DNA from: an uncultured bacterium
GTDB lineage: Bacteria; Bacillota; Clostridia; Oscillospirales; CAG-272
NCBI GenBank assembly: GCA_945920215.1
Contig: CAMEJM010000004.1
Coordinates: 50,506-114,505, forward strand
Reading direction: 5' to 3'
DNA: 64,000 nt
Notes under the pieces: model-generated
Told to the model about the DNA's origin: nothing
What the model saw: the letters and a program-made list of their open reading frames with translations, nothing else
Database searches by the model: none
Translations under genes and position numbers: made by a program
In this document: one piece after another, positions 1-64,000 of the stretch
How positions within the stretch are numbered: position 1 is the first letter of the stretch
Layout of the letters: each line of letters opens with the position of its first letter

Positions 1-941
1 CGATTCATTTTTCACACACCTCGGTGCTTCTCTATGAGTGCATCGAAGCCCTGCATATCCGTGACGGTTTCACCTATGTGGACTGCACAACCGGCGGAGG
101 CGGACACAGCCTTGAAATTGCAAAACGTCTCGGAGAGCATTCCCGCCTGATATGCCTTGACCGCGATCAGGACGCGCTGACCGCCGCAAAAGAACGTCTA
201 AAAGATTTCAGTGACAAAATTACATTTGTTCATACCAATTTTGAGGACCTTGAAAACGTACTGGCAAGCCTAAAAATCGACAACCTCGGCGGAGTGCTCG
301 CAGACTTGGGATGCTCCTCATACCAATTCGATACCCCGGAGCGCGGTTTTTCCTATATGCATGACGCCCCCCTTGATATGCGCATGGACGCGGAGGGCGC
401 AAGCCTCACCGCATACGACGTGGTAAACACTTATTCACAAACAGATCTGAAGCGGATCCTCTTTGAATGGGGAGAAGAAAAATTCGCCCCGCGGATAGCC
501 GCCGCCATCGTCGAGGAACGTGAAAAATCTCCCATTCGGACAACCGCGCAACTCAGCGAAATCATCAAAAGCGCAATTCCGGCAGCCGCGCGCAACGGCG
601 GCCCCCACCCCGCAAAGCGTTCTTTTCAGGCAATCCGCATTGAAGTCAATCATGAGTTGGACGCCATATCCCCCGCAATCCACAGCGCAGCCTCTCATAT
701 GGCAAAGACCGGACGGGTGGCTATTATCTCCTTTCACTCTCTGGAAGACAGAATCGTGAAGAACACCTACGCGGAACTGGCGCAGGGTTGCACCTGCCCG
801 CGGGAATTCCCCGTATGTGTCTGCGGCAAAAAACCAACGGTACGCATTCTCACCAAAAAACCAATTCTTCCCTCCGATGAGGAGTTGGAAGTTAATCCGC
901 GCTCCCGCAGCGCAAAATTGCGGGTAGCAGAAAAAGTCTGA
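1..941 (+). CDS. rsmH: 16S rRNA (cytosine1402-N4)-methyltransferase RsmH (MraW), 5' end cut by window edge
   Basis: Frame stays open to the window start (..HFSHTSVLLYECIEAL) and contains YVDCTTGGGGHS and IISFHSLEDRIVK motifs typical of RsmH; first gene of the dcw cluster. Confidence 0.95.
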   Translation, partial: IHFSHTSVLLYECIEALHIRDGFTYVDCTTGGGGHSLEIAKRLGEHSRLICLDRDQDALTAAKERLKDFSDKITFVHTNFEDLENVLASLKIDNLGGVLADLGCSSYQFDTPERGFSYMHDAPLDMRMDAEGASLTAYDVVNTYSQTDLKRILFEWGEEKFAPRIAAAIVEEREKSPIRTTAQLSEIIKSAIPAAARNGGPHPAKRSFQAIRIEVNHELDAISPAIHSAASHMAKTGRVAIISFHSLEDRIVKNTYAELAQGCTCPREFPVCVCGKKPTVRILTKKPILPSDEELEVNPRSRSAKLRVAEKV

Positions 942-954
942 TAAAGGAGCCAGC

Positions 955-1524
955 ATGAGACAGGAAATGAATTTTACCGACACCGAAGCTTATAGCAATC
1001 CTCTGTATCGCAAAATGCGCGAGCGTTTTATTTGCAACGGACATATGACAATCGGCGAAATTATGCTCCACCGCGCACAGAAAGACGGTTATGCAGACGG
1101 CTGCACTGCGTCTGTCGCTGCAGTTGCGGGATGCCAGACCCCTGTCGTCACCGCCAAGACAGCGGCTTCCAGCCCTGAAAAGAATCGGAAGACCTTGCAA
1201 AAACGGCGTGAAAACAAACCGGTCAAAGAGGCGGCTTCCACAGCGGAGGAAGTTGTTGTTTCCAAGACCGCGCCGAAGAACAAACCTTTGATGATTGCTC
1301 TGTGTATGATTCTTTGCGCAGTCATACTGCTGGCGATTATCATCCCGAATATTGCAAGAATTTCTGTCGCTGACGGAGATTTTGGCAAAGGCCAGCTTCA
1401 AAAACTATCTTCTTCCACAGATAGCGAAACGCCCGATAATACCGAAGCGGCTCCCGTCCCCCGTGAGACTTCCCCCTCCTTTGATAATGTCATGGACGCA
1501 TTTTCAAGGAGTTTCGGTAACTGA
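955..1524 (+). CDS. Single-pass membrane protein of unknown function in the usual ftsL position
   Basis: 189-aa ORF with RBS, basic segment, then a TM helix (PLMIALCMILCAVILLAIIIPNIA) and a short Ser/Thr/Pro-rich tail; no recognisable FtsL coiled coil. Confidence 0.7.
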   Translation: MRQEMNFTDTEAYSNPLYRKMRERFICNGHMTIGEIMLHRAQKDGYADGCTASVAAVAGCQTPVVTAKTAASSPEKNRKTLQKRRENKPVKEAASTAEEVVVSKTAPKNKPLMIALCMILCAVILLAIIIPNIARISVADGDFGKGQLQKLSSSTDSETPDNTEAAPVPRETSPSFDNVMDAFSRSFGN

Positions 1525-1558
1525 AGCATAACTTATCCCGTCTTAAAATAGACTTGTA

Positions 1559-1591
1559 TAGCGGTAGATACCCCTGCGGTGTCTGCCGCTA
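1559..1591 (+). terminator. Hairpin upstream of spoVD-like gene, possible terminator/attenuator
   Basis: TAGCGGTAGATAC-CCCTGCG-GTGTCTGCCGCTA, 13-bp stem with G-U pairs, followed by TATTCTCATTTT. Confidence 0.5.
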
Positions 1592-1618
1592 TATTCTCAT
1601 TTTCAGGCGGAGACAGTC

Positions 1619-3880
1619 ATGGCAAAGACAAAATCAAGAACCGACCCTGTGGGAATCACAAGAAAACGCGCGATGATTCTGTTCATTTCCTTTTCTGTTT
1701 TTCTTGTGTATTTGCTCTCCTACATTCTTTCCATGCAGGTTTTCTCATATGATCGATACCAAGGAAAAGTATTGAACCAGATCACCACCACTTCTCCTCT
1801 GCGCGCCAAGCGTGGGAATATTCTGGACGCCAACGGCAATACCTTGGCAGAAAGCACGACGGAATGGCGTATTTTCCTCTCTCCCGTCGATATACGCGAT
1901 TGCACAAAGAAAGACGGCGTGGACTACGCCACCCTGATTGCACAAGAACTGTCCGCTCTTCTCCCCCTTGATTTTGAGACCATTTATAAAAAGGCCTCCA
2001 ACAGCCGTGTGATTGACGAAACACTCTTGAAACGCGCAGATGAAACCACCTACCGTGCAACTCTCAACCTGATCCGGGAGAAAAACCTCGGAGATATGAT
2101 TCACACCGAGGCGTTTTATTCACGGTATTATCCCAACGGTAAATTTCTCTGTCAGGTACTTGGCTTTACCGGAAGCGACAGTCAGGGATTATTCGGCTTG
2201 GAATACCAATACAACGAAATTCTGACCGGCAAAGACGGCTACTATGTTTACGCGAAGGATGCGAACGGCAATGAAATGCCGAACCAGTACGTCAGTTACG
2301 TGGAGGCAACCGACGGCAACAGCATTGTCACCACCATCGACAGCTACATACAGCAGCAGCTGGAATATCAGATCAATGAGACGCGCGCAACCTATGACGC
2401 ACAAAACCGCGTCACAGGCATTGTCATGAATGTCAATACAGGCGCCATCCTCGCCATGGCTACTACAAACGGCTTCGACTGCAACGACCCTTACCAGCTC
2501 GATGAGCTTTATCAGAAAAAGCTGGCTGCATCGGGCTACGCGGAAGGCAGCGATGAGTATAAAGCGCTGAAAACCGAGCTGCTCTACACCATGTGGTCCA
2601 ACAAAGCGGTCAGCGAGCTGTATGAACCCGGCTCTACGTTCAAAATCTTTACCTCCTGTGTGGGTCTGGAAACGGGTGCCACTACCATGCAGGACCACTA
2701 TTCCTGCTCCGGTTCTCTGCGCATCGGCGGTTATAACATCTCCTGCCATAAGAGAGGCGGGCATGGCTCCGGCTTCACCTTTGCCTATGGGCTGCAAAAC
2801 TCCTGTAATCCCACCATGATGACGGTCGCCGCAAAAATCGGCGCGGAGCGTTTCTATGAGTATTTTGGGAAATTCGGTTATCTCGATAAAACCGGCATCG
2901 ACCTGCCGAGCGAAGCAAAAACCATTTTCCACACGCTGGCGGGCCTCGGGACCACCGAGCTTGCTACCTCCTCTTTCGGACAACGGTTTAAGGTCACGAT
3001 GATACAGCAGCTGACCATGGTGGCTTGCGCGGCAAACGGCGGCAAGCTTGTGACTCCCTATCTTGTGCAAAAGGTAGTGGACGCGGACGGCAATGTTATC
3101 AGCGAGCATGAAACCGATATCAAGCGCACTGTCATATCCGAGGAAACCTCACGGCAAATCGCCGCATGCCTTGAAGAAGGCGTCTCGGGAAACGGCGGTG
3201 CGAAAAACGCATATGTAGCGGGATACAAAGTGGCTGCCAAAACAGGTACCAGTCAGAAATTCGATATTCTCGATGAAAACGGTAACTCTTATCTGCGCGT
3301 CGGATCCTGCGTGGCGTTTGCTCCCTCCGATCAGCCGGAAATCGCCTGCATTATCGTTGTGGACGAACCGCAGAACGGCAAGTACGGCAGCATGGTCGCG
3401 GCGCCCTATATTTCCGGACTTTTGACAAACGTGCTTCCGTATCTTAACTTTGAGGCAAAATATTCAGAAGAAGATCGCACTGCCGTCGTGGGCAACTATG
3501 TCGGTCAAAGCGTTACCGATGCCAAGAAGGCGCTGAAGGATGCCGGGCTTACCTGTCGGGTCATCGGAGACGGCACGCAAATCACCTCGCAGGTTCCCTC
3601 ACCGGAGACGGTCCTGCGGTGCGAGGGCGGCTGCGTCCTACTCTATACAGACGGCGCCCTCGAGGAGTACACAACGGTACCGAATTTACGCGGCTTGGAC
3701 GCACAAACAGCAAACGCTATGCTCCTGAACGCCGGATTGAACATTGAAGTGGCAGGCGCCAAAAACTTTTATATCGGACAGAATGCCACAGTCATCACAC
3801 AGGGGGTGGAACCGGGATTAAAAGTCAAGCGCGGTACCGTGGTACGCGTGACGTTTCTGCATACGGACGATCAAGACTGA
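1619..3880 (+). CDS. spoVD: Class B penicillin-binding protein with two PASTA domains (SpoVD/FtsI type)
   Basis: N-terminal TM, EPGSTFK (SxxK), SCN, AAKTGTS (KTG) motifs; two C-terminal PASTA-like repeats. Confidence 0.9.
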   Translation: MAKTKSRTDPVGITRKRAMILFISFSVFLVYLLSYILSMQVFSYDRYQGKVLNQITTTSPLRAKRGNILDANGNTLAESTTEWRIFLSPVDIRDCTKKDGVDYATLIAQELSALLPLDFETIYKKASNSRVIDETLLKRADETTYRATLNLIREKNLGDMIHTEAFYSRYYPNGKFLCQVLGFTGSDSQGLFGLEYQYNEILTGKDGYYVYAKDANGNEMPNQYVSYVEATDGNSIVTTIDSYIQQQLEYQINETRATYDAQNRVTGIVMNVNTGAILAMATTNGFDCNDPYQLDELYQKKLAASGYAEGSDEYKALKTELLYTMWSNKAVSELYEPGSTFKIFTSCVGLETGATTMQDHYSCSGSLRIGGYNISCHKRGGHGSGFTFAYGLQNSCNPTMMTVAAKIGAERFYEYFGKFGYLDKTGIDLPSEAKTIFHTLAGLGTTELATSSFGQRFKVTMIQQLTMVACAANGGKLVTPYLVQKVVDADGNVISEHETDIKRTVISEETSRQIAACLEEGVSGNGGAKNAYVAGYKVAAKTGTSQKFDILDENGNSYLRVGSCVAFAPSDQPEIACIIVVDEPQNGKYGSMVAAPYISGLLTNVLPYLNFEAKYSEEDRTAVVGNYVGQSVTDAKKALKDAGLTCRVIGDGTQITSQVPSPETVLRCEGGCVLLYTDGALEEYTTVPNLRGLDAQTANAMLLNAGLNIEVAGAKNFYIGQNATVITQGVEPGLKVKRGTVVRVTFLHTDDQD

Positions 3881-3917
3881 TGATAAACATCAGAGAAAAA
3901 CGATCGAGGTCTTTGAT

Positions 3918-5465
3918 ATGAAATTATCCGAATTGCTTTCCGCCGGAGAATACCGTCCCCTGACCGCCTGCCCTCTTCCCGAAGAAGTCGCTGTCGGAGA
4001 AATCGTCAGCGATACACGTTCCCTCTCTCCCGGCTGTCTGTTTGTCTGTCTTGCCGGCACCCGTTTTGATACACATCAATGTCTCTCCGAAGTCGCAACG
4101 GCGGGCGCCGCGGTTGCACTTGTCGAGGAAAATGCGGAATACGAAATTCCCGCAGGGCTGATTTGTCTGGAAGTGGCTTCCACCAGAAAAGCGCTCGCGC
4201 TTGTATGGAGCAGATTCTGCGGAGAGCCGCAGAAGAAAATGCGGATGATAGGCGTCACGGGAACCAACGGCAAAACCTCCGTTGCGACCATGTTGGATAC
4301 CGTTTTGCGTGCAGCAGGCTGTCGCACCGCGCTTCTCGGTACCATCGGGTGCGTCATTGACGGAGAGCCGTATAGCGGCGAAAGCGAAAACGCCGCCAAG
4401 CGCCTGACCACCATGACCACCCCCGACCCGGATATTCTTTACCCACTTCTGAAAAGCGCCGCGGAGCGCGGGGTCACGCACGTTATTATGGAAGTGTCCT
4501 CGCACGCGCTGGCGCTCGGAAAGGTATCCCCGATTCTGTTTGACGAGGCGGTGTTTACCAACCTCTCCCCAGAGCACCTGGATTTCCATCACGATATGGA
4601 ATCGTACGGGCAGGCAAAGGAAATCCTGTTTGACCAGTGCCGGCATGCAACGCTCAACTGTGATGACGCATTCGGCGCTTCCTTGGCAGGAAAACTACTG
4701 TGCCCACACGATGACTGCGGGTGCGTTTGGGTCGGGAACGTCACCGTCTCCTGTGTGGAAGATCTCGCGGCGGAGGGCGTCCGGTATTTTTACAGAAACG
4801 GAAGAATCACGCATCTTTTGCATATGCCTTTTCCCGGTATGTTTACGGTATACAACTCCATGCTGGCAGCAACCGCCGCCATTTCCCTCGGTATACCTCC
4901 CACAATTGCATTTTCCGCTTTGGAGAATATGAAACCCATACCGGGGCGCATGGAACGTATCAGCGATACCGAAGATGATATCCGCGTATACATCGACTTT
5001 GCCCATACCGAGACAGCGCTCCGCAATCTGTTGAAAACCGCGCGCCGCCTGCTCTCCGGAACGGGAGGACTTGTGCTGGTATTCGGCTGCGGCGGCGACC
5101 GGGACAAAACGAAACGCGCTCCCATGGGAAAATGCGCAGCCGAGCTGGCGGATTTCACGATTGTCACAAGCGATAACAGCCGCACCGAAGAAACGCAGAG
5201 CATTATAGACGATATTTTGCTGGGCCACACAAAAGCTGGGGCGCGCGTCGTCATCCCGGACCGTCAACGCGCCATTGAATACGCGATTGCCAACGCCGGC
5301 AGCGGAGACGTTATTCTGCTCGCCGGAAAGGGACATGAACAGTATGAAATCAAAGGGGAACGCATATTGCCGTTCGACGAAAGAAAAATTGCCCGGGAGG
5401 CGCTAAATACACGCAAAGCAGGACATACTACCCAAAGAGAGGGGCAAGCGAACGTATGCGAATAA
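3918..5465 (+). CDS. murE: UDP-N-acetylmuramyl-tripeptide synthetase
   Basis: Mur ligase P-loop GVTGTNGKTSVA, HEQYE C-terminal motif, dcw context. Confidence 0.93.
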   Translation: MKLSELLSAGEYRPLTACPLPEEVAVGEIVSDTRSLSPGCLFVCLAGTRFDTHQCLSEVATAGAAVALVEENAEYEIPAGLICLEVASTRKALALVWSRFCGEPQKKMRMIGVTGTNGKTSVATMLDTVLRAAGCRTALLGTIGCVIDGEPYSGESENAAKRLTTMTTPDPDILYPLLKSAAERGVTHVIMEVSSHALALGKVSPILFDEAVFTNLSPEHLDFHHDMESYGQAKEILFDQCRHATLNCDDAFGASLAGKLLCPHDDCGCVWVGNVTVSCVEDLAAEGVRYFYRNGRITHLLHMPFPGMFTVYNSMLAATAAISLGIPPTIAFSALENMKPIPGRMERISDTEDDIRVYIDFAHTETALRNLLKTARRLLSGTGGLVLVFGCGGDRDKTKRAPMGKCAAELADFTIVTSDNSRTEETQSIIDDILLGHTKAGARVVIPDRQRAIEYAIANAGSGDVILLAGKGHEQYEIKGERILPFDERKIAREALNTRKAGHTTQREGQANVCE

Positions 5466-6877
5466 AACTCGGTCATCCTCTGCTTGTCAAAACGGTAACT
5501 GACGCTTGCCGCGGAGTGCTGAAATGTCATGAAAACGTCTGCACTCTGCAAGCCGTCACACACTTAACAACCGATTCTCGTGAGGTGGAGCGCGGGGATC
5601 TGTTCGTTGCCCTGCAAGGTGAAAACGGCGACGGACACAACTACATTGAAAAAGCGATGGAAGCCGGCGCCTCCTTAATTCTGTGTGCGCACGACCGCGC
5701 CCCCTGTCCATTGATGAATACCTGTTGTATTCTCGTAGAAGATACCATGCGTGCGCTTTCCAGTCTGGCGGCAGCGTATGCAGGAGACATTCCCCATACC
5801 ACCATTGCCGTCACGGGCAGCGTGGGAAAAACCACCGCACGGCGCTTTTTAAGTTGTGTTCTCGGACAGCGTTTTCATGTTCATGAGAGTCCGGAAAACT
5901 ACAACAACCTGCTCGGCGTTTGTCTGACGCTGCTGACAATGCCGCAGGATACCGAAGTTCTTATTGCGGAATGCGGTATGGACGGCGCGGGACAAATATC
6001 GGTTCTTTCAAGACTTCTTTGCCCGGAATACGCCGTGATTACCAACGTCGGCGTATCTCATATGGAAAAGCTCGGGTCTCGGCGCGCCATTTGCCAAGCA
6101 AAGCTTGAGATTGTCGACGGGATGCACGGCGGAAAAGTTTTGATTGAGGGTGACGACGCCTATCTGAACCTCTATGCCCCATGTCATGCCGTCACCGTTT
6201 CGGCAACCAACGCAGGGGCGCTTTACCGTGCCATACACGCGCGGTGTGACGAGCACGGGATTTCCTTCGACTTTGTATCTCCCGCGGGGGTATATACAAA
6301 TATGCGCATTCCCTCGCTTGGCATGCACACGCTCTCCTGCGCCGCCTTTGCCGTGGCAATGGGGCAGATCCTCGGAATGACGGAAGTAGAAATCCGCGCA
6401 GGGCTCATGCGCTACTCCCCACAGTTTCAGCGCCAAAGCCTCCTGCATTTCGGACGCGTCACCGTACTCTTAGACGCCTACAATGCCTGCCCGGATTCCA
6501 TGAAGGCAGCTTGCGCTTCCGTAAAACTGCTTTCAGAGAGTTCCGGCGGCGGAAAAATCGCCGTTCTCGGAGACATGAAAGAACTGGGACGGGAAAGTGA
6601 AGCTTTTCACCGCGACATCGGAGCCCATATCGCCGCGGAAGGGTTCAAAGCACTGATTGCGATCGGGGAGCAAGCCCGGGAGTACGCTCTCGGCGCGACA
6701 GCGAGTGGTATGGCTAAACAAAACATACGGGTTTTCCCATCCGACGCGCCCGTCGAAGAAATTTTTGCCGCTTTGCTTCCGTACATAGACGCCTATGACG
6801 TGGTACTCTTGAAAGGCTCACGCGCCATGCGTCTGGAAAGGCTGATCGCCCCTCTGAAAGAAACACTTCTGTCGTAA
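5456..6877 (+). CDS. murF: UDP-N-acetylmuramoyl-tripeptide--D-alanyl-D-alanine ligase
   Basis: AVTGSVGKTTARRF, YNACPDSMKAAC, VLGDMKELG, VLLKGSRAMRLE motifs. Confidence 0.93.
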   Translation: MRIKLGHPLLVKTVTDACRGVLKCHENVCTLQAVTHLTTDSREVERGDLFVALQGENGDGHNYIEKAMEAGASLILCAHDRAPCPLMNTCCILVEDTMRALSSLAAAYAGDIPHTTIAVTGSVGKTTARRFLSCVLGQRFHVHESPENYNNLLGVCLTLLTMPQDTEVLIAECGMDGAGQISVLSRLLCPEYAVITNVGVSHMEKLGSRRAICQAKLEIVDGMHGGKVLIEGDDAYLNLYAPCHAVTVSATNAGALYRAIHARCDEHGISFDFVSPAGVYTNMRIPSLGMHTLSCAAFAVAMGQILGMTEVEIRAGLMRYSPQFQRQSLLHFGRVTVLLDAYNACPDSMKAACASVKLLSESSGGGKIAVLGDMKELGRESEAFHRDIGAHIAAEGFKALIAIGEQAREYALGATASGMAKQNIRVFPSDAPVEEIFAALLPYIDAYDVVLLKGSRAMRLERLIAPLKETLLS

Positions 6878-6892
6878 TCGAAAGGAGCAGCA

Positions 6893-7897
6893 ATGAACGC
6901 CTATCTGTTTTCCACCCTGCTGACCCTGACCGTATTTGTTTTCACGGTGCTGTCCACAGGGGCAATTTTGCCGCTTTTACACCGCAAACACGCAGGACAA
7001 ATCATTCTGGAGATAGGTCCCAACTGGCACAAAAGCAAAGAGGGGACTCCTACAATGGGCGGCATTGCTCCGATCATCGCCGTGATACTGGGGGGAGGAG
7101 TCTTTCTTGCTTCCTCCAAAGCCGCGGGAGTCTCGGACGCCGCGACCCCGTTTCTCCTGACTCTGCTCTTTGCGCTCGGAAACGCCGGGGTCGGAATGGT
7201 CGATGATATCACAAAGATCGCAAAAAAGCGAAATTTGGGTCTTACCCCTTGGCAGAAGCTTATGCTGCAATCCGCGTTAGCCGCAGCATATCTTGTGATG
7301 CTGCGCCTTTTCGGCGGTGTGGATACCTCTCTCGGGCTGCCGTTTCTGAATACGGGCTTGGACATCGGATTCTTGTGGTATCCGCTTTGTTTTCTCATGA
7401 TACTCTGGTTTGTCAACTGCGCAAACCTTACCGACGGCATAGACGGTCTTGCTTCCTCGGTTGCCGCCGTAGTCGCGCTCGGATATCTCGCTTTCGCTTT
7501 TGCTCTCTCCTCGTTTTCGCTCAGTCTGTGCAGCAGCTGTATGCTCGGCGCCGCCCTCGGATTCCTTGTTTATAACCGTCACCCCGCGCGCATTTTCATG
7601 GGGGACACCGGTTCCCTGTTTTTCGGTGCGCTTGCCATAGGCTCTGCATTTCTCTCCGGGTCTTTTCTGACAATCCTGTTACTCGGTATTATTTATACGC
7701 TGGAAGGGATATCCGTGGTATTACAGGTTGCCGTATTCAAGCTGGCGCACGGGAAACGCCTGTTCCGTATGGCGCCCTTTCATCATCATCTTGAGAAATG
7801 CGGTTGGAGCGAACGGAAAATCACCGTCGCTTTCTCGCTGATAACCCTTTTATTCGGAGGGCTTGCGCTGTGGGGATTCCTATCATGCAGACAATGA
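6893..7897 (+). CDS. mraY: Phospho-N-acetylmuramoyl-pentapeptide-transferase
   Basis: Polytopic; GTPTMGG, DDITKIAKKRNLGLTPWQKL, NLTDGIDGL, FMGDTGSLFFG, PFHHHLE motifs. Confidence 0.96.
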   Translation: MNAYLFSTLLTLTVFVFTVLSTGAILPLLHRKHAGQIILEIGPNWHKSKEGTPTMGGIAPIIAVILGGGVFLASSKAAGVSDAATPFLLTLLFALGNAGVGMVDDITKIAKKRNLGLTPWQKLMLQSALAAAYLVMLRLFGGVDTSLGLPFLNTGLDIGFLWYPLCFLMILWFVNCANLTDGIDGLASSVAAVVALGYLAFAFALSSFSLSLCSSCMLGAALGFLVYNRHPARIFMGDTGSLFFGALAIGSAFLSGSFLTILLLGIIYTLEGISVVLQVAVFKLAHGKRLFRMAPFHHHLEKCGWSERKITVAFSLITLLFGGLALWGFLSCRQ

Positions 7898-9105
7898 CCG
7901 CATCTGCCGAAACGCCAAAAAAAGAGCGTTCCTTTTTCTCGCGTCTTGCCTTTGACCCCGGCACGACCTTGCGTGATTTCAGAATCGAAAAGAACGCGCC
8001 CCGCTTTGACCCGATCCTACTGGGTATCATTCTGACTTTGGTCATCTGCGGCTCTCTGATGATTTTCTCCGCCAGTTTCGCCTATGCGGAATACCGGTAC
8101 GGTGACAGTTACTATTTTATCGGCAGACAAATCATATGGGTAATTCTCAGTTTGGCTCTGATGCTTTTCAGCTCCATGCTGACCCCTGCGTTCTATAAAC
8201 ATTTGGCTCTGCCGCTCTACTGCACGGTACTGGTTCTGCTCGTGGCGGTCCTTATCATCGGGCAGATCGGCAACGGCGCACAACGCTGGATATCCATCGG
8301 TCCCATCACCATACAGCCCTCAGAGATCGCCAAAACATCGCTGGTACTGATTCTTGCGCGGTATTTTTCCGTGTTTTCAAAACAAGCACTGGAAATCAAG
8401 AACCGCCCGCGCATGCTTTTGTGGGGGACGCTGATTCCCTTCTGCTTTATCGGTTTGTTCTGTATCCTCGTCATGCTGCAAAAGCATCTTTCGGGTATCA
8501 TCATTCTCGGCTGTATCGGCGTATGTGTCATGTTCGCGTCCGGCATCTCTCTGCGTTATCTCGGCTATTGTTGCGGTGCGGCAGGGGTGGGAGTCACCTG
8601 TCTTGCCCTATTCACGGATTACACAAAGAAACGCATCACGACGTGGCTCAACCCGGAACTATATCCTCTTGAGGGCGGCTGGCAGACCCTGCAAGGTCTG
8701 ATGGCAATCGGCTCCGGCGGGTTCTTCGGTCTCGGCTTCGGGCAAAGCAGATTGAAATACTCCTATGTATCCGAGCCTGCCAACGATATGATTTTTACCA
8801 TCCTGTGCGAAGAACTCGGATTCCTCGGAGCCGCAGCAGTGATTGTGCTGTTCCTGCTGTTCATCTGGCGCGGGGTCAAAATCGGGCTTGGAAATTCTGA
8901 TCCATTTGCACGCCTGACAGCCCTCGGTATCACCGCCAAGGTAGCCATTCAGGTAGTTCTGAACATAGCCGTTGTGACAAACACCATTCCAAACACGGGT
9001 ATTTCACTGCCGTTTTTCAGCTACGGTGGGTCATCCATGCTGATGGTGCTGTTCGAAATGGGAATTCTTCTCTCCATTTCGCGTACATCTGTTTTGAGAA
9101 AGTGA
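7885..9105 (+). CDS. ftsW: SEDS peptidoglycan polymerase / division protein FtsW
   Basis: SEDS family: GNGAQRWISIGPITIQPSEIAKTSLV and FSYGGSSM. Start 7885, or 7894 with ATGA overlap of the mraY stop. Confidence 0.92.
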   Translation: MQTMTASAETPKKERSFFSRLAFDPGTTLRDFRIEKNAPRFDPILLGIILTLVICGSLMIFSASFAYAEYRYGDSYYFIGRQIIWVILSLALMLFSSMLTPAFYKHLALPLYCTVLVLLVAVLIIGQIGNGAQRWISIGPITIQPSEIAKTSLVLILARYFSVFSKQALEIKNRPRMLLWGTLIPFCFIGLFCILVMLQKHLSGIIILGCIGVCVMFASGISLRYLGYCCGAAGVGVTCLALFTDYTKKRITTWLNPELYPLEGGWQTLQGLMAIGSGGFFGLGFGQSRLKYSYVSEPANDMIFTILCEELGFLGAAAVIVLFLLFIWRGVKIGLGNSDPFARLTALGITAKVAIQVVLNIAVVTNTIPNTGISLPFFSYGGSSMLMVLFEMGILLSISRTSVLRK

Positions 9106-9112
9106 GAGAGGT

Positions 9113-10210
9113 ATGCGGATTTTCTTCGCAGCGGGCGGTACCGCCGGACATATCAACCCCGCCATTGCCACCGCGCAAATCGTGAAAGAGGCGGAACCCG
9201 ATTCTGCTTTTCTGTTTGCCGCGGCTCCGGGCGGTCTTGAAAAAAGACTGGTTGGCGACGCAGGCTTTGATACGGTACCGCTCAAAGTGCACGGTCTGAA
9301 ACGTTCTCTGTCTCCGAAGAACATCGCGGTTCTTTGGGATGCGGCGTTAGCAACACATCGCGCCAAAAAGCTGCTTGCTGATTTTAAGCCTGATGTGGTG
9401 TTCGGAACAGGCGGATATCTCAGTTATCCGGTCCTGCGCGCCGCGCAACGAATGGGTATTCCCACTGTGCTTCACGAATCTAATGCCATTCCCGGTTTGA
9501 GCGCAAAACTGCTCGCACGCCGCACCGATCTTGTTTTACTGACGTTTCCAGACGCGGCTAAGCAGTTTCCGTCACTGGTTCACTGCGTTCACACAGGCAC
9601 CCCTCTGCGGGTCAGTTTCTCTGAAATCAACCGCGTACAGGCGCGAAAAGAACTCGGTATCGCACCGCAAGAGCAGTTCATCGTCTCTTTCGGCGGTAGT
9701 CTCGGAGCAGATGCGTTGAACAGAATGTGTTTACAGCTCATGTGCGCAAACCAAATGGAATCCGTGCGTTACCTCCATGCCACGGGAAGACGGAATTATG
9801 ACCGCGTCATGCAGGAATTTGCCGCTCGTTCACTGCGCCCACCAGTCGGCTCACGGATCGTCCCGTATATTGAGGATATGCCGATAATTATGGCGGCGGC
9901 CGATCTGATTATTTGCCGTGCCGGAGCTTCCACACTGTCCGAGCTATCGCTGCTCGGGCGTGCTTCCGTTCTGATTCCGTATCCAAACGCTGCGTCCGAC
10001 CATCAGCGCCTGAATGCGCGAAATATGTCGGAGCTCGGGGGGGCGAAAATCGTCGAGGAGGGAGATGGCGGCTATGAACATTTGAAAAAAGAAGTGTCAG
10101 ATTTAATATCCGATCCGGCAGGGCGACGCAAAATGGAGCTGTGCGCCAAACGTTTACAGCCTGCTGACAGTGCTTCCCGTATACTAAACGCGCTAAAATC
10201 TCTTTTATAG
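9113..10210 (+). CDS. murG: Undecaprenyldiphospho-muramoylpentapeptide beta-N-acetylglucosaminyltransferase
   Basis: GGTAGHINPAIA, GTGGYLSYPVLRAA, HESNAIPGL, SFGGSLGA, CRAGASTLSEL motifs. Confidence 0.96.
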   Translation: MRIFFAAGGTAGHINPAIATAQIVKEAEPDSAFLFAAAPGGLEKRLVGDAGFDTVPLKVHGLKRSLSPKNIAVLWDAALATHRAKKLLADFKPDVVFGTGGYLSYPVLRAAQRMGIPTVLHESNAIPGLSAKLLARRTDLVLLTFPDAAKQFPSLVHCVHTGTPLRVSFSEINRVQARKELGIAPQEQFIVSFGGSLGADALNRMCLQLMCANQMESVRYLHATGRRNYDRVMQEFAARSLRPPVGSRIVPYIEDMPIIMAAADLIICRAGASTLSELSLLGRASVLIPYPNAASDHQRLNARNMSELGGAKIVEEGDGGYEHLKKEVSDLISDPAGRRKMELCAKRLQPADSASRILNALKSLL

Positions 10211-10284
10211 CTATAACGCTGCCTGATTTTAATATTTAATATTTTGTTTTTATGTGAATAATTTGTAAATATGCTCGCGCGTGT

Positions 10285-10355
10285 ATTGTCATAAAACTGT
10301 ATTTATGGTAAATTATTAAAGAAAATAAAGCAATTTATCAAAGTTTTATGATAAT
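10285..10355. repeat. Long-armed inverted repeat bracketing the ftsZ promoter/leader
   Basis: Left arm 10285-10298 ATTGTCATAAAACT; right arm 10342-10355 AGTTTTATGATAAT; 13 of 14 positions complementary. Confidence 0.75.
10286..10314 (+). promoter_or_regulatory. Putative sigma-A promoter for ftsZ
   Basis: TTGTCA (10286-10291), 17-bp spacer, TAAATT (10309-10314). Confidence 0.55.
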
Positions 10356-10380
10356 AAAAAATCAAGGCAGGAGTTTTAAC

Positions 10381-11637
10381 ATGGAAGGCTTTTCTTTTGA
10401 TGAAGTATATGACAGCGGCGTAAACATCAAGGTCATCGGCGTTGGCGGCGGCGGTAACAATGCAGTCAACCGTATGATTGCCACAAACATCCGCGGCGTG
10501 GAGTTTATCGCTGTGAACACAGATAATCAGGCTCTTAATACGTCCAGCGCTTCCCGCAAGATTGTCATCGGCGAAAAGGTCACCGCCGGAAAAGGCGCAG
10601 GCTCCAACCCCGACCTCGGCAAGCGCTCTGCGGAGGAAAGCATCAACGCTCTCAAAGAAGCGATTGACGGCGCCGACATGGTGTTCATCACCACCGGTAT
10701 GGGCGGCGGCACAGGCACGGGCGCAGCCCCTGTCATTGCAAAGATTGCAAAGGATATGGGTATTCTGACGATCGGTATCGTGACAAAGCCTTTCGCCTTT
10801 GAGGGACGCCGCAGAATGGCTCAGGCGGAGCAAGGCATCCGTGACCTGACAGCTTGCGTAGACTCTCTGATTGTCATCCCCAACGAACGTCTGAAACAGG
10901 TTTCCGACACCCGCATCACGCTGTCCAACGCATTTGAGATTGCGGATGAGGTCCTGCTCCGCGGTGTGCAGTCCGTCTCCGGCTTGATCAATACTCCCGG
11001 CTACATCAACCTTGACTTTGCAGACGTATCCTCCGTTATGAAAGACGCGGGATACGCACATATGGGCGTGGGCAGCGCAACAGGTCCCGAAAAAGCAAAA
11101 CTCGCTGCCATGGCTGCCATTTCTTCCCCGCTTCTTGAAACCTCAATTGCAGGTGCAACCGGTGTGCTTGTAAACATCACCGTTTCCCCCGATACCGAAC
11201 TTGAAGATGTTGATTTGGCTTCTTCTATGATTACCGAGGAAGCCCACCCCGACGCAAACATTATCTGGGGTACCAACTTCGATCCCGATCTGACTGACGA
11301 GATCCGCGTCACCATCATTGCAACCGGCTTTGACAGCCAAGGCTCCGCATTCTCCGCGCCTGCAAAGCGCGCCAATCCGATGGACGAGATGTACGCCACC
11401 CTTGACGATACTGCACCTGCTGCGTCGGTTGCTCCCGCTGTTGATTCTCCGGTTCAAGAGGCACCCGCTCCCAATGTGAATTACTCCGAGCCCACCCCCT
11501 ATACCCCGGCTCCCGCGCAGGCTCCCTCTCCCGCAGCTCAACCTCAGGCAGCACCTGCACAGCCTGCCAAGGCAGACACGCTCCTTGACGACGATTTTGA
11601 CGATATTATTTCCATTCTCAAAAAAGGACGTCACTAA
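10381..11637 (+). CDS. ftsZ: Cell division protein FtsZ
   Basis: [26 protein letters not shown] tubulin signature, Pro/Ala-rich linker, short acidic-basic C-terminus. Confidence 0.97.
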
Positions 11638-11714
11638 GCAGTCGCCATTTACCGTCAGGGGCTTATCCCGTGCAATTGATGTGCTTCTTCCTGCATTTCA
11701 AATCCCCCGATATA

Positions 11715-11752
11715 CAAAAAAGCGGCATCCGACAGGATGCTGCTTTTTGTTT
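11715..11752. terminator. Terminator between convergent ftsZ and kdgK operon
   Basis: aaaaaAGCGGCATCC-GACA-GGATGCTGCTttttgttttt. Confidence 0.8.
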
Positions 11753-11759
11753 TTAGACA

Positions 11760-12779
11760 TTATCTCTGAACGCGCCCGGACCCATCGCCCATTGCGAGCT
11801 TTTTGACTTCATCCACGGTCACCATGTTATAGTCGCCTTCAATGGTATGCTTCAGGCAACTTGCGGCAACTGCAAATTCGATGGTGTCCCGGGGAGAATA
11901 TTGATTGATCAATCCATAAATCAATCCAGCCCCGAAGCTATCGCCGCCGCCGACGCGGTCAACAATATGGATGGAATACTTTTTGCTGAAATAATAGTCG
12001 GAACCGTCATAAAGCATAGCGGACCAGAGGTTGTCGTTTGCGGTTATACTTTCGCGTAATGTAATTGCCACATAGCGGAAATGGAATTGATCCATAAGTT
12101 GTTTTGCAACGCTCTGATAGCCCTCGCGGTTGATTTTGCCGGAAGTAATATCGGAGCCTGCGGCTTCGATTCCAAAGACGTCCTTTGCGTCCTCTTCGTT
12201 ACTGATGCAGACATCTACATAGGGCATCAGCTTTGTCATTGTCTCCCTTGCCGCTTCTTTCGACCAAAGTTTATTGCGGTAATTGAGGTCGCAGGAAACC
12301 GTAATCCCCTTGCTGTGTGCTTTCCGGCAGGCAATTTCGCATATCTCGGCTACGGTAGGGTTCAACGCCGGAGTAATCCCCGTGAAGTGGAACCAATCTG
12401 CCCCATCAAAAATTGTATCCCAATCGAAATCCTGCGCCTGCGCCTTGGCAATGCTGCTCCCTGCCCGGTCGTAAATGACCTTGCTGGGTCTTTGGCTGGC
12501 GCCTTTCTCCAGATAGTAGATTCCCACGCGGTCGCCGCCGCGTGCAATGTATTTGGTATCTACACCGTACTTTCTCAGACTGTTGACAGCCATCTGACCG
12601 ATTTCATGCGTCGGAAGCTTTGAAACAAAACAGCTGTCAACGCCATAATGCGCAAGAGATACCGATACGTTTGCTTCCCCGCCGCCGAATGTCGCGCCAA
12701 AGCTATCTGCCTGCAAAAACCTTGTATATCCATCGGGCGCAAGCCTAAGCATGAGTTCACCGAATGTTACAACTTTCAT
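11760..12779 (-). CDS. kdgK: PfkB-family sugar kinase, probable 2-dehydro-3-deoxygluconokinase
   Basis: MKVVTFGELMLRLAP, GGGEANVSVSLA, GGGDSFGAGLIYG; ATGA overlap with eda stop. Confidence 0.85.
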   Translation of the reverse strand: MKVVTFGELMLRLAPDGYTRFLQADSFGATFGGGEANVSVSLAHYGVDSCFVSKLPTHEIGQMAVNSLRKYGVDTKYIARGGDRVGIYYLEKGASQRPSKVIYDRAGSSIAKAQAQDFDWDTIFDGADWFHFTGITPALNPTVAEICEIACRKAHSKGITVSCDLNYRNKLWSKEAARETMTKLMPYVDVCISNEEDAKDVFGIEAAGSDITSGKINREGYQSVAKQLMDQFHFRYVAITLRESITANDNLWSAMLYDGSDYYFSKKYSIHIVDRVGGGDSFGAGLIYGLINQYSPRDTIEFAVAASCLKHTIEGDYNMVTVDEVKKLAMGDGSGRVQR

Positions 12780-13363
12780 AAATGGCACACCTCGTTTACA
12801 ATTTTAACGGCGGCTTTGCTGTTTTCTTCGATATCGCCTTTCATCATAAAACTGCCGCCGACTGCTTCGATTTTATCAAAAGACAAATACTCCGCCAGAT
12901 TCGTCAGATTGACGCCGCCTGTGGGGATGAATTTAATCTGAGGAAAAGGTCCTGTCAACGCCTTCATTGCCTTTAAGCCGCCGTACACGTCTGCCGGGAA
13001 AAATTTAAGAGTCGTCAGACCGTAACTCAGTGCTTCCATGATTTCTGTCGGCGTAACACAGCCGGGGAAATAAGGAATATTCTTTGCACGGCAAACAGCC
13101 GCCACTTCTTTTGAAAAGCCCGGACTGACAATGAATTTTGCACCTGCGTCCAATGCTTCCGCACATTGCCGTTCATTGATAACGGTACCGGCACCGATGT
13201 TCATTTCGGGAAATTCCCTCGCGCCGAGAGCAATCGCGTCCTTTGCGCAGGCAGTACGGAATGTAATTTCCGCCGTGTGGATGCCGCCGCTGTTTAACGC
13301 CTGCAAGGTAGGAATCGTGTCGCTGAGTTGATGTATAACAACGACAGGAATCAATTTTTCCAT
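12776..13363 (-). CDS. eda: 2-dehydro-3-deoxy-6-phosphogluconate (KDPG) aldolase
   Basis: EITFRT, GAGTVIN, FIVSPGFSKEV, PGCVTPTEI, KFFPADVYGG, FIPTGGVN motifs. Confidence 0.92.
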   Translation of the reverse strand: MEKLIPVVVIHQLSDTIPTLQALNSGGIHTAEITFRTACAKDAIALGAREFPEMNIGAGTVINERQCAEALDAGAKFIVSPGFSKEVAAVCRAKNIPYFPGCVTPTEIMEALSYGLTTLKFFPADVYGGLKAMKALTGPFPQIKFIPTGGVNLTNLAEYLSFDKIEAVGGSFMMKGDIEENSKAAVKIVNEVCHL

Positions 13364-14334
13364 TAGTAACTCCCCTTGACACAACAGAGTGGGTGTGAAT
13401 ACTTCGCCTCGCCGAGCCGTGCTTCAATCATATGATTTTTGAGTGAAAAGACAACAACGTTATTTGATTTCTCGTTGGTGACAACCAAATATTTTCCGAT
13501 GATATGAAAGTCCCGCGGGCTGTCACCGCCGCAGTCTGCCTTTTGCCGCAAAGAGACTCGATCGGCATCCACATCATAAACGTAGATCGCATTTTCGTTT
13601 CTTGAAGAAACATAAAGGCAAGTGCCGTCCTCCGCAAGACGAATTGCCGCCCCGTCTGCCATCGGATTTTCACAGGGAATCAAAATCCGATTCATCGCGG
13701 AGACAGAGCCATTGTCGAAGGAGAAGACATAAACAGCGGGTACCATTTCCGAAACGGCGTAGATATACTTGCCGTCACGCGAGAAAACAGCGTGGCGAAT
13801 CCCATCGCCGTCGGATACCTTTGCTTTGGATACTAAATTGAGCGCGCGATCATAACAGAATAAAGTATCAAGCCCCAGATCGCAGCATAACACATACTGC
13901 TTATCCGGAGAAAAGAAAGCGCAATGCGTATGGGGCATATCCTGACGCACGGGATTCACACCGTTCCCGGAATGAAATACCGCTTTATCACCGATTTTCA
14001 CGATATTGCCGCTCAAATAATTGGCAACGTAAACATCGTTATCCGCACATAGATGACACGCGCATTTACCTTCTGTGGCAAGGATTGCGGTTGGGCAATC
14101 CAAGTCCGGGGAAAGCGTAAAAATACCGCTCTCTTGATTATCCGAAAATGGCTGCCGCAGCAATACCTTGAGCCTGTCGCTGTCGAAGACCGCATACATA
14201 GGTCTGTCGCATGGGTAATAGGCGTTCTGCCGCAACTCGCCGTTATCCTGAATGGCACATCGATAGACACCGCCGCCCCGCTCAACGGTGTCACAGGAAA
14301 GTATGTAGACTGTATGTTCCATATCCGTCATCAA
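13363..14334 (-). CDS. Lactonase-type beta-propeller (6-phosphogluconolactonase/YbhE family)
   Basis: Repeated beta-propeller blades (HAVFSRDGKYIYAVSEM, SPRDFHIIGKYLVVTNEKSNNVVVF); start 14334 or 14331. Confidence 0.75.
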   Translation of the reverse strand: MMTDMEHTVYILSCDTVERGGGVYRCAIQDNGELRQNAYYPCDRPMYAVFDSDRLKVLLRQPFSDNQESGIFTLSPDLDCPTAILATEGKCACHLCADNDVYVANYLSGNIVKIGDKAVFHSGNGVNPVRQDMPHTHCAFFSPDKQYVLCCDLGLDTLFCYDRALNLVSKAKVSDGDGIRHAVFSRDGKYIYAVSEMVPAVYVFSFDNGSVSAMNRILIPCENPMADGAAIRLAEDGTCLYVSSRNENAIYVYDVDADRVSLRQKADCGGDSPRDFHIIGKYLVVTNEKSNNVVVFSLKNHMIEARLGEAKYSHPLCCVKGSY

Positions 14335-15233
14335 AGCGCAGTCTGCGTGTCGTTGGGATCGCCGTTCCTTGCAGCATCATATTCTGCCGACCAGTCAAGG
14401 TCACGGTACTTCTCGCCGCGGGGATCGGTCTTAATCCATTCCACAAGCAAGTCGAGCATTTCCTCTGTCCAGGTATTTCTGTCGATTTGCGCGGTTGTAA
14501 AGCGATTCTGACTGATCATCTCAAATCCGAAATCATCTTTGACGTGGGTTTTTGCAGCGCCGTCCACAACTTCTTCCGCCAAATGGCTGGGGATGAACAA
14601 TACGCCTCCGCCTGCACCGTACACAATATCGCCCGGAAGCACGGTCGCTTTACCGATACGCGTGATTCCGTTAAAGTCTTTCATGATAAAATCGCGAATC
14701 GGAGTCGGATCGATGCCGCGATAGTAAACCTGTACCCCCTCCACGGCTTTCATCTGCTCGGTATCTCTGATGCCGCCCCAAATAACGCCGCCGCCGGTTT
14801 TGGTTTTCGTCTTGATAGCGGTTGTCAGGTTCCCGCCGAGGAAGGTTCCCTTGTAGATTTTATCGTACATATCCACGACAACGACATCGCCCTCAACAAG
14901 ACTGTCAATGACCCATTGGTTGTAATTCCCTTTTCTCCCCTCGGCGGCACCGACTGCAAACATTGTTTCGTGCAAGTCCGGACGCGTCGGTACGAAAGTA
15001 GCCGTTACGGCTCTGCCAATGAGCTTTCTGCCGTCGTCGTGCAGGGTTTTCAAGTCCCCCTCAAACTGACTTTCATACCCTTTTACAAAAATAGGCTTCC
15101 AGAGTTCTTCCAAAGTCATTTTTTGCATTTTTTGCAGCACTCTGTCCGGAACCTTGGGTCTGCCGTCTGGAAAGCGTTCTCCTTTCCACTGGGGAGTCAA
15201 CGCAATGATTTCTTCTCTTGAGTTAAATTGCAT
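14331..15233 (-). CDS. RraA-like (HMG/CHA aldolase-like) family protein, long ~300-aa form
   Basis: GDVVVVDMYDKIYKGTFLGGNLTTAIKTKTKTGGGVIWGGIRDTEQM, PGDIVYGAGGGVLFIP. Confidence 0.8.
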   Translation of the reverse strand: MQFNSREEIIALTPQWKGERFPDGRPKVPDRVLQKMQKMTLEELWKPIFVKGYESQFEGDLKTLHDDGRKLIGRAVTATFVPTRPDLHETMFAVGAAEGRKGNYNQWVIDSLVEGDVVVVDMYDKIYKGTFLGGNLTTAIKTKTKTGGGVIWGGIRDTEQMKAVEGVQVYYRGIDPTPIRDFIMKDFNGITRIGKATVLPGDIVYGAGGGVLFIPSHLAEEVVDGAAKTHVKDDFGFEMISQNRFTTAQIDRNTWTEEMLDLLVEWIKTDPRGEKYRDLDWSAEYDAARNGDPNDTQTAL

Positions 15234-15237
15234 ATCC

Positions 15238-15768
15238 TTATTTCTCCGTCAAAACAATATCTTCAAAACGATTCCGCTTCTTTGGGGGTACGCTTGTTTC
15301 ATTTGAAAATCCGAGTGCAACGGCCATAGCGCAAGGCAGCCCCTCTGTCGGGAAGTAGTGCGCAAGAGTGTCTTCATTGACCCAGCCGACAATGCAACTG
15401 GAAATCCCTTTGCTCTCGGCAGCCAAGGTCAGGTAAGCCGCAAATTGACCGACGTCATATTTGACAAATCTGTCAGACGTAAACTTCTTCTCTGAGCCGG
15501 GCTTCAAAACCGCTTTTCCGTCCAGCAAAGCGACAAAAGCGGAGGCATTGTCTAAAAACTTGTTTCTGTCATCGTCCTGCAGACAGGAGCGCATTTTTTC
15601 ATTATCCGCAGGCGTTGTGGTGATAATCACCCTCCATGGCTGCGAATTGCAGGAGGAAGGCGCAAGCATGGCTGTTTCGACCAGTTCCCGTACCGTTGCG
15701 TATTCCAAAGGACACGGGCGAAAATCGCGGCAGGAATGGCGGCGCTCAAATAAAGTTCGAATATCCAT
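15238..15768 (-). CDS. Nitroreductase-family flavoprotein
   Basis: RHSCRDFRP, APSSCNSQPWRVIITT, GISSCIVGWVNE motifs. Confidence 0.85.
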   Translation of the reverse strand: MDIRTLFERRHSCRDFRPCPLEYATVRELVETAMLAPSSCNSQPWRVIITTTPADNEKMRSCLQDDDRNKFLDNASAFVALLDGKAVLKPGSEKKFTSDRFVKYDVGQFAAYLTLAAESKGISSCIVGWVNEDTLAHYFPTEGLPCAMAVALGFSNETSVPPKKRNRFEDIVLTEK

Positions 15769-15770
15769 GT

Positions 15771-16373
15771 TTACACCCCGTTGATCAACCATGCCATAAT
15801 GCTGCGGTCACCGAAGACCCTGTCCCAGCAATTATGATCCAGATCATCGTAAAGCGTGCATTCGGCTCTCCCACCTGCGCTGTTGACGGCATTGACCATC
15901 TTGACGCTTTCTTCGGGAAGTACCGTTCGGTCAAGCTTGCCGTGGAATGCCTTTACCTCCGCGCGGATTCTTCCGGCGTTCCAGTACATTCCTCCGCCAC
16001 AGCAAATGACAGCGCGGCGGAACACCTCCGGCATACTCATCAGGAGCTGCCATGCACAGTATCCGCCCATACTGGTCCCCGACAGCAGAACTTCCGTCGG
16101 GTGAAAACGCTCTACCTGTGCCGTGATAAACTCCTTCAGCTGCTCATACAAATCAAACCAACAATCCGCATGGCACTGCGGAGCTATCACGATGCACTCG
16201 GGATGATAGCCTTCGACTATGTACTTTTCCAAGCCGCCGGTGACGATTTGCTCAATATTGCTCCCTCTGCGCCCTGCGCCGTGAATATCAAACAGAACGC
16301 GGACCGGCTTGGAAGCATCGTAATCGTCCGGATAATAAATATAATACTTCAGCTGTTTGTACTCATCATACAT
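15771..16373 (-). CDS. Alpha/beta-hydrolase (esterase/feruloyl esterase-like)
   Basis: LFDIHGAGRRGSN, nucleophile elbow LSGTSMGGYCAW, C-terminal DLDHNCWD. Confidence 0.8.
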   Translation of the reverse strand: MYDEYKQLKYYIYYPDDYDASKPVRVLFDIHGAGRRGSNIEQIVTGGLEKYIVEGYHPECIVIAPQCHADCWFDLYEQLKEFITAQVERFHPTEVLLSGTSMGGYCAWQLLMSMPEVFRRAVICCGGGMYWNAGRIRAEVKAFHGKLDRTVLPEESVKMVNAVNSAGGRAECTLYDDLDHNCWDRVFGDRSIMAWLINGV

Positions 16374-16395
16374 ATGCTTCGCCTCGACTTTTTTA

Positions 16396-17118
16396 TCAGT
16401 TCAGGTGCATTCCGCCGTCCACAATGATATCTGTACCGGTAATATACCGACCCTCGTCACCGCTCAGCATCAGAACCGCACCTGTCAGATCGGTCGGCTC
16501 ACCGATACTTTCAGAGGGGATCCAGCTCATGACTTCTTTGGCATAGTCCTTATCCGACAAAGCCGCGTCATTTCTTGGGGTTGCAATCACACCGGGGGCA
16601 ACATTGTTCACCGTCACCCCGTATTTTGCTACCTGCTTCGCAATGTTGTGCACCAGACTCATCACAGCGCATTTTGTCGCTGCGTAGATCGCCATGGCTT
16701 TGTTCGGCTTGTACTGCTGTACGCTGCCAATGGTAATGATTCTGCCGAAGCCCTGCGCTTTCATATGCGGGAAATAACTCTGCATGAGGATAAGCGTGCT
16801 CTTAAAGTTGACGTTCACCTGCTGGTCAAACTCATCGAGCGGAATGTCCTCCCAGTCATGACGGAACTGGACGCTGGCGTTGCAGACCAGAATGTCTACA
16901 TCACCCGTCTTTTGGGCAAGTGCCAGAGTTTCTTCCGGATTTGACAAATCCGCCGTCACTGCCATATGCGCCCCGATTTCCTGCCCGATCCGCTTTGCTT
17001 TTTCAAGATCACGGCTGCAATGAACAATGACCCGATACCCTTTTTGCACATAGGCTTCCGCCAATGCTTTTCCAATGCCTTGCGTAGAACCGGTCACTAA
17101 AACGGTCTTCATAGTCAT
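16396..17118 (-). CDS. Short-chain dehydrogenase/reductase
   Basis: VTGSTQGIGKALA, active site S (ITIGSVQQ) and YAATKCA, DIIVDGGMHLN. Confidence 0.9.
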   Translation of the reverse strand: MTMKTVLVTGSTQGIGKALAEAYVQKGYRVIVHCSRDLEKAKRIGQEIGAHMAVTADLSNPEETLALAQKTGDVDILVCNASVQFRHDWEDIPLDEFDQQVNVNFKSTLILMQSYFPHMKAQGFGRIITIGSVQQYKPNKAMAIYAATKCAVMSLVHNIAKQVAKYGVTVNNVAPGVIATPRNDAALSDKDYAKEVMSWIPSESIGEPTDLTGAVLMLSGDEGRYITGTDIIVDGGMHLN

Positions 17119-17157
17119 TATCTCCTTAATATCGTTCTAAGCAGAATTGAGCCGCTC

Positions 17158-18486
17158 TCACGACCATTCTCTGTCGTTAGACCATTCCTTGTCCCATGCA
17201 GTAGTTTCTTCAAAGTAACCGTTATAAACCTTGTGCAGGTATTTCTTAACGGTTTCTTCGTTGATATCGTCAATGCCGAGACCGCCCTTCTCAGGCACCT
17301 GAACAAAGCCGTCCTGAATCAGAGGCTTCGGAAGCCCTTTCACCAAATCAAACCATTCGGGGTGGTCGCAGGAGTGGAACTCAACCGCGAGAACATTCTG
17401 CATAGCGGCTGCAATGTGCACTGCCGCCATCAGTCCGATAGGCGTTTCCGCCATATGGATTGCCATGGCAACGCCGTACTTGTCGCACATATTACCCAGC
17501 TTCTTCATCTCCATTGCGCCACCAATCGTGAGAACGTCCGGATGAACAACGGAAATAGCGTGAGAAGCAAGCAGCGGTTCAAAATTCTCGGCAAGATAGA
17601 TGTCCTCACCGGTACAGACAGGAACCGTTGTATTCTCGGTCAGTCTTCTGAAAGTTTCGGTATATTGCCAGGGCGCGATGTCCTCGACCCATGCAATATT
17701 GTAATGCTCCAGGCGCTTGGCAAGCGCAATGCAGTCGCCGACAGGGATATGACCCATATGATCGATCGCCAGCGGCACTTCGTATCCAATCACATCGCGG
17801 ACTTCTTTGACATAGTTCTCAAGGTAGTCAAGACCCTTTTCGGTGATGTGAATTCCAGTTGCGTAATGAGGAATGGTAAACACCTCATAATTCTTGCCGA
17901 GCATCATATCCCGGTCGATGGAGCCTTTTTGATGGTTGATTGCTTTCATGGAATATTTCTTGATATCCTCAAGCATTCCGCTGGGAGCATTCAGGCACCC
18001 CGGCTCGTCCAAAAGCAGTTCGATGCCCAAATCCATTTTCAGGAATGTAAATCCCATCTCCATGCGCTTTTTCAACGCATTGCCCATATCGCGTCCGGTA
18101 TGCTTCCCATCGACATCGGTATCGCAATAGATTCTCACCTTGTCGCGATATTTGCCGCCAAGCAACTGATACAGAGGAATATTGTAAAACTTACCCACAA
18201 TATCCCAAAGAGCGAGCTCGATGCCCGAGACGCCGCCGCCCTGACGGCTGTGCCCGCCGAACTGTTTGATGCGGCGGAAAATCTTCTCCACATTTAAGGG
18301 ATTTTCGCCTACAATACGGCTCTTCAGCATCAATGCGTATGTAGCACTGGAAGCATCGCGCACCTCGCCCAGTCCGACAATCCCCTGATTGGTGTACACC
18401 TTAATGATGATGCAGTGCTTGGGCAGCCCGTCGATATTGACCACTCTCAAGTCTGTAATTTTAAGGTCATTTGCTTGTTTTTCCAT
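17158..18486 (-). CDS. Enolase-superfamily sugar-acid dehydratase (mandelate racemase/muconate lactonizing enzyme family)
   Basis: ALWDIVGKFYNIPLYQLLGGKYRDKVR, metal ligands AIDHMGH / WVEDIAP / CTGEDIY, AIHMAETP. Confidence 0.9.
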   Translation of the reverse strand: MEKQANDLKITDLRVVNIDGLPKHCIIIKVYTNQGIVGLGEVRDASSATYALMLKSRIVGENPLNVEKIFRRIKQFGGHSRQGGGVSGIELALWDIVGKFYNIPLYQLLGGKYRDKVRIYCDTDVDGKHTGRDMGNALKKRMEMGFTFLKMDLGIELLLDEPGCLNAPSGMLEDIKKYSMKAINHQKGSIDRDMMLGKNYEVFTIPHYATGIHITEKGLDYLENYVKEVRDVIGYEVPLAIDHMGHIPVGDCIALAKRLEHYNIAWVEDIAPWQYTETFRRLTENTTVPVCTGEDIYLAENFEPLLASHAISVVHPDVLTIGGAMEMKKLGNMCDKYGVAMAIHMAETPIGLMAAVHIAAAMQNVLAVEFHSCDHPEWFDLVKGLPKPLIQDGFVQVPEKGGLGIDDINEETVKKYLHKVYNGYFEETTAWDKEWSNDREWS

Positions 18487-18499
18487 ATCTGATCCTCCC

Positions 18500-18528
18500 T
18501 TGACTTTTCACCTATAATTAAATATAAT
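18500..18528 (+). promoter_or_regulatory. Putative promoter for araC-type regulator
   Basis: TTGACT, 17-bp spacer, TATAAT. Confidence 0.55.
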
Positions 18529-18545
18529 TGTACTGTGCCTTTCAA
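18517..18545 (-). promoter_or_regulatory. Putative promoter for the sugar-acid operon
   Basis: Minus strand TTGAAA (18545-18540), 17-bp spacer, TTTAAT (18522-18517). Confidence 0.5.
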
Positions 18546-18600
18546 CAACTATGTTATTGTTTTTGCAAACTATTTTAATATCACGCAAAGTAGGTGCCTT

Positions 18601-19482
18601 ATGATAGAATCGATTGGAACGCTGACCAATCAGCTCGATAAGCCCGTCTGCTCTATGTTTATTTCTCACGCTAACGCCCGCAAGCATTATTCACGCATCC
18701 ACAAGCATACTGAATTTGAAATCTCATTGGTACTCGATGGTTCCGGGCTTTACAGCACAATGCATGGAACAGAAGCCATTGAAGGCGGCGATATTTTTAT
18801 TTTCAGTTCCAATGAGCAGCACTGTATCACGGATATCGACGATACGGCGGGAGAAAACTCCATGAACCTCTTGAATATCCATTTCTCGCCTATTTTTGTT
18901 TGGGGTGCAGACTCCGACAATCCGCTGACGTGCGAATACCAGCATATGTTGTTTGATAAAGAAAGCCTGTCGCATAACAAATTAGACAGGAATAATCCCC
19001 ACTACCCGAAGATCGTGACTCTTATCTCTGAAATCCGAAACGAGTTTTCCGACGGAAATGCGGACTATCCGATACTGGTCAAAAACAAACTTGTCGAAAT
19101 CCTGATTACCTTGAAGCGCTTCTTTTCCGCGAAAACAGCCTCTCACCCGGAAGTTGTTTTGCAGGAAAAGCTCATTCAGCGCATTGAAGACGCAGCCAAT
19201 TTCATCTCCATCAATTACAGCAAGGAGCTTTCTCTGGCACAGATTGCCGATCAAGCTTATCTCTCAGCCCCATACTTTTCATCAATATTCAAAAAAATTT
19301 ACGGAATGTCTCCATGGGAATACCTGACCATTCAACGCATTGATCGGGCAAAACTTCTCTTGAAAACGACCGATGACAACATTTTGGATATTGCCGTAAA
19401 ATGCGGCTTCAACAATTCCGCCAATTTCAATAAGCTCTTCAGAAAATACACCAATACAACGCCGAGCAATTACAGGAAATGA
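18601..19482 (+). CDS. AraC-family transcriptional regulator with N-terminal cupin
   Basis: HKHTEFEISLVLDGSG cupin; C-terminal two HTHs LSLAQIADQAYLSAPYFSSIFKKIYGMSPWEYLTIQRI...NNSANFNKLFRKYTNTTPSNYR. Confidence 0.92.
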   Translation: MIESIGTLTNQLDKPVCSMFISHANARKHYSRIHKHTEFEISLVLDGSGLYSTMHGTEAIEGGDIFIFSSNEQHCITDIDDTAGENSMNLLNIHFSPIFVWGADSDNPLTCEYQHMLFDKESLSHNKLDRNNPHYPKIVTLISEIRNEFSDGNADYPILVKNKLVEILITLKRFFSAKTASHPEVVLQEKLIQRIEDAANFISINYSKELSLAQIADQAYLSAPYFSSIFKKIYGMSPWEYLTIQRIDRAKLLLKTTDDNILDIAVKCGFNNSANFNKLFRKYTNTTPSNYRK

Positions 19483-19606
19483 GTTTCCTCTCACTTGCGT
19501 ACTGCATGATAACAATACATATTTTATTCTGTTGATCTATCATAATCGATTTATTGTCAATAACACTATATAATAATTATAACTAATATCTATCGAAAGA
19601 AGGCGT

Positions 19607-19870
19607 TTGCATACGGATTCTTACCAATCAAGATACAAGGCTGATTATGCCAAGCTGATGAAACTATTGCGCCGGAAACGCATTACCATCCGTTCCTTTG
19701 TGCGCAAAGCGAATATCAGCCCCGCCGATTTCTATATGATCAAAATCGGAGAACTTATGAGCGTCGAGGGGGAATACAACGCCTGTACTTTCCTCGGCTG
19801 TGACTCCGCTGATATCCGGGACTTGGTCCCCCGCGATTCCGCATTCCCTCCGGATTCTTCAAAACAGTAG
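19607..19870 (+). CDS. Small helix-turn-helix (XRE-like) protein
   Basis: 87 aa, TTG start after GAAAGAAGG; LMKLLRRKRITIRSFVRKANISPADFYMIKIGELMSVE. Confidence 0.6.
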   Translation: MHTDSYQSRYKADYAKLMKLLRRKRITIRSFVRKANISPADFYMIKIGELMSVEGEYNACTFLGCDSADIRDLVPRDSAFPPDSSKQ

Positions 19871-19908
19871 CCCGACCGTTGGAACACATATCATAATAAG
19901 GAGATATT

Positions 19909-20787
19909 ATGTCTTCCGAAAGAAGAAAAGAAGTTATTGATTATTCTGTGATCGTCATTCTTGCTGTTCTTCATGCTTTTGAATACATCCTTTTTATCAT
20001 AGGCAACAAGTTCGCACCCGCCGGCGTCAGCGGTATTGCCACGATGATTCAGTACAAGCTTGGTATCAGCATCGGTTATATCTTTCTGATAGCCAACATT
20101 CCTCTCTGTCTCTTCGCATATTTCAAAGCAGATAAGAATTTTGCAATCAAAACCATGGTTTTTTGCACCGTGTACTCCGTTTCATATCTGCTCCTGCAAC
20201 GCTTTGACTTCTCTTTTATACAGTACATAGCGGATACGGACACCGTATTTCCCTGTCTGATTGCCGGTATGATGACAGGCTTGATATACGGTATCTCTTG
20301 CAAACTGAATTCCTCCACCGGCGGAACCGACATCATTGCGAAATTTCTGAGCATGAAGAAACCCACCCTCAACTTTTTCTGGGTCACATTTTGCCTCAAC
20401 GCTGTCATTGCGGTCGCCTCCATCTTTGTATATGCCGACGGCAATACCCTGAACTACAAGCCCGCTGCGCTCTGCATTTTTTACTGCTTTGTTTCAAGCT
20501 ATGTCGGCAACCTGATTCTCAAAGGTTCCAAGCAGGCATACAAGTTTATTGTCATTACCAATCACGCTACTGAAATCAACGCCGAAATTATTGAAAAACT
20601 TCAGCACAGTGCAACCATTTTGGATGGCAAGGGAGGTTACAGCCGCTCAGAGAGAGAAGTGATTATCTGCGTCATCAACAAACATCAGATCGTGGACTTT
20701 GAAAACATCCTGAAAAAATATGACGACACCTTCGCCATTATCGAAACTGTCAACACCACCTACGGAAAGTTCAGATATGTAAAATGA
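19909..20787 (+). CDS. YitT family membrane protein (DUF161/DUF2179)
   Basis: Polytopic, KLNSSTGGTDIIAKFLS, VCVINKHQI C-terminal DUF2179-like region. Confidence 0.85.
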   Translation: MSSERRKEVIDYSVIVILAVLHAFEYILFIIGNKFAPAGVSGIATMIQYKLGISIGYIFLIANIPLCLFAYFKADKNFAIKTMVFCTVYSVSYLLLQRFDFSFIQYIADTDTVFPCLIAGMMTGLIYGISCKLNSSTGGTDIIAKFLSMKKPTLNFFWVTFCLNAVIAVASIFVYADGNTLNYKPAALCIFYCFVSSYVGNLILKGSKQAYKFIVITNHATEINAEIIEKLQHSATILDGKGGYSRSEREVIICVINKHQIVDFENILKKYDDTFAIIETVNTTYGKFRYVK

Positions 20788-20804
20788 GTCCCCCAAAATA
20801 CAAA

Positions 20805-20846
20805 TGCCATGCGACGGTGAGAGGACACCTCGCATGGCACTTTTAA
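20805..20846. terminator. Terminator between convergent yitT and EF-G-like gene
   Basis: TGCCATGCGA...TCGCATGGCA followed by cTTTTaat. Confidence 0.75.
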
Positions 20847-20859
20847 TATATGGTCTGTG

Positions 20860-22929
20860 TTACCGAGTTTTTCTTGCATCGATGATTTTCTGGGCAACTG
20901 CGGAGGGAACTTCCTCATAGCGCTCGAAGTCGTAGGTAAAGGCGCCTCGTCCTTGCGTCATGGCGCGTAAGGCAATCACATAGTCCTGCATCTCCGCCTG
21001 CGGTACCTCCGCCACCACCGTTTGCTGACCGTCTGTCGGTTCGATGCCCATGACTCTGCCGCGCCGTTTATTCAGATCGCCCATCACATCACCCACATAG
21101 TCGTCCGGCACAGTGACGTGCAAAGCGCCGACGGGTTCCAGCAGCACGGGGTTAGCCTGGGCCATACCTGCTTTATATGCCAAAGAAGCTGCCAGCTTGA
21201 ACGATAACTCATCGGAGTCGACATCGTGGTAGGAACCGTCATAAAGATCGGCGGCAAGCTGTACGACGGGATACCCTGCCAGCACACCCTCACGCATACA
21301 CTCCTGCAAGCCCTTTTCAACAGCGGGATAGAAATTCTTGGGTACCGCACCGCCGACGACCGAAACAGAGAAAGTCAGCCCCTCCTCGTTGCCGTGGAAG
21401 AAACGGATTTTTACGTGCCCATACTGTCCCCTGCCGCCGGATTGCTTCTTGTGCTTCCCTTCCACATCCGCGTGACCTCGGATGGTCTCACGGTAGGCAA
21501 TTCTCTCTTCTGTCAGGTCAACGGACACACCGAAGCGGTTCTTGAGTTTCGCAAGCGTGACATCCAGATGGATGTCGCCAAGCCCCGAAATGACAAGCTG
21601 AGCAGTCTCCGCATTGTTGACGTACCGCAGCGTGTAATCCTCCTCCAGAAGCTTTGTCAAGCCCTGTGAAATCTTATCCTCATCCCCCTTGGCTTTCGGA
21701 ACAATGCCGCGCGTATAATACGGCTGCGGAAATTGAATGGGATAGTAACGGATATCCTTGGCGCGCCCGGTCAGCGTATCGTTCGTATTGGTGGAAGTCA
21801 GCTTTGCCGTCATGCCGATATCGCCGCACTCCAGTGCGTCAACCTCAATCTGCTTCTTCCCCCTTACCACATAAATGTGGCTGAATTTCTCCTGCGTCCC
21901 CGTTGTTGTGTTCCGCAAAACAGCGTCTCGGGAAAGGGTCCCTTCCATGACCCGGAAAAATGTCATTTTGCCGATAAACGGATCCGCCACGGTTTTGAAA
22001 ACAAATACCGACGGCGAGGGATTGTCTTTGACAATCGGCAAATGTCCGATGGTTCCGTCCGGGTTCAAAATCCGCTCGGTTCCGCGCGCTGTCGGGCGTG
22101 GGAAAGATGCCGCAATCAGATCCATAAAGGTCTTGATTCCCCACATCTTTGTGGCGGCACCGCAGAACACCGGCACGATTTCACCGTGGATGATCCCCAT
22201 ATGCAGGGCTTCCACAGCTTCTTCTCTTGTGATTTCTTCCCCTTCAAAATACTTGTTCATCAGCTCTTCGCTTGTCTGTGCGATCGACTCGAAAAGCATA
22301 TTTCTGAATTCATCTATGTATTCGCGGTGTGCTTCGGGAATCGGGTTAGACTGATATTCGCCGGTTGTGCCGTCGAACATATACATCACCTGATCCATCA
22401 GGTTGGCAAACCCGATGACTTCACCGCCCTCGATTACGGGGATTTGCAGGGGGCAGACTTCGACGCCGAATCTCTCACGCAGCGCGTCATAGGCGCGGCG
22501 GAATCTCGCTTCGTTATCGTCAAATCGATTGATAAAGAAAGACTTTGGCAACTTTGCCTCAGTCGCGGTTTTCCACGCCAAATCGGTGCCGACCTGAATC
22601 CCCGCTTTGCCGTCTACCACAATCACGGCAGCGTCCGCAACACGCACGCTTTGCCTGACTTCCCCCTCAAAATCGAAATAGCCGGGGGTATCCATGATAT
22701 TTATTTTGACGCCGTTCCACACAACCGGCGCCATAGCGCTCTGCAAAGAAATCCCGCGCCGGGTTTCCTCGCTGTCATAGTCGCACACGGTATTTCCCGC
22801 CGTCACGTTCCCGAGACGGTCTGTTGTTTTGGTGATATACAGCATTGCCTCGGCAAGAGAGGTTTTTCCGCTCCCGCTATGCCCAAGCAGAACAATGTTG
22901 CGTATTTGTTTGGTCTGAATCGTGTCCAT
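20860..22929 (-). CDS. Elongation factor G-like GTPase (EF-G2 type)
   Basis: P-loop GHSGSGKTS, ETRRGISLQSA, DTPGYFDF, all five EF-G domains; divergent G4 (INRFDD). Confidence 0.88.
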   Translation of the reverse strand: MDTIQTKQIRNIVLLGHSGSGKTSLAEAMLYITKTTDRLGNVTAGNTVCDYDSEETRRGISLQSAMAPVVWNGVKINIMDTPGYFDFEGEVRQSVRVADAAVIVVDGKAGIQVGTDLAWKTATEAKLPKSFFINRFDDNEARFRRAYDALRERFGVEVCPLQIPVIEGGEVIGFANLMDQVMYMFDGTTGEYQSNPIPEAHREYIDEFRNMLFESIAQTSEELMNKYFEGEEITREEAVEALHMGIIHGEIVPVFCGAATKMWGIKTFMDLIAASFPRPTARGTERILNPDGTIGHLPIVKDNPSPSVFVFKTVADPFIGKMTFFRVMEGTLSRDAVLRNTTTGTQEKFSHIYVVRGKKQIEVDALECGDIGMTAKLTSTNTNDTLTGRAKDIRYYPIQFPQPYYTRGIVPKAKGDEDKISQGLTKLLEEDYTLRYVNNAETAQLVISGLGDIHLDVTLAKLKNRFGVSVDLTEERIAYRETIRGHADVEGKHKKQSGGRGQYGHVKIRFFHGNEEGLTFSVSVVGGAVPKNFYPAVEKGLQECMREGVLAGYPVVQLAADLYDGSYHDVDSDELSFKLAASLAYKAGMAQANPVLLEPVGALHVTVPDDYVGDVMGDLNKRRGRVMGIEPTDGQQTVVAEVPQAEMQDYVIALRAMTQGRGAFTYDFERYEEVPSAVAQKIIDARKTR

Positions 22930-22994
22930 CGCTATGACTCTCCTTACTGCATTTCTAACATCACAGAGTAGTACTCCCGACGCTCTTTATATTT

Positions 22995-23023
22995 ATTATA
23001 AATTTTCTGAAACCTCTTTTCAA
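22995..23023 (-). promoter_or_regulatory. Putative promoter for EF-G-like gene
   Basis: Minus strand TTGAAA, 17-bp spacer, TATAAT. Confidence 0.6.
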
Positions 23024-23063
23024 TATTGTTTTTCACCTTTTTGCCCTAACGAAGTAAAAATAT

Positions 23064-23102
23064 AAGGACGCAAATTATGCATATAGCACAATTTACATCC
23101 TT
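23064..23102 (-). terminator. Rho-independent terminator after radA
   Basis: Minus strand AAGGATGTAAATTGTGC-TATAT-GCATAATTTGCGTCCTT, 17-bp stem with G-U pairs, then ATATTTTTAC. Confidence 0.8.
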
Positions 23103-23122
23103 GTACGCAAGTAAAACACAGA

Positions 23123-24493
23123 TTATGATTTTGCTTTCAGAAAAGTCAGAGCTTCGTAAATGCCGCTGATTCCCATAAGCCGGACCCCTTCAGGCGCGGT
23201 CAGGTGCGCGGACATATTTCTCTTCGGAATCAAAATAGTTGTAAAACCGAGGCGAATACACTCCTTCACCCGTTGTTCAATATTCGTCACCCCGCGGATC
23301 TCCCCGCCAAGACCGACTTCGCCGAATGCAACAAGCTTATCCGGTACGACACGATCGGTCAGTCCGGATATGAGCGCCATGGCAACAGACAGGTCGGCGG
23401 CAGGCTCGTCGGGGCGCAGACCGCCGACCGCATTCAGATATACATCCTGCTGTGAGAAGCGGAGCCCCAGTCGTTTTTCCAAAACGGCGAGCAAGAGGCA
23501 CATACGGTTATAATCGAACCCGTCTGCCGCACGCTTCGGCACGGGATAGGTAGTGGGACATACAAGCGCCTGTATTTCGGCTATCAAAGGGCGGGAGCCC
23601 TCCATAATACACCCGGCGCAACTGCCGCTGGTATCAAAGGTATGCTCCGCCATCATCATCTCGGATGGGTTTGTGATCTCCACCAGCCCTCGGTCGGTCA
23701 TATCAAACACGCCGATCTCATTGGTGGAACCGAAACGATTTTTAATCGCGCGGATAATGCGGAAGGACTGTGTGCGATCCCCCTCGAAGTACAAAACTGC
23801 GTCCACCATATGCTCCAAAGTTTTCGGGCCGGAAATGCCGCCCTCTTTATTAACGTGACCGACCAGGAACACCGAGGTGCCCGTACTCTTGGCATACTGT
23901 ATAAACGCTTGCGCTGCCTCGCGTACCTGCGTCACACTCCCTGCGGCAGTCGTTGATTTCTCGGTCACAATCGTCTGGACCGAGTCAATAATCATCACGT
24001 CGGGTGATACCTTTGCCGCCTCGGCAAGAATCGCTTCCGCACTTGTCTCGGTCAGGAGCCACAATCGTTCGCTTTGCATTCCCAAACGGTTATACCGGAG
24101 TTTGAGTTGTCCGCCGGATTCCTCCCCCGAAACATACAACACCTTACGGCTCTCGCACAAGCTGCCGCAGATCTGAAGCAGAAGCGTGGACTTTCCGATT
24201 CCGGGTTCTCCTGACAAAAGCACCACGGAGCCCTCGACAATTCCGCCGCCCAGCACACGGTCAAGTTCTCCCATGCCGGTGCCGTACCGCATATATTCCG
24301 GCAGCGAAAGTTCTTCAAACAGAACAGCGGGACGAGAGGAAACCGCGCGCTTCAGAGAGGCAGCGGAACCTGCCTGCTCTACTTTCTCTTCCTCATATGA
24401 ATTCCACGCGCCGCAGGCGGGACACTTTCCAAGCCACTTCGGGCTTGTGTTTCCGCATTCCACGCAGGAAAAAATGACTTTCGGTGCTTTCAT
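23123..24493 (-). CDS. radA: DNA repair protein RadA
   Basis: Zinc finger CVECGNTSPKWLGKCPACGAW, P-loop GEPGIGKSTL, KNRFG, RadA C-terminal Lon-like domain. Confidence 0.96.
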   Translation of the reverse strand: MKAPKVIFSCVECGNTSPKWLGKCPACGAWNSYEEEKVEQAGSAASLKRAVSSRPAVLFEELSLPEYMRYGTGMGELDRVLGGGIVEGSVVLLSGEPGIGKSTLLLQICGSLCESRKVLYVSGEESGGQLKLRYNRLGMQSERLWLLTETSAEAILAEAAKVSPDVMIIDSVQTIVTEKSTTAAGSVTQVREAAQAFIQYAKSTGTSVFLVGHVNKEGGISGPKTLEHMVDAVLYFEGDRTQSFRIIRAIKNRFGSTNEIGVFDMTDRGLVEITNPSEMMMAEHTFDTSGSCAGCIMEGSRPLIAEIQALVCPTTYPVPKRAADGFDYNRMCLLLAVLEKRLGLRFSQQDVYLNAVGGLRPDEPAADLSVAMALISGLTDRVVPDKLVAFGEVGLGGEIRGVTNIEQRVKECIRLGFTTILIPKRNMSAHLTAPEGVRLMGISGIYEALTFLKAKS

Positions 24494-24500
24494 GGATACC

Positions 24501-25250
24501 TCATACAGTTTCATTGATATATTCCATCATAGCACAAAACAAGACAAAAGACAATTCTTTTTGATATGCCTCATCGCTGAGCTTGGCACATTCCGCCACA
24601 TTGGTTACAAAGCCGCATTCCACCAGCACTGCGGGGTGCTCCGCATAGTCGAGCAGATAGATGTTCCCGGCGCTCTCCTTTGGTTTACGATGATTATCTG
24701 CCTGCAAATATTCCTTTATATCATCTTGTATCATCGCCGCCAAACGCTTGCTGTTATCGCTTTTGCCGCTGTACCAAACCTGTAACCCATGCACCGATTC
24801 CGATGGAAAGCTGTTCATATGAATACTGACCATCACCGAGTGGTCGTAGGACGCTGCAATGGCGCTGCGGTTGGCAAGGTCCTCCATTTTCTTGTGGCCT
24901 TTCTGCACTGTCGCGGGGTCGTACAGAAGTCTGTCCTCTGTCCGTGTCAAAACCACACGGCACCCTGCAAGCCGCAGATACGAGGCCAGACACGCGGTAA
25001 TCCTCATATTGAGATCCTTTTCATACACGCCGCTGATTCCGACGGCGCCGCAGTCCTCCCCGCCGTGCCCCGCGTCAAGAATCACGGTCGGATAGTTTTG
25101 TACCTGCCCGTCAGCTTTGCCGGATACAATCGTGTCGTGCGGCAAATCGAGACCGCTCATAACATGATAAATGATTACAAGACATAAAAGAAACGCAACG
25201 CAAGCGGTGACATATCTGCCGATAAACGAGTAGATCCTGCTTTTGGACAT
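24501..25250 (-). CDS. cwlD: N-acetylmuramoyl-L-alanine amidase (CwlD-like)
   Basis: VILDAGHGGEDCGAVG, SIHMNSFPSESVHGLQVWY, VLVECGFVTN; N-terminal TM. Confidence 0.85.
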   Translation of the reverse strand: MSKSRIYSFIGRYVTACVAFLLCLVIIYHVMSGLDLPHDTIVSGKADGQVQNYPTVILDAGHGGEDCGAVGISGVYEKDLNMRITACLASYLRLAGCRVVLTRTEDRLLYDPATVQKGHKKMEDLANRSAIAASYDHSVMVSIHMNSFPSESVHGLQVWYSGKSDNSKRLAAMIQDDIKEYLQADNHRKPKESAGNIYLLDYAEHPAVLVECGFVTNVAECAKLSDEAYQKELSFVLFCAMMEYINETV

Positions 25251-25263
25251 AGAAAAACCCCAT

Positions 25264-25298
25264 ACACTTTTTTAGAAGTATATGGGGCGGATGTAACG
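25264..25298 (-). terminator. Terminator after 25309-25962 membrane protein gene
   Basis: Minus strand CCCCATATACTTCTAAAAAAGTGTATGGGGTTTTTC. Confidence 0.75.
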
Positions 25299-25308
25299 GA
25301 TATGAGTG

Positions 25309-25962
25309 TTACTCATCTGTGTGATCGCCATCCTGCGGCTTTTGCTTAGATTTGAAGATATCTATGATTTTCTTATCGTGCAGACCCATGTTGTAGGAGC
25401 CCCAACATACAAGAATCCCGGGGATAACGCTGATGAAATACGCAATCATAATCCCAAGGCACGTCCGGGCATCCGACGCGGCGGGCAGGATATACCCGAT
25501 AATGCCGTCATACATGGCTTGCAGAAAATACAGAATCAGTTGCGCAATGGTATACATATTGACGCCGACTTTTGCGGCGCCGTTTGCTCCGCCGGAAATG
25601 TCGGGCGCCCCGCCAAAAACAAACGCCAGCAAAAACCCGAGAAGCAGAAAAAAGAGCAAAACGAAATTCGGCACTTGCGCAAACAGCATCAGTTTTAATC
25701 CGTACTGCTTATCTCGCGGCATTCTGCCGTTGTCTACACGAATTTTATGTTTCGTTCCCATTTCACGAAGAGTCGCATACAAAACATACATATAAAACAA
25801 GGCAGAAAATATCCCGGCGCACAATGAAAGCACACCGAACTGTCCGTCATTTGCCATACGGGAAGCCATCACCAGCACAATACCAAACACGGCGAAAGCA
25901 AACTGATTCAAGAACAGTCGCATGACATCATATGAGTTTTCTTTGAAGAATCTCAATTTCAC
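25309..25962 (-). CDS. Polytopic membrane protein of unknown function
   Basis: Several hydrophobic segments (FAFAVFGIVLVMAS, PNFVLLFFLLLGFLLAFVFGG); GTG start at 25962 after CGAGGTCT. Confidence 0.65.
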   Translation of the reverse strand: MKLRFFKENSYDVMRLFLNQFAFAVFGIVLVMASRMANDGQFGVLSLCAGIFSALFYMYVLYATLREMGTKHKIRVDNGRMPRDKQYGLKLMLFAQVPNFVLLFFLLLGFLLAFVFGGAPDISGGANGAAKVGVNMYTIAQLILYFLQAMYDGIIGYILPAASDARTCLGIMIAYFISVIPGILVCWGSYNMGLHDKKIIDIFKSKQKPQDGDHTDE

Positions 25963-26044
25963 AGACCTCGAATTAGCGATTGAATATTGATATTTTACTT
26001 CAATTCCCTCTTTATTGCAAGAAATCAAGGCGATTGTTTACACT

Positions 26045-26073
26045 TTGTCTATGAATTGCGTTCAAAATATGAT
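26045..26073 (+). promoter_or_regulatory. Putative promoter for xer operon
   Basis: TTGTCT, 17-bp spacer, TATGAT. Confidence 0.5.
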
Positions 26074-26109
26074 ACAATTGGATTATACAAAACACCTCGG
26101 AGGAACCCT

Positions 26110-27192
26110 ATGGCTTCGCAGCTGATTAAAAAGGAAGAACTTGCGGAATTCCCCGCAATTGCCATAGATTTTCAGCATACCATGACAAGCGTATGGGGAC
26201 GCAGCGACAAGACGGTATTTGAATATCTGCTTGATTTGCGCTCTTTCTTCCGTTTTGTTGCCGCCTCCGATATGGGGCTTGACCCGGCAAACGATGATAT
26301 CTCCCGGCTGCCTTTTTCTCAAATCGATATTGAACGCATCGAAAAACTGACTTCGCGCGACATCATTGCATACTTGTATTATTTAACGCAAACAAAAGGC
26401 AATTCCGCAACGACGAGAAACCGCAAGCTCTCTGCCCTGCGTACATTTTTTAAGTATTTGATGCGCACCAACCGGTTGGAACACAATCCCACCGAGCAGA
26501 TACAAGGGCCGAAAAAAAGAACCACTCTGCCAAAATACCTGACGCTTGACCAAAGCATTTCCTTCCTCGACAAGGTTTCACGCTCCGATTCCCCCACGAA
26601 AAAAAGGGATTATGCCATTCTGACTCTCTTTCTGAACTGCGGAATGCGTTTATCGGAGCTGACGGGCATCAATCTGACAGACATTTCACAGGATTTCCGC
26701 ACCATCCGCGTTCTCGGTAAGGGAAACAAGGAACGTATGGTGTATCTCAACGACGCCTGCCGGGACGCCCTGACGGATTATCTGACGGAGCGCCTTGACG
26801 GCACCCCCGCAAAAATGCGACAGAAAGCCCTGTTTTTGAGCAGCCGCCTCCAGCGTATCAGCAACAAGACCGTCCAGTGGATGGTTTACAAATACTTGGA
26901 CGAAGCGGGGCTGCATACCCCCGGTATGTCGGTACATAAGCTGCGCCACACCGCCGCTACCCTGATGTATCAAACGGGGAAAGTGGACGTCCGCGTCCTC
27001 AAAGAAATCCTCGGACACGAACAACTGAACACCACACAGATATACACACACGTGACCAACAAGAACATGGAGGACGCCGTAGGACGGAATCCTTTGGCGG
27101 AGCTGAAGCACCGCGATTATGTGGCGGATGCCATTGAACGTGCCGACGCGGATTGGGAAAAGAAGAAAAAAGAAACGGGAGACAGTGAATGA
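26110..27192 (+). CDS. Tyrosine recombinase XerC/XerD-like
   Basis: NCGMRLSELTGI, GKGNKERMVYL, HKLRHTAATLM, LGHEQLNTTQIYTHVT: full R-K-H-R-H-Y set. Confidence 0.92.
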   Translation: MASQLIKKEELAEFPAIAIDFQHTMTSVWGRSDKTVFEYLLDLRSFFRFVAASDMGLDPANDDISRLPFSQIDIERIEKLTSRDIIAYLYYLTQTKGNSATTRNRKLSALRTFFKYLMRTNRLEHNPTEQIQGPKKRTTLPKYLTLDQSISFLDKVSRSDSPTKKRDYAILTLFLNCGMRLSELTGINLTDISQDFRTIRVLGKGNKERMVYLNDACRDALTDYLTERLDGTPAKMRQKALFLSSRLQRISNKTVQWMVYKYLDEAGLHTPGMSVHKLRHTAATLMYQTGKVDVRVLKEILGHEQLNTTQIYTHVTNKNMEDAVGRNPLAELKHRDYVADAIERADADWEKKKKETGDSE

Positions 27193-27731
27193 AATCCTAT
27201 CAGATATCACAGATTGAAAACTGGTACCGAGATGTAAAAGCAGGAGAGCAGATTCTGTTGTCCGGCACGGTCTATACCGCGAGGGACGCCGCACACAAAC
27301 GCATTTTTGCATCGCTGAATGCAGGTCAGGCGCTTCCGTTCGACTTAAAAGGAACCGCAATTTACTACGCCGGCCCCACACCCGCCAAACATGACCTGCC
27401 GATCGGTGCCTGCGGTCCCACAACCTCCTCCCGCATGGATCCGTACGTACCTCGTCTGACCGAACTCGGACTTCGCTGTACCATCGGAAAAGGCGACCGC
27501 AGCGCTGCGGTCTACGATGCGTTACGCACTTACGGAGGCATTTATTTATGCGCCATCGGCGGTGCCGGCGCCCTCTGTGCCCGTGCCGTCAAGCAGGCGG
27601 AGGTAGTTGCTTACCCGGAACTGGGCTGTGAATCCGTCAAGCGTTTGGTCATTGAAGATTTTCCCTTATTTGTCGGCATTGACGCATACGGAAATTCCAT
27701 CTTCGGAGGGAAAGCGCTTGAAAGTCGGTGA
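27189..27731 (+). CDS. Fumarate hydratase / L-tartrate dehydratase beta subunit (class I)
   Basis: LLSGTVYTARDAAHKR, IYYAGPTPAKHDLPIGACGPTTSSRMDPY, GKGDRS; ATGA overlap with upstream gene. Confidence 0.88.
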   Translation: MKSYQISQIENWYRDVKAGEQILLSGTVYTARDAAHKRIFASLNAGQALPFDLKGTAIYYAGPTPAKHDLPIGACGPTTSSRMDPYVPRLTELGLRCTIGKGDRSAAVYDALRTYGGIYLCAIGGAGALCARAVKQAEVVAYPELGCESVKRLVIEDFPLFVGIDAYGNSIFGGKALESR

Positions 27732-28563
27732 AAAAATCCGTCTGCGTCGGCAAGAACTCAAACTGACGCAAAGGGAGGTTGCCGGTGAACGTATCACCCG
27801 CAATCTGCTGAGTGAGATCGAGAACGGCGAGGCGCAGCCTTCCCTGTCTACACTCTTGTATTTGGCGGAGCGGTTAGACGTATCTCCCGGCTATCTGGCA
27901 GATGACAACCGTTCGCTTTCCGAAGACGCAAAACAACGCTTGATGCCCTCTCTTTGGCAACTCTACAAAGAAGCAAAATACACCGCGTGCATTGAACGCG
28001 CCAAGAACATCCCGGGCGACATTGACCCGGATTTGGCTTATCTGCTCGCCTGCGCCCACCTCTGCGCAGCAGAGGAATGCGTGGACGGAGGCTCTGTCAA
28101 CAGCGCGCTCTCTCACCTGAATCTGCTCGATAAATACCTCCCTTTCTGCATTTACGAAACCGAGCATTTGCGTGCGCGCGCCACACTTACATACGCAATG
28201 GCAAAGGAGCCCCTGACTCCCCGTTACGCATTGGATAAAGAGGCTTACCTGACCGAAGCGGGAAAAAGCGCCCACGAAGACCTGTACCATTATCTGCTTG
28301 ACGAAAGTGATTATCCATATAAAAATCCTTTCTATCAGAATCATATGGACGCCAAACGCCTGATGAAAGACCATCGCTATGTCGACGCAACCGCAAAGCT
28401 GACGGAGATTATCGATAACCGTTTAACAGGTGGATTGAGCGTCCAACTTCTCTACCGTGTTTATTCCGATCTTGAAATCTGTTATCGGGAACGCGGCGAC
28501 TATGAAAACGCCTATAAAATATCTTCCAAAAAGAATGCGTTGCTCACCTCGTTCCGCAACTGA
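27718..28563 (+). CDS. XRE-family HTH regulator with C-terminal TPR-like repeats
   Basis: VGEKIRLRRQELKLTQREVAGERITRNLLSEIENGEAQPSLSTL; TTG start 27718, overlapping previous ORF. Confidence 0.82.
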   Translation: MKVGEKIRLRRQELKLTQREVAGERITRNLLSEIENGEAQPSLSTLLYLAERLDVSPGYLADDNRSLSEDAKQRLMPSLWQLYKEAKYTACIERAKNIPGDIDPDLAYLLACAHLCAAEECVDGGSVNSALSHLNLLDKYLPFCIYETEHLRARATLTYAMAKEPLTPRYALDKEAYLTEAGKSAHEDLYHYLLDESDYPYKNPFYQNHMDAKRLMKDHRYVDATAKLTEIIDNRLTGGLSVQLLYRVYSDLEICYRERGDYENAYKISSKKNALLTSFRN

Positions 28564-28582
28564 GGATTCTGCCCCGTTATAT

Positions 28583-28609
28583 GCCGAACCGCAAGGTTCG
28601 GCTTTTTAT
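28583..28609 (+). terminator. Terminator after XRE-TPR gene
   Basis: GCCGAACC-GCAA-GGTTCGGC-TTTTTAT. Confidence 0.9.
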
Positions 28610-28660
28610 AATTCGCTTTTATAACATCAAAAAAGTAACAGAAATAAGCATTATTTACAA

Positions 28661-28689
28661 TTGACAGCGTTTGAGTTTTGTGGTATATT
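28661..28689 (+). promoter_or_regulatory. Strong putative sigma-A promoter for decarboxylase operon
   Basis: TTGACA, 17-bp spacer, TATATT. Confidence 0.75.
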
Positions 28690-28706
28690 GTATTTTGGTG
28701 GAATTT

Positions 28707-28728
28707 GGGGTATTTATAGAAATACCCC
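28707..28728. repeat. Perfect palindrome in decarboxylase operon leader
   Basis: GGGGTATTT-ATAG-AAATACCCC. Confidence 0.8.
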
Positions 28729-28784
28729 CCTTACACATACACAAGAAAGGAGTAAGATTTGCTGCTGCAAATCGGGATAATGCT

Positions 28785-30155
28785 TTGAAATCAACCAAAA
28801 AAAAGGCAACCGTAACAGGGCTTCCCACGGCTGATGAGTTGCGTGCCGCCCTGCACGCCAATCAAGACACTCCTGCGCGCCGCGCAATAGCCGCGTTGTT
28901 TGACGCGGACACCTTTGTCGAAACCGCGGCTTATACCAAACGCTCTTTCAACGATTACGTATCCGTTGACAAGGACGCAGAGTTTGAAGGGGTCATCACC
29001 GGCTACGGTGCCATCAACGGGAAACTTGTCTTTGCCTTTGCGCAGGACGAAACCCGCATGAAGGGGGCTATCGACGCCAATCACGCCAAGAAAATTGCCG
29101 CATTGTATGACCTTGCACTGAAAAAAGGTGCGCCCGTCATCGGTGTTTTTGCGTCCTCCGGCGCTTTTGTAGAGGAGGGGGTCACTGCCCTTGCGGCATA
29201 CGGTCGCCTCTTGAAGACCGTAACCGACGCGTCCGATGAAATCAGTCAGATTGCTTATATTATCGGCACCTGCACCGGCACTGCGGCGGCGCTTGCTTCT
29301 TCCTTTGATTTTACCGTTGCTTCCGATAAAGCAACTTTCTACGTGGCAAACCCGGAGCTTGGCGGCAAACAGTGCGAAAGTGATGCTTTCTGCTTCCGCG
29401 GTGCGGAAAACGCCTGCTGCGACTACATCCGCAATCTGATTGGATTCCTGCCGGACGGTGATATGGACTATGTGGAGAATGCAACCGACGATCTCAACCG
29501 TCGCCTTGACGGCGTGACCGTAAGCGGCGACGCGCACGACCTGATTTCCGCAATTGCCGACAACGGCGTCTATACCGAGCTGTTCGCCGATTACGGAACA
29601 TCTGCGGTTGTCGCGCTGACAACCGTTGCAGGCGTCAAATGCGGCGTTGTAGCAAACTCCTATGCAGTGAACGAGGGACGAATTTCCAAGGACGCCGCTT
29701 ATAAAATGGTGGATTTCCTCCGGATATGCGATTGCTATTCCCTTCCCGTTGTGACTCTGACCGATTCCAACGGTCTTGACGCGGATATTTCCGTCGATGC
29801 CGTGAAAGCCTTGGCATACGGATACACGCAGCTTGACGTTCCGCAGGTTACAGTGATCTGCGGCCATGCAATCGGCGCCGCGTTTACTCTTATGGGTTCC
29901 AAGAGCCTTGGTGCCGAACTGACATACACACTGGAAAACGCTGAGATCGGCGTTCTGCCTGCCGATGCCTCGGTGGCTTTCGCATGGAATGACGACATTA
30001 CGACTGACGTCACCCGTGAGGAGCTGGAAGCCAAGTGGCGTGCCTCCGTTTCTACTGCTGCCGCCGCTGCCGCGACAGGTGAAGTGGATGACATCATTCC
30101 CGTGTCCGAGTTGCGGGCGCGGATCGCCTCCGCCCTGCTGATGCTGTCTTGCTGA
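28785..30155 (+). CDS. Divergent carboxyltransferase (MmdA/AccD-A superfamily), start uncertain (TTG)
   Basis: SSGAFVEEGVTALAAYG and LTTVAGVKCGVVANSYAV resemble biotin-dependent carboxyltransferase halves; operon with oadG, BCCP, oadB, oadA. Confidence 0.75.
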   Translation: MKSTKKKATVTGLPTADELRAALHANQDTPARRAIAALFDADTFVETAAYTKRSFNDYVSVDKDAEFEGVITGYGAINGKLVFAFAQDETRMKGAIDANHAKKIAALYDLALKKGAPVIGVFASSGAFVEEGVTALAAYGRLLKTVTDASDEISQIAYIIGTCTGTAAALASSFDFTVASDKATFYVANPELGGKQCESDAFCFRGAENACCDYIRNLIGFLPDGDMDYVENATDDLNRRLDGVTVSGDAHDLISAIADNGVYTELFADYGTSAVVALTTVAGVKCGVVANSYAVNEGRISKDAAYKMVDFLRICDCYSLPVVTLTDSNGLDADISVDAVKALAYGYTQLDVPQVTVICGHAIGAAFTLMGSKSLGAELTYTLENAEIGVLPADASVAFAWNDDITTDVTREELEAKWRASVSTAAAAAATGEVDDIIPVSELRARIASALLMLSC

Positions 30156-30166
30156 GGAGGCGTACA

Positions 30167-30538
30167 ATGCAGTTTTTACTTGATACTTCCGCCCGTTTCG
30201 GTGAGGAGGGCGGTTATCAGACCATCGGCGACGTTTTCAAGAACGGCGGTCCGACTTTCCTGGTCGGGATTCTCGTTATCTTTGCGGTTCTATCGATTAT
30301 TTGGGGAGTGATTGAGCTTTTCCATTTTTGCAGCTACACGCTCCCGCAGAAGATCAATAAAAAACATCACCCTGCCCCTGCTTTCACACCCCTGCCCGTC
30401 CGGATTGCCGCCGCGGATAAACCGGACAGCGAGGAAGACAGTGAGGAAATCGTAGCGGTGATTGCAGCCGCCATTGAAGCAGCCAAAGTCGAAAAACCGT
30501 CAGGCGAATTCAGAGTTGTCTCATTCAGAAGAAAATAA
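30167..30538 (+). CDS. Small membrane subunit (OadG-like) of Na+-translocating decarboxylase
   Basis: Single TM (LVGILVIFAVLSIIWGVIELFHF), charged tail; operon position. Confidence 0.75.
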   Translation: MQFLLDTSARFGEEGGYQTIGDVFKNGGPTFLVGILVIFAVLSIIWGVIELFHFCSYTLPQKINKKHHPAPAFTPLPVRIAAADKPDSEEDSEEIVAVIAAAIEAAKVEKPSGEFRVVSFRRK

Positions 30539-30557
30539 GGAAAGAAGGTATACAGCC

Positions 30558-30932
30558 ATGAAGAAATATAATATTACCGTGAACGGTCATCTCTATGAAG
30601 TTGAAGTTGAGGAAGTCGCGGCGAACGCAGCGGCAACCGCAACCGCTCCCGCCTCTGCACCGGCGCCGAAAGCCGCAGCCCCGAAAGCGGAGGCTCCCAA
30701 AGCAACCGCCGCGGCAGGTACCACTCCCGTTTCCGCTCCGATGCCCGGCACCATTTTGGATGTTAAAACGACCGTTGGCGCATCCGTAAAGCGCGGAGAC
30801 GTTCTGTTCATTCTGGAAGCAATGAAGATGGAAAACGAGATTCCCGCTCCCTGTGACGGTGTTGTAGCCTCCATTAATGTTGCAAAGGGTGCCTCGGTTG
30901 CCACGAACGATCTGCTTGCCGCTTTGAAATGA
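30558..30932 (+). CDS. Biotin carboxyl carrier protein (decarboxylase gamma subunit)
   Basis: Ala/Pro linker and ILEAMKMENEIPAPCDG biotinylation motif. Confidence 0.95.
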   Translation: MKKYNITVNGHLYEVEVEEVAANAAATATAPASAPAPKAAAPKAEAPKATAAAGTTPVSAPMPGTILDVKTTVGASVKRGDVLFILEAMKMENEIPAPCDGVVASINVAKGASVATNDLLAALK

Positions 30933-30946
30933 GGGGCACTTGACCT

Positions 30947-32167
30947 ATGACCGTAATTAAAGATGCTATTCTCAATTTCTTGCAAAAGACGGGGATTGCT
31001 CAACTGTTTTCCCAGGGAGACTGGTGGAAAACGCTGGTGATGTATCTGATTATCGGTGTGCTGATGTATCTCGCCATCGTCAAGAAATTTGAGCCTTTGC
31101 TTTTGCTTCCGATCGCGTTCGGAATGCTCCTTGCAAACCTGCCGGGCGCCAACCTCTTCCATATGGATTGGTTTATCGACGGCGTTCCTGTCGGTCAGGA
31201 CGGCGCGCTGTCCACGAAGCTTTCCGACGTCGTGGTATACGTATTCGGCAACGGTGGGCTGATTGACCTGATTTACCTCGGCGTAAAACTGGGGATCTAC
31301 CCGTCTTTGATTTTCCTCGGCATCGGCGCCATGACAGACTTCTCTCCCCTGATTGCTAATCCGAAGAGTCTGCTTTTGGGTGCATCCGCACAGCTCGGCG
31401 TTTTCGTCGCGTTCTTCTTTGCGCTGTTCTATTTCTCTCCCGAGGAAGCGGCAGCCATCGGTATCATCGGCGGCGCGGACGGACCGACTGCGATTCTTGT
31501 CACAAAGATTCTGGCGCCTCATCTTCTGGGTGCCATCGCCATTGCGGCATACAGCTACATGGCGCTGATTCCCATGATTCAGCCCCCGCTGATGCGCCTT
31601 CTGACCACCAAAAAAGAACGCGCCATCAAAATGGGCAACCTGCGCCCCGTCTCCAAAATGGAGAAAATCGTTTTCCCGATTCTGGTGACTCTTGTAGTCA
31701 TTTTGATCGTGCCGGACGCGGCTCCTCTTGTCGGTTTCTTAATGCTCGGAAACCTCTTTAACGTTGCCGGCGTCACTGACAGACTTTCCAAGACTGCGCA
31801 GAATGAACTCATCAATATCGTAACTATTTTCCTCGGCGTCTCTGTTGGCGCAACCGCCTCCGCCGCCAACTTCTTAAAGCCCAGTACCCTGTTGATCATC
31901 GGACTCGGCTTGATTGCTTTCTGCATTTCGACCATGGGCGGTCTGCTCGGCGGCAAGTTGATGTGCGTGCTCACACACGGCAAAATCAACCCCTTGATCG
32001 GATCTGCCGGCGTGTCGGCTGTTCCTATGGCAGCCCGCGTTGCCCAGGATGTCGGACGTAAGGAAGACCCCACAAACTTTCTTCTCATGCACGCAATGGG
32101 TCCGAACGTGGCAGGCGTGATTGGCTCTGCCGTTGCCGCAGGTCTCTTGCTCAGCTGGTTTGCTTAA
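30947..32167 (+). CDS. oadB: Na+-translocating decarboxylase beta subunit (OadB/MmdB family)
   Basis: IFLGIGAMTDFSPLIANPKSLLLGASAQLG, IIGGADGPTAILV, GSAGVSAVPMAARVAQ. Confidence 0.94.
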   Translation: MTVIKDAILNFLQKTGIAQLFSQGDWWKTLVMYLIIGVLMYLAIVKKFEPLLLLPIAFGMLLANLPGANLFHMDWFIDGVPVGQDGALSTKLSDVVVYVFGNGGLIDLIYLGVKLGIYPSLIFLGIGAMTDFSPLIANPKSLLLGASAQLGVFVAFFFALFYFSPEEAAAIGIIGGADGPTAILVTKILAPHLLGAIAIAAYSYMALIPMIQPPLMRLLTTKKERAIKMGNLRPVSKMEKIVFPILVTLVVILIVPDAAPLVGFLMLGNLFNVAGVTDRLSKTAQNELINIVTIFLGVSVGATASAANFLKPSTLLIIGLGLIAFCISTMGGLLGGKLMCVLTHGKINPLIGSAGVSAVPMAARVAQDVGRKEDPTNFLLMHAMGPNVAGVIGSAVAAGLLLSWFA

Positions 32168-32188
32168 GCAAAACGGAAAGGATTGAAT

Positions 32189-33589
32189 ATGTCAAAAGTA
32201 CTGATTACCGAAACCGTGTTGCGCGACGCACATCAATCGCTTGCCGCAACGCGTATGACTACCGAAGAAATGCTCCCTATCCTTGATGAAATGGATAAGG
32301 TGGGCTACAACGCATTGGAAGCATGGGGCGGCGCCACCTTTGATTCCTGCCTGCGCTTCCTGCACGAGGATCCCTGGCAGCGCCTGCGCGTCATCCGCGA
32401 CCATGTGAAGAACACAAAACTTCAGATGCTCTTCCGCGGTCAGAATATCCTTGGCTACCGTCACTATGCGGATGATGTCGTGGAATATTTTGTACAGAAG
32501 TCGATTGCAAACGGCATTGACATTATCCGTATTTTCGACGCGCTCAATGACGCCCGCAACCTTGAAACCGCAATCCGCGCCACCATCAAGGAGGGCGGGC
32601 ACGTACAAGCCGCCATCTCCTATACCACTTCCCCCTTCCACTCCAACAAGCAGTTTGCGCAGTATGCCAAGCAGCTTGAGGAAATGGGCGCAAACTCTAT
32701 CTGCATCAAGGATATGGCAGGTCTGTTAACGCCTTACGACGCCTACGATCTTGTCAAGACTCTGAAGAGCACCGTTAAGATTCCGATTGAGCTTCACACG
32801 CACTACACCAGCGGGCTTGCCTCCATGACCGCACTCAAAGCCATTGAAGCAGGCGTTGATATTGTCGATACCGCTATTTCTCCTCTTGCGATGGGTACCT
32901 CCCAGCCTCCCACGGAGTCCCTGGTGGCAACTCTCCAAGGAACCGAGTACGATACCGGACTGGATCTCAAACAACTCGATAAGGTCTGCACATTCTTTAC
33001 CAAGATTCGTGAGAAATATCTTGCGAGCGGTCTGATTGACCCGAAAGTCCTCTCTGTAAACGTCAACGCTCTGATGTACCAGGTCCCCGGCGGAATGCTC
33101 TCCAACCTGATTTCTCAGTTGAAGCTCGCAGGCAAATCCGACAAACTGCAAGAAGTGCTGGAAGAAGTTCCGCGCGTCCGTGCAGACGCCGGTTACCCTC
33201 CGCTTGTCACTCCTTCCTCTCAGATCGTCGGCACGCAGGCCGTCAACAATGTTCTCTTTAACGAGAATGGACGCTACACCCGCGTGACAAAGGAATTCCG
33301 CGGCTTGATTCGCGGTGAATACGGTCGCACTCCCGCGCCGATTGACCCTGCTTTCCGCAAACAGATTCTCGGCGATCTTGAGCCGATTGACTACCGCCCC
33401 GCAGATGATCTGAAGCCTGAGCTTGCCACCCTGCGTGAAAAGGTTGCCCCCTATGCGGAACAGGAAGAAGACGTACTCTCCCTTGCTCTCTTTGAGCAGG
33501 TTGCCGTAAAATTCTTTGAGGAACGCAAGCGTAAAAAATACGGCATCGACGCCAATTCCGATCCCGCGCTGGGAATCCATACCGTCTGA
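32189..33589 (+). CDS. oadA: Oxaloacetate decarboxylase alpha / pyruvate carboxylase subunit B
   Basis: TETVLRDAHQSLAATRM, GGATFDSCLRFLHEDPW, LFRGQNILGYRHY, IKDMAGLLTPY, ELHTHYTSG. Confidence 0.95.
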   Translation: MSKVLITETVLRDAHQSLAATRMTTEEMLPILDEMDKVGYNALEAWGGATFDSCLRFLHEDPWQRLRVIRDHVKNTKLQMLFRGQNILGYRHYADDVVEYFVQKSIANGIDIIRIFDALNDARNLETAIRATIKEGGHVQAAISYTTSPFHSNKQFAQYAKQLEEMGANSICIKDMAGLLTPYDAYDLVKTLKSTVKIPIELHTHYTSGLASMTALKAIEAGVDIVDTAISPLAMGTSQPPTESLVATLQGTEYDTGLDLKQLDKVCTFFTKIREKYLASGLIDPKVLSVNVNALMYQVPGGMLSNLISQLKLAGKSDKLQEVLEEVPRVRADAGYPPLVTPSSQIVGTQAVNNVLFNENGRYTRVTKEFRGLIRGEYGRTPAPIDPAFRKQILGDLEPIDYRPADDLKPELATLREKVAPYAEQEEDVLSLALFEQVAVKFFEERKRKKYGIDANSDPALGIHTV

Positions 33590-33653
33590 TACACTATCCC
33601 TTTCTCACGCATCAAAGAGATACCTTTGCTTCTCTTTAACAGAATACAACAAC

Positions 33654-33684
33654 AAACAGCGGAGCCTTTTGAGCTCCGCTGTTT
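33654..33684. terminator. Bidirectional-looking terminator between oadA and ftsH
   Basis: AAACAGCGGAGC-CTTTTGA-GCTCCGCTGTTTT. Confidence 0.85.
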
Positions 33685-33693
33685 TCATCAATA

Positions 33694-33726
33694 GCGCCCG
33701 GCAGATAACTGCCGGGCGCCCGTTTT
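33694..33726. terminator. Second adjacent GC-rich hairpin
   Basis: GCGCCCGGCAG-ATAA-CTGCCGGGCGC then ccgTTTT. Confidence 0.75.
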
Positions 33727-33758
33727 ATGCAGTGAATCGGATACGGGAATCTAAGAGA

Positions 33759-35846
33759 TCAGTGTCCGACATACCCGCCGCCGTTGCCGTTATTCATAGG
33801 CGGCTGACCGTAAGGAGAATTGTAGTAGCCGGGATTGTTCTGCGCACGGCGCATTCTCTCCTCTTCTTCCGCACGGCGCCGAGCTTCTTCCTCTGCCGCT
33901 GCGCGCTCATTTGCTTCACGCATTTCGCGCTCTTTCTTTTCCCTCATTGCTTCCAGGTCTTCCATGGAAGCGGCGTCGTCCATCAACGCATTGAACAAGT
34001 CTGCGTCCATGACCTCGTATTTCAAGAGGTACTCAGCCACCGCGTGGAGCTTATCGATATTGGCTTTCAGAAGAGCTTCCGCAGTCGCGTATGCTTCGTC
34101 AATGATCTTCTTGATTTCACGGTCAATTTTAGCCGCGGTCTCCTCGGAATAGTCTTTATCGGTATTGAAATCGCGTCCGAGGAACACCTCGTCTCCGGAA
34201 TGCTCTCCTGCCAGACATACGGTACCGAGCTCATCGCTCATACCATATACAGTCACCATCTTGCGGGCAATCTTGGTTGCCTGACGGATATCCTGGGAAG
34301 CGCCGCCGGTGTAATCGTCAAAGATCAGTTTTTCGGCAATTCTGCCGCCGAGAGTCATGGCAATCTGACCTTCCAGCACTTTCTTGTATTCGCTGTACTG
34401 GTCAACCTGCGGCGGCGTAAGGGTGTACCCGAGAGCGCCCTTAGAGGACGGAATAATCGAAATTCGTGTCACGGGGTCAAGTCCGGGGATAAGATGCGCC
34501 AGAATGGCATGACCGGCTTCATGGTATGCCGTGTTCTTGCGGTCGCGCTCATTCATGACCTTGTTCTTCTTCTCGGTACCAACAAGGATCTTTAAGGTGG
34601 ATTCCTCAATTTCCGTCATGCCGATGAGAGACTTGTTGCGGCGCGCAGTCAGAAGTGCCGCTTCATTGAGCAGGTTGGCAAGATCCGCGCCGGTGAATCC
34701 AACGGTGGTCTGCGCAATCTTATGCAAATCAACGTCGCTGCCGAGCGGCTTCTTTGCGGAGTGCACATGGAGAATATCTTCTCTGCCCTTGAGATCGGGA
34801 TAATTGACGGTAATCTGTCTGTCAAAACGACCGGGGCGCAGAAGTGCCGGGTCAAGAATATCGGGGCGGTTGGTGGCAGCCATGACAATCACGCCTTCGT
34901 GATTGCCGAAGCCATCCATTTCCACAAGCAGCTGGTTCAGGGTCTGCTCACGTTCATCGTGACCGCCGCCGAGACCCGCGCCTCTGTGGCGACCGACTGC
35001 GTCAATCTCATCAATGAAGATAATGGATGCAGGATTTTTCCGTGCGGTTTCAAACAAATCTCTGACGCGGGACGCGCCGACGCCGACATACATCTCCACG
35101 AAGTCGGAACCGGAAATGGAGTAGAACGGAACGCCCGCCTCCCCTGCAACTGCTTTTGCAAGCAAGGTCTTACCGGTACCGGGAGGGCCGACAAGCAGCA
35201 CGCCGCGCGGAATACGCGCGCCGAGACGTGTGAATTTCTGCGGATTGCGCAAGAATTCCACAACCTCTTTCAACTCTTCCTTTTCTTCATCTGCCCCCGC
35301 CACGTCGCAGAAGCGCACAGGATTCTTCTCGTTCGAGCCGAGTTTCACCTTGGCGTGCGAGAAGCCGCCCATTTTGCCTGCCTTGCTTGCTTGGCTCATC
35401 ATGATAATATAGAACACCACAATGAGAACGATGACGATGATATAAGGCAGATACGTCAGGAATGCAGACGTCTGCTTGGGCTGCTGATAGTTATAGGTTT
35501 TCAGTACATTATCCGTCGTGTTATGCAGCTGCATTTGGGCAAGTTCGTCGATGGTTTCCAGCTGTTTGTCATAGGCAAAACGGTATTTGAGAGTGTCGGT
35601 CTTATAGGTGCCGTCAGAGTTGCGGACGAGATTGCCCGCCTCGTCTTTGACGCGGTAGGTCAGAGTCATATTGGCGTCTGTATCGATCTCCAGCGCCTCC
35701 ACCCTGTTTTCCTCGAGCAGTTTGATAATGTCGCTGTAAACGACCTCTTCCTCTTTTTTGCCCATATTGCTCAGCACCAGAGCGCCGAGAACAAAGCAGA
35801 AAATCAGAATCAAAAAGAAGATGATGTTTTTGACATTCGCTTTCAT
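33759..35846 (-). CDS. ftsH: ATP-dependent zinc metalloprotease FtsH
   Basis: [21 protein letters not shown] region, HEAGHAI zinc motif, two N-terminal TMs; Gly/Asn/Pro tail. Confidence 0.97.
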
Positions 35847-35891
35847 GTATATAGCAACCGAACCTTTCTGATTGAAAAACTGTATCTGCGT

Positions 35892-36434
35892 TTATTTCTG
35901 ATATACCTCAGGCTTCAACACGCCGATGTACGGCAATGCACGGAATTTCTCATCATAGTCAAGACCGTAACCTACCACAAATTCGTCGGGAATTATCTTC
36001 CCCACAAAGTCGGCGTTATAGTCAACCACACGGCGGCTCGGTTTGTCGAGCAACGTGCAGGTTTTCACGCTCTTGGCTCCTTTCAGCTTTAAGTACTCCA
36101 CCAGATGTGCCAGCGTGCGCCCACTGTCGATAATATCCTCAACAATCAATATGTCGCAATCCTGAATATCTTTCCTTTGGATATCCAAATGAATATTGAT
36201 ATTTCCGGAGGAGGTAGTACCTCCTCCGTAAGAGGATACTTTCATAAAGTCGATTTCCACGGGGATACGGATTTTCTTCATCAAATCCCCCATGAACACA
36301 ACCGAGCCTTTCAGAATGGCAAGTAGCAACAGATGTTTTCCCTCATAGGCACGGTCAATTTCACCGGCAATACGCGAAACAATGTGCTGGATTTCCGCCT
36401 CGGTTACAAGCTTCCTTTCAATTTCCTTGATCAC
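35892..36434 (-). CDS. hpt: Hypoxanthine phosphoribosyltransferase
   Basis: LLLAILKGSVVFMGDL, ILIVEDIIDSGRTL; GTG start after GGAGG. Confidence 0.94.
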   Translation of the reverse strand: MIKEIERKLVTEAEIQHIVSRIAGEIDRAYEGKHLLLLAILKGSVVFMGDLMKKIRIPVEIDFMKVSSYGGGTTSSGNINIHLDIQRKDIQDCDILIVEDIIDSGRTLAHLVEYLKLKGAKSVKTCTLLDKPSRRVVDYNADFVGKIIPDEFVVGYGLDYDEKFRALPYIGVLKPEVYQK

Positions 36435-37807
36435 TTTGTTGCCTCCGTCAAATAGCATACATATAATTTTTTACTGTCATCTGTATTTTCGCAATCTCTG
36501 ACCCCGCAGCCGGGCACCCAAAGGATCCCGCTGCTGTCGCACAGGACAGGGATCGTGCGGCGTTGTGCGGGAGAGAGTTTACGGTCGCTGAACAGTTTTT
36601 TCAGCTTTCTTGTCATACCGCCGGAACGATAAGCGTCTCCGTCCCGCTTGGCACGTATGAACCATGTATCAATCATTGTATCAAATATAATGGTAGATTG
36701 TATCAAATTTCTGTAAATATTCATCTGCGGGTATGCGACCGGGCTTGCAGGTTCTTGCGATATGATCAGGCACCCGCCCGTCGGCAACTCGTTTATTCCC
36801 ATGTGAACAGGCGTTACGGGAAACGACGGTTCCTCCGCTCGGTGCACGGCAAAAACAACTTCCCCGTCGCTGACCGTCATTTGCACCCCCGCCGGCAAAG
36901 ACATAGAAGCCCACTTTCGCGGGGAGCGCAGTATCTCAATGGCAGAAATCACCTGTCTGTTTGTCAGCGCGTCGGAGGAGCGCTGTACCTGTTCATACAT
37001 CAGGCGCACCGCACGGCGGGCAAGAGCGGAGGGGGCGGAAGCAAGCACCGCGCGCAATTCCGTGCGTGGCGTTTGTTCCAATAACAGACGCGCCTGCTCT
37101 TGCAGATACGATTCATCTTCCGTCAGCGTTTGTGTCATGCAGGCAATGCTTTTCACTGCTCCCGCATGGAGTGATTCCAATGCGGGCATGACAGAGGCGC
37201 GGATATAGTTACGGGAATAAGCAGGGTCCCGGTTGGAGGAATCCACCACATACGGAATCCCCTTTTCCTTTGCCGCTTCACGGATCTCCTCAGACGTAAC
37301 GGATAAAAACGGTCTTAAATACCGCCCGCGTACAGCGGGAATACCGCACAGTCCCCGCAAAGCTGTGCCCCGCGCTATGCGGAACAGTACGGTTTCAGCG
37401 TTGTCGGTTGCGGTATGCGCCGTGGCGATGTATGCGTCCGGGTATGCTTCGCAATAGGCTTCAAAGCAAGCGTACCGTGCATTGCGCGCAGCGGTTTCCA
37501 TACTCAGTCGTTCTCTCTGCGCCAAAGCGGGGACATCCACACGCCGCATCTCAAACGGCACGCCTGCCCTCGCGCACTCACTGCGGCAGAAGCTCGCGTC
37601 CCTGTCGGCTTCTTCACCTCGGATTCCGTGGTGAATGTGCAGTGCCCGCACCGTTAATGCGTATTGGGAACGCAGTTCCAGCAATCCGTCTAAAAGCGTC
37701 ATGGAATCCGCGCCGCCCGATAGCGCGCAGGTGATCTCGGCGCCTTGCAAACGGTTTTCCGCAAGGAAAACATCAAGGGCGGCGCGTACCCGATCACTTG
37801 CCCGCAT
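36431..37807 (-). CDS. tilS: tRNA(Ile)-lysidine synthase
   Basis: ALSGGADSMTLLDGL PP-loop, HIHHGIRGEEADRDASF, ATAHTATDNAETVLFRIARG. Confidence 0.94.
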   Translation of the reverse strand: MRASDRVRAALDVFLAENRLQGAEITCALSGGADSMTLLDGLLELRSQYALTVRALHIHHGIRGEEADRDASFCRSECARAGVPFEMRRVDVPALAQRERLSMETAARNARYACFEAYCEAYPDAYIATAHTATDNAETVLFRIARGTALRGLCGIPAVRGRYLRPFLSVTSEEIREAAKEKGIPYVVDSSNRDPAYSRNYIRASVMPALESLHAGAVKSIACMTQTLTEDESYLQEQARLLLEQTPRTELRAVLASAPSALARRAVRLMYEQVQRSSDALTNRQVISAIEILRSPRKWASMSLPAGVQMTVSDGEVVFAVHRAEEPSFPVTPVHMGINELPTGGCLIISQEPASPVAYPQMNIYRNLIQSTIIFDTMIDTWFIRAKRDGDAYRSGGMTRKLKKLFSDRKLSPAQRRTIPVLCDSSGILWVPGCGVRDCENTDDSKKLYVCYLTEATK

Positions 37808-39155
37808 TTTGGCTTTCGTTATCCAAGGTGCAGAACTTGGTATATTGCGGAATCCACCCCATCTTTACCGTTCCGACGGAACCGTGCCGGTTCTTTGCCA
37901 CAATGACTTCGGCGGTATTTGCTTCGGTGGCGGACGCGTCGTCCTTGCTCCCCTCGGTATCGTAATAACTGTTGCGGTATAGGAACATGACCATGTCGGC
38001 GTCCTGCTCAATAGAACCGGAATCACGCAGGTCGCTGAGCTGCGGGCGCTTATCGTTTCTTCCCTCGGTACCGCGCGAGAGCTGCGCGCAACAAAGAATC
38101 GGCACGCCGAGTTCCTTTGCCATAATCTTGATACTGCGTGTGATTTCGCTGACTTCCTGCACTCGGTTATCGATCTTACGGCTGGACTGCATCAGACCCA
38201 AATAGTCAATGACCACCAAGCCGAGATTGTTCACGCGGCGCAGTTTTGCCTTCATCTGAATCGGATTGATATTGGAGGTATCGTCAATCAAAACATTGAT
38301 AGAGGAAAGCGACGTAGCGGCAAACGCCAGCCGGCTCCATTCGTCTGGGGTAAGTTCTCCCGTGCGCAGTTTTTGGCTGTCCACCATTGCCTCGCTCGAC
38401 ATCATACGGTTCACCAGCTGCTCCGCAGACATTTCAAGAGAAAAGATACACACCGCTTTCCCGCTGCTCTTTGCAATGTTGGAAGCAACATTCAAGGCAA
38501 ACGCGGTTTTACCCATGCCGGGGCGCGCGCCGACAAGCACAAAGTCCCCCTTGCCGATTTCCACAAGGAAACGGTCAAGAGACGAAAACCCGGTCTGCAC
38601 GCCGTTGTTGATATTGATCTTATTGGAAAGATCCATGTACCCTTTGTAAACAGTCCCGAGCACATCGCGGATATGTCTGAATTCCCGGCTGTCTCGGTTC
38701 TGCGCGATTTCAAAGAAGCGCTGCTCCGCACTGTCCACAACCGAAGCGGCTTCCCCCTCCTCGGCATAAGCCATGGCGGATACGTCGTCGCAGGCGTCGA
38801 TCAAACGCCGCAGCAAGGATTTATCATGGACGATCTTCGCATAATCGCGCACATTGGAAGCAGACGGCACCATGCTTGCAAGCTGCGCCACATACTGCAT
38901 CCCCCCCGCTTCGTCGCGCTTGCCGTTCTGCACAAGCACGTTCGCGACTGTCACGGGGTCAATGGTTTTGCTCTCGGCGTACATATCGACGAGGGCGGCG
39001 TAAATGAGCTTATGCTCCTCAACATAAAAATCGTCCGGCGTCAACATGGAGCCGATTGCTTCGAAGCACTCGCCCGGCTTAATCAGGACAGAACCGATGA
39101 CAGACTGCTCTGCCTCCATGGAGAAAGGCAAGCGCCGCAATACTTCGTTCGCCAT
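37794..39155 (-). CDS. dnaB: Replicative DNA helicase DnaB
   Basis: ARPGMGKTAFALNVA, SLEMSAEQLVNRM, DYLGLMQ, LSDLRDSGSIEQDADMV. Confidence 0.96.
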   Translation of the reverse strand: MANEVLRRLPFSMEAEQSVIGSVLIKPGECFEAIGSMLTPDDFYVEEHKLIYAALVDMYAESKTIDPVTVANVLVQNGKRDEAGGMQYVAQLASMVPSASNVRDYAKIVHDKSLLRRLIDACDDVSAMAYAEEGEAASVVDSAEQRFFEIAQNRDSREFRHIRDVLGTVYKGYMDLSNKININNGVQTGFSSLDRFLVEIGKGDFVLVGARPGMGKTAFALNVASNIAKSSGKAVCIFSLEMSAEQLVNRMMSSEAMVDSQKLRTGELTPDEWSRLAFAATSLSSINVLIDDTSNINPIQMKAKLRRVNNLGLVVIDYLGLMQSSRKIDNRVQEVSEITRSIKIMAKELGVPILCCAQLSRGTEGRNDKRPQLSDLRDSGSIEQDADMVMFLYRNSYYDTEGSKDDASATEANTAEVIVAKNRHGSVGTVKMGWIPQYTKFCTLDNESQNAGK

Positions 39156-39598
39156 TATTCTTTCACCGTCACCCGGCAGGTAGCGCCGATGTTTTCATAG
39201 ATTTTTACCGGTACCAGGAAAGTGCCGTATGTTTTAATGGGGGCGTCCAGATTGACGCGGCGTTTATCCACTTCAATGCCGAATTGTTTGAAAAGTGCCT
39301 GTGCAATATCCTTAGCGGTAATCGCGCCGTAGAGTTTGCCGTCCTTACCGGATTCCGCCGTCAGGACAACCTCGCAGGCGGCAAGCTTTTCGGCAACTGC
39401 TCTTGCCGCTTTGCGTTCCTCCTCAATGCGATACTGCTGCGCCTCCGCCTTACCGCGCAGATCATTCTGCGCCTTTGCGTCAGCGGGAATTGCTTTTTTC
39501 TGCGGGAACAGGAAGTTGCGGGCGTACCCGTCGGAGACCTCGATGATCTGATCCTTCTTCCCCTGTCCTTTCACGTCTGCCGTCAAAATCACTTTCAT
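39155..39598 (-). CDS. rplI: 50S ribosomal protein L9
   Basis: [37 protein letters not shown]. Confidence 0.97.
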
Positions 39599-39608
39599 TG
39601 CCGTTACC

Positions 39609-41633
39609 TCATTTATTATTCTTCTTGTACTGGTCGATACTCTGCTTGAGCAAATCCAGCACCTCTTTGATATCACTGCTCTCAATCTGCGCGCCGGCTG
39701 CGTCAAAGTGTCCGCCGCCGTTCAGTCCCTCCAGAATCAACTGGACGTTGATTTTGCCGTTGGAACGTCCGGAAATATAGACCGTGTTGCGGATTCTCAC
39801 CAACGCAAAGGAGGCTTCCACGTCTTTGATGGTCAGCATCTTGTCAGCCACCTTGGATGCAAGTACGCGATAGCCCGAATCGGTGTCCGTATCGCAGGAA
39901 GCAATTGCGATATCGGTATCGTAAATCACAACGCTTGAGAGAAGTCTGGACTCTTTGGTCAGATCGTCCACGTCGGTACGGAACATATCCGTTGAAGCAA
40001 CGGTACTCGCCCCCTGCCCGCGCAGATACTGCGCCACCGCAAAAGTACGGGTCCCCGTGTTGCGGGAGAACTGCTTGGTATCGAGCAGAATGCCTGCCAG
40101 AAGAAGCTCCGCCTCTTCGGGGGTCATCTGCAAGGTGTTGATACCGTATTCCAGAAGCTCCGATACCAGCTCCGACGCCGAAGAAGCGGTCGGCTCGATA
40201 TAACTCACTTTCACTGTATCGGGAAGCTCTTCCTTTTTGATGTGATGGTCGATGATGACCACCGACTTTGCTTTTCTCGCAAGATCCGGCGATTCCGTAA
40301 AATCAAAGTTGTTGACATCGGTAATAATCAGGAGCGTATCGTTTTTAAGACGGTCCATTGCTTCCTTGGCGCCGATGAACGCGTCCTTCATATGCGGAAT
40401 GCGCGCCGCCATGGCAAAGCAGGAAGCCAAGTTTTTATCATTTTTATCGGTTACGATACGGAAATCAACGCCGTACACCATGGCAAGTCGCGCCATACCG
40501 ACGCAGGACGCAAACGCATCGAAATCCGCGTTCTTATGCCCCATAATCAGAACGTTGCTCGCGCGGCTGATCAAGGACACGATCTGTGAAGACATTACGC
40601 GTGCTTTGACATTGGAGCGCTTATACACCGCTTTGGTTTTCCCGCCAAAGAACTCGATTCCGTCCTCGCGCTTATAAACCACCTGATCGCCGCCGCGCTG
40701 CAAAGCAAGATCCAAAGCAGACTGCGCGCTTCTTTCTCTTTCCGCCAACGTGCCGGGCATATTGGTAACGCCCATTGAAACCGTGATGGATATCCCGTCT
40801 CCCACACGGGTGGTACGGATGTTATCAAGAATAGCAAAGCGGTTTTCAATACAACTTTCCAGACTCTGCGTATCCAAAAGAACGATATACTTGTCGCTGT
40901 CGTACGATTTGATGACGCCGTTTAAGGAGTTGACCCAACGCTTGATTTTGTCGTCCACCTCACTCAAAGCGTCGCGGAAGCGCTCGTTGACGTATTGCAT
41001 CAATTCGTCAATGCTGTCAATCACGATGTAAGCCACGGCGGTTCTGTCGTCGTGATACTCTTTTGTCAGGCGCAAGAGATCCGTGCAGTCCTCAAGAATG
41101 AAGAAAGTGTAAGTCTTCTCTTCGGACGTGATATTCAGCGGTTGGTACTTAAAAACGCGCCCGGCAAGTTCAAGATATTCCTGATTGCTCCGGAACGGTA
41201 TTTTCCCTCCCTGATACACCGCATCATTCTTTCCGCCGTCCTTACCGGCAGAGTGATCGTGAATCAGCTTTTCTACAGCGTCGTTATGCCAATAAAGAAT
41301 CCCTTTTTCATCGCAGGCAATGACAGGAACCTCCATCGAGCTGATGATTTTACCGACGGGACTGCTTTCCAGGAGCTTTGTCATGGAATAATCAAGCACC
41401 GCGTAATTCCTGTCACGGTGGACAAGCCACCAAATCCCGAGAGAAATCCCGTACAGTACCACGCCGCCGGGAAGAATAAACCACATTGAGACGGAAAGCT
41501 TCGCAAACAGATTAAGGAATCCGATCAGAATGGTCGGTACCAGAATGGCGACAAAGCCGAAACTGATACACATGATCAGGTCTTGCTTTGTGGCAATTCT
41601 GTTCAGCGCAGCCTTTCTTTTGTCTTTTCTCAT
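39609..41633 (-). CDS. gdpP: Cyclic-di-AMP phosphodiesterase GdpP (PAS, degenerate GGDEF, DHH/DHHA1)
   Basis: Two TMs, [37 protein letters not shown]. Confidence 0.93.
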
Positions 41634-41735
41634 ATCTTACTGCCTTTCTGACTGCCTTGGCAGGCAAACCTCCTCACGCACAGGCGCAGAGCACATGTGC
41701 GGAAATATTCTGATTATAGTTTTTTATACTTAGAT

Positions 41736-41764
41736 AGTATAACACATTGAATGCCCCTTGTAAA
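41736..41764 (-). promoter_or_regulatory. Putative promoter for gdpP-rplI-dnaB operon
   Basis: Minus strand TTTACA, 17-bp spacer, TATACT. Confidence 0.6.
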
Positions 41765-41808
41765 GTTTCGGCTATAAATTTTCTGTAAACACAGGTGCCG
41801 TTTCTCTC

Positions 41809-41837
41809 TTGCAATGCAACGGAAAAAAGTGTAAAAT
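41809..41837 (+). promoter_or_regulatory. Putative promoter for recG operon
   Basis: TTGCAA, 17-bp spacer, TAAAAT. Confidence 0.5.
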
Positions 41838-41866
41838 AATCAAGAAAATAATGATAGGAGGCAAGC

Positions 41867-44008
41867 ATGAAAAAAGCGGTTAGTCTGTATGACTCTGTTC
41901 GCCTCCTTCCCAACGTTGGCGAAGTACGCGCCGCAGCTCTCGAAAAAATGGGAGTGCATACGGTGCGGGATTTGCTGATGTGCTTCCCGCGCAGCTACGA
42001 AAACCGCGGAAACATCCGTCGCCTGACCGAGGGAACGGACGGCATAAAATCCGCCTTTTTACTGACGGTCGGCACCGCGCCGCGTACGGTACGCCTCCGC
42101 GGGCGCATGACGCTCACAAAATTCCGTGCCTTTGACGACAGCGGCACGGTTGATGTGGTGTTTTATAATCAGGACTATGTACGGCAGGTGTTTTCGGTCG
42201 GCGCCGTCTTTCGATTCTGGGGAACACTGCATTATTCAAAAACATGGACTCTTTCCTCTCCCGCTTATGAACCATACCGCGAGGGAGAAGTTCTGCCCGA
42301 TTATATTCCATTATATTCACTCACAAATGGCATAACGCGCAAAGTCATGGAGAGTTTGATTGACGCGGCGCTTGCCATGCCGATACCGGATTTTCTGCCG
42401 GAGACAATACGTCTTTCCAATCATCTCCCCACCTTGGCTTACGCCCTGCGCGAAATCCATCATCCGGAATCGCCAAAGCATCTGGAAAGCGCTTTAAGGC
42501 GACTTGTATTCGATGAACTGTTCTGTCTTTCGGTAGGTATTGCCGCCAACCGAAAACGAGATAATGTGCCGCAATTGGCTCCGTTTGAACCGTATGACTT
42601 TACGCCCTTGCTTACGCAGCTCCCCTACTCCTTAACAGGGGCGCAGCAGCGTGTCCTTGCGGAGATCACCTCCGACATGACCGGCGGCACCCGTACTGTC
42701 CGGGAGATTCCTGCCATGCGCAGAATCCTGATAGGAGACGTCGGCAGCGGAAAAACCGTGTGTGCCATGGCAGCCATATATCTGACAGTCAAAAACGGCT
42801 GTCAAGCAGCTTTGATGGCGCCGACGGAAATACTTGCCGCACAGCATTACCGGGATATGAAGCCGCTGTTTGAAGCGCTCGGCTTCGAGGTTGCGCTGCT
42901 CACCGGTTCCACGCCTGCCAAGGAAAAAAGAAGAATCCTCGATCGTATCGCAAATCCTTTATCTCCCCTTCCGATTCTCATTGGAACGCACGCTCTGCTC
43001 GAAGATAACATAAGATTTTCAAACTTAAAGCTGACAATCACGGACGAGCAACACCGCTTCGGCATTATGCAACGCTCTGCGCTCACCCAAAAAGCGAACG
43101 GCGGGCATCTGCTGGTCATGAGCGCTACCCCGATTCCCCGCACCCTTGCACTTTCCCTGTACGGCGACCTCTCCATCTCCCGGCTGGACGAAATGCCGGC
43201 CGGAAGACAGCGCGTAGACACCTTCGTGGTGGACGATTCTTATCGGGAACGCCTCAACGGCTTTATCGCCGCACAGGTAGCAGATGGCGGACAGGTCTAC
43301 ATTGTCTGTCCCGCCATTGAAGACAGCGACGAGGAAGAACCCGCGGAGGAAGTCCCGCTGGATTCCCTGCGCCCCGTACCCCACCGCCCGCTGAAAAGCG
43401 CGGAAACACTTTATAAACAACTAAAAGAACAGGTCTTCCCGCACTTGTCCGTCGGACTTCTCCACGGCAAAATGAAGCCGGCGGAAAAAGAAGCGATCAT
43501 GACCTGCTTTGAAGGCGGCGATATCGACATTCTCGTTTCCACCACCGTGATCGAGGTCGGCGTCAATGTACCGAACGCCAATCTGATTGTGGTTGAAAAC
43601 GCAGAGAACTTCGGTTTGTCCCAGTTACACCAATTGCGCGGAAGAGTCGGACGCGGTAAACGCAAGTCTTACTGTATTCTCATTTCCGAATCGGGGGGAG
43701 ACGCCGCCAAAGCCCGTCTGCGCGTCATGACCACTACCTATGACGGCTATGAAATTGCGGAACGTGACCTTGCCCTGCGCGGTCCCGGCGACTTCTTCTC
43801 CGGCGCGTGTGACAGCCAAATGCGCCAAAGCGGCGGAGTTCGTCTGCGTCTTGCAAAATGCTGTGACGATACAGCCCTGATGAACGCCGCCTTTGCGGAG
43901 GCTTCCCGCGTGATACAAAGCGACCCCGCACTCACCTCACCCGAACACGCACCCCTCCGTGCAGAACTGGCAAATTACTTCAACACAACCGAAAACTCGG
44001 TTTCCTGA
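41867..44008 (+). CDS. recG: ATP-dependent DNA helicase RecG
   Basis: LIGDVGSGKTVCAMAA, DEQHRFGIMQR, SATPIPRTLALSLYGDL, QLHQLRGRVGRG. Confidence 0.96.
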   Translation: MKKAVSLYDSVRLLPNVGEVRAAALEKMGVHTVRDLLMCFPRSYENRGNIRRLTEGTDGIKSAFLLTVGTAPRTVRLRGRMTLTKFRAFDDSGTVDVVFYNQDYVRQVFSVGAVFRFWGTLHYSKTWTLSSPAYEPYREGEVLPDYIPLYSLTNGITRKVMESLIDAALAMPIPDFLPETIRLSNHLPTLAYALREIHHPESPKHLESALRRLVFDELFCLSVGIAANRKRDNVPQLAPFEPYDFTPLLTQLPYSLTGAQQRVLAEITSDMTGGTRTVREIPAMRRILIGDVGSGKTVCAMAAIYLTVKNGCQAALMAPTEILAAQHYRDMKPLFEALGFEVALLTGSTPAKEKRRILDRIANPLSPLPILIGTHALLEDNIRFSNLKLTITDEQHRFGIMQRSALTQKANGGHLLVMSATPIPRTLALSLYGDLSISRLDEMPAGRQRVDTFVVDDSYRERLNGFIAAQVADGGQVYIVCPAIEDSDEEEPAEEVPLDSLRPVPHRPLKSAETLYKQLKEQVFPHLSVGLLHGKMKPAEKEAIMTCFEGGDIDILVSTTVIEVGVNVPNANLIVVENAENFGLSQLHQLRGRVGRGKRKSYCILISESGGDAAKARLRVMTTTYDGYEIAERDLALRGPGDFFSGACDSQMRQSGGVRLRLAKCCDDTALMNAAFAEASRVIQSDPALTSPEHAPLRAELANYFNTTENSVS

Positions 44009-44019
44009 AAGGACGTATC

Positions 44020-45261
44020 ATGGAACATCAACCTCTGGCAGACAAACTGCGCCCGACCTGCTTTGACGAAATTGTCGGGCAGCCGCACCTTGTCGGCAAG
44101 AACGGTATTCTCCGGCGAATGCTGGAAAGCAACCGTGTTTCCAACATGATATTTTTCGGTCCTCCCGGCATCGGAAAGACCACGGCGGCAAACATCATTG
44201 CGCGCGCCTCGGGTCTGACCTTTTATCAGCTCAACGCCACCACCGCTTCTCTTGCCGACGTCAAAGAAATTGCCGCTTCTTCCTCGAATGTATTCGGCTC
44301 CAACGGTATTCTTCTGTATCTCGACGAGATACAGTACTTTAACCGGAAGCAACAGCAGTCTCTGCTTTCCTATATGGAGGACGGCAGAATCATTCTGATT
44401 GCCGCCACCACGGAAAACCCGTATCTCTATGTATACAGCGCCATTCTGTCCCGTTCCTCGGTATTTGAATTCAAGCCTGTCAAGCCGGAGGAGATTGTAC
44501 CCGCGCTTACAAGAGCCTTGAGAATTCTCAACGAAGAGTTTCACGCTTCCGTAACGGCGGATGATGAAATTCTTATGTCCATTGCCAATTCCTGCGGCGG
44601 AGATGTGCGCCGCGCACTGACGATTCTCGAAAATGCCTACTATGTCTCAGAGGGCAGAATCACTGAGGAATCCATCCATACTCTGACCCCCTCTTTCAAC
44701 GGTATTTTTGACCGTAACGGCGATGTGCATTATGACCTGATGTCCTGCCTGCAAAAATCCATACGAGGATCCGACCCTGATGCTGCCGTCTTTTATCTTG
44801 CAAAAATGCTTGCAGGCGGAGACCTTTTATCTCCATGCCGCCGTTTGCAGGTCATAGCCAGCGAGGATGTGGGGCTTGCCTATCCCATGGCTTCCGTCAT
44901 TACGCGCGCCTGCGTGGAAAGCGCAAAAGACCTCGGTTTGCCGGAGGCGGCTATCCCACTTGCCAATGCGGTGGTAATGCTGGCAACCGCGCCGAAGTCC
45001 AACAGCGCGTATCTTGCCTACAATGCCGCTGCGGCAGACGTATCGCGTGGGATGGGGCTCGATCTTCCCTCCCATATGCGCGGTCCAAACTACGAGGGCT
45101 ATGTTTACCCCCATGATTTCCCGCATCATTTCACGGAACAGCAGTATCTTCCGAACGACCTGAAAGGCAAGCATTACTACACGTTCGCTGACAACAAAAC
45201 CGAACAGGCGGCAAAGCAATACTATGATATGATCCGCAGCGAACTGGGAAAGTCCAAATGA
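44020..45261 (+). CDS. rarA: Replication-associated recombination protein A (RarA/MgsA AAA+ ATPase)
   Basis: PLADKLRPTCFDEIVGQ, FGPPGIGKTT, GRIILIAATTENP, C-terminal SLASEDVGLAYP-like region. Confidence 0.94.
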   Translation: MEHQPLADKLRPTCFDEIVGQPHLVGKNGILRRMLESNRVSNMIFFGPPGIGKTTAANIIARASGLTFYQLNATTASLADVKEIAASSSNVFGSNGILLYLDEIQYFNRKQQQSLLSYMEDGRIILIAATTENPYLYVYSAILSRSSVFEFKPVKPEEIVPALTRALRILNEEFHASVTADDEILMSIANSCGGDVRRALTILENAYYVSEGRITEESIHTLTPSFNGIFDRNGDVHYDLMSCLQKSIRGSDPDAAVFYLAKMLAGGDLLSPCRRLQVIASEDVGLAYPMASVITRACVESAKDLGLPEAAIPLANAVVMLATAPKSNSAYLAYNAAAADVSRGMGLDLPSHMRGPNYEGYVYPHDFPHHFTEQQYLPNDLKGKHYYTFADNKTEQAAKQYYDMIRSELGKSK

Positions 45262-47558
45262 ATTTGTTTCGCAACCGCCCGCTCTGTCTGGGCGCGGCTC
45301 TCTTTCTTGTCACCGCGATTTTCTGTCTCTTTCTTCCTTTTGCCGCCAAACTCGCGTTTCTCATTTGCCTCTTGGTCGCGGGGATTCTCTTGCTGCTTCT
45401 TTTCCGACGCCGCACACTCGCCGTCACTTGCCTTTGTCTTGTGTGCGCCCTTGCCGCCGCGATTTCTCTTTTGGCATTCGATATGCCGAGACTATCTTGC
45501 CGTGAATATGACGGAAAAACCGTTGAAATCACAGCGACTGTCACCGAGGTGCAGACAAAAACCGATGACTATACCTGCTACACCGTCAAAACGGATACGG
45601 TCAACGGCTCTCGCACCCGGATGAGACTCGGTATGTTTGTCTGGAACGATGAACGCATGGCAGTGGGAGACACCTTTGAGGCAACCGTCTCCGTTGCCAT
45701 TTATCCGGCACGGGATTACCGAGAACACCGCTATGAATACGCCAACGCGCTGGTAGGAGAAGCGGCGCCTGAGGATGGCTTTGCCGTCACGGGACACCGC
45801 AATACCCCGGTTGCTTTGGCAATGTCCCTGCGAGACAAAGCCGTTTCGTATTTTCTGAACTCCTACCATTCCGACGCCGCCTCTCTGATGTCCGCCATGC
45901 TCCTCGGCGACCGCACGCCGCTTTCGCCCTATATGAGCAATCAATTCCGCCGTGCGGGTCTTGCGCATCTTTTAGCGCTCTCCGGGGTGCATGTGGCGAT
46001 TCTTTGTGCGGCAATCCGTCGGCTTTGCTCTTTTATCCGTTTGCCGAAGCGCGCCACCTCCGTTGTGATTCTGCTGTTTCTGCTCGGTTATTCCCTCCTG
46101 ACAGGGCTATCTCTTTCTATTCTCCGCGCAGCGGTCATGACGGGCGTTGTCATGCTCGGCGGTCTTTTACGGCGGGAACACGATTCCGTCACCTCTCTGT
46201 TCTTTGCCGCCGCTCTGATCTGCACCTTCTCCCCGTATGCCCTCCTTGATCTCGGCTTCTGGATGTCGGTATGCGCCACATTCGGAATACTGGTTATCGG
46301 CGAGTGTAGGGAAAGAATCCGTGAAAAACGCTCTGTACAAGAAGAGGTGGTGCCCACAGGTCCCCGCTTTTCAAAGTTGGTACAATTGGTCGCAATCAAT
46401 TTTCTTCTGATGCCGGTTCTGATTTCCTTATCGGCTACGCTCCTGACCCTGCCGATTACCTGTTTCTTTTTCGGCACTTTTTCACCGATGTTTCTTCCTG
46501 CCAACCTGATTTTTCCCACCTTGATGACGCCGTTTCTGTACTGTTCGCTGCTCTCCCTGCCCGTGTTCCCGCTGCGCAGGCTCACCGATCTCTTTGCCAC
46601 CGGCTTCATGAAGCTTTTGTCTTCTTTTTCGGGCGTTTCGGGTGCATTAATCAGTCTCGACTTTCTTCCCTTTCAAGTGCTGCTTCTGCTTTTTATTGCA
46701 GTACTCTTATTCTATCTTCTCGCACCTCTCCGAAAGCGCCGCGGCACCGTCAGGCGCGCGGTCGCCATCCTTTGTTCCCTCTTTGTCTGTATGGGCGCCT
46801 CACTTCTGATTTCGCAGTTGCTGCGCCGCGCGCAAACCGATATCACGTATGTTTCAAGCAGTACAAACGACGAATATATCATTCTCCGCGACGAAGGGAA
46901 AACCGAGCTTTGCGCCGTAACCCGCGGCTCTTATTCCTCGTTTCGCTGTGCCGTGGATGAATTGGATGGTCTTGGCGAATATGATATAGAACTTTTGTAC
47001 CTGCCGCATTATCACTCGGAAGCCTCTTATACCATCGAGCGCTTGTTGGGCAGAATTTCCATCTCAGAAATTGCGGTTCCCGCCCCTACCTCCCAGTATG
47101 AAATCGGTTGCTACCTGACACTGGAGCGTATTTGCGGAAAATACGGAATTGCTCTGACTCAGGTTCCGGCAGACTCCCACACAGTCGTCTGCGGCGGCGT
47201 GACCGTCAAAGCCCTTCCGCGGGTGGTCAATTCCGACGGAACCGAAGGGACCACAGCGCTCTATGCGGCAGTCGGTAACAGCGCGCTCTATTATTTCTCC
47301 GCAGGATATACCACCTCAGACGCATTTGAGGAACAAAGCCCCGTGTTCGCACCGCCCGCCGATATTCTGATCTTCGGCTCGCACGGTACGCAAAAACAGC
47401 GCGAGGACCCGCCGGATTATCCCCTTTCCGATGCCACAGACACACTGTTGCTCTGCAACCCCGAAACCGGCATTCTCCTGACCGATGAAGAACAGCTTCT
47501 GTTTGACCGCATGACCGTTGAGCGTGCACCTGCAAAATGGCACCGCAAATGCAACTGA
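45258..47558 (+). CDS. comEC: ComEC/Rec2-family DNA uptake channel with degenerate C-terminal metallo-beta-lactamase-like region
   Basis: Polytopic competence domain LAHLLALSGVHVAILCAAI; C-terminal region lacks HxHxDH. Confidence 0.85.
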   Translation: MNLFRNRPLCLGAALFLVTAIFCLFLPFAAKLAFLICLLVAGILLLLLFRRRTLAVTCLCLVCALAAAISLLAFDMPRLSCREYDGKTVEITATVTEVQTKTDDYTCYTVKTDTVNGSRTRMRLGMFVWNDERMAVGDTFEATVSVAIYPARDYREHRYEYANALVGEAAPEDGFAVTGHRNTPVALAMSLRDKAVSYFLNSYHSDAASLMSAMLLGDRTPLSPYMSNQFRRAGLAHLLALSGVHVAILCAAIRRLCSFIRLPKRATSVVILLFLLGYSLLTGLSLSILRAAVMTGVVMLGGLLRREHDSVTSLFFAAALICTFSPYALLDLGFWMSVCATFGILVIGECRERIREKRSVQEEVVPTGPRFSKLVQLVAINFLLMPVLISLSATLLTLPITCFFFGTFSPMFLPANLIFPTLMTPFLYCSLLSLPVFPLRRLTDLFATGFMKLLSSFSGVSGALISLDFLPFQVLLLLFIAVLLFYLLAPLRKRRGTVRRAVAILCSLFVCMGASLLISQLLRRAQTDITYVSSSTNDEYIILRDEGKTELCAVTRGSYSSFRCAVDELDGLGEYDIELLYLPHYHSEASYTIERLLGRISISEIAVPAPTSQYEIGCYLTLERICGKYGIALTQVPADSHTVVCGGVTVKALPRVVNSDGTEGTTALYAAVGNSALYYFSAGYTTSDAFEEQSPVFAPPADILIFGSHGTQKQREDPPDYPLSDATDTLLLCNPETGILLTDEEQLLFDRMTVERAPAKWHRKCN

Positions 47559-47564
47559 AAAAAC

Positions 47565-47593
47565 AAACCCGGCTTGTGAAAATAGCCGGGTTT
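47565..47593. terminator. Terminator after comEC
   Basis: AAACCCGGCT-TGTGAAAAT-AGCCGGGTTTT. Confidence 0.85.
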
Positions 47594-47703
47594 TCGTATT
47601 CAGTTATATCGGAAAATCAGATGTCGATTCTGTTTTCGCCTTATTTGCCGACAATACCGCACAGTCGGAGTGGGACATTGCTCTCTTATATATGCCGTCC
47701 GAC

Positions 47704-48798
47704 TTACACGTTGAAGCGGAACAGAACCACATCTCCGTCCTGCATCACATAGTCTTTTCCCTCACTGCGGTACAGCCCCTTCTCTTTCGCCGCATTGACG
47801 CTTCCCTCACGCACAAGGTCGTCGAACGCAACCACTTCCGCGCGGATAAAGCCGCGTTCAAAGTCAGAGTGGATTTTTCCTGCCGCCTGCGGTGCCTTTG
47901 TGCCGCGGCGGATAGTCCACGCACGTACCTCCTGCGGCCCCGCCGTCAAAAAGCTGATCAACCCGAGCAGCTCATAGCTGGCGCAAATCAGTTTATCAAG
48001 CCCGCTTTGCTCAATGCCGAGATCGTCAAGGAACAGTTTCTTTTCCTCGCCGCTCATATCCGAAAGCTCCGCTTCAATCCCCGCGCAGACCGCTATCAGT
48101 TCGGCGTGTTCTTTCTCCGCATAAGCCGCCAGTTTCTGATAAGCGGGGTCGTCCTTATAACCGCCGGAAACCGCGTCTTCGGCAATGTTGGCAACGTAAA
48201 TGATGGGCTTCAAAGTCAACAGACGGCACTCGGCGACCAGTTCAAGCTCCTCTTCCGTCAGTTCCACGCTGCGGGCGCTTTCCCCGTTTGACAAAGCGGT
48301 ATAGAGCTTTTCGAGGACCTCTTGCTCCGGTAAGAGCGATTTATCATTTTTGGAATATTTTTTCACTCGCTCCAGACGGCGTTCCACCACTTCCACATCG
48401 GAGAGAATCAATTCCAGATTGATGGTTTCCACGTCGCGCACCGGGTCTACAGAGCCGTCCACATGAATAATGTCCGGGTCTTCAAAGCAACGGACCACAT
48501 GCACAATGGCGTCCACCTCACGGATATGGGACAGGAATTTGTTGCCCAGTCCCTCACCCTTGGAGGCACCGCGTACCAAACCCGCAATATCCACAAACTT
48601 GATAAAAGCAGGCGTATATTTTTCCGGGTGATACATCTCCGCGAGAACATCGAGACGCGCGTCCGGAACAGAAACGATCCCCACGTTCGGCTCAATAGTG
48701 CAGAAAGGATAATTGGCTGAATGCGCGCCTGCATTGGTCAGGGCGTTGAACAAAGTTGACTTCCCCACATTCGGAAGTCCGACGATTCCAAGTTCCAT
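47704..48798 (-). CDS. ychF: Redox-regulated ATPase YchF (Obg family)
   Basis: [53 protein letters not shown]-terminal TGS domain. Confidence 0.97.
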
Positions 48799-48927
48799 AG
48801 TATTCCTCTTTGTTGAATGTCATCTTTGCGCACAATACGCGACACGATATACAGTATAGCACACAAGAAAAGCAAAATCCAGTTATTTTACTAAATTCCC
48901 TTTTTGAGAATTATATTGCAAACTGTA

Positions 48928-48956
48928 TTGACAATACGTTCAAAATTGCTTATAAT
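48928..48956 (+). promoter_or_regulatory. Near-consensus promoter for response regulator gene
   Basis: TTGACA, 17-bp spacer, TATAAT. Confidence 0.85.
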
Positions 48957-49001
48957 GAACATTGTAGAAAAATAAACAATGTTTACATTTGGAGGTGTCA
49001 C

Positions 49002-49706
49002 ATGAATCAAACCAAAATTCTCGTAGTCGACGACGATCCCAACATCTGCGAACTGCTGCGGCTGCACTTCGAAAATGAAGGCTATCAGATCCGAACCGCC
49101 TCCGACGGTGCGGAAGGCGTTGCGACTTTCAAGAGTTACGACCCTGATTTGGTACTGCTCGACATTATGATGCCCAAGGAAGACGGCTGGCAGGTCTGCC
49201 GTGAGATCCGCGAGGTGTCCGGGAAGCCCATCATCATGATTACCGCAAAGAACGAAACCTTTGATAAGGTTTTGGGTCTTGAATTGGGTGCAGATGACTT
49301 TATCGTCAAGCCTTTCGACATGAAAGAACTGTCCGCACGCGTCAAAGCCGTGCTGCGTCGCTACAACGCGCACAGTAAGACCGAGGACGACGAAGTGGTT
49401 CATTTTGACCAGATTGAAATCAGTCTCCAAAAATATGAACTGAAACTCAAAGGAAAACCTGTGGACATTCCTCCGAAGGAACTGGAGCTTCTCTACTTTC
49501 TCGCACGTAACTGCAATCGCGTCTTTACGCGCGACCAGTTGTTGGACAAGGTGTGGGGCTACGACTATCTCGGCGACTCCCGCACCATTGACGTTCATGT
49601 CAAGCGCCTGCGCGAGAAGCTGGACGGCGTCTCCGACAAATGGACGCTGAAAACCGTCTGGGGCGTGGGTTATAAATTTGAATTGCTCTCCGATACGGGC
49701 AATTAA
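49002..49706 (+). CDS. OmpR/PhoB-family response regulator
   Basis: KILVVDDDPNICELL, DLVLLDIMMPKEDGW, KPFDMKEL receiver; winged-helix VFTRDQLLDKVWGYDYLGDSRTIDVHVKRLREKL. Confidence 0.95.
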   Translation: MNQTKILVVDDDPNICELLRLHFENEGYQIRTASDGAEGVATFKSYDPDLVLLDIMMPKEDGWQVCREIREVSGKPIIMITAKNETFDKVLGLELGADDFIVKPFDMKELSARVKAVLRRYNAHSKTEDDEVVHFDQIEISLQKYELKLKGKPVDIPPKELELLYFLARNCNRVFTRDQLLDKVWGYDYLGDSRTIDVHVKRLREKLDGVSDKWTLKTVWGVGYKFELLSDTGN

Positions 49707-49760
49707 GCCCGCGGAACAAGCGTTCGATCTCGCTTTCCCCTGCTACAAACAACCAAAACA

Positions 49761-49799
49761 AAAACCGACGTGCAGCGCTCTATGCTGTGCGTCGGTTTT
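49761..49799. terminator. Terminator between convergent response regulator and prs
   Basis: AAAACCGACGTGCAGCG-CTCTA-TGCTGTGCGTCGGTTTTC. Confidence 0.85.
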
Positions 49800-49817
49800 C
49801 TCTGTCAGCAGGCAGGA

Positions 49818-50930
49818 TTACTTCTTGCGGTGCTCATCCAGAATGCGGCGGATGCGCTTGGACTGGTCGAGCAGACTGCTGATGGTCTGGTCATGGTTCA
49901 GTGTATCGATGATATACGCAACATACTTACACATATTCACCTCGGCATACCACTCACGCTGCAAGAGCTCCGGGGTTCTGTAAACCAGGTTGGTGGTAAA
50001 AATCTTGGTGAATTTGCCTTCCTCATAGGCACGGTCCATATTCTCAAGTCCGTTGCAGAACAGACCGAACGTTGCAAATACGAAGATGCGCTTCGCACCC
50101 TTTTCTTTGAGCTGCTCGGCAACGTCTATGACCGACTCGCCGGAGGAAATCATGTCGTCAACAATAATGACGTCCTTGCCTTTCACGGAGCGGCCGAGGT
50201 ATTCATGCGCTTCAATGGGATTCTTACCGTTGATAATGACGGAGTAATTGCGGCGCTTATAGAACATCCCGAGGTCAATTCCCATCATGGAGGAGTAGTA
50301 CATACACTTGCTCATACCGCCCTCGTCGGGAGAAATGATCATCATGTTTTCCGCGCTGATATCAATATCGGGATATTCACGGATCAGAGCCTTGATCATC
50401 TGATAGCTGGAACGGCAGTTGTCAAAGCCGTGAAGCGGAATGGCATTCTGCACACGGGGATCATGCGCGTCAAAGGTAATCAGGTTTGTCACGCCGAGCG
50501 CCACAAGCTCCTGGAGCGCCATCGCACAGTCGAGAGACTCCCGTGCGGAACGCTTGTGCTGTCTGCCCTCATACAGCATCGGCATAATCACGGAAATGCG
50601 TCTTGCTTTCCCGCCGATGGCGCCGATGATACGCTTCAGATCCTGATAATGCTCATCGGGACTCATGGGAACCGTCATACCGTACATGGTATATGTGACG
50701 CCGTGATTGAACACATCCGAGATAATATACACGTCCTTGCCGCGCAGGGAGTCGCGGATAATACCCTTTCCCTCGCCGCTGCCAAACCGCGGGCAAGCAG
50801 CGTCAACGACAAAAGAACCGTCGCTGTCATGGCTGCGCCATTCTTTCAAGTAGGAATCCACCTGCGCCGTAAAATCCTCTGCACCGCGCATACTGATGAC
50901 ACTGAGATCGCCGAACGTACGCTCCGTCAT
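49818..50930 (-). CDS. prs: Ribose-phosphate pyrophosphokinase
   Basis: VIIVDDMISSGESVIDVAEQL PRPP loop, VPYMLYEGRQHKR-like region; ~370 aa. Confidence 0.9.
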   Translation of the reverse strand: MTERTFGDLSVISMRGAEDFTAQVDSYLKEWRSHDSDGSFVVDAACPRFGSGEGKGIIRDSLRGKDVYIISDVFNHGVTYTMYGMTVPMSPDEHYQDLKRIIGAIGGKARRISVIMPMLYEGRQHKRSARESLDCAMALQELVALGVTNLITFDAHDPRVQNAIPLHGFDNCRSSYQMIKALIREYPDIDISAENMMIISPDEGGMSKCMYYSSMMGIDLGMFYKRRNYSVIINGKNPIEAHEYLGRSVKGKDVIIVDDMISSGESVIDVAEQLKEKGAKRIFVFATFGLFCNGLENMDRAYEEGKFTKIFTTNLVYRTPELLQREWYAEVNMCKYVAYIIDTLNHDQTISSLLDQSKRIRRILDEHRKK

Positions 50931-50994
50931 AATATTCTCCCTCCATGCAACACACATCGACATGAATGCCGCACTTTTCGATTATATCGATGCT

Positions 50995-51024
50995 ATTATA
51001 AATCATAATTATATAATATGTCAA
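50995..51024 (-). promoter_or_regulatory. Putative promoter for prs
   Basis: Minus strand TTGACA, 18-bp spacer, TATAAT. Confidence 0.65.
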
Positions 51025-51146
51025 TGAAAAAACCGCCGAAAAATCACTTTTGACGTTTTGTGTAATATTTTGTCTTTCGGAGCGCATTTTTTCTATCAAA
51101 GCATATCATGGAAACGATTGAAAACCAACCGAGAAAGGAGAAAACG

Positions 51147-51575
51147 ATGGAATACGGCAACAGACCCATGACATCCGTCGGGTATTTAATCGTGGAAGCA
51201 AAAACCGCCGAGGGGGCGCTCCCCGTTGCGGGCGCGGTCGTCAATGTCAGTTCTACCCCCGGCACGGGAAATGTCAGACTGACAGTGGAAACCGACATTT
51301 CGGGGAGAACGGAGCGCCTTGCACTCCCTACTGTGGCGGAGGAGCTTTCCGAACGTCCGAACATCAAACACCCCTATGCCACATACGATATTTCGGTGAT
51401 AGCGGACGGCTATTATCCCTTCACCGCCAAACAAGTACCGATTTTTAACGGCGTCACCACGCTTCAGCCGGCAATGCTGATTGCCCTGTCCGCCTATGAC
51501 AGCGACTCGGTGTATCCGCGGGGGAACACATCCGTTGGCGATACCGAGCCTTTTCAGAACACACCGGAAGAATAA
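51147..51575 (+). CDS. Small beta-sandwich protein (carboxypeptidase-regulatory/SleC N-domain-like)
   Basis: GYLIVEAKTAEGALPVAGAVVNVSS...TDISGRTERLALP...YATYDISVIADGYYPFTAKQVPIFNGVTTLQ; no signal peptide seen. Confidence 0.6.
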   Translation: MEYGNRPMTSVGYLIVEAKTAEGALPVAGAVVNVSSTPGTGNVRLTVETDISGRTERLALPTVAEELSERPNIKHPYATYDISVIADGYYPFTAKQVPIFNGVTTLQPAMLIALSAYDSDSVYPRGNTSVGDTEPFQNTPEE

Positions 51576-51587
51576 AGGAGAAAAGTC

Positions 51588-53003
51588 ATGCCCCAAACCA
51601 CAACTCCCGTAATCCCGGAAACCATTACGGTACACCTCGGCGCACCCGACTCCGATGCGCAGAACATCACGATTCCCTTTGCCGATTACATCAAGAACGT
51701 TGCGTCCAGTGAAATATACCCTACTTGGCCGGAAGCGGCGATACGGGCAAATATCTATGCGCAGATTTCTTTTGCTCTCAACCGAATTTACACGGAATAC
51801 TACCGCTCCCGCGGATATCCCTTTGACATTACCAACGACATTTCGCGCGACCAGTCTTTTGTTTACGGGAGGGATATCTTTGAGAACATATCGGAGATTG
51901 TAGACGATATTTTCAACAGTTATATCCGTAGAACAGGCTCCGTTGAACCGCTTTTTGCCGCCTATTGCGACGGCGAGGAGGTGCAGTGCGAGGGGTTGTC
52001 GCAATGGGGGAGCGTCCCGCTTGCCGAACAAGGCTATACCTCGTTAGAAATTCTGAAAAATTTTTACGGCGACAACATAGAACTCGTCCAGAACGCGCCC
52101 GTGGCAGGCGTAACCGAAAGCGCCCCTGTGGTTCCCCTGCGGCGAGGTTCGGCAGGTCCGCTGGTGGTACTGCTTCAACGACGCCTGAACAGGATCTCAA
52201 CCAACTACCCCGCCATTCCGAAAATTGCCTCCGCCAACGGGTCGTTCGGCGCCGACACGGAGGAAGCGGTCAAAGCGTTTCAACAAACCTTCAACCTGAC
52301 TCCGGACGGTATTGTCGGGAACGGCACCTGGTATAGCATCCTCAGAATTTACAACAGCGTCAAGAAACTCAGCGAACTGAATTCGGAGGGGCTTACCTAC
52401 TCTGAAATCTCGCAAAAGTATCCCAGTCGGTTGGAGGAAGGTGACAGAGGGATCGGCGTGCAGGTGGTACAATATATGCTTTCCTACGTTGCGAATTTTA
52501 TCGGGACGGTCGAGTCGGTCAGTGTTGACGGGGATTTCGGACCTTCAACCACCGCCGCAATCCGTTCTTTTCAGACAACGTACGGGCTGCCTGCCACCGG
52601 CGTGGTAGACGAAATCACTTATAATACACTCTATAATGTGTATCGCGGATTGGTAGAATCGTTGGATCTGACTTATCGCGAAGGCGCTGTCGTTCCGTTT
52701 CCCGGCACGCTTCTTCAGCAGGGGTCCGAGGGAGAGGACGTGGCGCTTCTCCAGAATTACCTCAATTACATCGCGCGCACCTATCCCGCCATTCCTACCC
52801 TGCCCGTTACGGGATTTTTCGGCCCCCAGACCGAGGAAGCGGTGCGTGCTTTTCTGAACTATTTTGGGCTCCCGGGAAATCCCGAGGTCGTCAATGCCGC
52901 CATTTGGAATTCCATCACGAACATATATTCCGACCTGTATGAGGGCAATATCGCGTCCGCCGGGCAATATCCCGGTTATGCGGTCGGGGGAGGTACGCAA
53001 TGA
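51588..53003 (+). CDS. SpoIID/LytB-like domain plus three peptidoglycan-binding repeats
   Basis: YIKNVASSEIYPTWPEAAIRANIYAQISFAL and GLSQWGSVPLAEQGYTSLEILKNFYGDNIELV match SpoIID patterns by eye; three PG_binding_1-like repeats. Confidence 0.82.
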   Translation: MPQTTTPVIPETITVHLGAPDSDAQNITIPFADYIKNVASSEIYPTWPEAAIRANIYAQISFALNRIYTEYYRSRGYPFDITNDISRDQSFVYGRDIFENISEIVDDIFNSYIRRTGSVEPLFAAYCDGEEVQCEGLSQWGSVPLAEQGYTSLEILKNFYGDNIELVQNAPVAGVTESAPVVPLRRGSAGPLVVLLQRRLNRISTNYPAIPKIASANGSFGADTEEAVKAFQQTFNLTPDGIVGNGTWYSILRIYNSVKKLSELNSEGLTYSEISQKYPSRLEEGDRGIGVQVVQYMLSYVANFIGTVESVSVDGDFGPSTTAAIRSFQTTYGLPATGVVDEITYNTLYNVYRGLVESLDLTYREGAVVPFPGTLLQQGSEGEDVALLQNYLNYIARTYPAIPTLPVTGFFGPQTEEAVRAFLNYFGLPGNPEVVNAAIWNSITNIYSDLYEGNIASAGQYPGYAVGGGTQ

Positions 53004-53539
53004 TACAACCGGCTCCAAGATACAATATTGATGATCCGGCACAGGTAATCCGTCAGGTGCAGACCTACCTGTTGGAGGTTGCCTATGACGACCCGCGGGT
53101 ACCGAAAATCGCCATTGACGGCATTTATGATGACGCAACGCGCAATGCGGTCAGCGCCTTTCAGAAAATAGCCGGCTTACCGGAAACGGGCATTGTCGAT
53201 TTTATAACCTGGACTGTCCTGTATGAATATGCCCTCCGTGCCGCCAAAAAGCACGAGGAAAGTATCTTTCTTGACGAGGACGCTTTCGACATCCGATTGG
53301 GAGATCTGGGGCACCACGTGATTGTTCTCCAAAGCCTGCTCGGAGAATTTTCAAAACTGTACCCGAATGTCCCCCGCCCCGCCGTGACCGGACAGTTCGG
53401 GCTCACCACCGCCGACGCGGTGCGCGCCATGCAGCGCAACTACGGCGAATATGCCGACGGATTGGTAACCATTGCGCTTTGGAACCGTATGTTGCGGGAT
53501 TACCGTGCCAACAAGCGCTTGGAAAGTCAAGGAGAATAA
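53000..53539 (+). CDS. Protein with two peptidoglycan-binding repeats
   Basis: IDGIYDDATRNAVSAFQKIAGLPETGIVDFITW and VTGQFGLTTADAVRAMQRNYG; ATGA overlap with previous gene. Confidence 0.82.
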   Translation: MIQPAPRYNIDDPAQVIRQVQTYLLEVAYDDPRVPKIAIDGIYDDATRNAVSAFQKIAGLPETGIVDFITWTVLYEYALRAAKKHEESIFLDEDAFDIRLGDLGHHVIVLQSLLGEFSKLYPNVPRPAVTGQFGLTTADAVRAMQRNYGEYADGLVTIALWNRMLRDYRANKRLESQGE

Positions 53540-53708
53540 CCGCAGCACAACTCCGGCACCGCCGGCGGATACCAATGTTGAAATGCCGCACCCCAAAGCA
53601 CCATCCGAAAGTCACACTATGCCGGAAGTCTCAAAAGGCTGCCGGCATTCTTGCATATCGCCGCCCAATGCGGGATATAATGGTTTAATTCAAATAAGGG
53701 GTCTTTCC

Positions 53709-56129
53709 ATGGCTGATAAGTTTACACTTCGGGCGCAAAACGCCCTTAACTGTTCTTTGCTCGCCGCCAGTGAACTGGGGCACACCTATATCGGCACCGA
53801 GCATTTGCTTCTTGGACTGTCTGCGGAAAAGAAAAGCGCCGCGTCCAAAATTTTGGAAGAACACAATGTGACGACCCGCAGGATCCGCGACGCAATCGCT
53901 CAGTTTGCCGGTACCGGACTGCGCACGTCTCTGACCCCCTCCGACATGACCCCGCGTACCAAACGGATCATCGAAAGCGCCTATCAGTCCGCCGCACAGA
54001 CTCCTGTCGGTTATATCGGCACGGAACATCTTCTGTATGCCATTCTGGAGGAAAAGGACTGCGTGGCAACCAAGCTGCTGGTAACCCTCGGCGTCAACGT
54101 ACAGGATCTGAAAAGCGATATTCTCGCTTCCCTCGGCGGCGGAAAACGCCCGGAGTCAAGAAAAACAATATCCCATATCGGCGAACTGAACAGTCTGAAA
54201 ACCTATGGCAGAAATCTGACGGAAATGGCGGAGCAGGAACGGCTGGATCCGATCATCGGGCGTGAAACCGAAACTGCGCGAGTCATTCAGATTCTGACCA
54301 GAAGAACCAAGAACAACCCTTGCCTGATAGGAGAACCCGGAGTCGGCAAAACCGCGGTCGTGGAAGGCTTGGCACAGAAGATAGCGGCAGGAGACGTGCC
54401 GGATGCCCTGCGCAGAAAGAGCATTATTTCCCTTGACATTGCCGCCATGATTGCCGGTGCAAAATATCGCGGTGAATTTGAAGAACGCTTGAAAAGCGTC
54501 ATGGAAGAGCTTGTCAAATGCCCCGGGGTGATCGTGTTCATCGACGAGATGCACACCATTGTCGGCGCAGGTGCGGCGGAAGGCGCCGTTGATGCTGCAA
54601 ATATTCTGAAGCCCGCTCTTGCGCGCGGAGAAATGCAGCTGATCGGCGCCACCACCATGGAGGAATACCGACGCCATATTGAAAAAGACGCCGCGCTGGA
54701 ACGGCGCTTTCAGCCCGTTACGGTTGGGGAACCAAGCGAAGCGGAAGCCACTGCCATTCTGTTTGGTCTGCGGGAAAAATATGAGGCGCATCATAAACTG
54801 CGCATCACGGACGAAGCCGTCCGTGCAGCAGTTCGTCTTTCGGCACGCTATATCAACGACCGTTATCTGCCGGACAAAGCCATTGATCTGATTGATGAAG
54901 CGGCGTCCAAGGTGCGGCTTCGCGCTTGCACCCCATCGCCTGCTCTGAAAGCGTTGGAGGAACGTATCCGCGAAGTAGAACGCAGCAAGGAAGACGCTAT
55001 TGTCGGGCAGGACTTTGAGCGCGCAGCGGCAATGCGCGATGAAGAACGCGCCCTGCGTGGCAGTTACGCTGCGGAGCAAATCGCCTCCCTGCCGGTTGAC
55101 GGCGATTTGCACGGACTGTGCGTGTCGGAGGACGATGTGGCAGAGGTTGTCACCCAGTGGACAGGAATCCCGGTCAAGCGTTTGACCGAAAGTGAAATGG
55201 AGCGTCTCGGCGGTCTTGCGGAGGCTCTGAAAAAACGTGTGATCGGACAGGAGGAAGCCATCGACTGCGTTGCAAGCGCGATACGGCGAGGGCGGCTCGG
55301 CATAAAGGACCCCCGCCGTCCTGTCGGTTCTTTTCTGTTTCTGGGTCCCACCGGCGTCGGGAAAACAGAATTGTCCAAAGCGCTTTCCGCAGAGCTGTAC
55401 GGACGTGAAAATGCGATGATCCGCCTGAACATGAGCGAATATCAGGAGAGTTTTTCCACCTCAAAAATGATCGGTTCGCCTCCGGGATATGTCGGATATG
55501 ACGAGGGGGGACAACTGACGGAACAGGTACGTCGGAAGCCGTACTCCGTGATTCTGTTTGACGAAATTGAAAAAGCGCATCCCGACGTTTTTAATCTTTT
55601 GCTTCAGATTCTGGACGACGGAACCCTGACAGACGCGCAAGGAAGATGTGTGGACTTCAAAAACACGGTGGTTATCATGACCTCCAATCTGGGCGCAAAA
55701 AGCATGACGGACTATCATCCGCTCGGATTCGGAGGAAGCCCTGACCCCTGCACCGAATACCACGAAATGCAGGCGCGCGTTATGGCAGAAGTCAAGGATG
55801 TACTCAAGCCTGAATTTCTCAATCGTTTGGATGCGATTGTCGTGTTCCGCAAGTTGAAAAGGGATAGCCTGCGCCGCATTGCTTCTCTGTTGCTCTCAGA
55901 CGCCATGAAACGGCTGGAAAGCGCCGGGGTCATGCTGCACGCGGACGATTCTTTGGTGGATTTTCTGACAGAGGTCGGATATGACGAAGCATACGGGGCG
56001 CGTCCCATTCGCCGCGCCGTCACAAAATATGTTGAGGACGAAGTGGCGGCGAGAATGCTGACTGGTGAAATCCGCCCGCACCATAATGTGTATGTCTCTG
56101 TAAAAAACGGAAAAGTCGTATTCAACTGA
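53709..56129 (+). CDS. clpC: ClpC-type AAA+ unfoldase
   Basis: Two N-domain repeats, [18 protein letters not shown]-like segment, [16 protein letters not shown]. Confidence 0.94.
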
Positions 56130-56196
56130 AAGCCCCGGCAGCGGGATTCGGCATTCCCCCATGACACTCTCCGCACAAAACTCCGTGCAAAAAAGC

Positions 56197-56226
56197 AAAA
56201 GCAGGAGCCAAAACTCCTGCTTTTAT
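56197..56226 (+). terminator. Terminator after clpC
   Basis: AAAAGCAGGAG-CCAAAA-CTCCTGCTTTTAT. Confidence 0.85.
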
Positions 56227-56248
56227 CGTGCGCACACGTTGTTATTAA

Positions 56249-56326
56249 TGGGGAGGGTGATGGGTCTCGAACCCACGACCTTCAGAGCCACAATCTGACG
56301 CGCTAGCCAACTGCGCCACACCCTCC
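56249..56326 (-). tRNA. tRNA-His (GTG), with encoded G-1 and CCA
   Basis: Reverse complement G-GAGGGTG-TG-GCGCAGTTGGCTAGCGC-G-TCAGA-TTGTGGC-TCTGA-AGGTC-GTGGG-TTCGAGA-CCCAT-CACCCTC-C-CCA; anticodon GTG. Confidence 0.95.
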
Positions 56327-56332
56327 ATACGA

Positions 56333-56409
56333 TGGCGTACCTTGGGGGATTCGAACCCTCGACCTACTGCTTAGAAGGCAGTTGCTCTATCCTACTGAGC
56401 TAAAGGTAC
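56333..56409 (-). tRNA. tRNA-Arg (TCT), CCA encoded
   Basis: Reverse complement GTACCTTTAGCTCAGTAGGATAGAGCAACTGCCTTCTAAGCAGTAGGTCGAGGGTTCGAATCCCCCAAGGTACGCCA; anticodon TCT. Confidence 0.95.
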
Positions 56410-56500
56410 ATCAAATCCGCAACGGTACATATTATAACAGAGCAAAAATGGTTTGTCAAGTGGGCGCCCCTATTTTTATTTGGGGGCGCCCGAAAGGGGA

Positions 56501-56857
56501 TTACTCCGACCTTTCCGCTTTGACAATCAGCTTCACGCCTTCAATCGCAACAATGGTGACATACTGCCCGACCTCATAAATATCGTCCGCATAGACGGAG
56601 CGCGCCGCCCATTCCTGCCCTTCTACCTCTACAAGACCTGTTCCGGCGTCGGTATCAACCGACTCGGTAACAGTCCCTGTCAACCCGATCAATTTTTCCG
56701 CGCCATTCTCCGATACGCCCGCAAATTTGGGGCGGCGTAACAGAAGAAAAACGATCAGTGCGAAGCATACGGCAATCAACGCGATACAAGCCACATAAAA
56801 CATGGGCTTTCCGGGAGCAAATACACTGTCCGAACTCAACGCAATCAAACGCAACAT
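56501..56857 (-). CDS. NfeD-like short membrane protein (TM + OB-fold)
   Basis: TM AVCFALIVFLLLRR, then LIGLTGTVTESVDTDAGTGLVEVEGQEWAARS. Confidence 0.8.
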   Translation of the reverse strand: MLRLIALSSDSVFAPGKPMFYVACIALIAVCFALIVFLLLRRPKFAGVSENGAEKLIGLTGTVTESVDTDAGTGLVEVEGQEWAARSVYADDIYEVGQYVTIVAIEGVKLIVKAERSE

Positions 56858-57002
56858 TTCGGTGTCCTTCCCAAAAAACTTCTTTGTGCGGGACTATTCT
56901 ACCATAACCCTCTCAAATTGTAAAGAGCAACCGAAAAAATACCTGCGAAATACCTGCGTGAAGTCTTTTTTCCTGTTCTGTGCTTCGGAGGAAAAAATAT
57001 GC

Positions 57003-57031
57003 TTGACAAATAATCATTTATCAGTTAAAAT
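57003..57031 (+). promoter_or_regulatory. Putative promoter for acp
   Basis: TTGACA, 17-bp spacer, TAAAAT. Confidence 0.7.
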
Positions 57032-57099
57032 AAGTTTGTTTGCGGGTACTCCCCGCAGAATATCGGCACCGCGCTGCGTGTGCCTATTTGGAGGAACAT

Positions 57100-57327
57100 A
57101 TGTTTGAAAAAGTAAAACAGCTGCTGGTCGATGAGCTGAATATCAATCCGAATGATGTCACCTTGGAGTCTGAACTCTCCACCGACCTGGGTATCAATTC
57201 TCTTGAACTTGCGGATGTTGTACTGATGTGTGAGGAAAAGTTCAACATTACAATTGATGACGAAGATCTTCACACTTTCATTACCGTTGGCGATGTTGTG
57301 AATTATCTGGAGCGCGTTGCCGGCTGA
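57100..57327 (+). CDS. acpP: Acyl carrier protein
   Basis: MFEKVKQLLVDELNINPNDVTLESELSTDLGINSLELADVV phosphopantetheine Ser motif. Confidence 0.92.
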   Translation: MFEKVKQLLVDELNINPNDVTLESELSTDLGINSLELADVVLMCEEKFNITIDDEDLHTFITVGDVVNYLERVAG

Positions 57328-57343
57328 TTGCGGTATTAGAATG

Positions 57344-57378
57344 AAAAACCTCCCGTAAGTTCAACACGGGAGGTTTTC
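57344..57378. terminator. Terminator between acp and Smr-like gene
   Basis: AAAACCTCCCGT-AAGTTCAAC-ACGGGAGGTTTT. Confidence 0.85.
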
Positions 57379-57388
57379 ATATATCGGT

Positions 57389-57745
57389 TCACAGACAAAC
57401 CATGACATAAGCGTCCAAGCGCTTGCCCCAGTCTCTGTCATTGCTGCGCGCTACAGGGTGCCTGTCAATGAGGTAGCGGGTGGCTTCATCCTCTTCCGTA
57501 TAATCTTCTCCGCAAATAAAGAAGTCTATGCGACCTGAACGCTTGAACCGCCTGAGTGCGGCACGTATCGGCTCTTTCAGTCTGCCGCGGCTTTCCGTAT
57601 CGGCATTGCCGTGCCAGATTTTGATGACCCTGCCGCCTCTCGCACGTACGGACGCAATCACAAATTCCAAATACTTGACCGCCCGTTTGGGTTCCGGGTT
57701 GCCTAGTTCAACATTGACTTGATATAATTCATCCATTCGTTTCAC
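57389..57745 (-). CDS. Smr-domain-like small protein
   Basis: VNVELGNPEPKRAVKYLEFVIASVRARGGRVIKIWHGNAD...GRLKEPIRAALRR...FFICGEDY. Confidence 0.7.
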   Translation of the reverse strand: MKRMDELYQVNVELGNPEPKRAVKYLEFVIASVRARGGRVIKIWHGNADTESRGRLKEPIRAALRRFKRSGRIDFFICGEDYTEEDEATRYLIDRHPVARSNDRDWGKRLDAYVMVCL

Positions 57746-57807
57746 CTCACTTTTGCATTATACCTTTTTTCAAATCGCTTGTAAATAGATATGAATGAGG
57801 ATTTGTT

Positions 57808-58971
57808 ATGACGCATTTGCTTTGCCGTCTGTTTATTCGCAACAGCGATCAAACCTCCGACCCCACCGTCCGCGCACGGTACGGACTGCTCAGCAGCATT
57901 GTCGGAATCATTGTCAATCTCCTGCTTTTCGCGGGAAAATTTATCGTCGGCACGGTCTTTCTGTCCGTTGCCATCGTCGCGGACTCCTTTAACAATCTGT
58001 CCGATGCCGGTTCCTCCGTCATTTCTCTCGTCACATTCCGAATCTGCTCCAAGCCTGCCGACCGTGATCATCCGTTCGGTCACGCGCGCATTGAATATGT
58101 GGCGAGCATGATTGTGTCTTTTATCATCATGCTCATCGGCTTTCAGCTCCTGCGCGACTCCGTTGACGCGATTTTGCATCCCTCCGACACACGCATTGAG
58201 CTGCTGACCATTATTCTGCTTTCCGTAGCGATTCTGTCAAAACTATGGCTATTCTTTTTTTATCGCACCATCGGACGCAAAATTGATTCAACGGTTCTGA
58301 AAGCCACTGCCGCCGATTCCTTGAGTGACGTTGCCTCTACCCTTGCCGTACTGATTTGCGCGATTGTCATTCGTCTGACCGAGTGGATTATTCTTGACGG
58401 CATTGTCGGGCTGATTGTGGCGGTCATGATTATGATAGCCGGCGTGCGGATTCTGCGGGAGAATATGAATTCCATTTTGGGAGAAGCGCCTGTCGCCGAA
58501 GTGGTCGACTCAATCAAAGAAGTCGTTTCTCATTACCCTGCCGCCCTCGGTATCCATGATCTGATGGTACACAATTACGGTCCCGGTCATGTGATTGCCT
58601 CCCTTCATGTAGAGGTCGACGGTTCTCAGAACATTTTTGAGTTGCACGACGTCATCGACAACATTGAACGCCAGATTCACGACGCACTTCATATCGACTG
58701 TACCGTACATATGGATCCCATTGTGGTCAATGACCCGATCATTGACCGCTTGCGCGCCGAAGTACTTGACATTGTGCATGAAATTGACCCCTCCATCAAC
58801 ATACACGACTTCCGTTTTGTAGACGGCACCACACACAAAAATCTGATTTTTGACGTAGCGGTTCCCTTTGAAATCAAGATGACGGATACCGAAATTAAGG
58901 ATACCATTGCCGCAAAAGTCAAAGAGAATAATCCCATATACTTCTGCGTTCTGACAATCGACCGCGTATAA
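57808..58971 (+). CDS. Cation diffusion facilitator family transporter
   Basis: ADSFNNLSDAGSSV, DRDHPFGHARIEY, DSLSDVAST, cytosolic C-terminal domain. Confidence 0.92.
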   Translation: MTHLLCRLFIRNSDQTSDPTVRARYGLLSSIVGIIVNLLLFAGKFIVGTVFLSVAIVADSFNNLSDAGSSVISLVTFRICSKPADRDHPFGHARIEYVASMIVSFIIMLIGFQLLRDSVDAILHPSDTRIELLTIILLSVAILSKLWLFFFYRTIGRKIDSTVLKATAADSLSDVASTLAVLICAIVIRLTEWIILDGIVGLIVAVMIMIAGVRILRENMNSILGEAPVAEVVDSIKEVVSHYPAALGIHDLMVHNYGPGHVIASLHVEVDGSQNIFELHDVIDNIERQIHDALHIDCTVHMDPIVVNDPIIDRLRAEVLDIVHEIDPSINIHDFRFVDGTTHKNLIFDVAVPFEIKMTDTEIKDTIAAKVKENNPIYFCVLTIDRV

Positions 58972-58997
58972 ACCGTTTCACGTTCCATCCAATACAG

Positions 58998-59028
58998 AAA
59001 AACGCCGCATTCCAAACGCGGCGTTTTT
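58998..59028. terminator. Bidirectional terminator
   Basis: AAAAACGCCGC-ATTCCAAAC-GCGGCGTTTTT. Confidence 0.9.
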
Positions 59029-59091
59029 GCGTGAAAACATGATTCTCGCTCTTCTGCCCGGCTGATACAGATTAGAAAAGCAAGCCGTCTA

Positions 59092-60036
59092 TCAATCAAC
59101 CCGGTTGCGGCGCACTCCCGCCGAAAAGGCGCGGATATTTTCAACAATTTCAGAAAGGCAGCGTTCTCTTGCTTCCCTTGCGCCCCATGCCATGTGTGGG
59201 GTCAGGCATACGTTTTCGCGTCCGAGTATGGCGTGATAGGGGTGTGTGGCGCCGAAAGGTTCGGTCGCATACACATCACAGCCAAACGCAATTCTGTCTT
59301 GTAAAACAGCTTCCGCTACCGCCGCCTCATCCAGAACAGCCCCGCGCGCCTCGTTGACCAACACGCAGCCCTCTTTCATCAGCGCAAGCTCCCGCCGCCC
59401 GATCAAAGCGCGTGTTTGTTCGTTCAGGGGCGTATGCACGCTGATGATGTCGGCGGAGCGGCATACCTCGTCCAGAGTCAGACACTCCACCCCGTTCTTC
59501 GGCGTGCGGGTGTAGGCAATGACATGACAGCCGAGAGCACGCGCCGTTTCCGCAACACGCGCTCCAATCGTTCCGTAACCCACAATTCCCCATATCTTTC
59601 CGGCAGTCTCATGATAAACGGGTTCCAAGCGGTTGAAGCAACGGCTCTCGCTGTAAGCGCCGCTGTCAACGTACGCCGTATAGGCGCGTAAATGCGTATA
59701 CAGATACAGTGCGGTTGCTACCGTTACCTGCGCTACACTGTCGGTGGAATAGCCCGCAACATTTGCGACTGCCACCCCTCGCGCACGGCAATATGCAAGA
59801 TCGATATTGTCATACCCCGTTGCCGCCTCCGCGATAAGAGCCAGCCGCCGCGCCCCCGACAGGTTTTCCGCCCCCAGCTTTGCCTTGTTTGCCACAATGA
59901 CATCCGCATCCGCTATCCGCTCTGCTATCTCTGCGGTTTCTGTGGCGGGATAAGCGATTACCTCCCCCAGCGTTTTCAGGGGTGACAAATCCAAGTCAGC
60001 TCCGAGCGTTGCAGCATCCAGTACTACAATCTTCAT
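59092..60036 (-). CDS. D-2-hydroxyacid dehydrogenase (hydroxypyruvate reductase-like)
   Basis: GKIWGIVGYGTIGARVAETARALG, VLVNEARGAVLDEAAV, LTPHMAWGAREAR. Confidence 0.9.
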   Translation of the reverse strand: MKIVVLDAATLGADLDLSPLKTLGEVIAYPATETAEIAERIADADVIVANKAKLGAENLSGARRLALIAEAATGYDNIDLAYCRARGVAVANVAGYSTDSVAQVTVATALYLYTHLRAYTAYVDSGAYSESRCFNRLEPVYHETAGKIWGIVGYGTIGARVAETARALGCHVIAYTRTPKNGVECLTLDEVCRSADIISVHTPLNEQTRALIGRRELALMKEGCVLVNEARGAVLDEAAVAEAVLQDRIAFGCDVYATEPFGATHPYHAILGRENVCLTPHMAWGAREARERCLSEIVENIRAFSAGVRRNRVD

Positions 60037-60049
60037 ATAACCTCCAAAA

Positions 60050-60079
60050 AACCTCCCCGCAGTGTCTTTGGGGAGGTTT
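60050..60079 (-). terminator. Terminator after efp/zinc-ribbon protein operon
   Basis: Minus strand AAACCTCCCC...GGGGAGGTTTTTTGG. Confidence 0.85.
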
Positions 60080-60094
60080 TGTCCATATCACTTT

Positions 60095-60526
60095 TTACTC
60101 GTTGGTATCGTCGCAACCGCTGCAGTCTTCACACACGCCGTCGCACTCACACTCGCAGGAAAACTTTTCGCCGCAATTGGGGCAAGTCAACTCCTCCGGG
60201 TCAATGGAATCGTCGAAACACACGGTTTCGCCGCAGGCAGGACAAGTTGTCTCATAGAAGCTTGCCTGGTCCTCTTCGTAATCGTCGTCCTCGTCCTCAT
60301 CCTCATCGGCATAAAGGTCGTTTTCGACGTCTTCCAAATCGTCGTCAAGCTCCTCCACATAATCGCGGAGATCCTTTGCATCGTCGCGGATGTCTTTGAT
60401 CTCGTCCGCAATGTCGGAGAGCAAATCCAGCATTTTAGTCAGAATCTTGCCCTCAGCGGTGTTTTCATCCAGCTTCAGACCTTCTGCCAGACCTTTGATA
60501 TAAGCAGCTTTTTCGTTGACTGTCAT
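60095..60526 (-). CDS. CD1247-like acidic protein with Cys-rich zinc-ribbon C-terminus
   Basis: MTVNEKAAYIKGLAEGLKLDENTAEGKILTKMLDLL...acidic run...CPACGETVC...CPNCGEKFSCECECDGVCEDCSGC. Confidence 0.8.
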   Translation of the reverse strand: MTVNEKAAYIKGLAEGLKLDENTAEGKILTKMLDLLSDIADEIKDIRDDAKDLRDYVEELDDDLEDVENDLYADEDEDEDDDYEEDQASFYETTCPACGETVCFDDSIDPEELTCPNCGEKFSCECECDGVCEDCSGCDDTNE

Positions 60527-60536
60527 GTTATCTCCC

Positions 60537-61103
60537 TTATGCTCTCTCAAGGTAAGAGCCGCCCTCTCTGGTATCAATGCGGATAACATCGCCCTCATTG
60601 ATAAAGATCGGAACCTTAATGACGGCGCCGGTTTCAAGCGTTGCGTTCTTCTGCACGTTGGTGGCGGTATTGCCCTTCACGCCGGGCTCGCATTCGGTGA
60701 CGGTCAGTTCCACAAACGTGGGAGGATCCACTGCGATGACCTTTCCGTTCCAAGTCGAGATTTTGCACATGGTCTCTTCCTTGACGAAACGGAAGTTCTC
60801 ACCCAGACTGCTCTTGGGCAGCGGAATCTGATCATAGGTTTCCATATCCATGAAATAATACAGGTCGCCGTCATTGTAGACGTACTGCATTTCCTTGCGC
60901 TCAATGAACGCCTGCTCAAACTTGGCAGTAGGGTTGAACGAAGTCTCCGTGACGGATCCGGTGATAATGTTCTTCATCTTGGTGCGGACGAACGCTGCGC
61001 CCTTACCGGGTTTCACGTGCTGGAATTCAACGACCTGTACCAAATTGCCGTCGTAGTCAAAGGTGACGCCGTTTCTGAAATCGCCTGCGGTAATGGTTGC
61101 CAT
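60537..61103 (-). CDS. efp: Elongation factor P
   Basis: [45 protein letters not shown]. Confidence 0.97.
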
Positions 61104-61282
61104 AATAACCTTCTCATCAGCGGTACGTTGATATTGTCGGAAGCAGCCTCCCCGGATGCCCGCTGCACACCCGGCGCCTCCATGGCTCTGTTTCAGCCAT
61201 TGCATACATCTGTATTTTACTACAAAGTAAGCTATAATGCAAGAGCATTTTCACAAAAATTGTAAGATTGACCATGCTTTTC

Positions 61283-62347
61283 TTACAGTATTTCAATCAG
61301 TTCTTTCGGGCTTGCAGTAAAATCAAAGCAGCCGTTCTCTTGCACCAGTACCATATCCTCGATGCGACAGCCGTATTTGCCCGCTACATAAATGCCGGGC
61401 TCCACGGTCACGACCTGCCCCGCGCGCAGATGTTCGCCCGCCGCCGCGGAAGATAGACGGGGTTTCTCATGAATAAATAGCCCGACTCCGTGTCCCAGAC
61501 TGTGCCCAAAGCATCCCTCATATCCTGCTTTGTCAATCAAAGACCTTGCCGCACCGTCCACAGCGGCACAATCCGCACCGGCGCGCACGGCTGCAATCCC
61601 CGCAAGCTGCGCGTCCAGAACGGTGCGGTACAAACGCTTCATTTCCTCATCTGCTTTCCCGATCGAAACCGTTCTGGTCATATCCGCGCAATAGCCTTTA
61701 TATTTTGCCCCGAAATCCATGGTTAAAAACCCTTTTTTCAGTTTCTGCTGCCGCGGATGTCCATGCGGGAGCGCACTCGCGTCTCCGGATACGGAAATGG
61801 TCTCGAAGGCAAAGCCGTCGGAGCCGTTGCGGCGCATTTCGTATTCCAGCTCCACAGCCACTTCCGCCTCGGTCATATTCGGCGTCAGCTTTCCGAGAAC
61901 GGCGGCGAACGCGGCGTCGGTGATCCGCTGCGCCTCTGCCATCAATTTGATTTCCGCTTCGTCTTTGATCTCGCGCAGATCTACCATTGTGCGTCCGAGA
62001 GGCGCCCATGTCACCTCCGGGAACTTTTCCTCATAGGCGTGATAATCGGCAACGGTCATGCTCTGATCTTCATAGCCCACAGTTTTCACGCCGTCTTGCT
62101 CAAATGCTTCTTTGACAAACGCCGTTCTCAAAGAAGGTGTGACCACCTCAAACGAGGAGTTGGCATTCTTCTCGGCTTCCTCCCGATACCGGAAATCGGT
62201 AATCATATAGGCGCTTTTCTGCGTGACCAGTACAATCCCGTCGGTAAAAGGATACTCCAGCAGATATCTTTGATTCAATTCGTCGGTGATGAACGCAGCG
62301 TCCAATCCAAGTTCTTTCAGCTTGCCGCGCAGTTTACTCAGTCTCAT
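61283..62347 (-). CDS. Xaa-Pro aminopeptidase (M24 family)
   Basis: TMDFGAKYKGYCADMTRTV, GHSLGHGVGLFIHEKP, VTVEPGIYV, MVLVQENG. Confidence 0.94.
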   Translation of the reverse strand: MRLSKLRGKLKELGLDAAFITDELNQRYLLEYPFTDGIVLVTQKSAYMITDFRYREEAEKNANSSFEVVTPSLRTAFVKEAFEQDGVKTVGYEDQSMTVADYHAYEEKFPEVTWAPLGRTMVDLREIKDEAEIKLMAEAQRITDAAFAAVLGKLTPNMTEAEVAVELEYEMRRNGSDGFAFETISVSGDASALPHGHPRQQKLKKGFLTMDFGAKYKGYCADMTRTVSIGKADEEMKRLYRTVLDAQLAGIAAVRAGADCAAVDGAARSLIDKAGYEGCFGHSLGHGVGLFIHEKPRLSSAAAGEHLRAGQVVTVEPGIYVAGKYGCRIEDMVLVQENGCFDFTASPKELIEIL

Positions 62348-63204
62348 CTTGAAATCTCCTCATAATACCGTTTCATTTCGTACACATCCGCCGCCTGCGT
62401 TCCCGCGGATTCGCAGATGAAGGTCGGCGTCAGATGCTCCCGCGCCACTGCTTCCATGAGCGGCTCATAGTCCGGGCCGTATGCCGTATCCGCAAAAGTC
62501 AGGTGCTTCTTCTCCCCTGCTTCAGTCCATTCGATTTTTGAAAAATGGCAGTGCAGATTGCAAGCGACTTCATCCCCGAGCGAGACGGCAATATCGTCAA
62601 AAACGCGCCTGTAATCGTCGGCAGAGCGAAAAACGCCGCCGCAATCTCTGGCATTGAGATGCCCGAAATCCACCACAGGCACCAGTCTGGGATCCAGTTT
62701 GCAAAGCGTGATGACTTCATCAAGGGTTCCCAGCTGGTTTTTCTTCCCCATTGTTTCAATCCCGATACGGACATGGGGATACCCCACGCTTTCGAGCGTT
62801 TTATACAAAGTGTCCGCAGCAAGCGTCATGGCTTCCGAACGCTGCATCTTAGCGCAGGAACCCGCGTGTACCACTATGATGTCCGCGCCTACCAAGTCTG
62901 CCGCCCAAAGGCTTTTATCAATATAGGAGATACTGTTCAGGCGTGTTTCGCTCTTTTCGCTCGAAAGCGAAATGAAATACGGCGCGTGCAGGGACATATA
63001 TACCCCCGCTTCCTTGGCGGCTTCTCCGACGGCGCGCAACGCGCTCTCCCCTGCCGTCACGCCCTTTCCCGCTTCGTACTCATATGCGTCCAGTCCGACG
63101 GAACGCACCCACTCCGGCGCCTGAACGGTGGATTTTTTCCCCGCCGCATAAAAAGCCTCGGAGTTACCTCCGGGACCGAACAGCGGCGCAGTTCTTTTCG
63201 TCAT
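62344..63204 (-). CDS. Endonuclease IV-like (Nfo) TIM-barrel protein
   Basis: SLHAPYFISLSS, IIVVHAGS, IGIETMGKKNQLGTLDEV, VPVVDFGHLNARD, HCHFSKIEW. Confidence 0.85.
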   Translation of the reverse strand: MTKRTAPLFGPGGNSEAFYAAGKKSTVQAPEWVRSVGLDAYEYEAGKGVTAGESALRAVGEAAKEAGVYMSLHAPYFISLSSEKSETRLNSISYIDKSLWAADLVGADIIVVHAGSCAKMQRSEAMTLAADTLYKTLESVGYPHVRIGIETMGKKNQLGTLDEVITLCKLDPRLVPVVDFGHLNARDCGGVFRSADDYRRVFDDIAVSLGDEVACNLHCHFSKIEWTEAGEKKHLTFADTAYGPDYEPLMEAVAREHLTPTFICESAGTQAADVYEMKRYYEEISR

Positions 63205-63205
63205 T

Positions 63206-63715
63206 TTATTTTTCTCCTTGACAGTGCTTTTTGTAATACCGCAGCACGGGCTTTTCAAGCAAGCGCTTGAAGCGCGTGAAAATATCTCTCTTGTCTTTGA
63301 TTGGCGGCACCAGAATCGTGCGAATTTTCATACGCTTCCCCGCCCACACGTCGGTAAACACCTGATCCCCCATGATGGCGGTCTGCTCTGCGGTTGCGCC
63401 CAAATCTGCCATTGCACGCCGCATAAATCGGCGCAGCGGTTTTTTTCCTTTCGGATACATGGGAATCCCGATTTGCCGGTTGAACAGCTCCACGCGCTCC
63501 CGGCGATTGTTGGAAACGAAAGCCGCTTTGATACCCGCTTCTCCCAGCGCGGAAAACCATGCGAGAATATGCTCGTCCGGCTCCGGCTGCTCATAGGGAG
63601 CCAGCGTATTGTCAATGTCGAGAATCAGGTATCGGATGTTCTGCGCCGCGAGAAAAGCCGCGTCGGCTTCACGATAGGTTGCGAAAAAATAATCTGGGCA
63701 GAAATAACGACGCAT
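63206..63715 (-). CDS. YqeG family HAD IIIA-type phosphatase
   Basis: LILDIDNTLAPYEQPEPD, VSNNRRERVELF, MGDQVFTDVWAGKRM. Confidence 0.94.
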   Translation of the reverse strand: MRRYFCPDYFFATYREADAAFLAAQNIRYLILDIDNTLAPYEQPEPDEHILAWFSALGEAGIKAAFVSNNRRERVELFNRQIGIPMYPKGKKPLRRFMRRAMADLGATAEQTAIMGDQVFTDVWAGKRMKIRTILVPPIKDKRDIFTRFKRLLEKPVLRYYKKHCQGEK

Positions 63716-63890
63716 ACAACTCTCCTGTGTCCGTACAACGGTTTTATTCCGAACAGGCATATGCACCGGCAGGCGCATACACCGCTCATTCGGCAATCCG
63801 CATGAAAAGCAACGCGGATAAACGTCTTTGTTTATTGTAGCACACGCAAAATACTAAATCAAGTTTTTCGTTTTTTCTTAACAAAACCTA

Positions 63891-63919
63891 TTGACAAGCA
63901 CTTTCCAATCGGCTATAAT
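63891..63919 (+). promoter_or_regulatory. Near-consensus promoter for tRNA-Gly
   Basis: TTGACA, 17-bp spacer, TATAAT. Confidence 0.85.
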
Positions 63920-63945
63920 AGTCAAGGTCTTGAGAAGAGGAAAAT

Positions 63946-64000
<55 letters not shown>

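Follow-up and report, generated by a model that had tools for sequence, protein, structure and literature searches.

The three adjacent genes described here probably encode a split form of the cortex-lytic enzyme SleC, a mother-cell complex that would work independently of Csp and would receive its pre-domain in trans. They are read on the + strand of the 64,000-nt stretch of DNA analysed in this study (the window), between prs-like and clpC-like genes. The first, orfA (51147..51575, 142 aa), corresponds to a free-standing SleC pre-domain, as found by a PDB sequence match, an AlphaFold model and a fold search. The second, orfB (51588..53003, 471 aa), corresponds to the SleC 'mature enzyme' and consists of a SpoIID/LytB-type catalytic domain (residues 7-168; 51606..52091, + strand) and three peptidoglycan (PG)-binding repeats. 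The third, orfC (53000..53539, 179 aa), encodes two further repeats. A Shine-Dalgarno sequence lies ahead of orfA at 51134..51141 on the + strand (AAAGGAGA, with AAAGGAG before the ATG). The orfB start is 12 nt past the orfA stop, and its own Shine-Dalgarno sequence overlaps that stop. Between orfB and orfC, the stop and start codons form an ATGA overlap. The close spacing and the overlap described in an earlier sequence-only reading of this DNA were thus confirmed.

In Pfam, OrfA had a sub-threshold match to CarboxypepD_reg and nothing else. Its sole sequence match in the PDB was 9H68 (E=1.3e-4, chain residues 61-146), the structure of the C. difficile SleC zymogen. The AlphaFold model of OrfA reached a pLDDT of 88.7. 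The models of OrfA and OrfB were searched separately against the whole PDB by fold, and 9H68 was the top match of OrfA (E=2.8e-8, rmsd about 2 A). SleC residues are numbered here as the 9H68 chain minus 57, which was fixed by the SRQS motif in the 9H68 alignment. In this numbering OrfA covers residues 4-89, the pre-domain. OrfA is therefore a homologue of the SleC pre-domain, and its sequence and model point to a separate small protein with a transthyretin/CarboxypepD_reg-like beta-sandwich, in agreement with the lone beta-sandwich proposed before. Two of the related loci had longer OrfA proteins. That of L036 (4252-5550, 432 aa in all) has a long Pro/Gln-rich N-terminal extension before the beta-sandwich, and that of L171 (6446-7570, 374 aa in all) is likewise extended.

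OrfB also had its best PDB sequence match in 9H68, with residues 6-265 aligned to chain residues 216-477 (E=1.1e-74; E=2.7e-95 when an alignment was used for the search). For the model of OrfB residues 1-275 (mean pLDDT 84.2), 9H68 again ranked first by fold (E=1.7e-26), and SpoIID (5I1T) was far behind. OrfB covers SleC residues 159-420, namely the mature enzyme and the first PG-binding domain. The sequence-only reading had suggested that the parts of a SleC might be distributed over separate proteins. This was supported, because 9H68 was the best match of OrfB by sequence and fold, and of OrfA by fold and as its sole sequence match. The break between the two genes falls in the SleC linker that bears the YabG site, R119. 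Judging from its length, the propeptide of C. perfringens presumably makes up the remainder of this linker. In C. difficile, YabG cuts SleC at R119 and thereby removes the pre-domain (PMC6464247). In C. perfringens, the prepeptide and then the propeptide ahead of the hydrolase domain are removed, the latter at germination (PMC3567191).

OrfB narrowly missed the SpoIID family PF08486 (21.5 bits, cut-off 23) and scored 24.7 bits against TIGR02870 (cut-off 234.75). The SpoIID/LytB-like domain recognised earlier stands, and so does the proposal that SEI..PTWPEAA is the region of the catalytic Glu. E42 of the SEIYPTW segment (codon at 51711..51713, + strand) is kept in 156 of 157 distinct homologues, and the region aligns with SpoIID 4RWR. 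E42 is the predicted catalytic residue. Two Cys residues are similarly conserved (Cys 127 in 157/157 and Cys 134 in 156/157).

The PG-binding repeats of OrfB are encoded on the + strand at 52137..52343 (repeat 1, common to canonical SleC), 52428..52637 (repeat 2) and 52707..52913 (repeat 3). Pfam PG_binding_1 matched OrfB in three stretches (E=1.8e-40) and OrfC in two (E=7.1e-25). The count of five repeats was right, and exactly five were present at 82 of 120 split loci. However, the multiplication is not a novelty of the split form, as one-chain SleC2 has 4-5 such domains (PMC5083711). Similarly, hydropathy revealed no hydrophobic N-terminus of signal-peptide strength in OrfA, OrfB or OrfC, as had been noted from the sequence, but this is not unusual, since SleC is naturally without a signal peptide (PMC4619724).

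The split arrangement is conserved widely and well beyond what chance would give. A match to OrfB was present in 44 of 59 relatives, and the GTDB genomes gave at least 580 confirmed matches, from which 80 named loci were fetched. Named carriers included 'Oscillospiraceae bacterium', 'Clostridia bacterium', Agathobaculum and Ruminococcaceae bacterium Marseille-P2935. We collected 120 split loci from Oscillospiraceae-type Clostridia, some on contigs that end early and a few duplicated. The A gene was upstream of the B gene at 115 of them, within 60 nt at 107, and the commonest spacing was an overlap of -4. A downstream PG-binding ORF (C) was found at 98. As A lies directly upstream of B at 115 of the 120 loci and C is kept at 98, the split is not a sequencing artefact. 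In a sample of 243 genomes of the class, the split form was present in 11 families. The open-access literature searched contained no mention of a split SleC.

Natural fusions between A and B (G040, G051 and G054) and between B and C (L143, L148 and L191, from f40 genomes) tie the three genes together functionally. We also built a tree of 76 regions spanning SpoIID to the first PG-binding repeat. It is unrooted, and three long-branch rows were left out of the rebuild because they had distorted the first tree. A branch with an SH-aLRT of 93 separated the split rows, and another (SH-aLRT 100) canonical SleC, both away from the long one-chain SleC2-like forms. The trio followed host lineages. One genome, G190, carries both a canonical one-chain SleC (L170 4991-6226, Csp adjoining) and the split module (L171 5022-7570), which makes it a natural comparison strain. 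In another genome, G036, a SleC2-like one-chain gene is split within the SpoIID domain into two pieces (L034 4856-5857 and L033 3946-6066), which are on opposite strands and 45 kb apart. Its 3' piece adjoins a large serine recombinase gene, and a skin-like element or an inversion in sleC is possible. The break in the PHROG families 28785 and 23452 lies close to that in this gene.

Activation of SleC through proteolysis by Csp is the textbook switch by which C. difficile breaks dormancy. Among the 243 genomes, the CspB prodomain (PF18425) was present in 12, every one of them with canonical one-chain SleC. A Csp was found in 12 of 14 genomes with canonical SleC and in none of 26 split-only genomes (Fisher test, 1.6e-8), and YabG in 8 of 14 and 0 of 26, respectively; these counts are not independent events. 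Canonical and split SleC each occupy one side of a branch, so that few independent events underlie the association and it may go back to a single divergence in the past. PF18425 is likely to overlook some Csps, as the canonical genomes G251 and G279 had no match, and G251 has YabG. A search of near relatives for the CspB prodomain had no positive control; it was repeated class-wide and gave the 12 matching genomes. In G190, the Csp match is about 100 bp from the canonical SleC gene. Two genomes encode fusion proteins of about 1070 aa (L172 2821-6063 in G200 and L173 3598-6798 in G268), in which a CspB prodomain and a subtilase are followed by the SleC pre-domain, SpoIID and PG-binding domain, that is, the protease is joined to its own substrate. 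These fusions underscore the association of Csp with canonical SleC.

In the genome of the window (98% complete), family searches, on which these absences rest, found neither a PF00082 subtilase nor YabG. Counted by eye, an S8 protease was likewise missing from about 23 of the 32 relatives with the split form, and the S8 proteins in other members of the genus were about 2500 aa long. In the long SleC2-like forms (G040, G051, G054 and G208), a single chain does not imply Csp. The one S8 protease tested from single-chain relatives within the order (G051, L053) was closest to ordinary secreted subtilases such as thermitase, and no Csp was among the best 60 matches. A YPPKIPE-like motif was present in 15 of 15 canonical linkers (with the variants YPAKIPE, FPPKIPE and YDPKIPE); none of 148 A tails, 151 B N-termini or eight long-chain linkers had it. 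OrfB of the window starts only about 6 residues ahead of its SpoIID domain.

The genome of the window contains Spo0A, SpoIVA and one GerA, so the sporulation genes whose absence would have spoken against a cortex-lytic role are in place, together with one SleB/CwlJ-type Hydrolase_2 protein and no second SleC. Upstream of orfA, the family has a strand-specific element, TTCAC-N15/16-gCATATACTg, which resembles the consensus of the mother-cell factor sigma-K. CATANNNT occurred in 107 of 139 upstream regions, against 37 in shuffled sequences and 43 on the opposite strand. Among sequences outside the building of the matrix, 27 of 94 scored at least 9 bits, compared with 2 on the reverse strand. These upstream sequences support mother-cell expression of the trio at family level only. 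A possible but weak -10 element of the sigma-K/E type, CATATCAT, is found in the window at 51102..51109 (+ strand). With P about 0.45, this match falls short of significance as a sigma-K promoter. A simple sigma-70 scan of the + strand before orfA gave a single poor site. By contrast, a perfect sigma-70 promoter (TTGACA-18-TATAAT) is present on the - strand at 50995-51024, where it serves the divergent prs-like gene.

From these data we infer the following course of events. OrfA, OrfB and OrfC are co-translated, and the probable site of this is the sporulating mother cell. Like SleC, they would reach the cortex with no signal peptide. OrfB might then act on the cortex as a lytic transglycosylase, and the 3+2 PG-binding repeats might hold it there. 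It seems that OrfB cannot be switched by the known Csp cascade, because the pre-domain is already separate, the Csp-type propeptide is missing and the host is without Csp or YabG. Control would most likely be non-covalent, with OrfA binding OrfB in trans as a chaperone or inhibitor, or it would lie in the access to the cortex substrate. Full-length SleC of C. difficile is already able to break down cortex fragments in vitro (PMC4619724), and OrfA may therefore help in folding or delivery and not be an inhibitor. In addition, as the genome also has the SleB/CwlJ-type hydrolase, germination may depend mainly on a lysin other than the split enzyme.

Single-chain relatives of the trio exist, and one might suspect a single sleC gene that was frameshifted or is decaying. 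The probability of this is negligible, because the identical split, with its own Shine-Dalgarno sites and starts, recurs in more than 100 genomes and 11 families, and we consider the broken-gene reading ruled out by this conservation. An origin from a phage or a phage tail is suggested by the PHROG families 23452 and 28785, which match B and A+B, and by seven 'Bacteriophage sp.' records that match B including its SpoIID part. However, the records that were opened are UNVERIFIED scaffolds, and in the two that were examined ORF by ORF, truA-, recJ- and carA-like host genes lie beside a canonical sleC. In IMG/VR, a single-protein scan found nothing and an alignment scan found two contigs, the only relatives that it gave. 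The position of the trio between prs-like and clpC-like genes and its agreement with host lineages also make a phage origin, which had been named as a possible objection, highly improbable, and it was rejected because the viral-looking records that were read are bacterial. The two GenBank faecal records concerned, L202 and L203 (MT837534.1 and MT838855.1), contain bacterial chromosome with canonical sleC and are probably mislabelled host DNA.

It is also conceivable, though rather unlikely, that the trio derives from SleC without being a germination enzyme, and that it remodels cortex or cell wall during spore formation or lyses the mother cell, while the SleB-type hydrolase carries out germination. 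The Hydrolase_2 protein of its own genome would fit this, as would the lack of any obvious timing device without Csp. One-chain SleC2 paralogues with no assigned role, which occur alongside canonical SleC in G117, G229 and G251, point in the same direction (PMC5083711). However, among solved structures it is the germination enzyme SleC, and not SpoIID, that comes closest in both sequence and fold, and in the split genomes G045 and G047 no Hydrolase_2 was found, which leaves the split enzyme as the remaining candidate for germination. A further reading, which we consider improbable, is that the enzyme is still proteolysed by an unrelated protease and that the gene split merely stands for the first, YabG-type cut. 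The part that is separate here is exactly the one that YabG cuts off in C. difficile (PMC6464247), and our protease search covered S8 and YabG. Against this, OrfB begins so close to the SpoIID domain that no propeptide is left to cut.

A large group of gut Clostridia might activate a SleC-type lysin without proteolysis, with OrfA as a separate regulatory subunit that holds or delivers the enzyme in trans and with germination independent of Csp; we put this forward tentatively and with some doubt. The carriers are gut commensals that share the niche of C. difficile, and our results suggest that germination in many gut spore formers follows rules other than those of C. difficile. The trio is also a natural 'pre-cut' enzyme for assays, that is, the SleC family in a form already without the cut, and makes a direct test of the purpose of the SleC pre-domain possible.

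Compared with SleC of C. difficile and C. perfringens (9H68), the trio has the same pre-domain fold, the same SpoIID/LytB domain with the Glu and two Cys, the PG-binding repeat next to it towards the C-terminus and no signal peptide. It differs in that SleC is a single pre-pro chain with a YPPKIPE-type propeptide, is processed by YabG and CspB and has one PG-binding repeat, whereas here the pre-domain has its own gene, the propeptide is missing, Csp and YabG are absent from the genome and there are five repeats. SleC2a/b of C. botulinum group II similarly combine SpoIID/LytB with several repeats, 4-5 in one chain (PMC5083711), which are spread over two proteins in the trio. Instead of one chain of about 700-800 aa (698-792 aa in SleC2a/b), there are three proteins here. 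The long one-chain SleC2-like forms that we examined share the pre-domain and a linker without the YPPKIPE motif. SpoIID (5I1T, 4RWR) shares the catalytic fold, the conserved Glu and the GxSQWG segment; it has no PG-binding repeats, and its similarity to OrfB is much weaker than that of SleC and below the PF08486 cut-off. SleB has the same type of PG-binding repeat (a partial TIGR02869 match), but its Hydrolase_2 catalytic domain is absent from OrfA, OrfB and OrfC. Among these systems, the trio is a new variant of SleC, and what it implies for the activation of the enzyme is rather surprising and can be tested.
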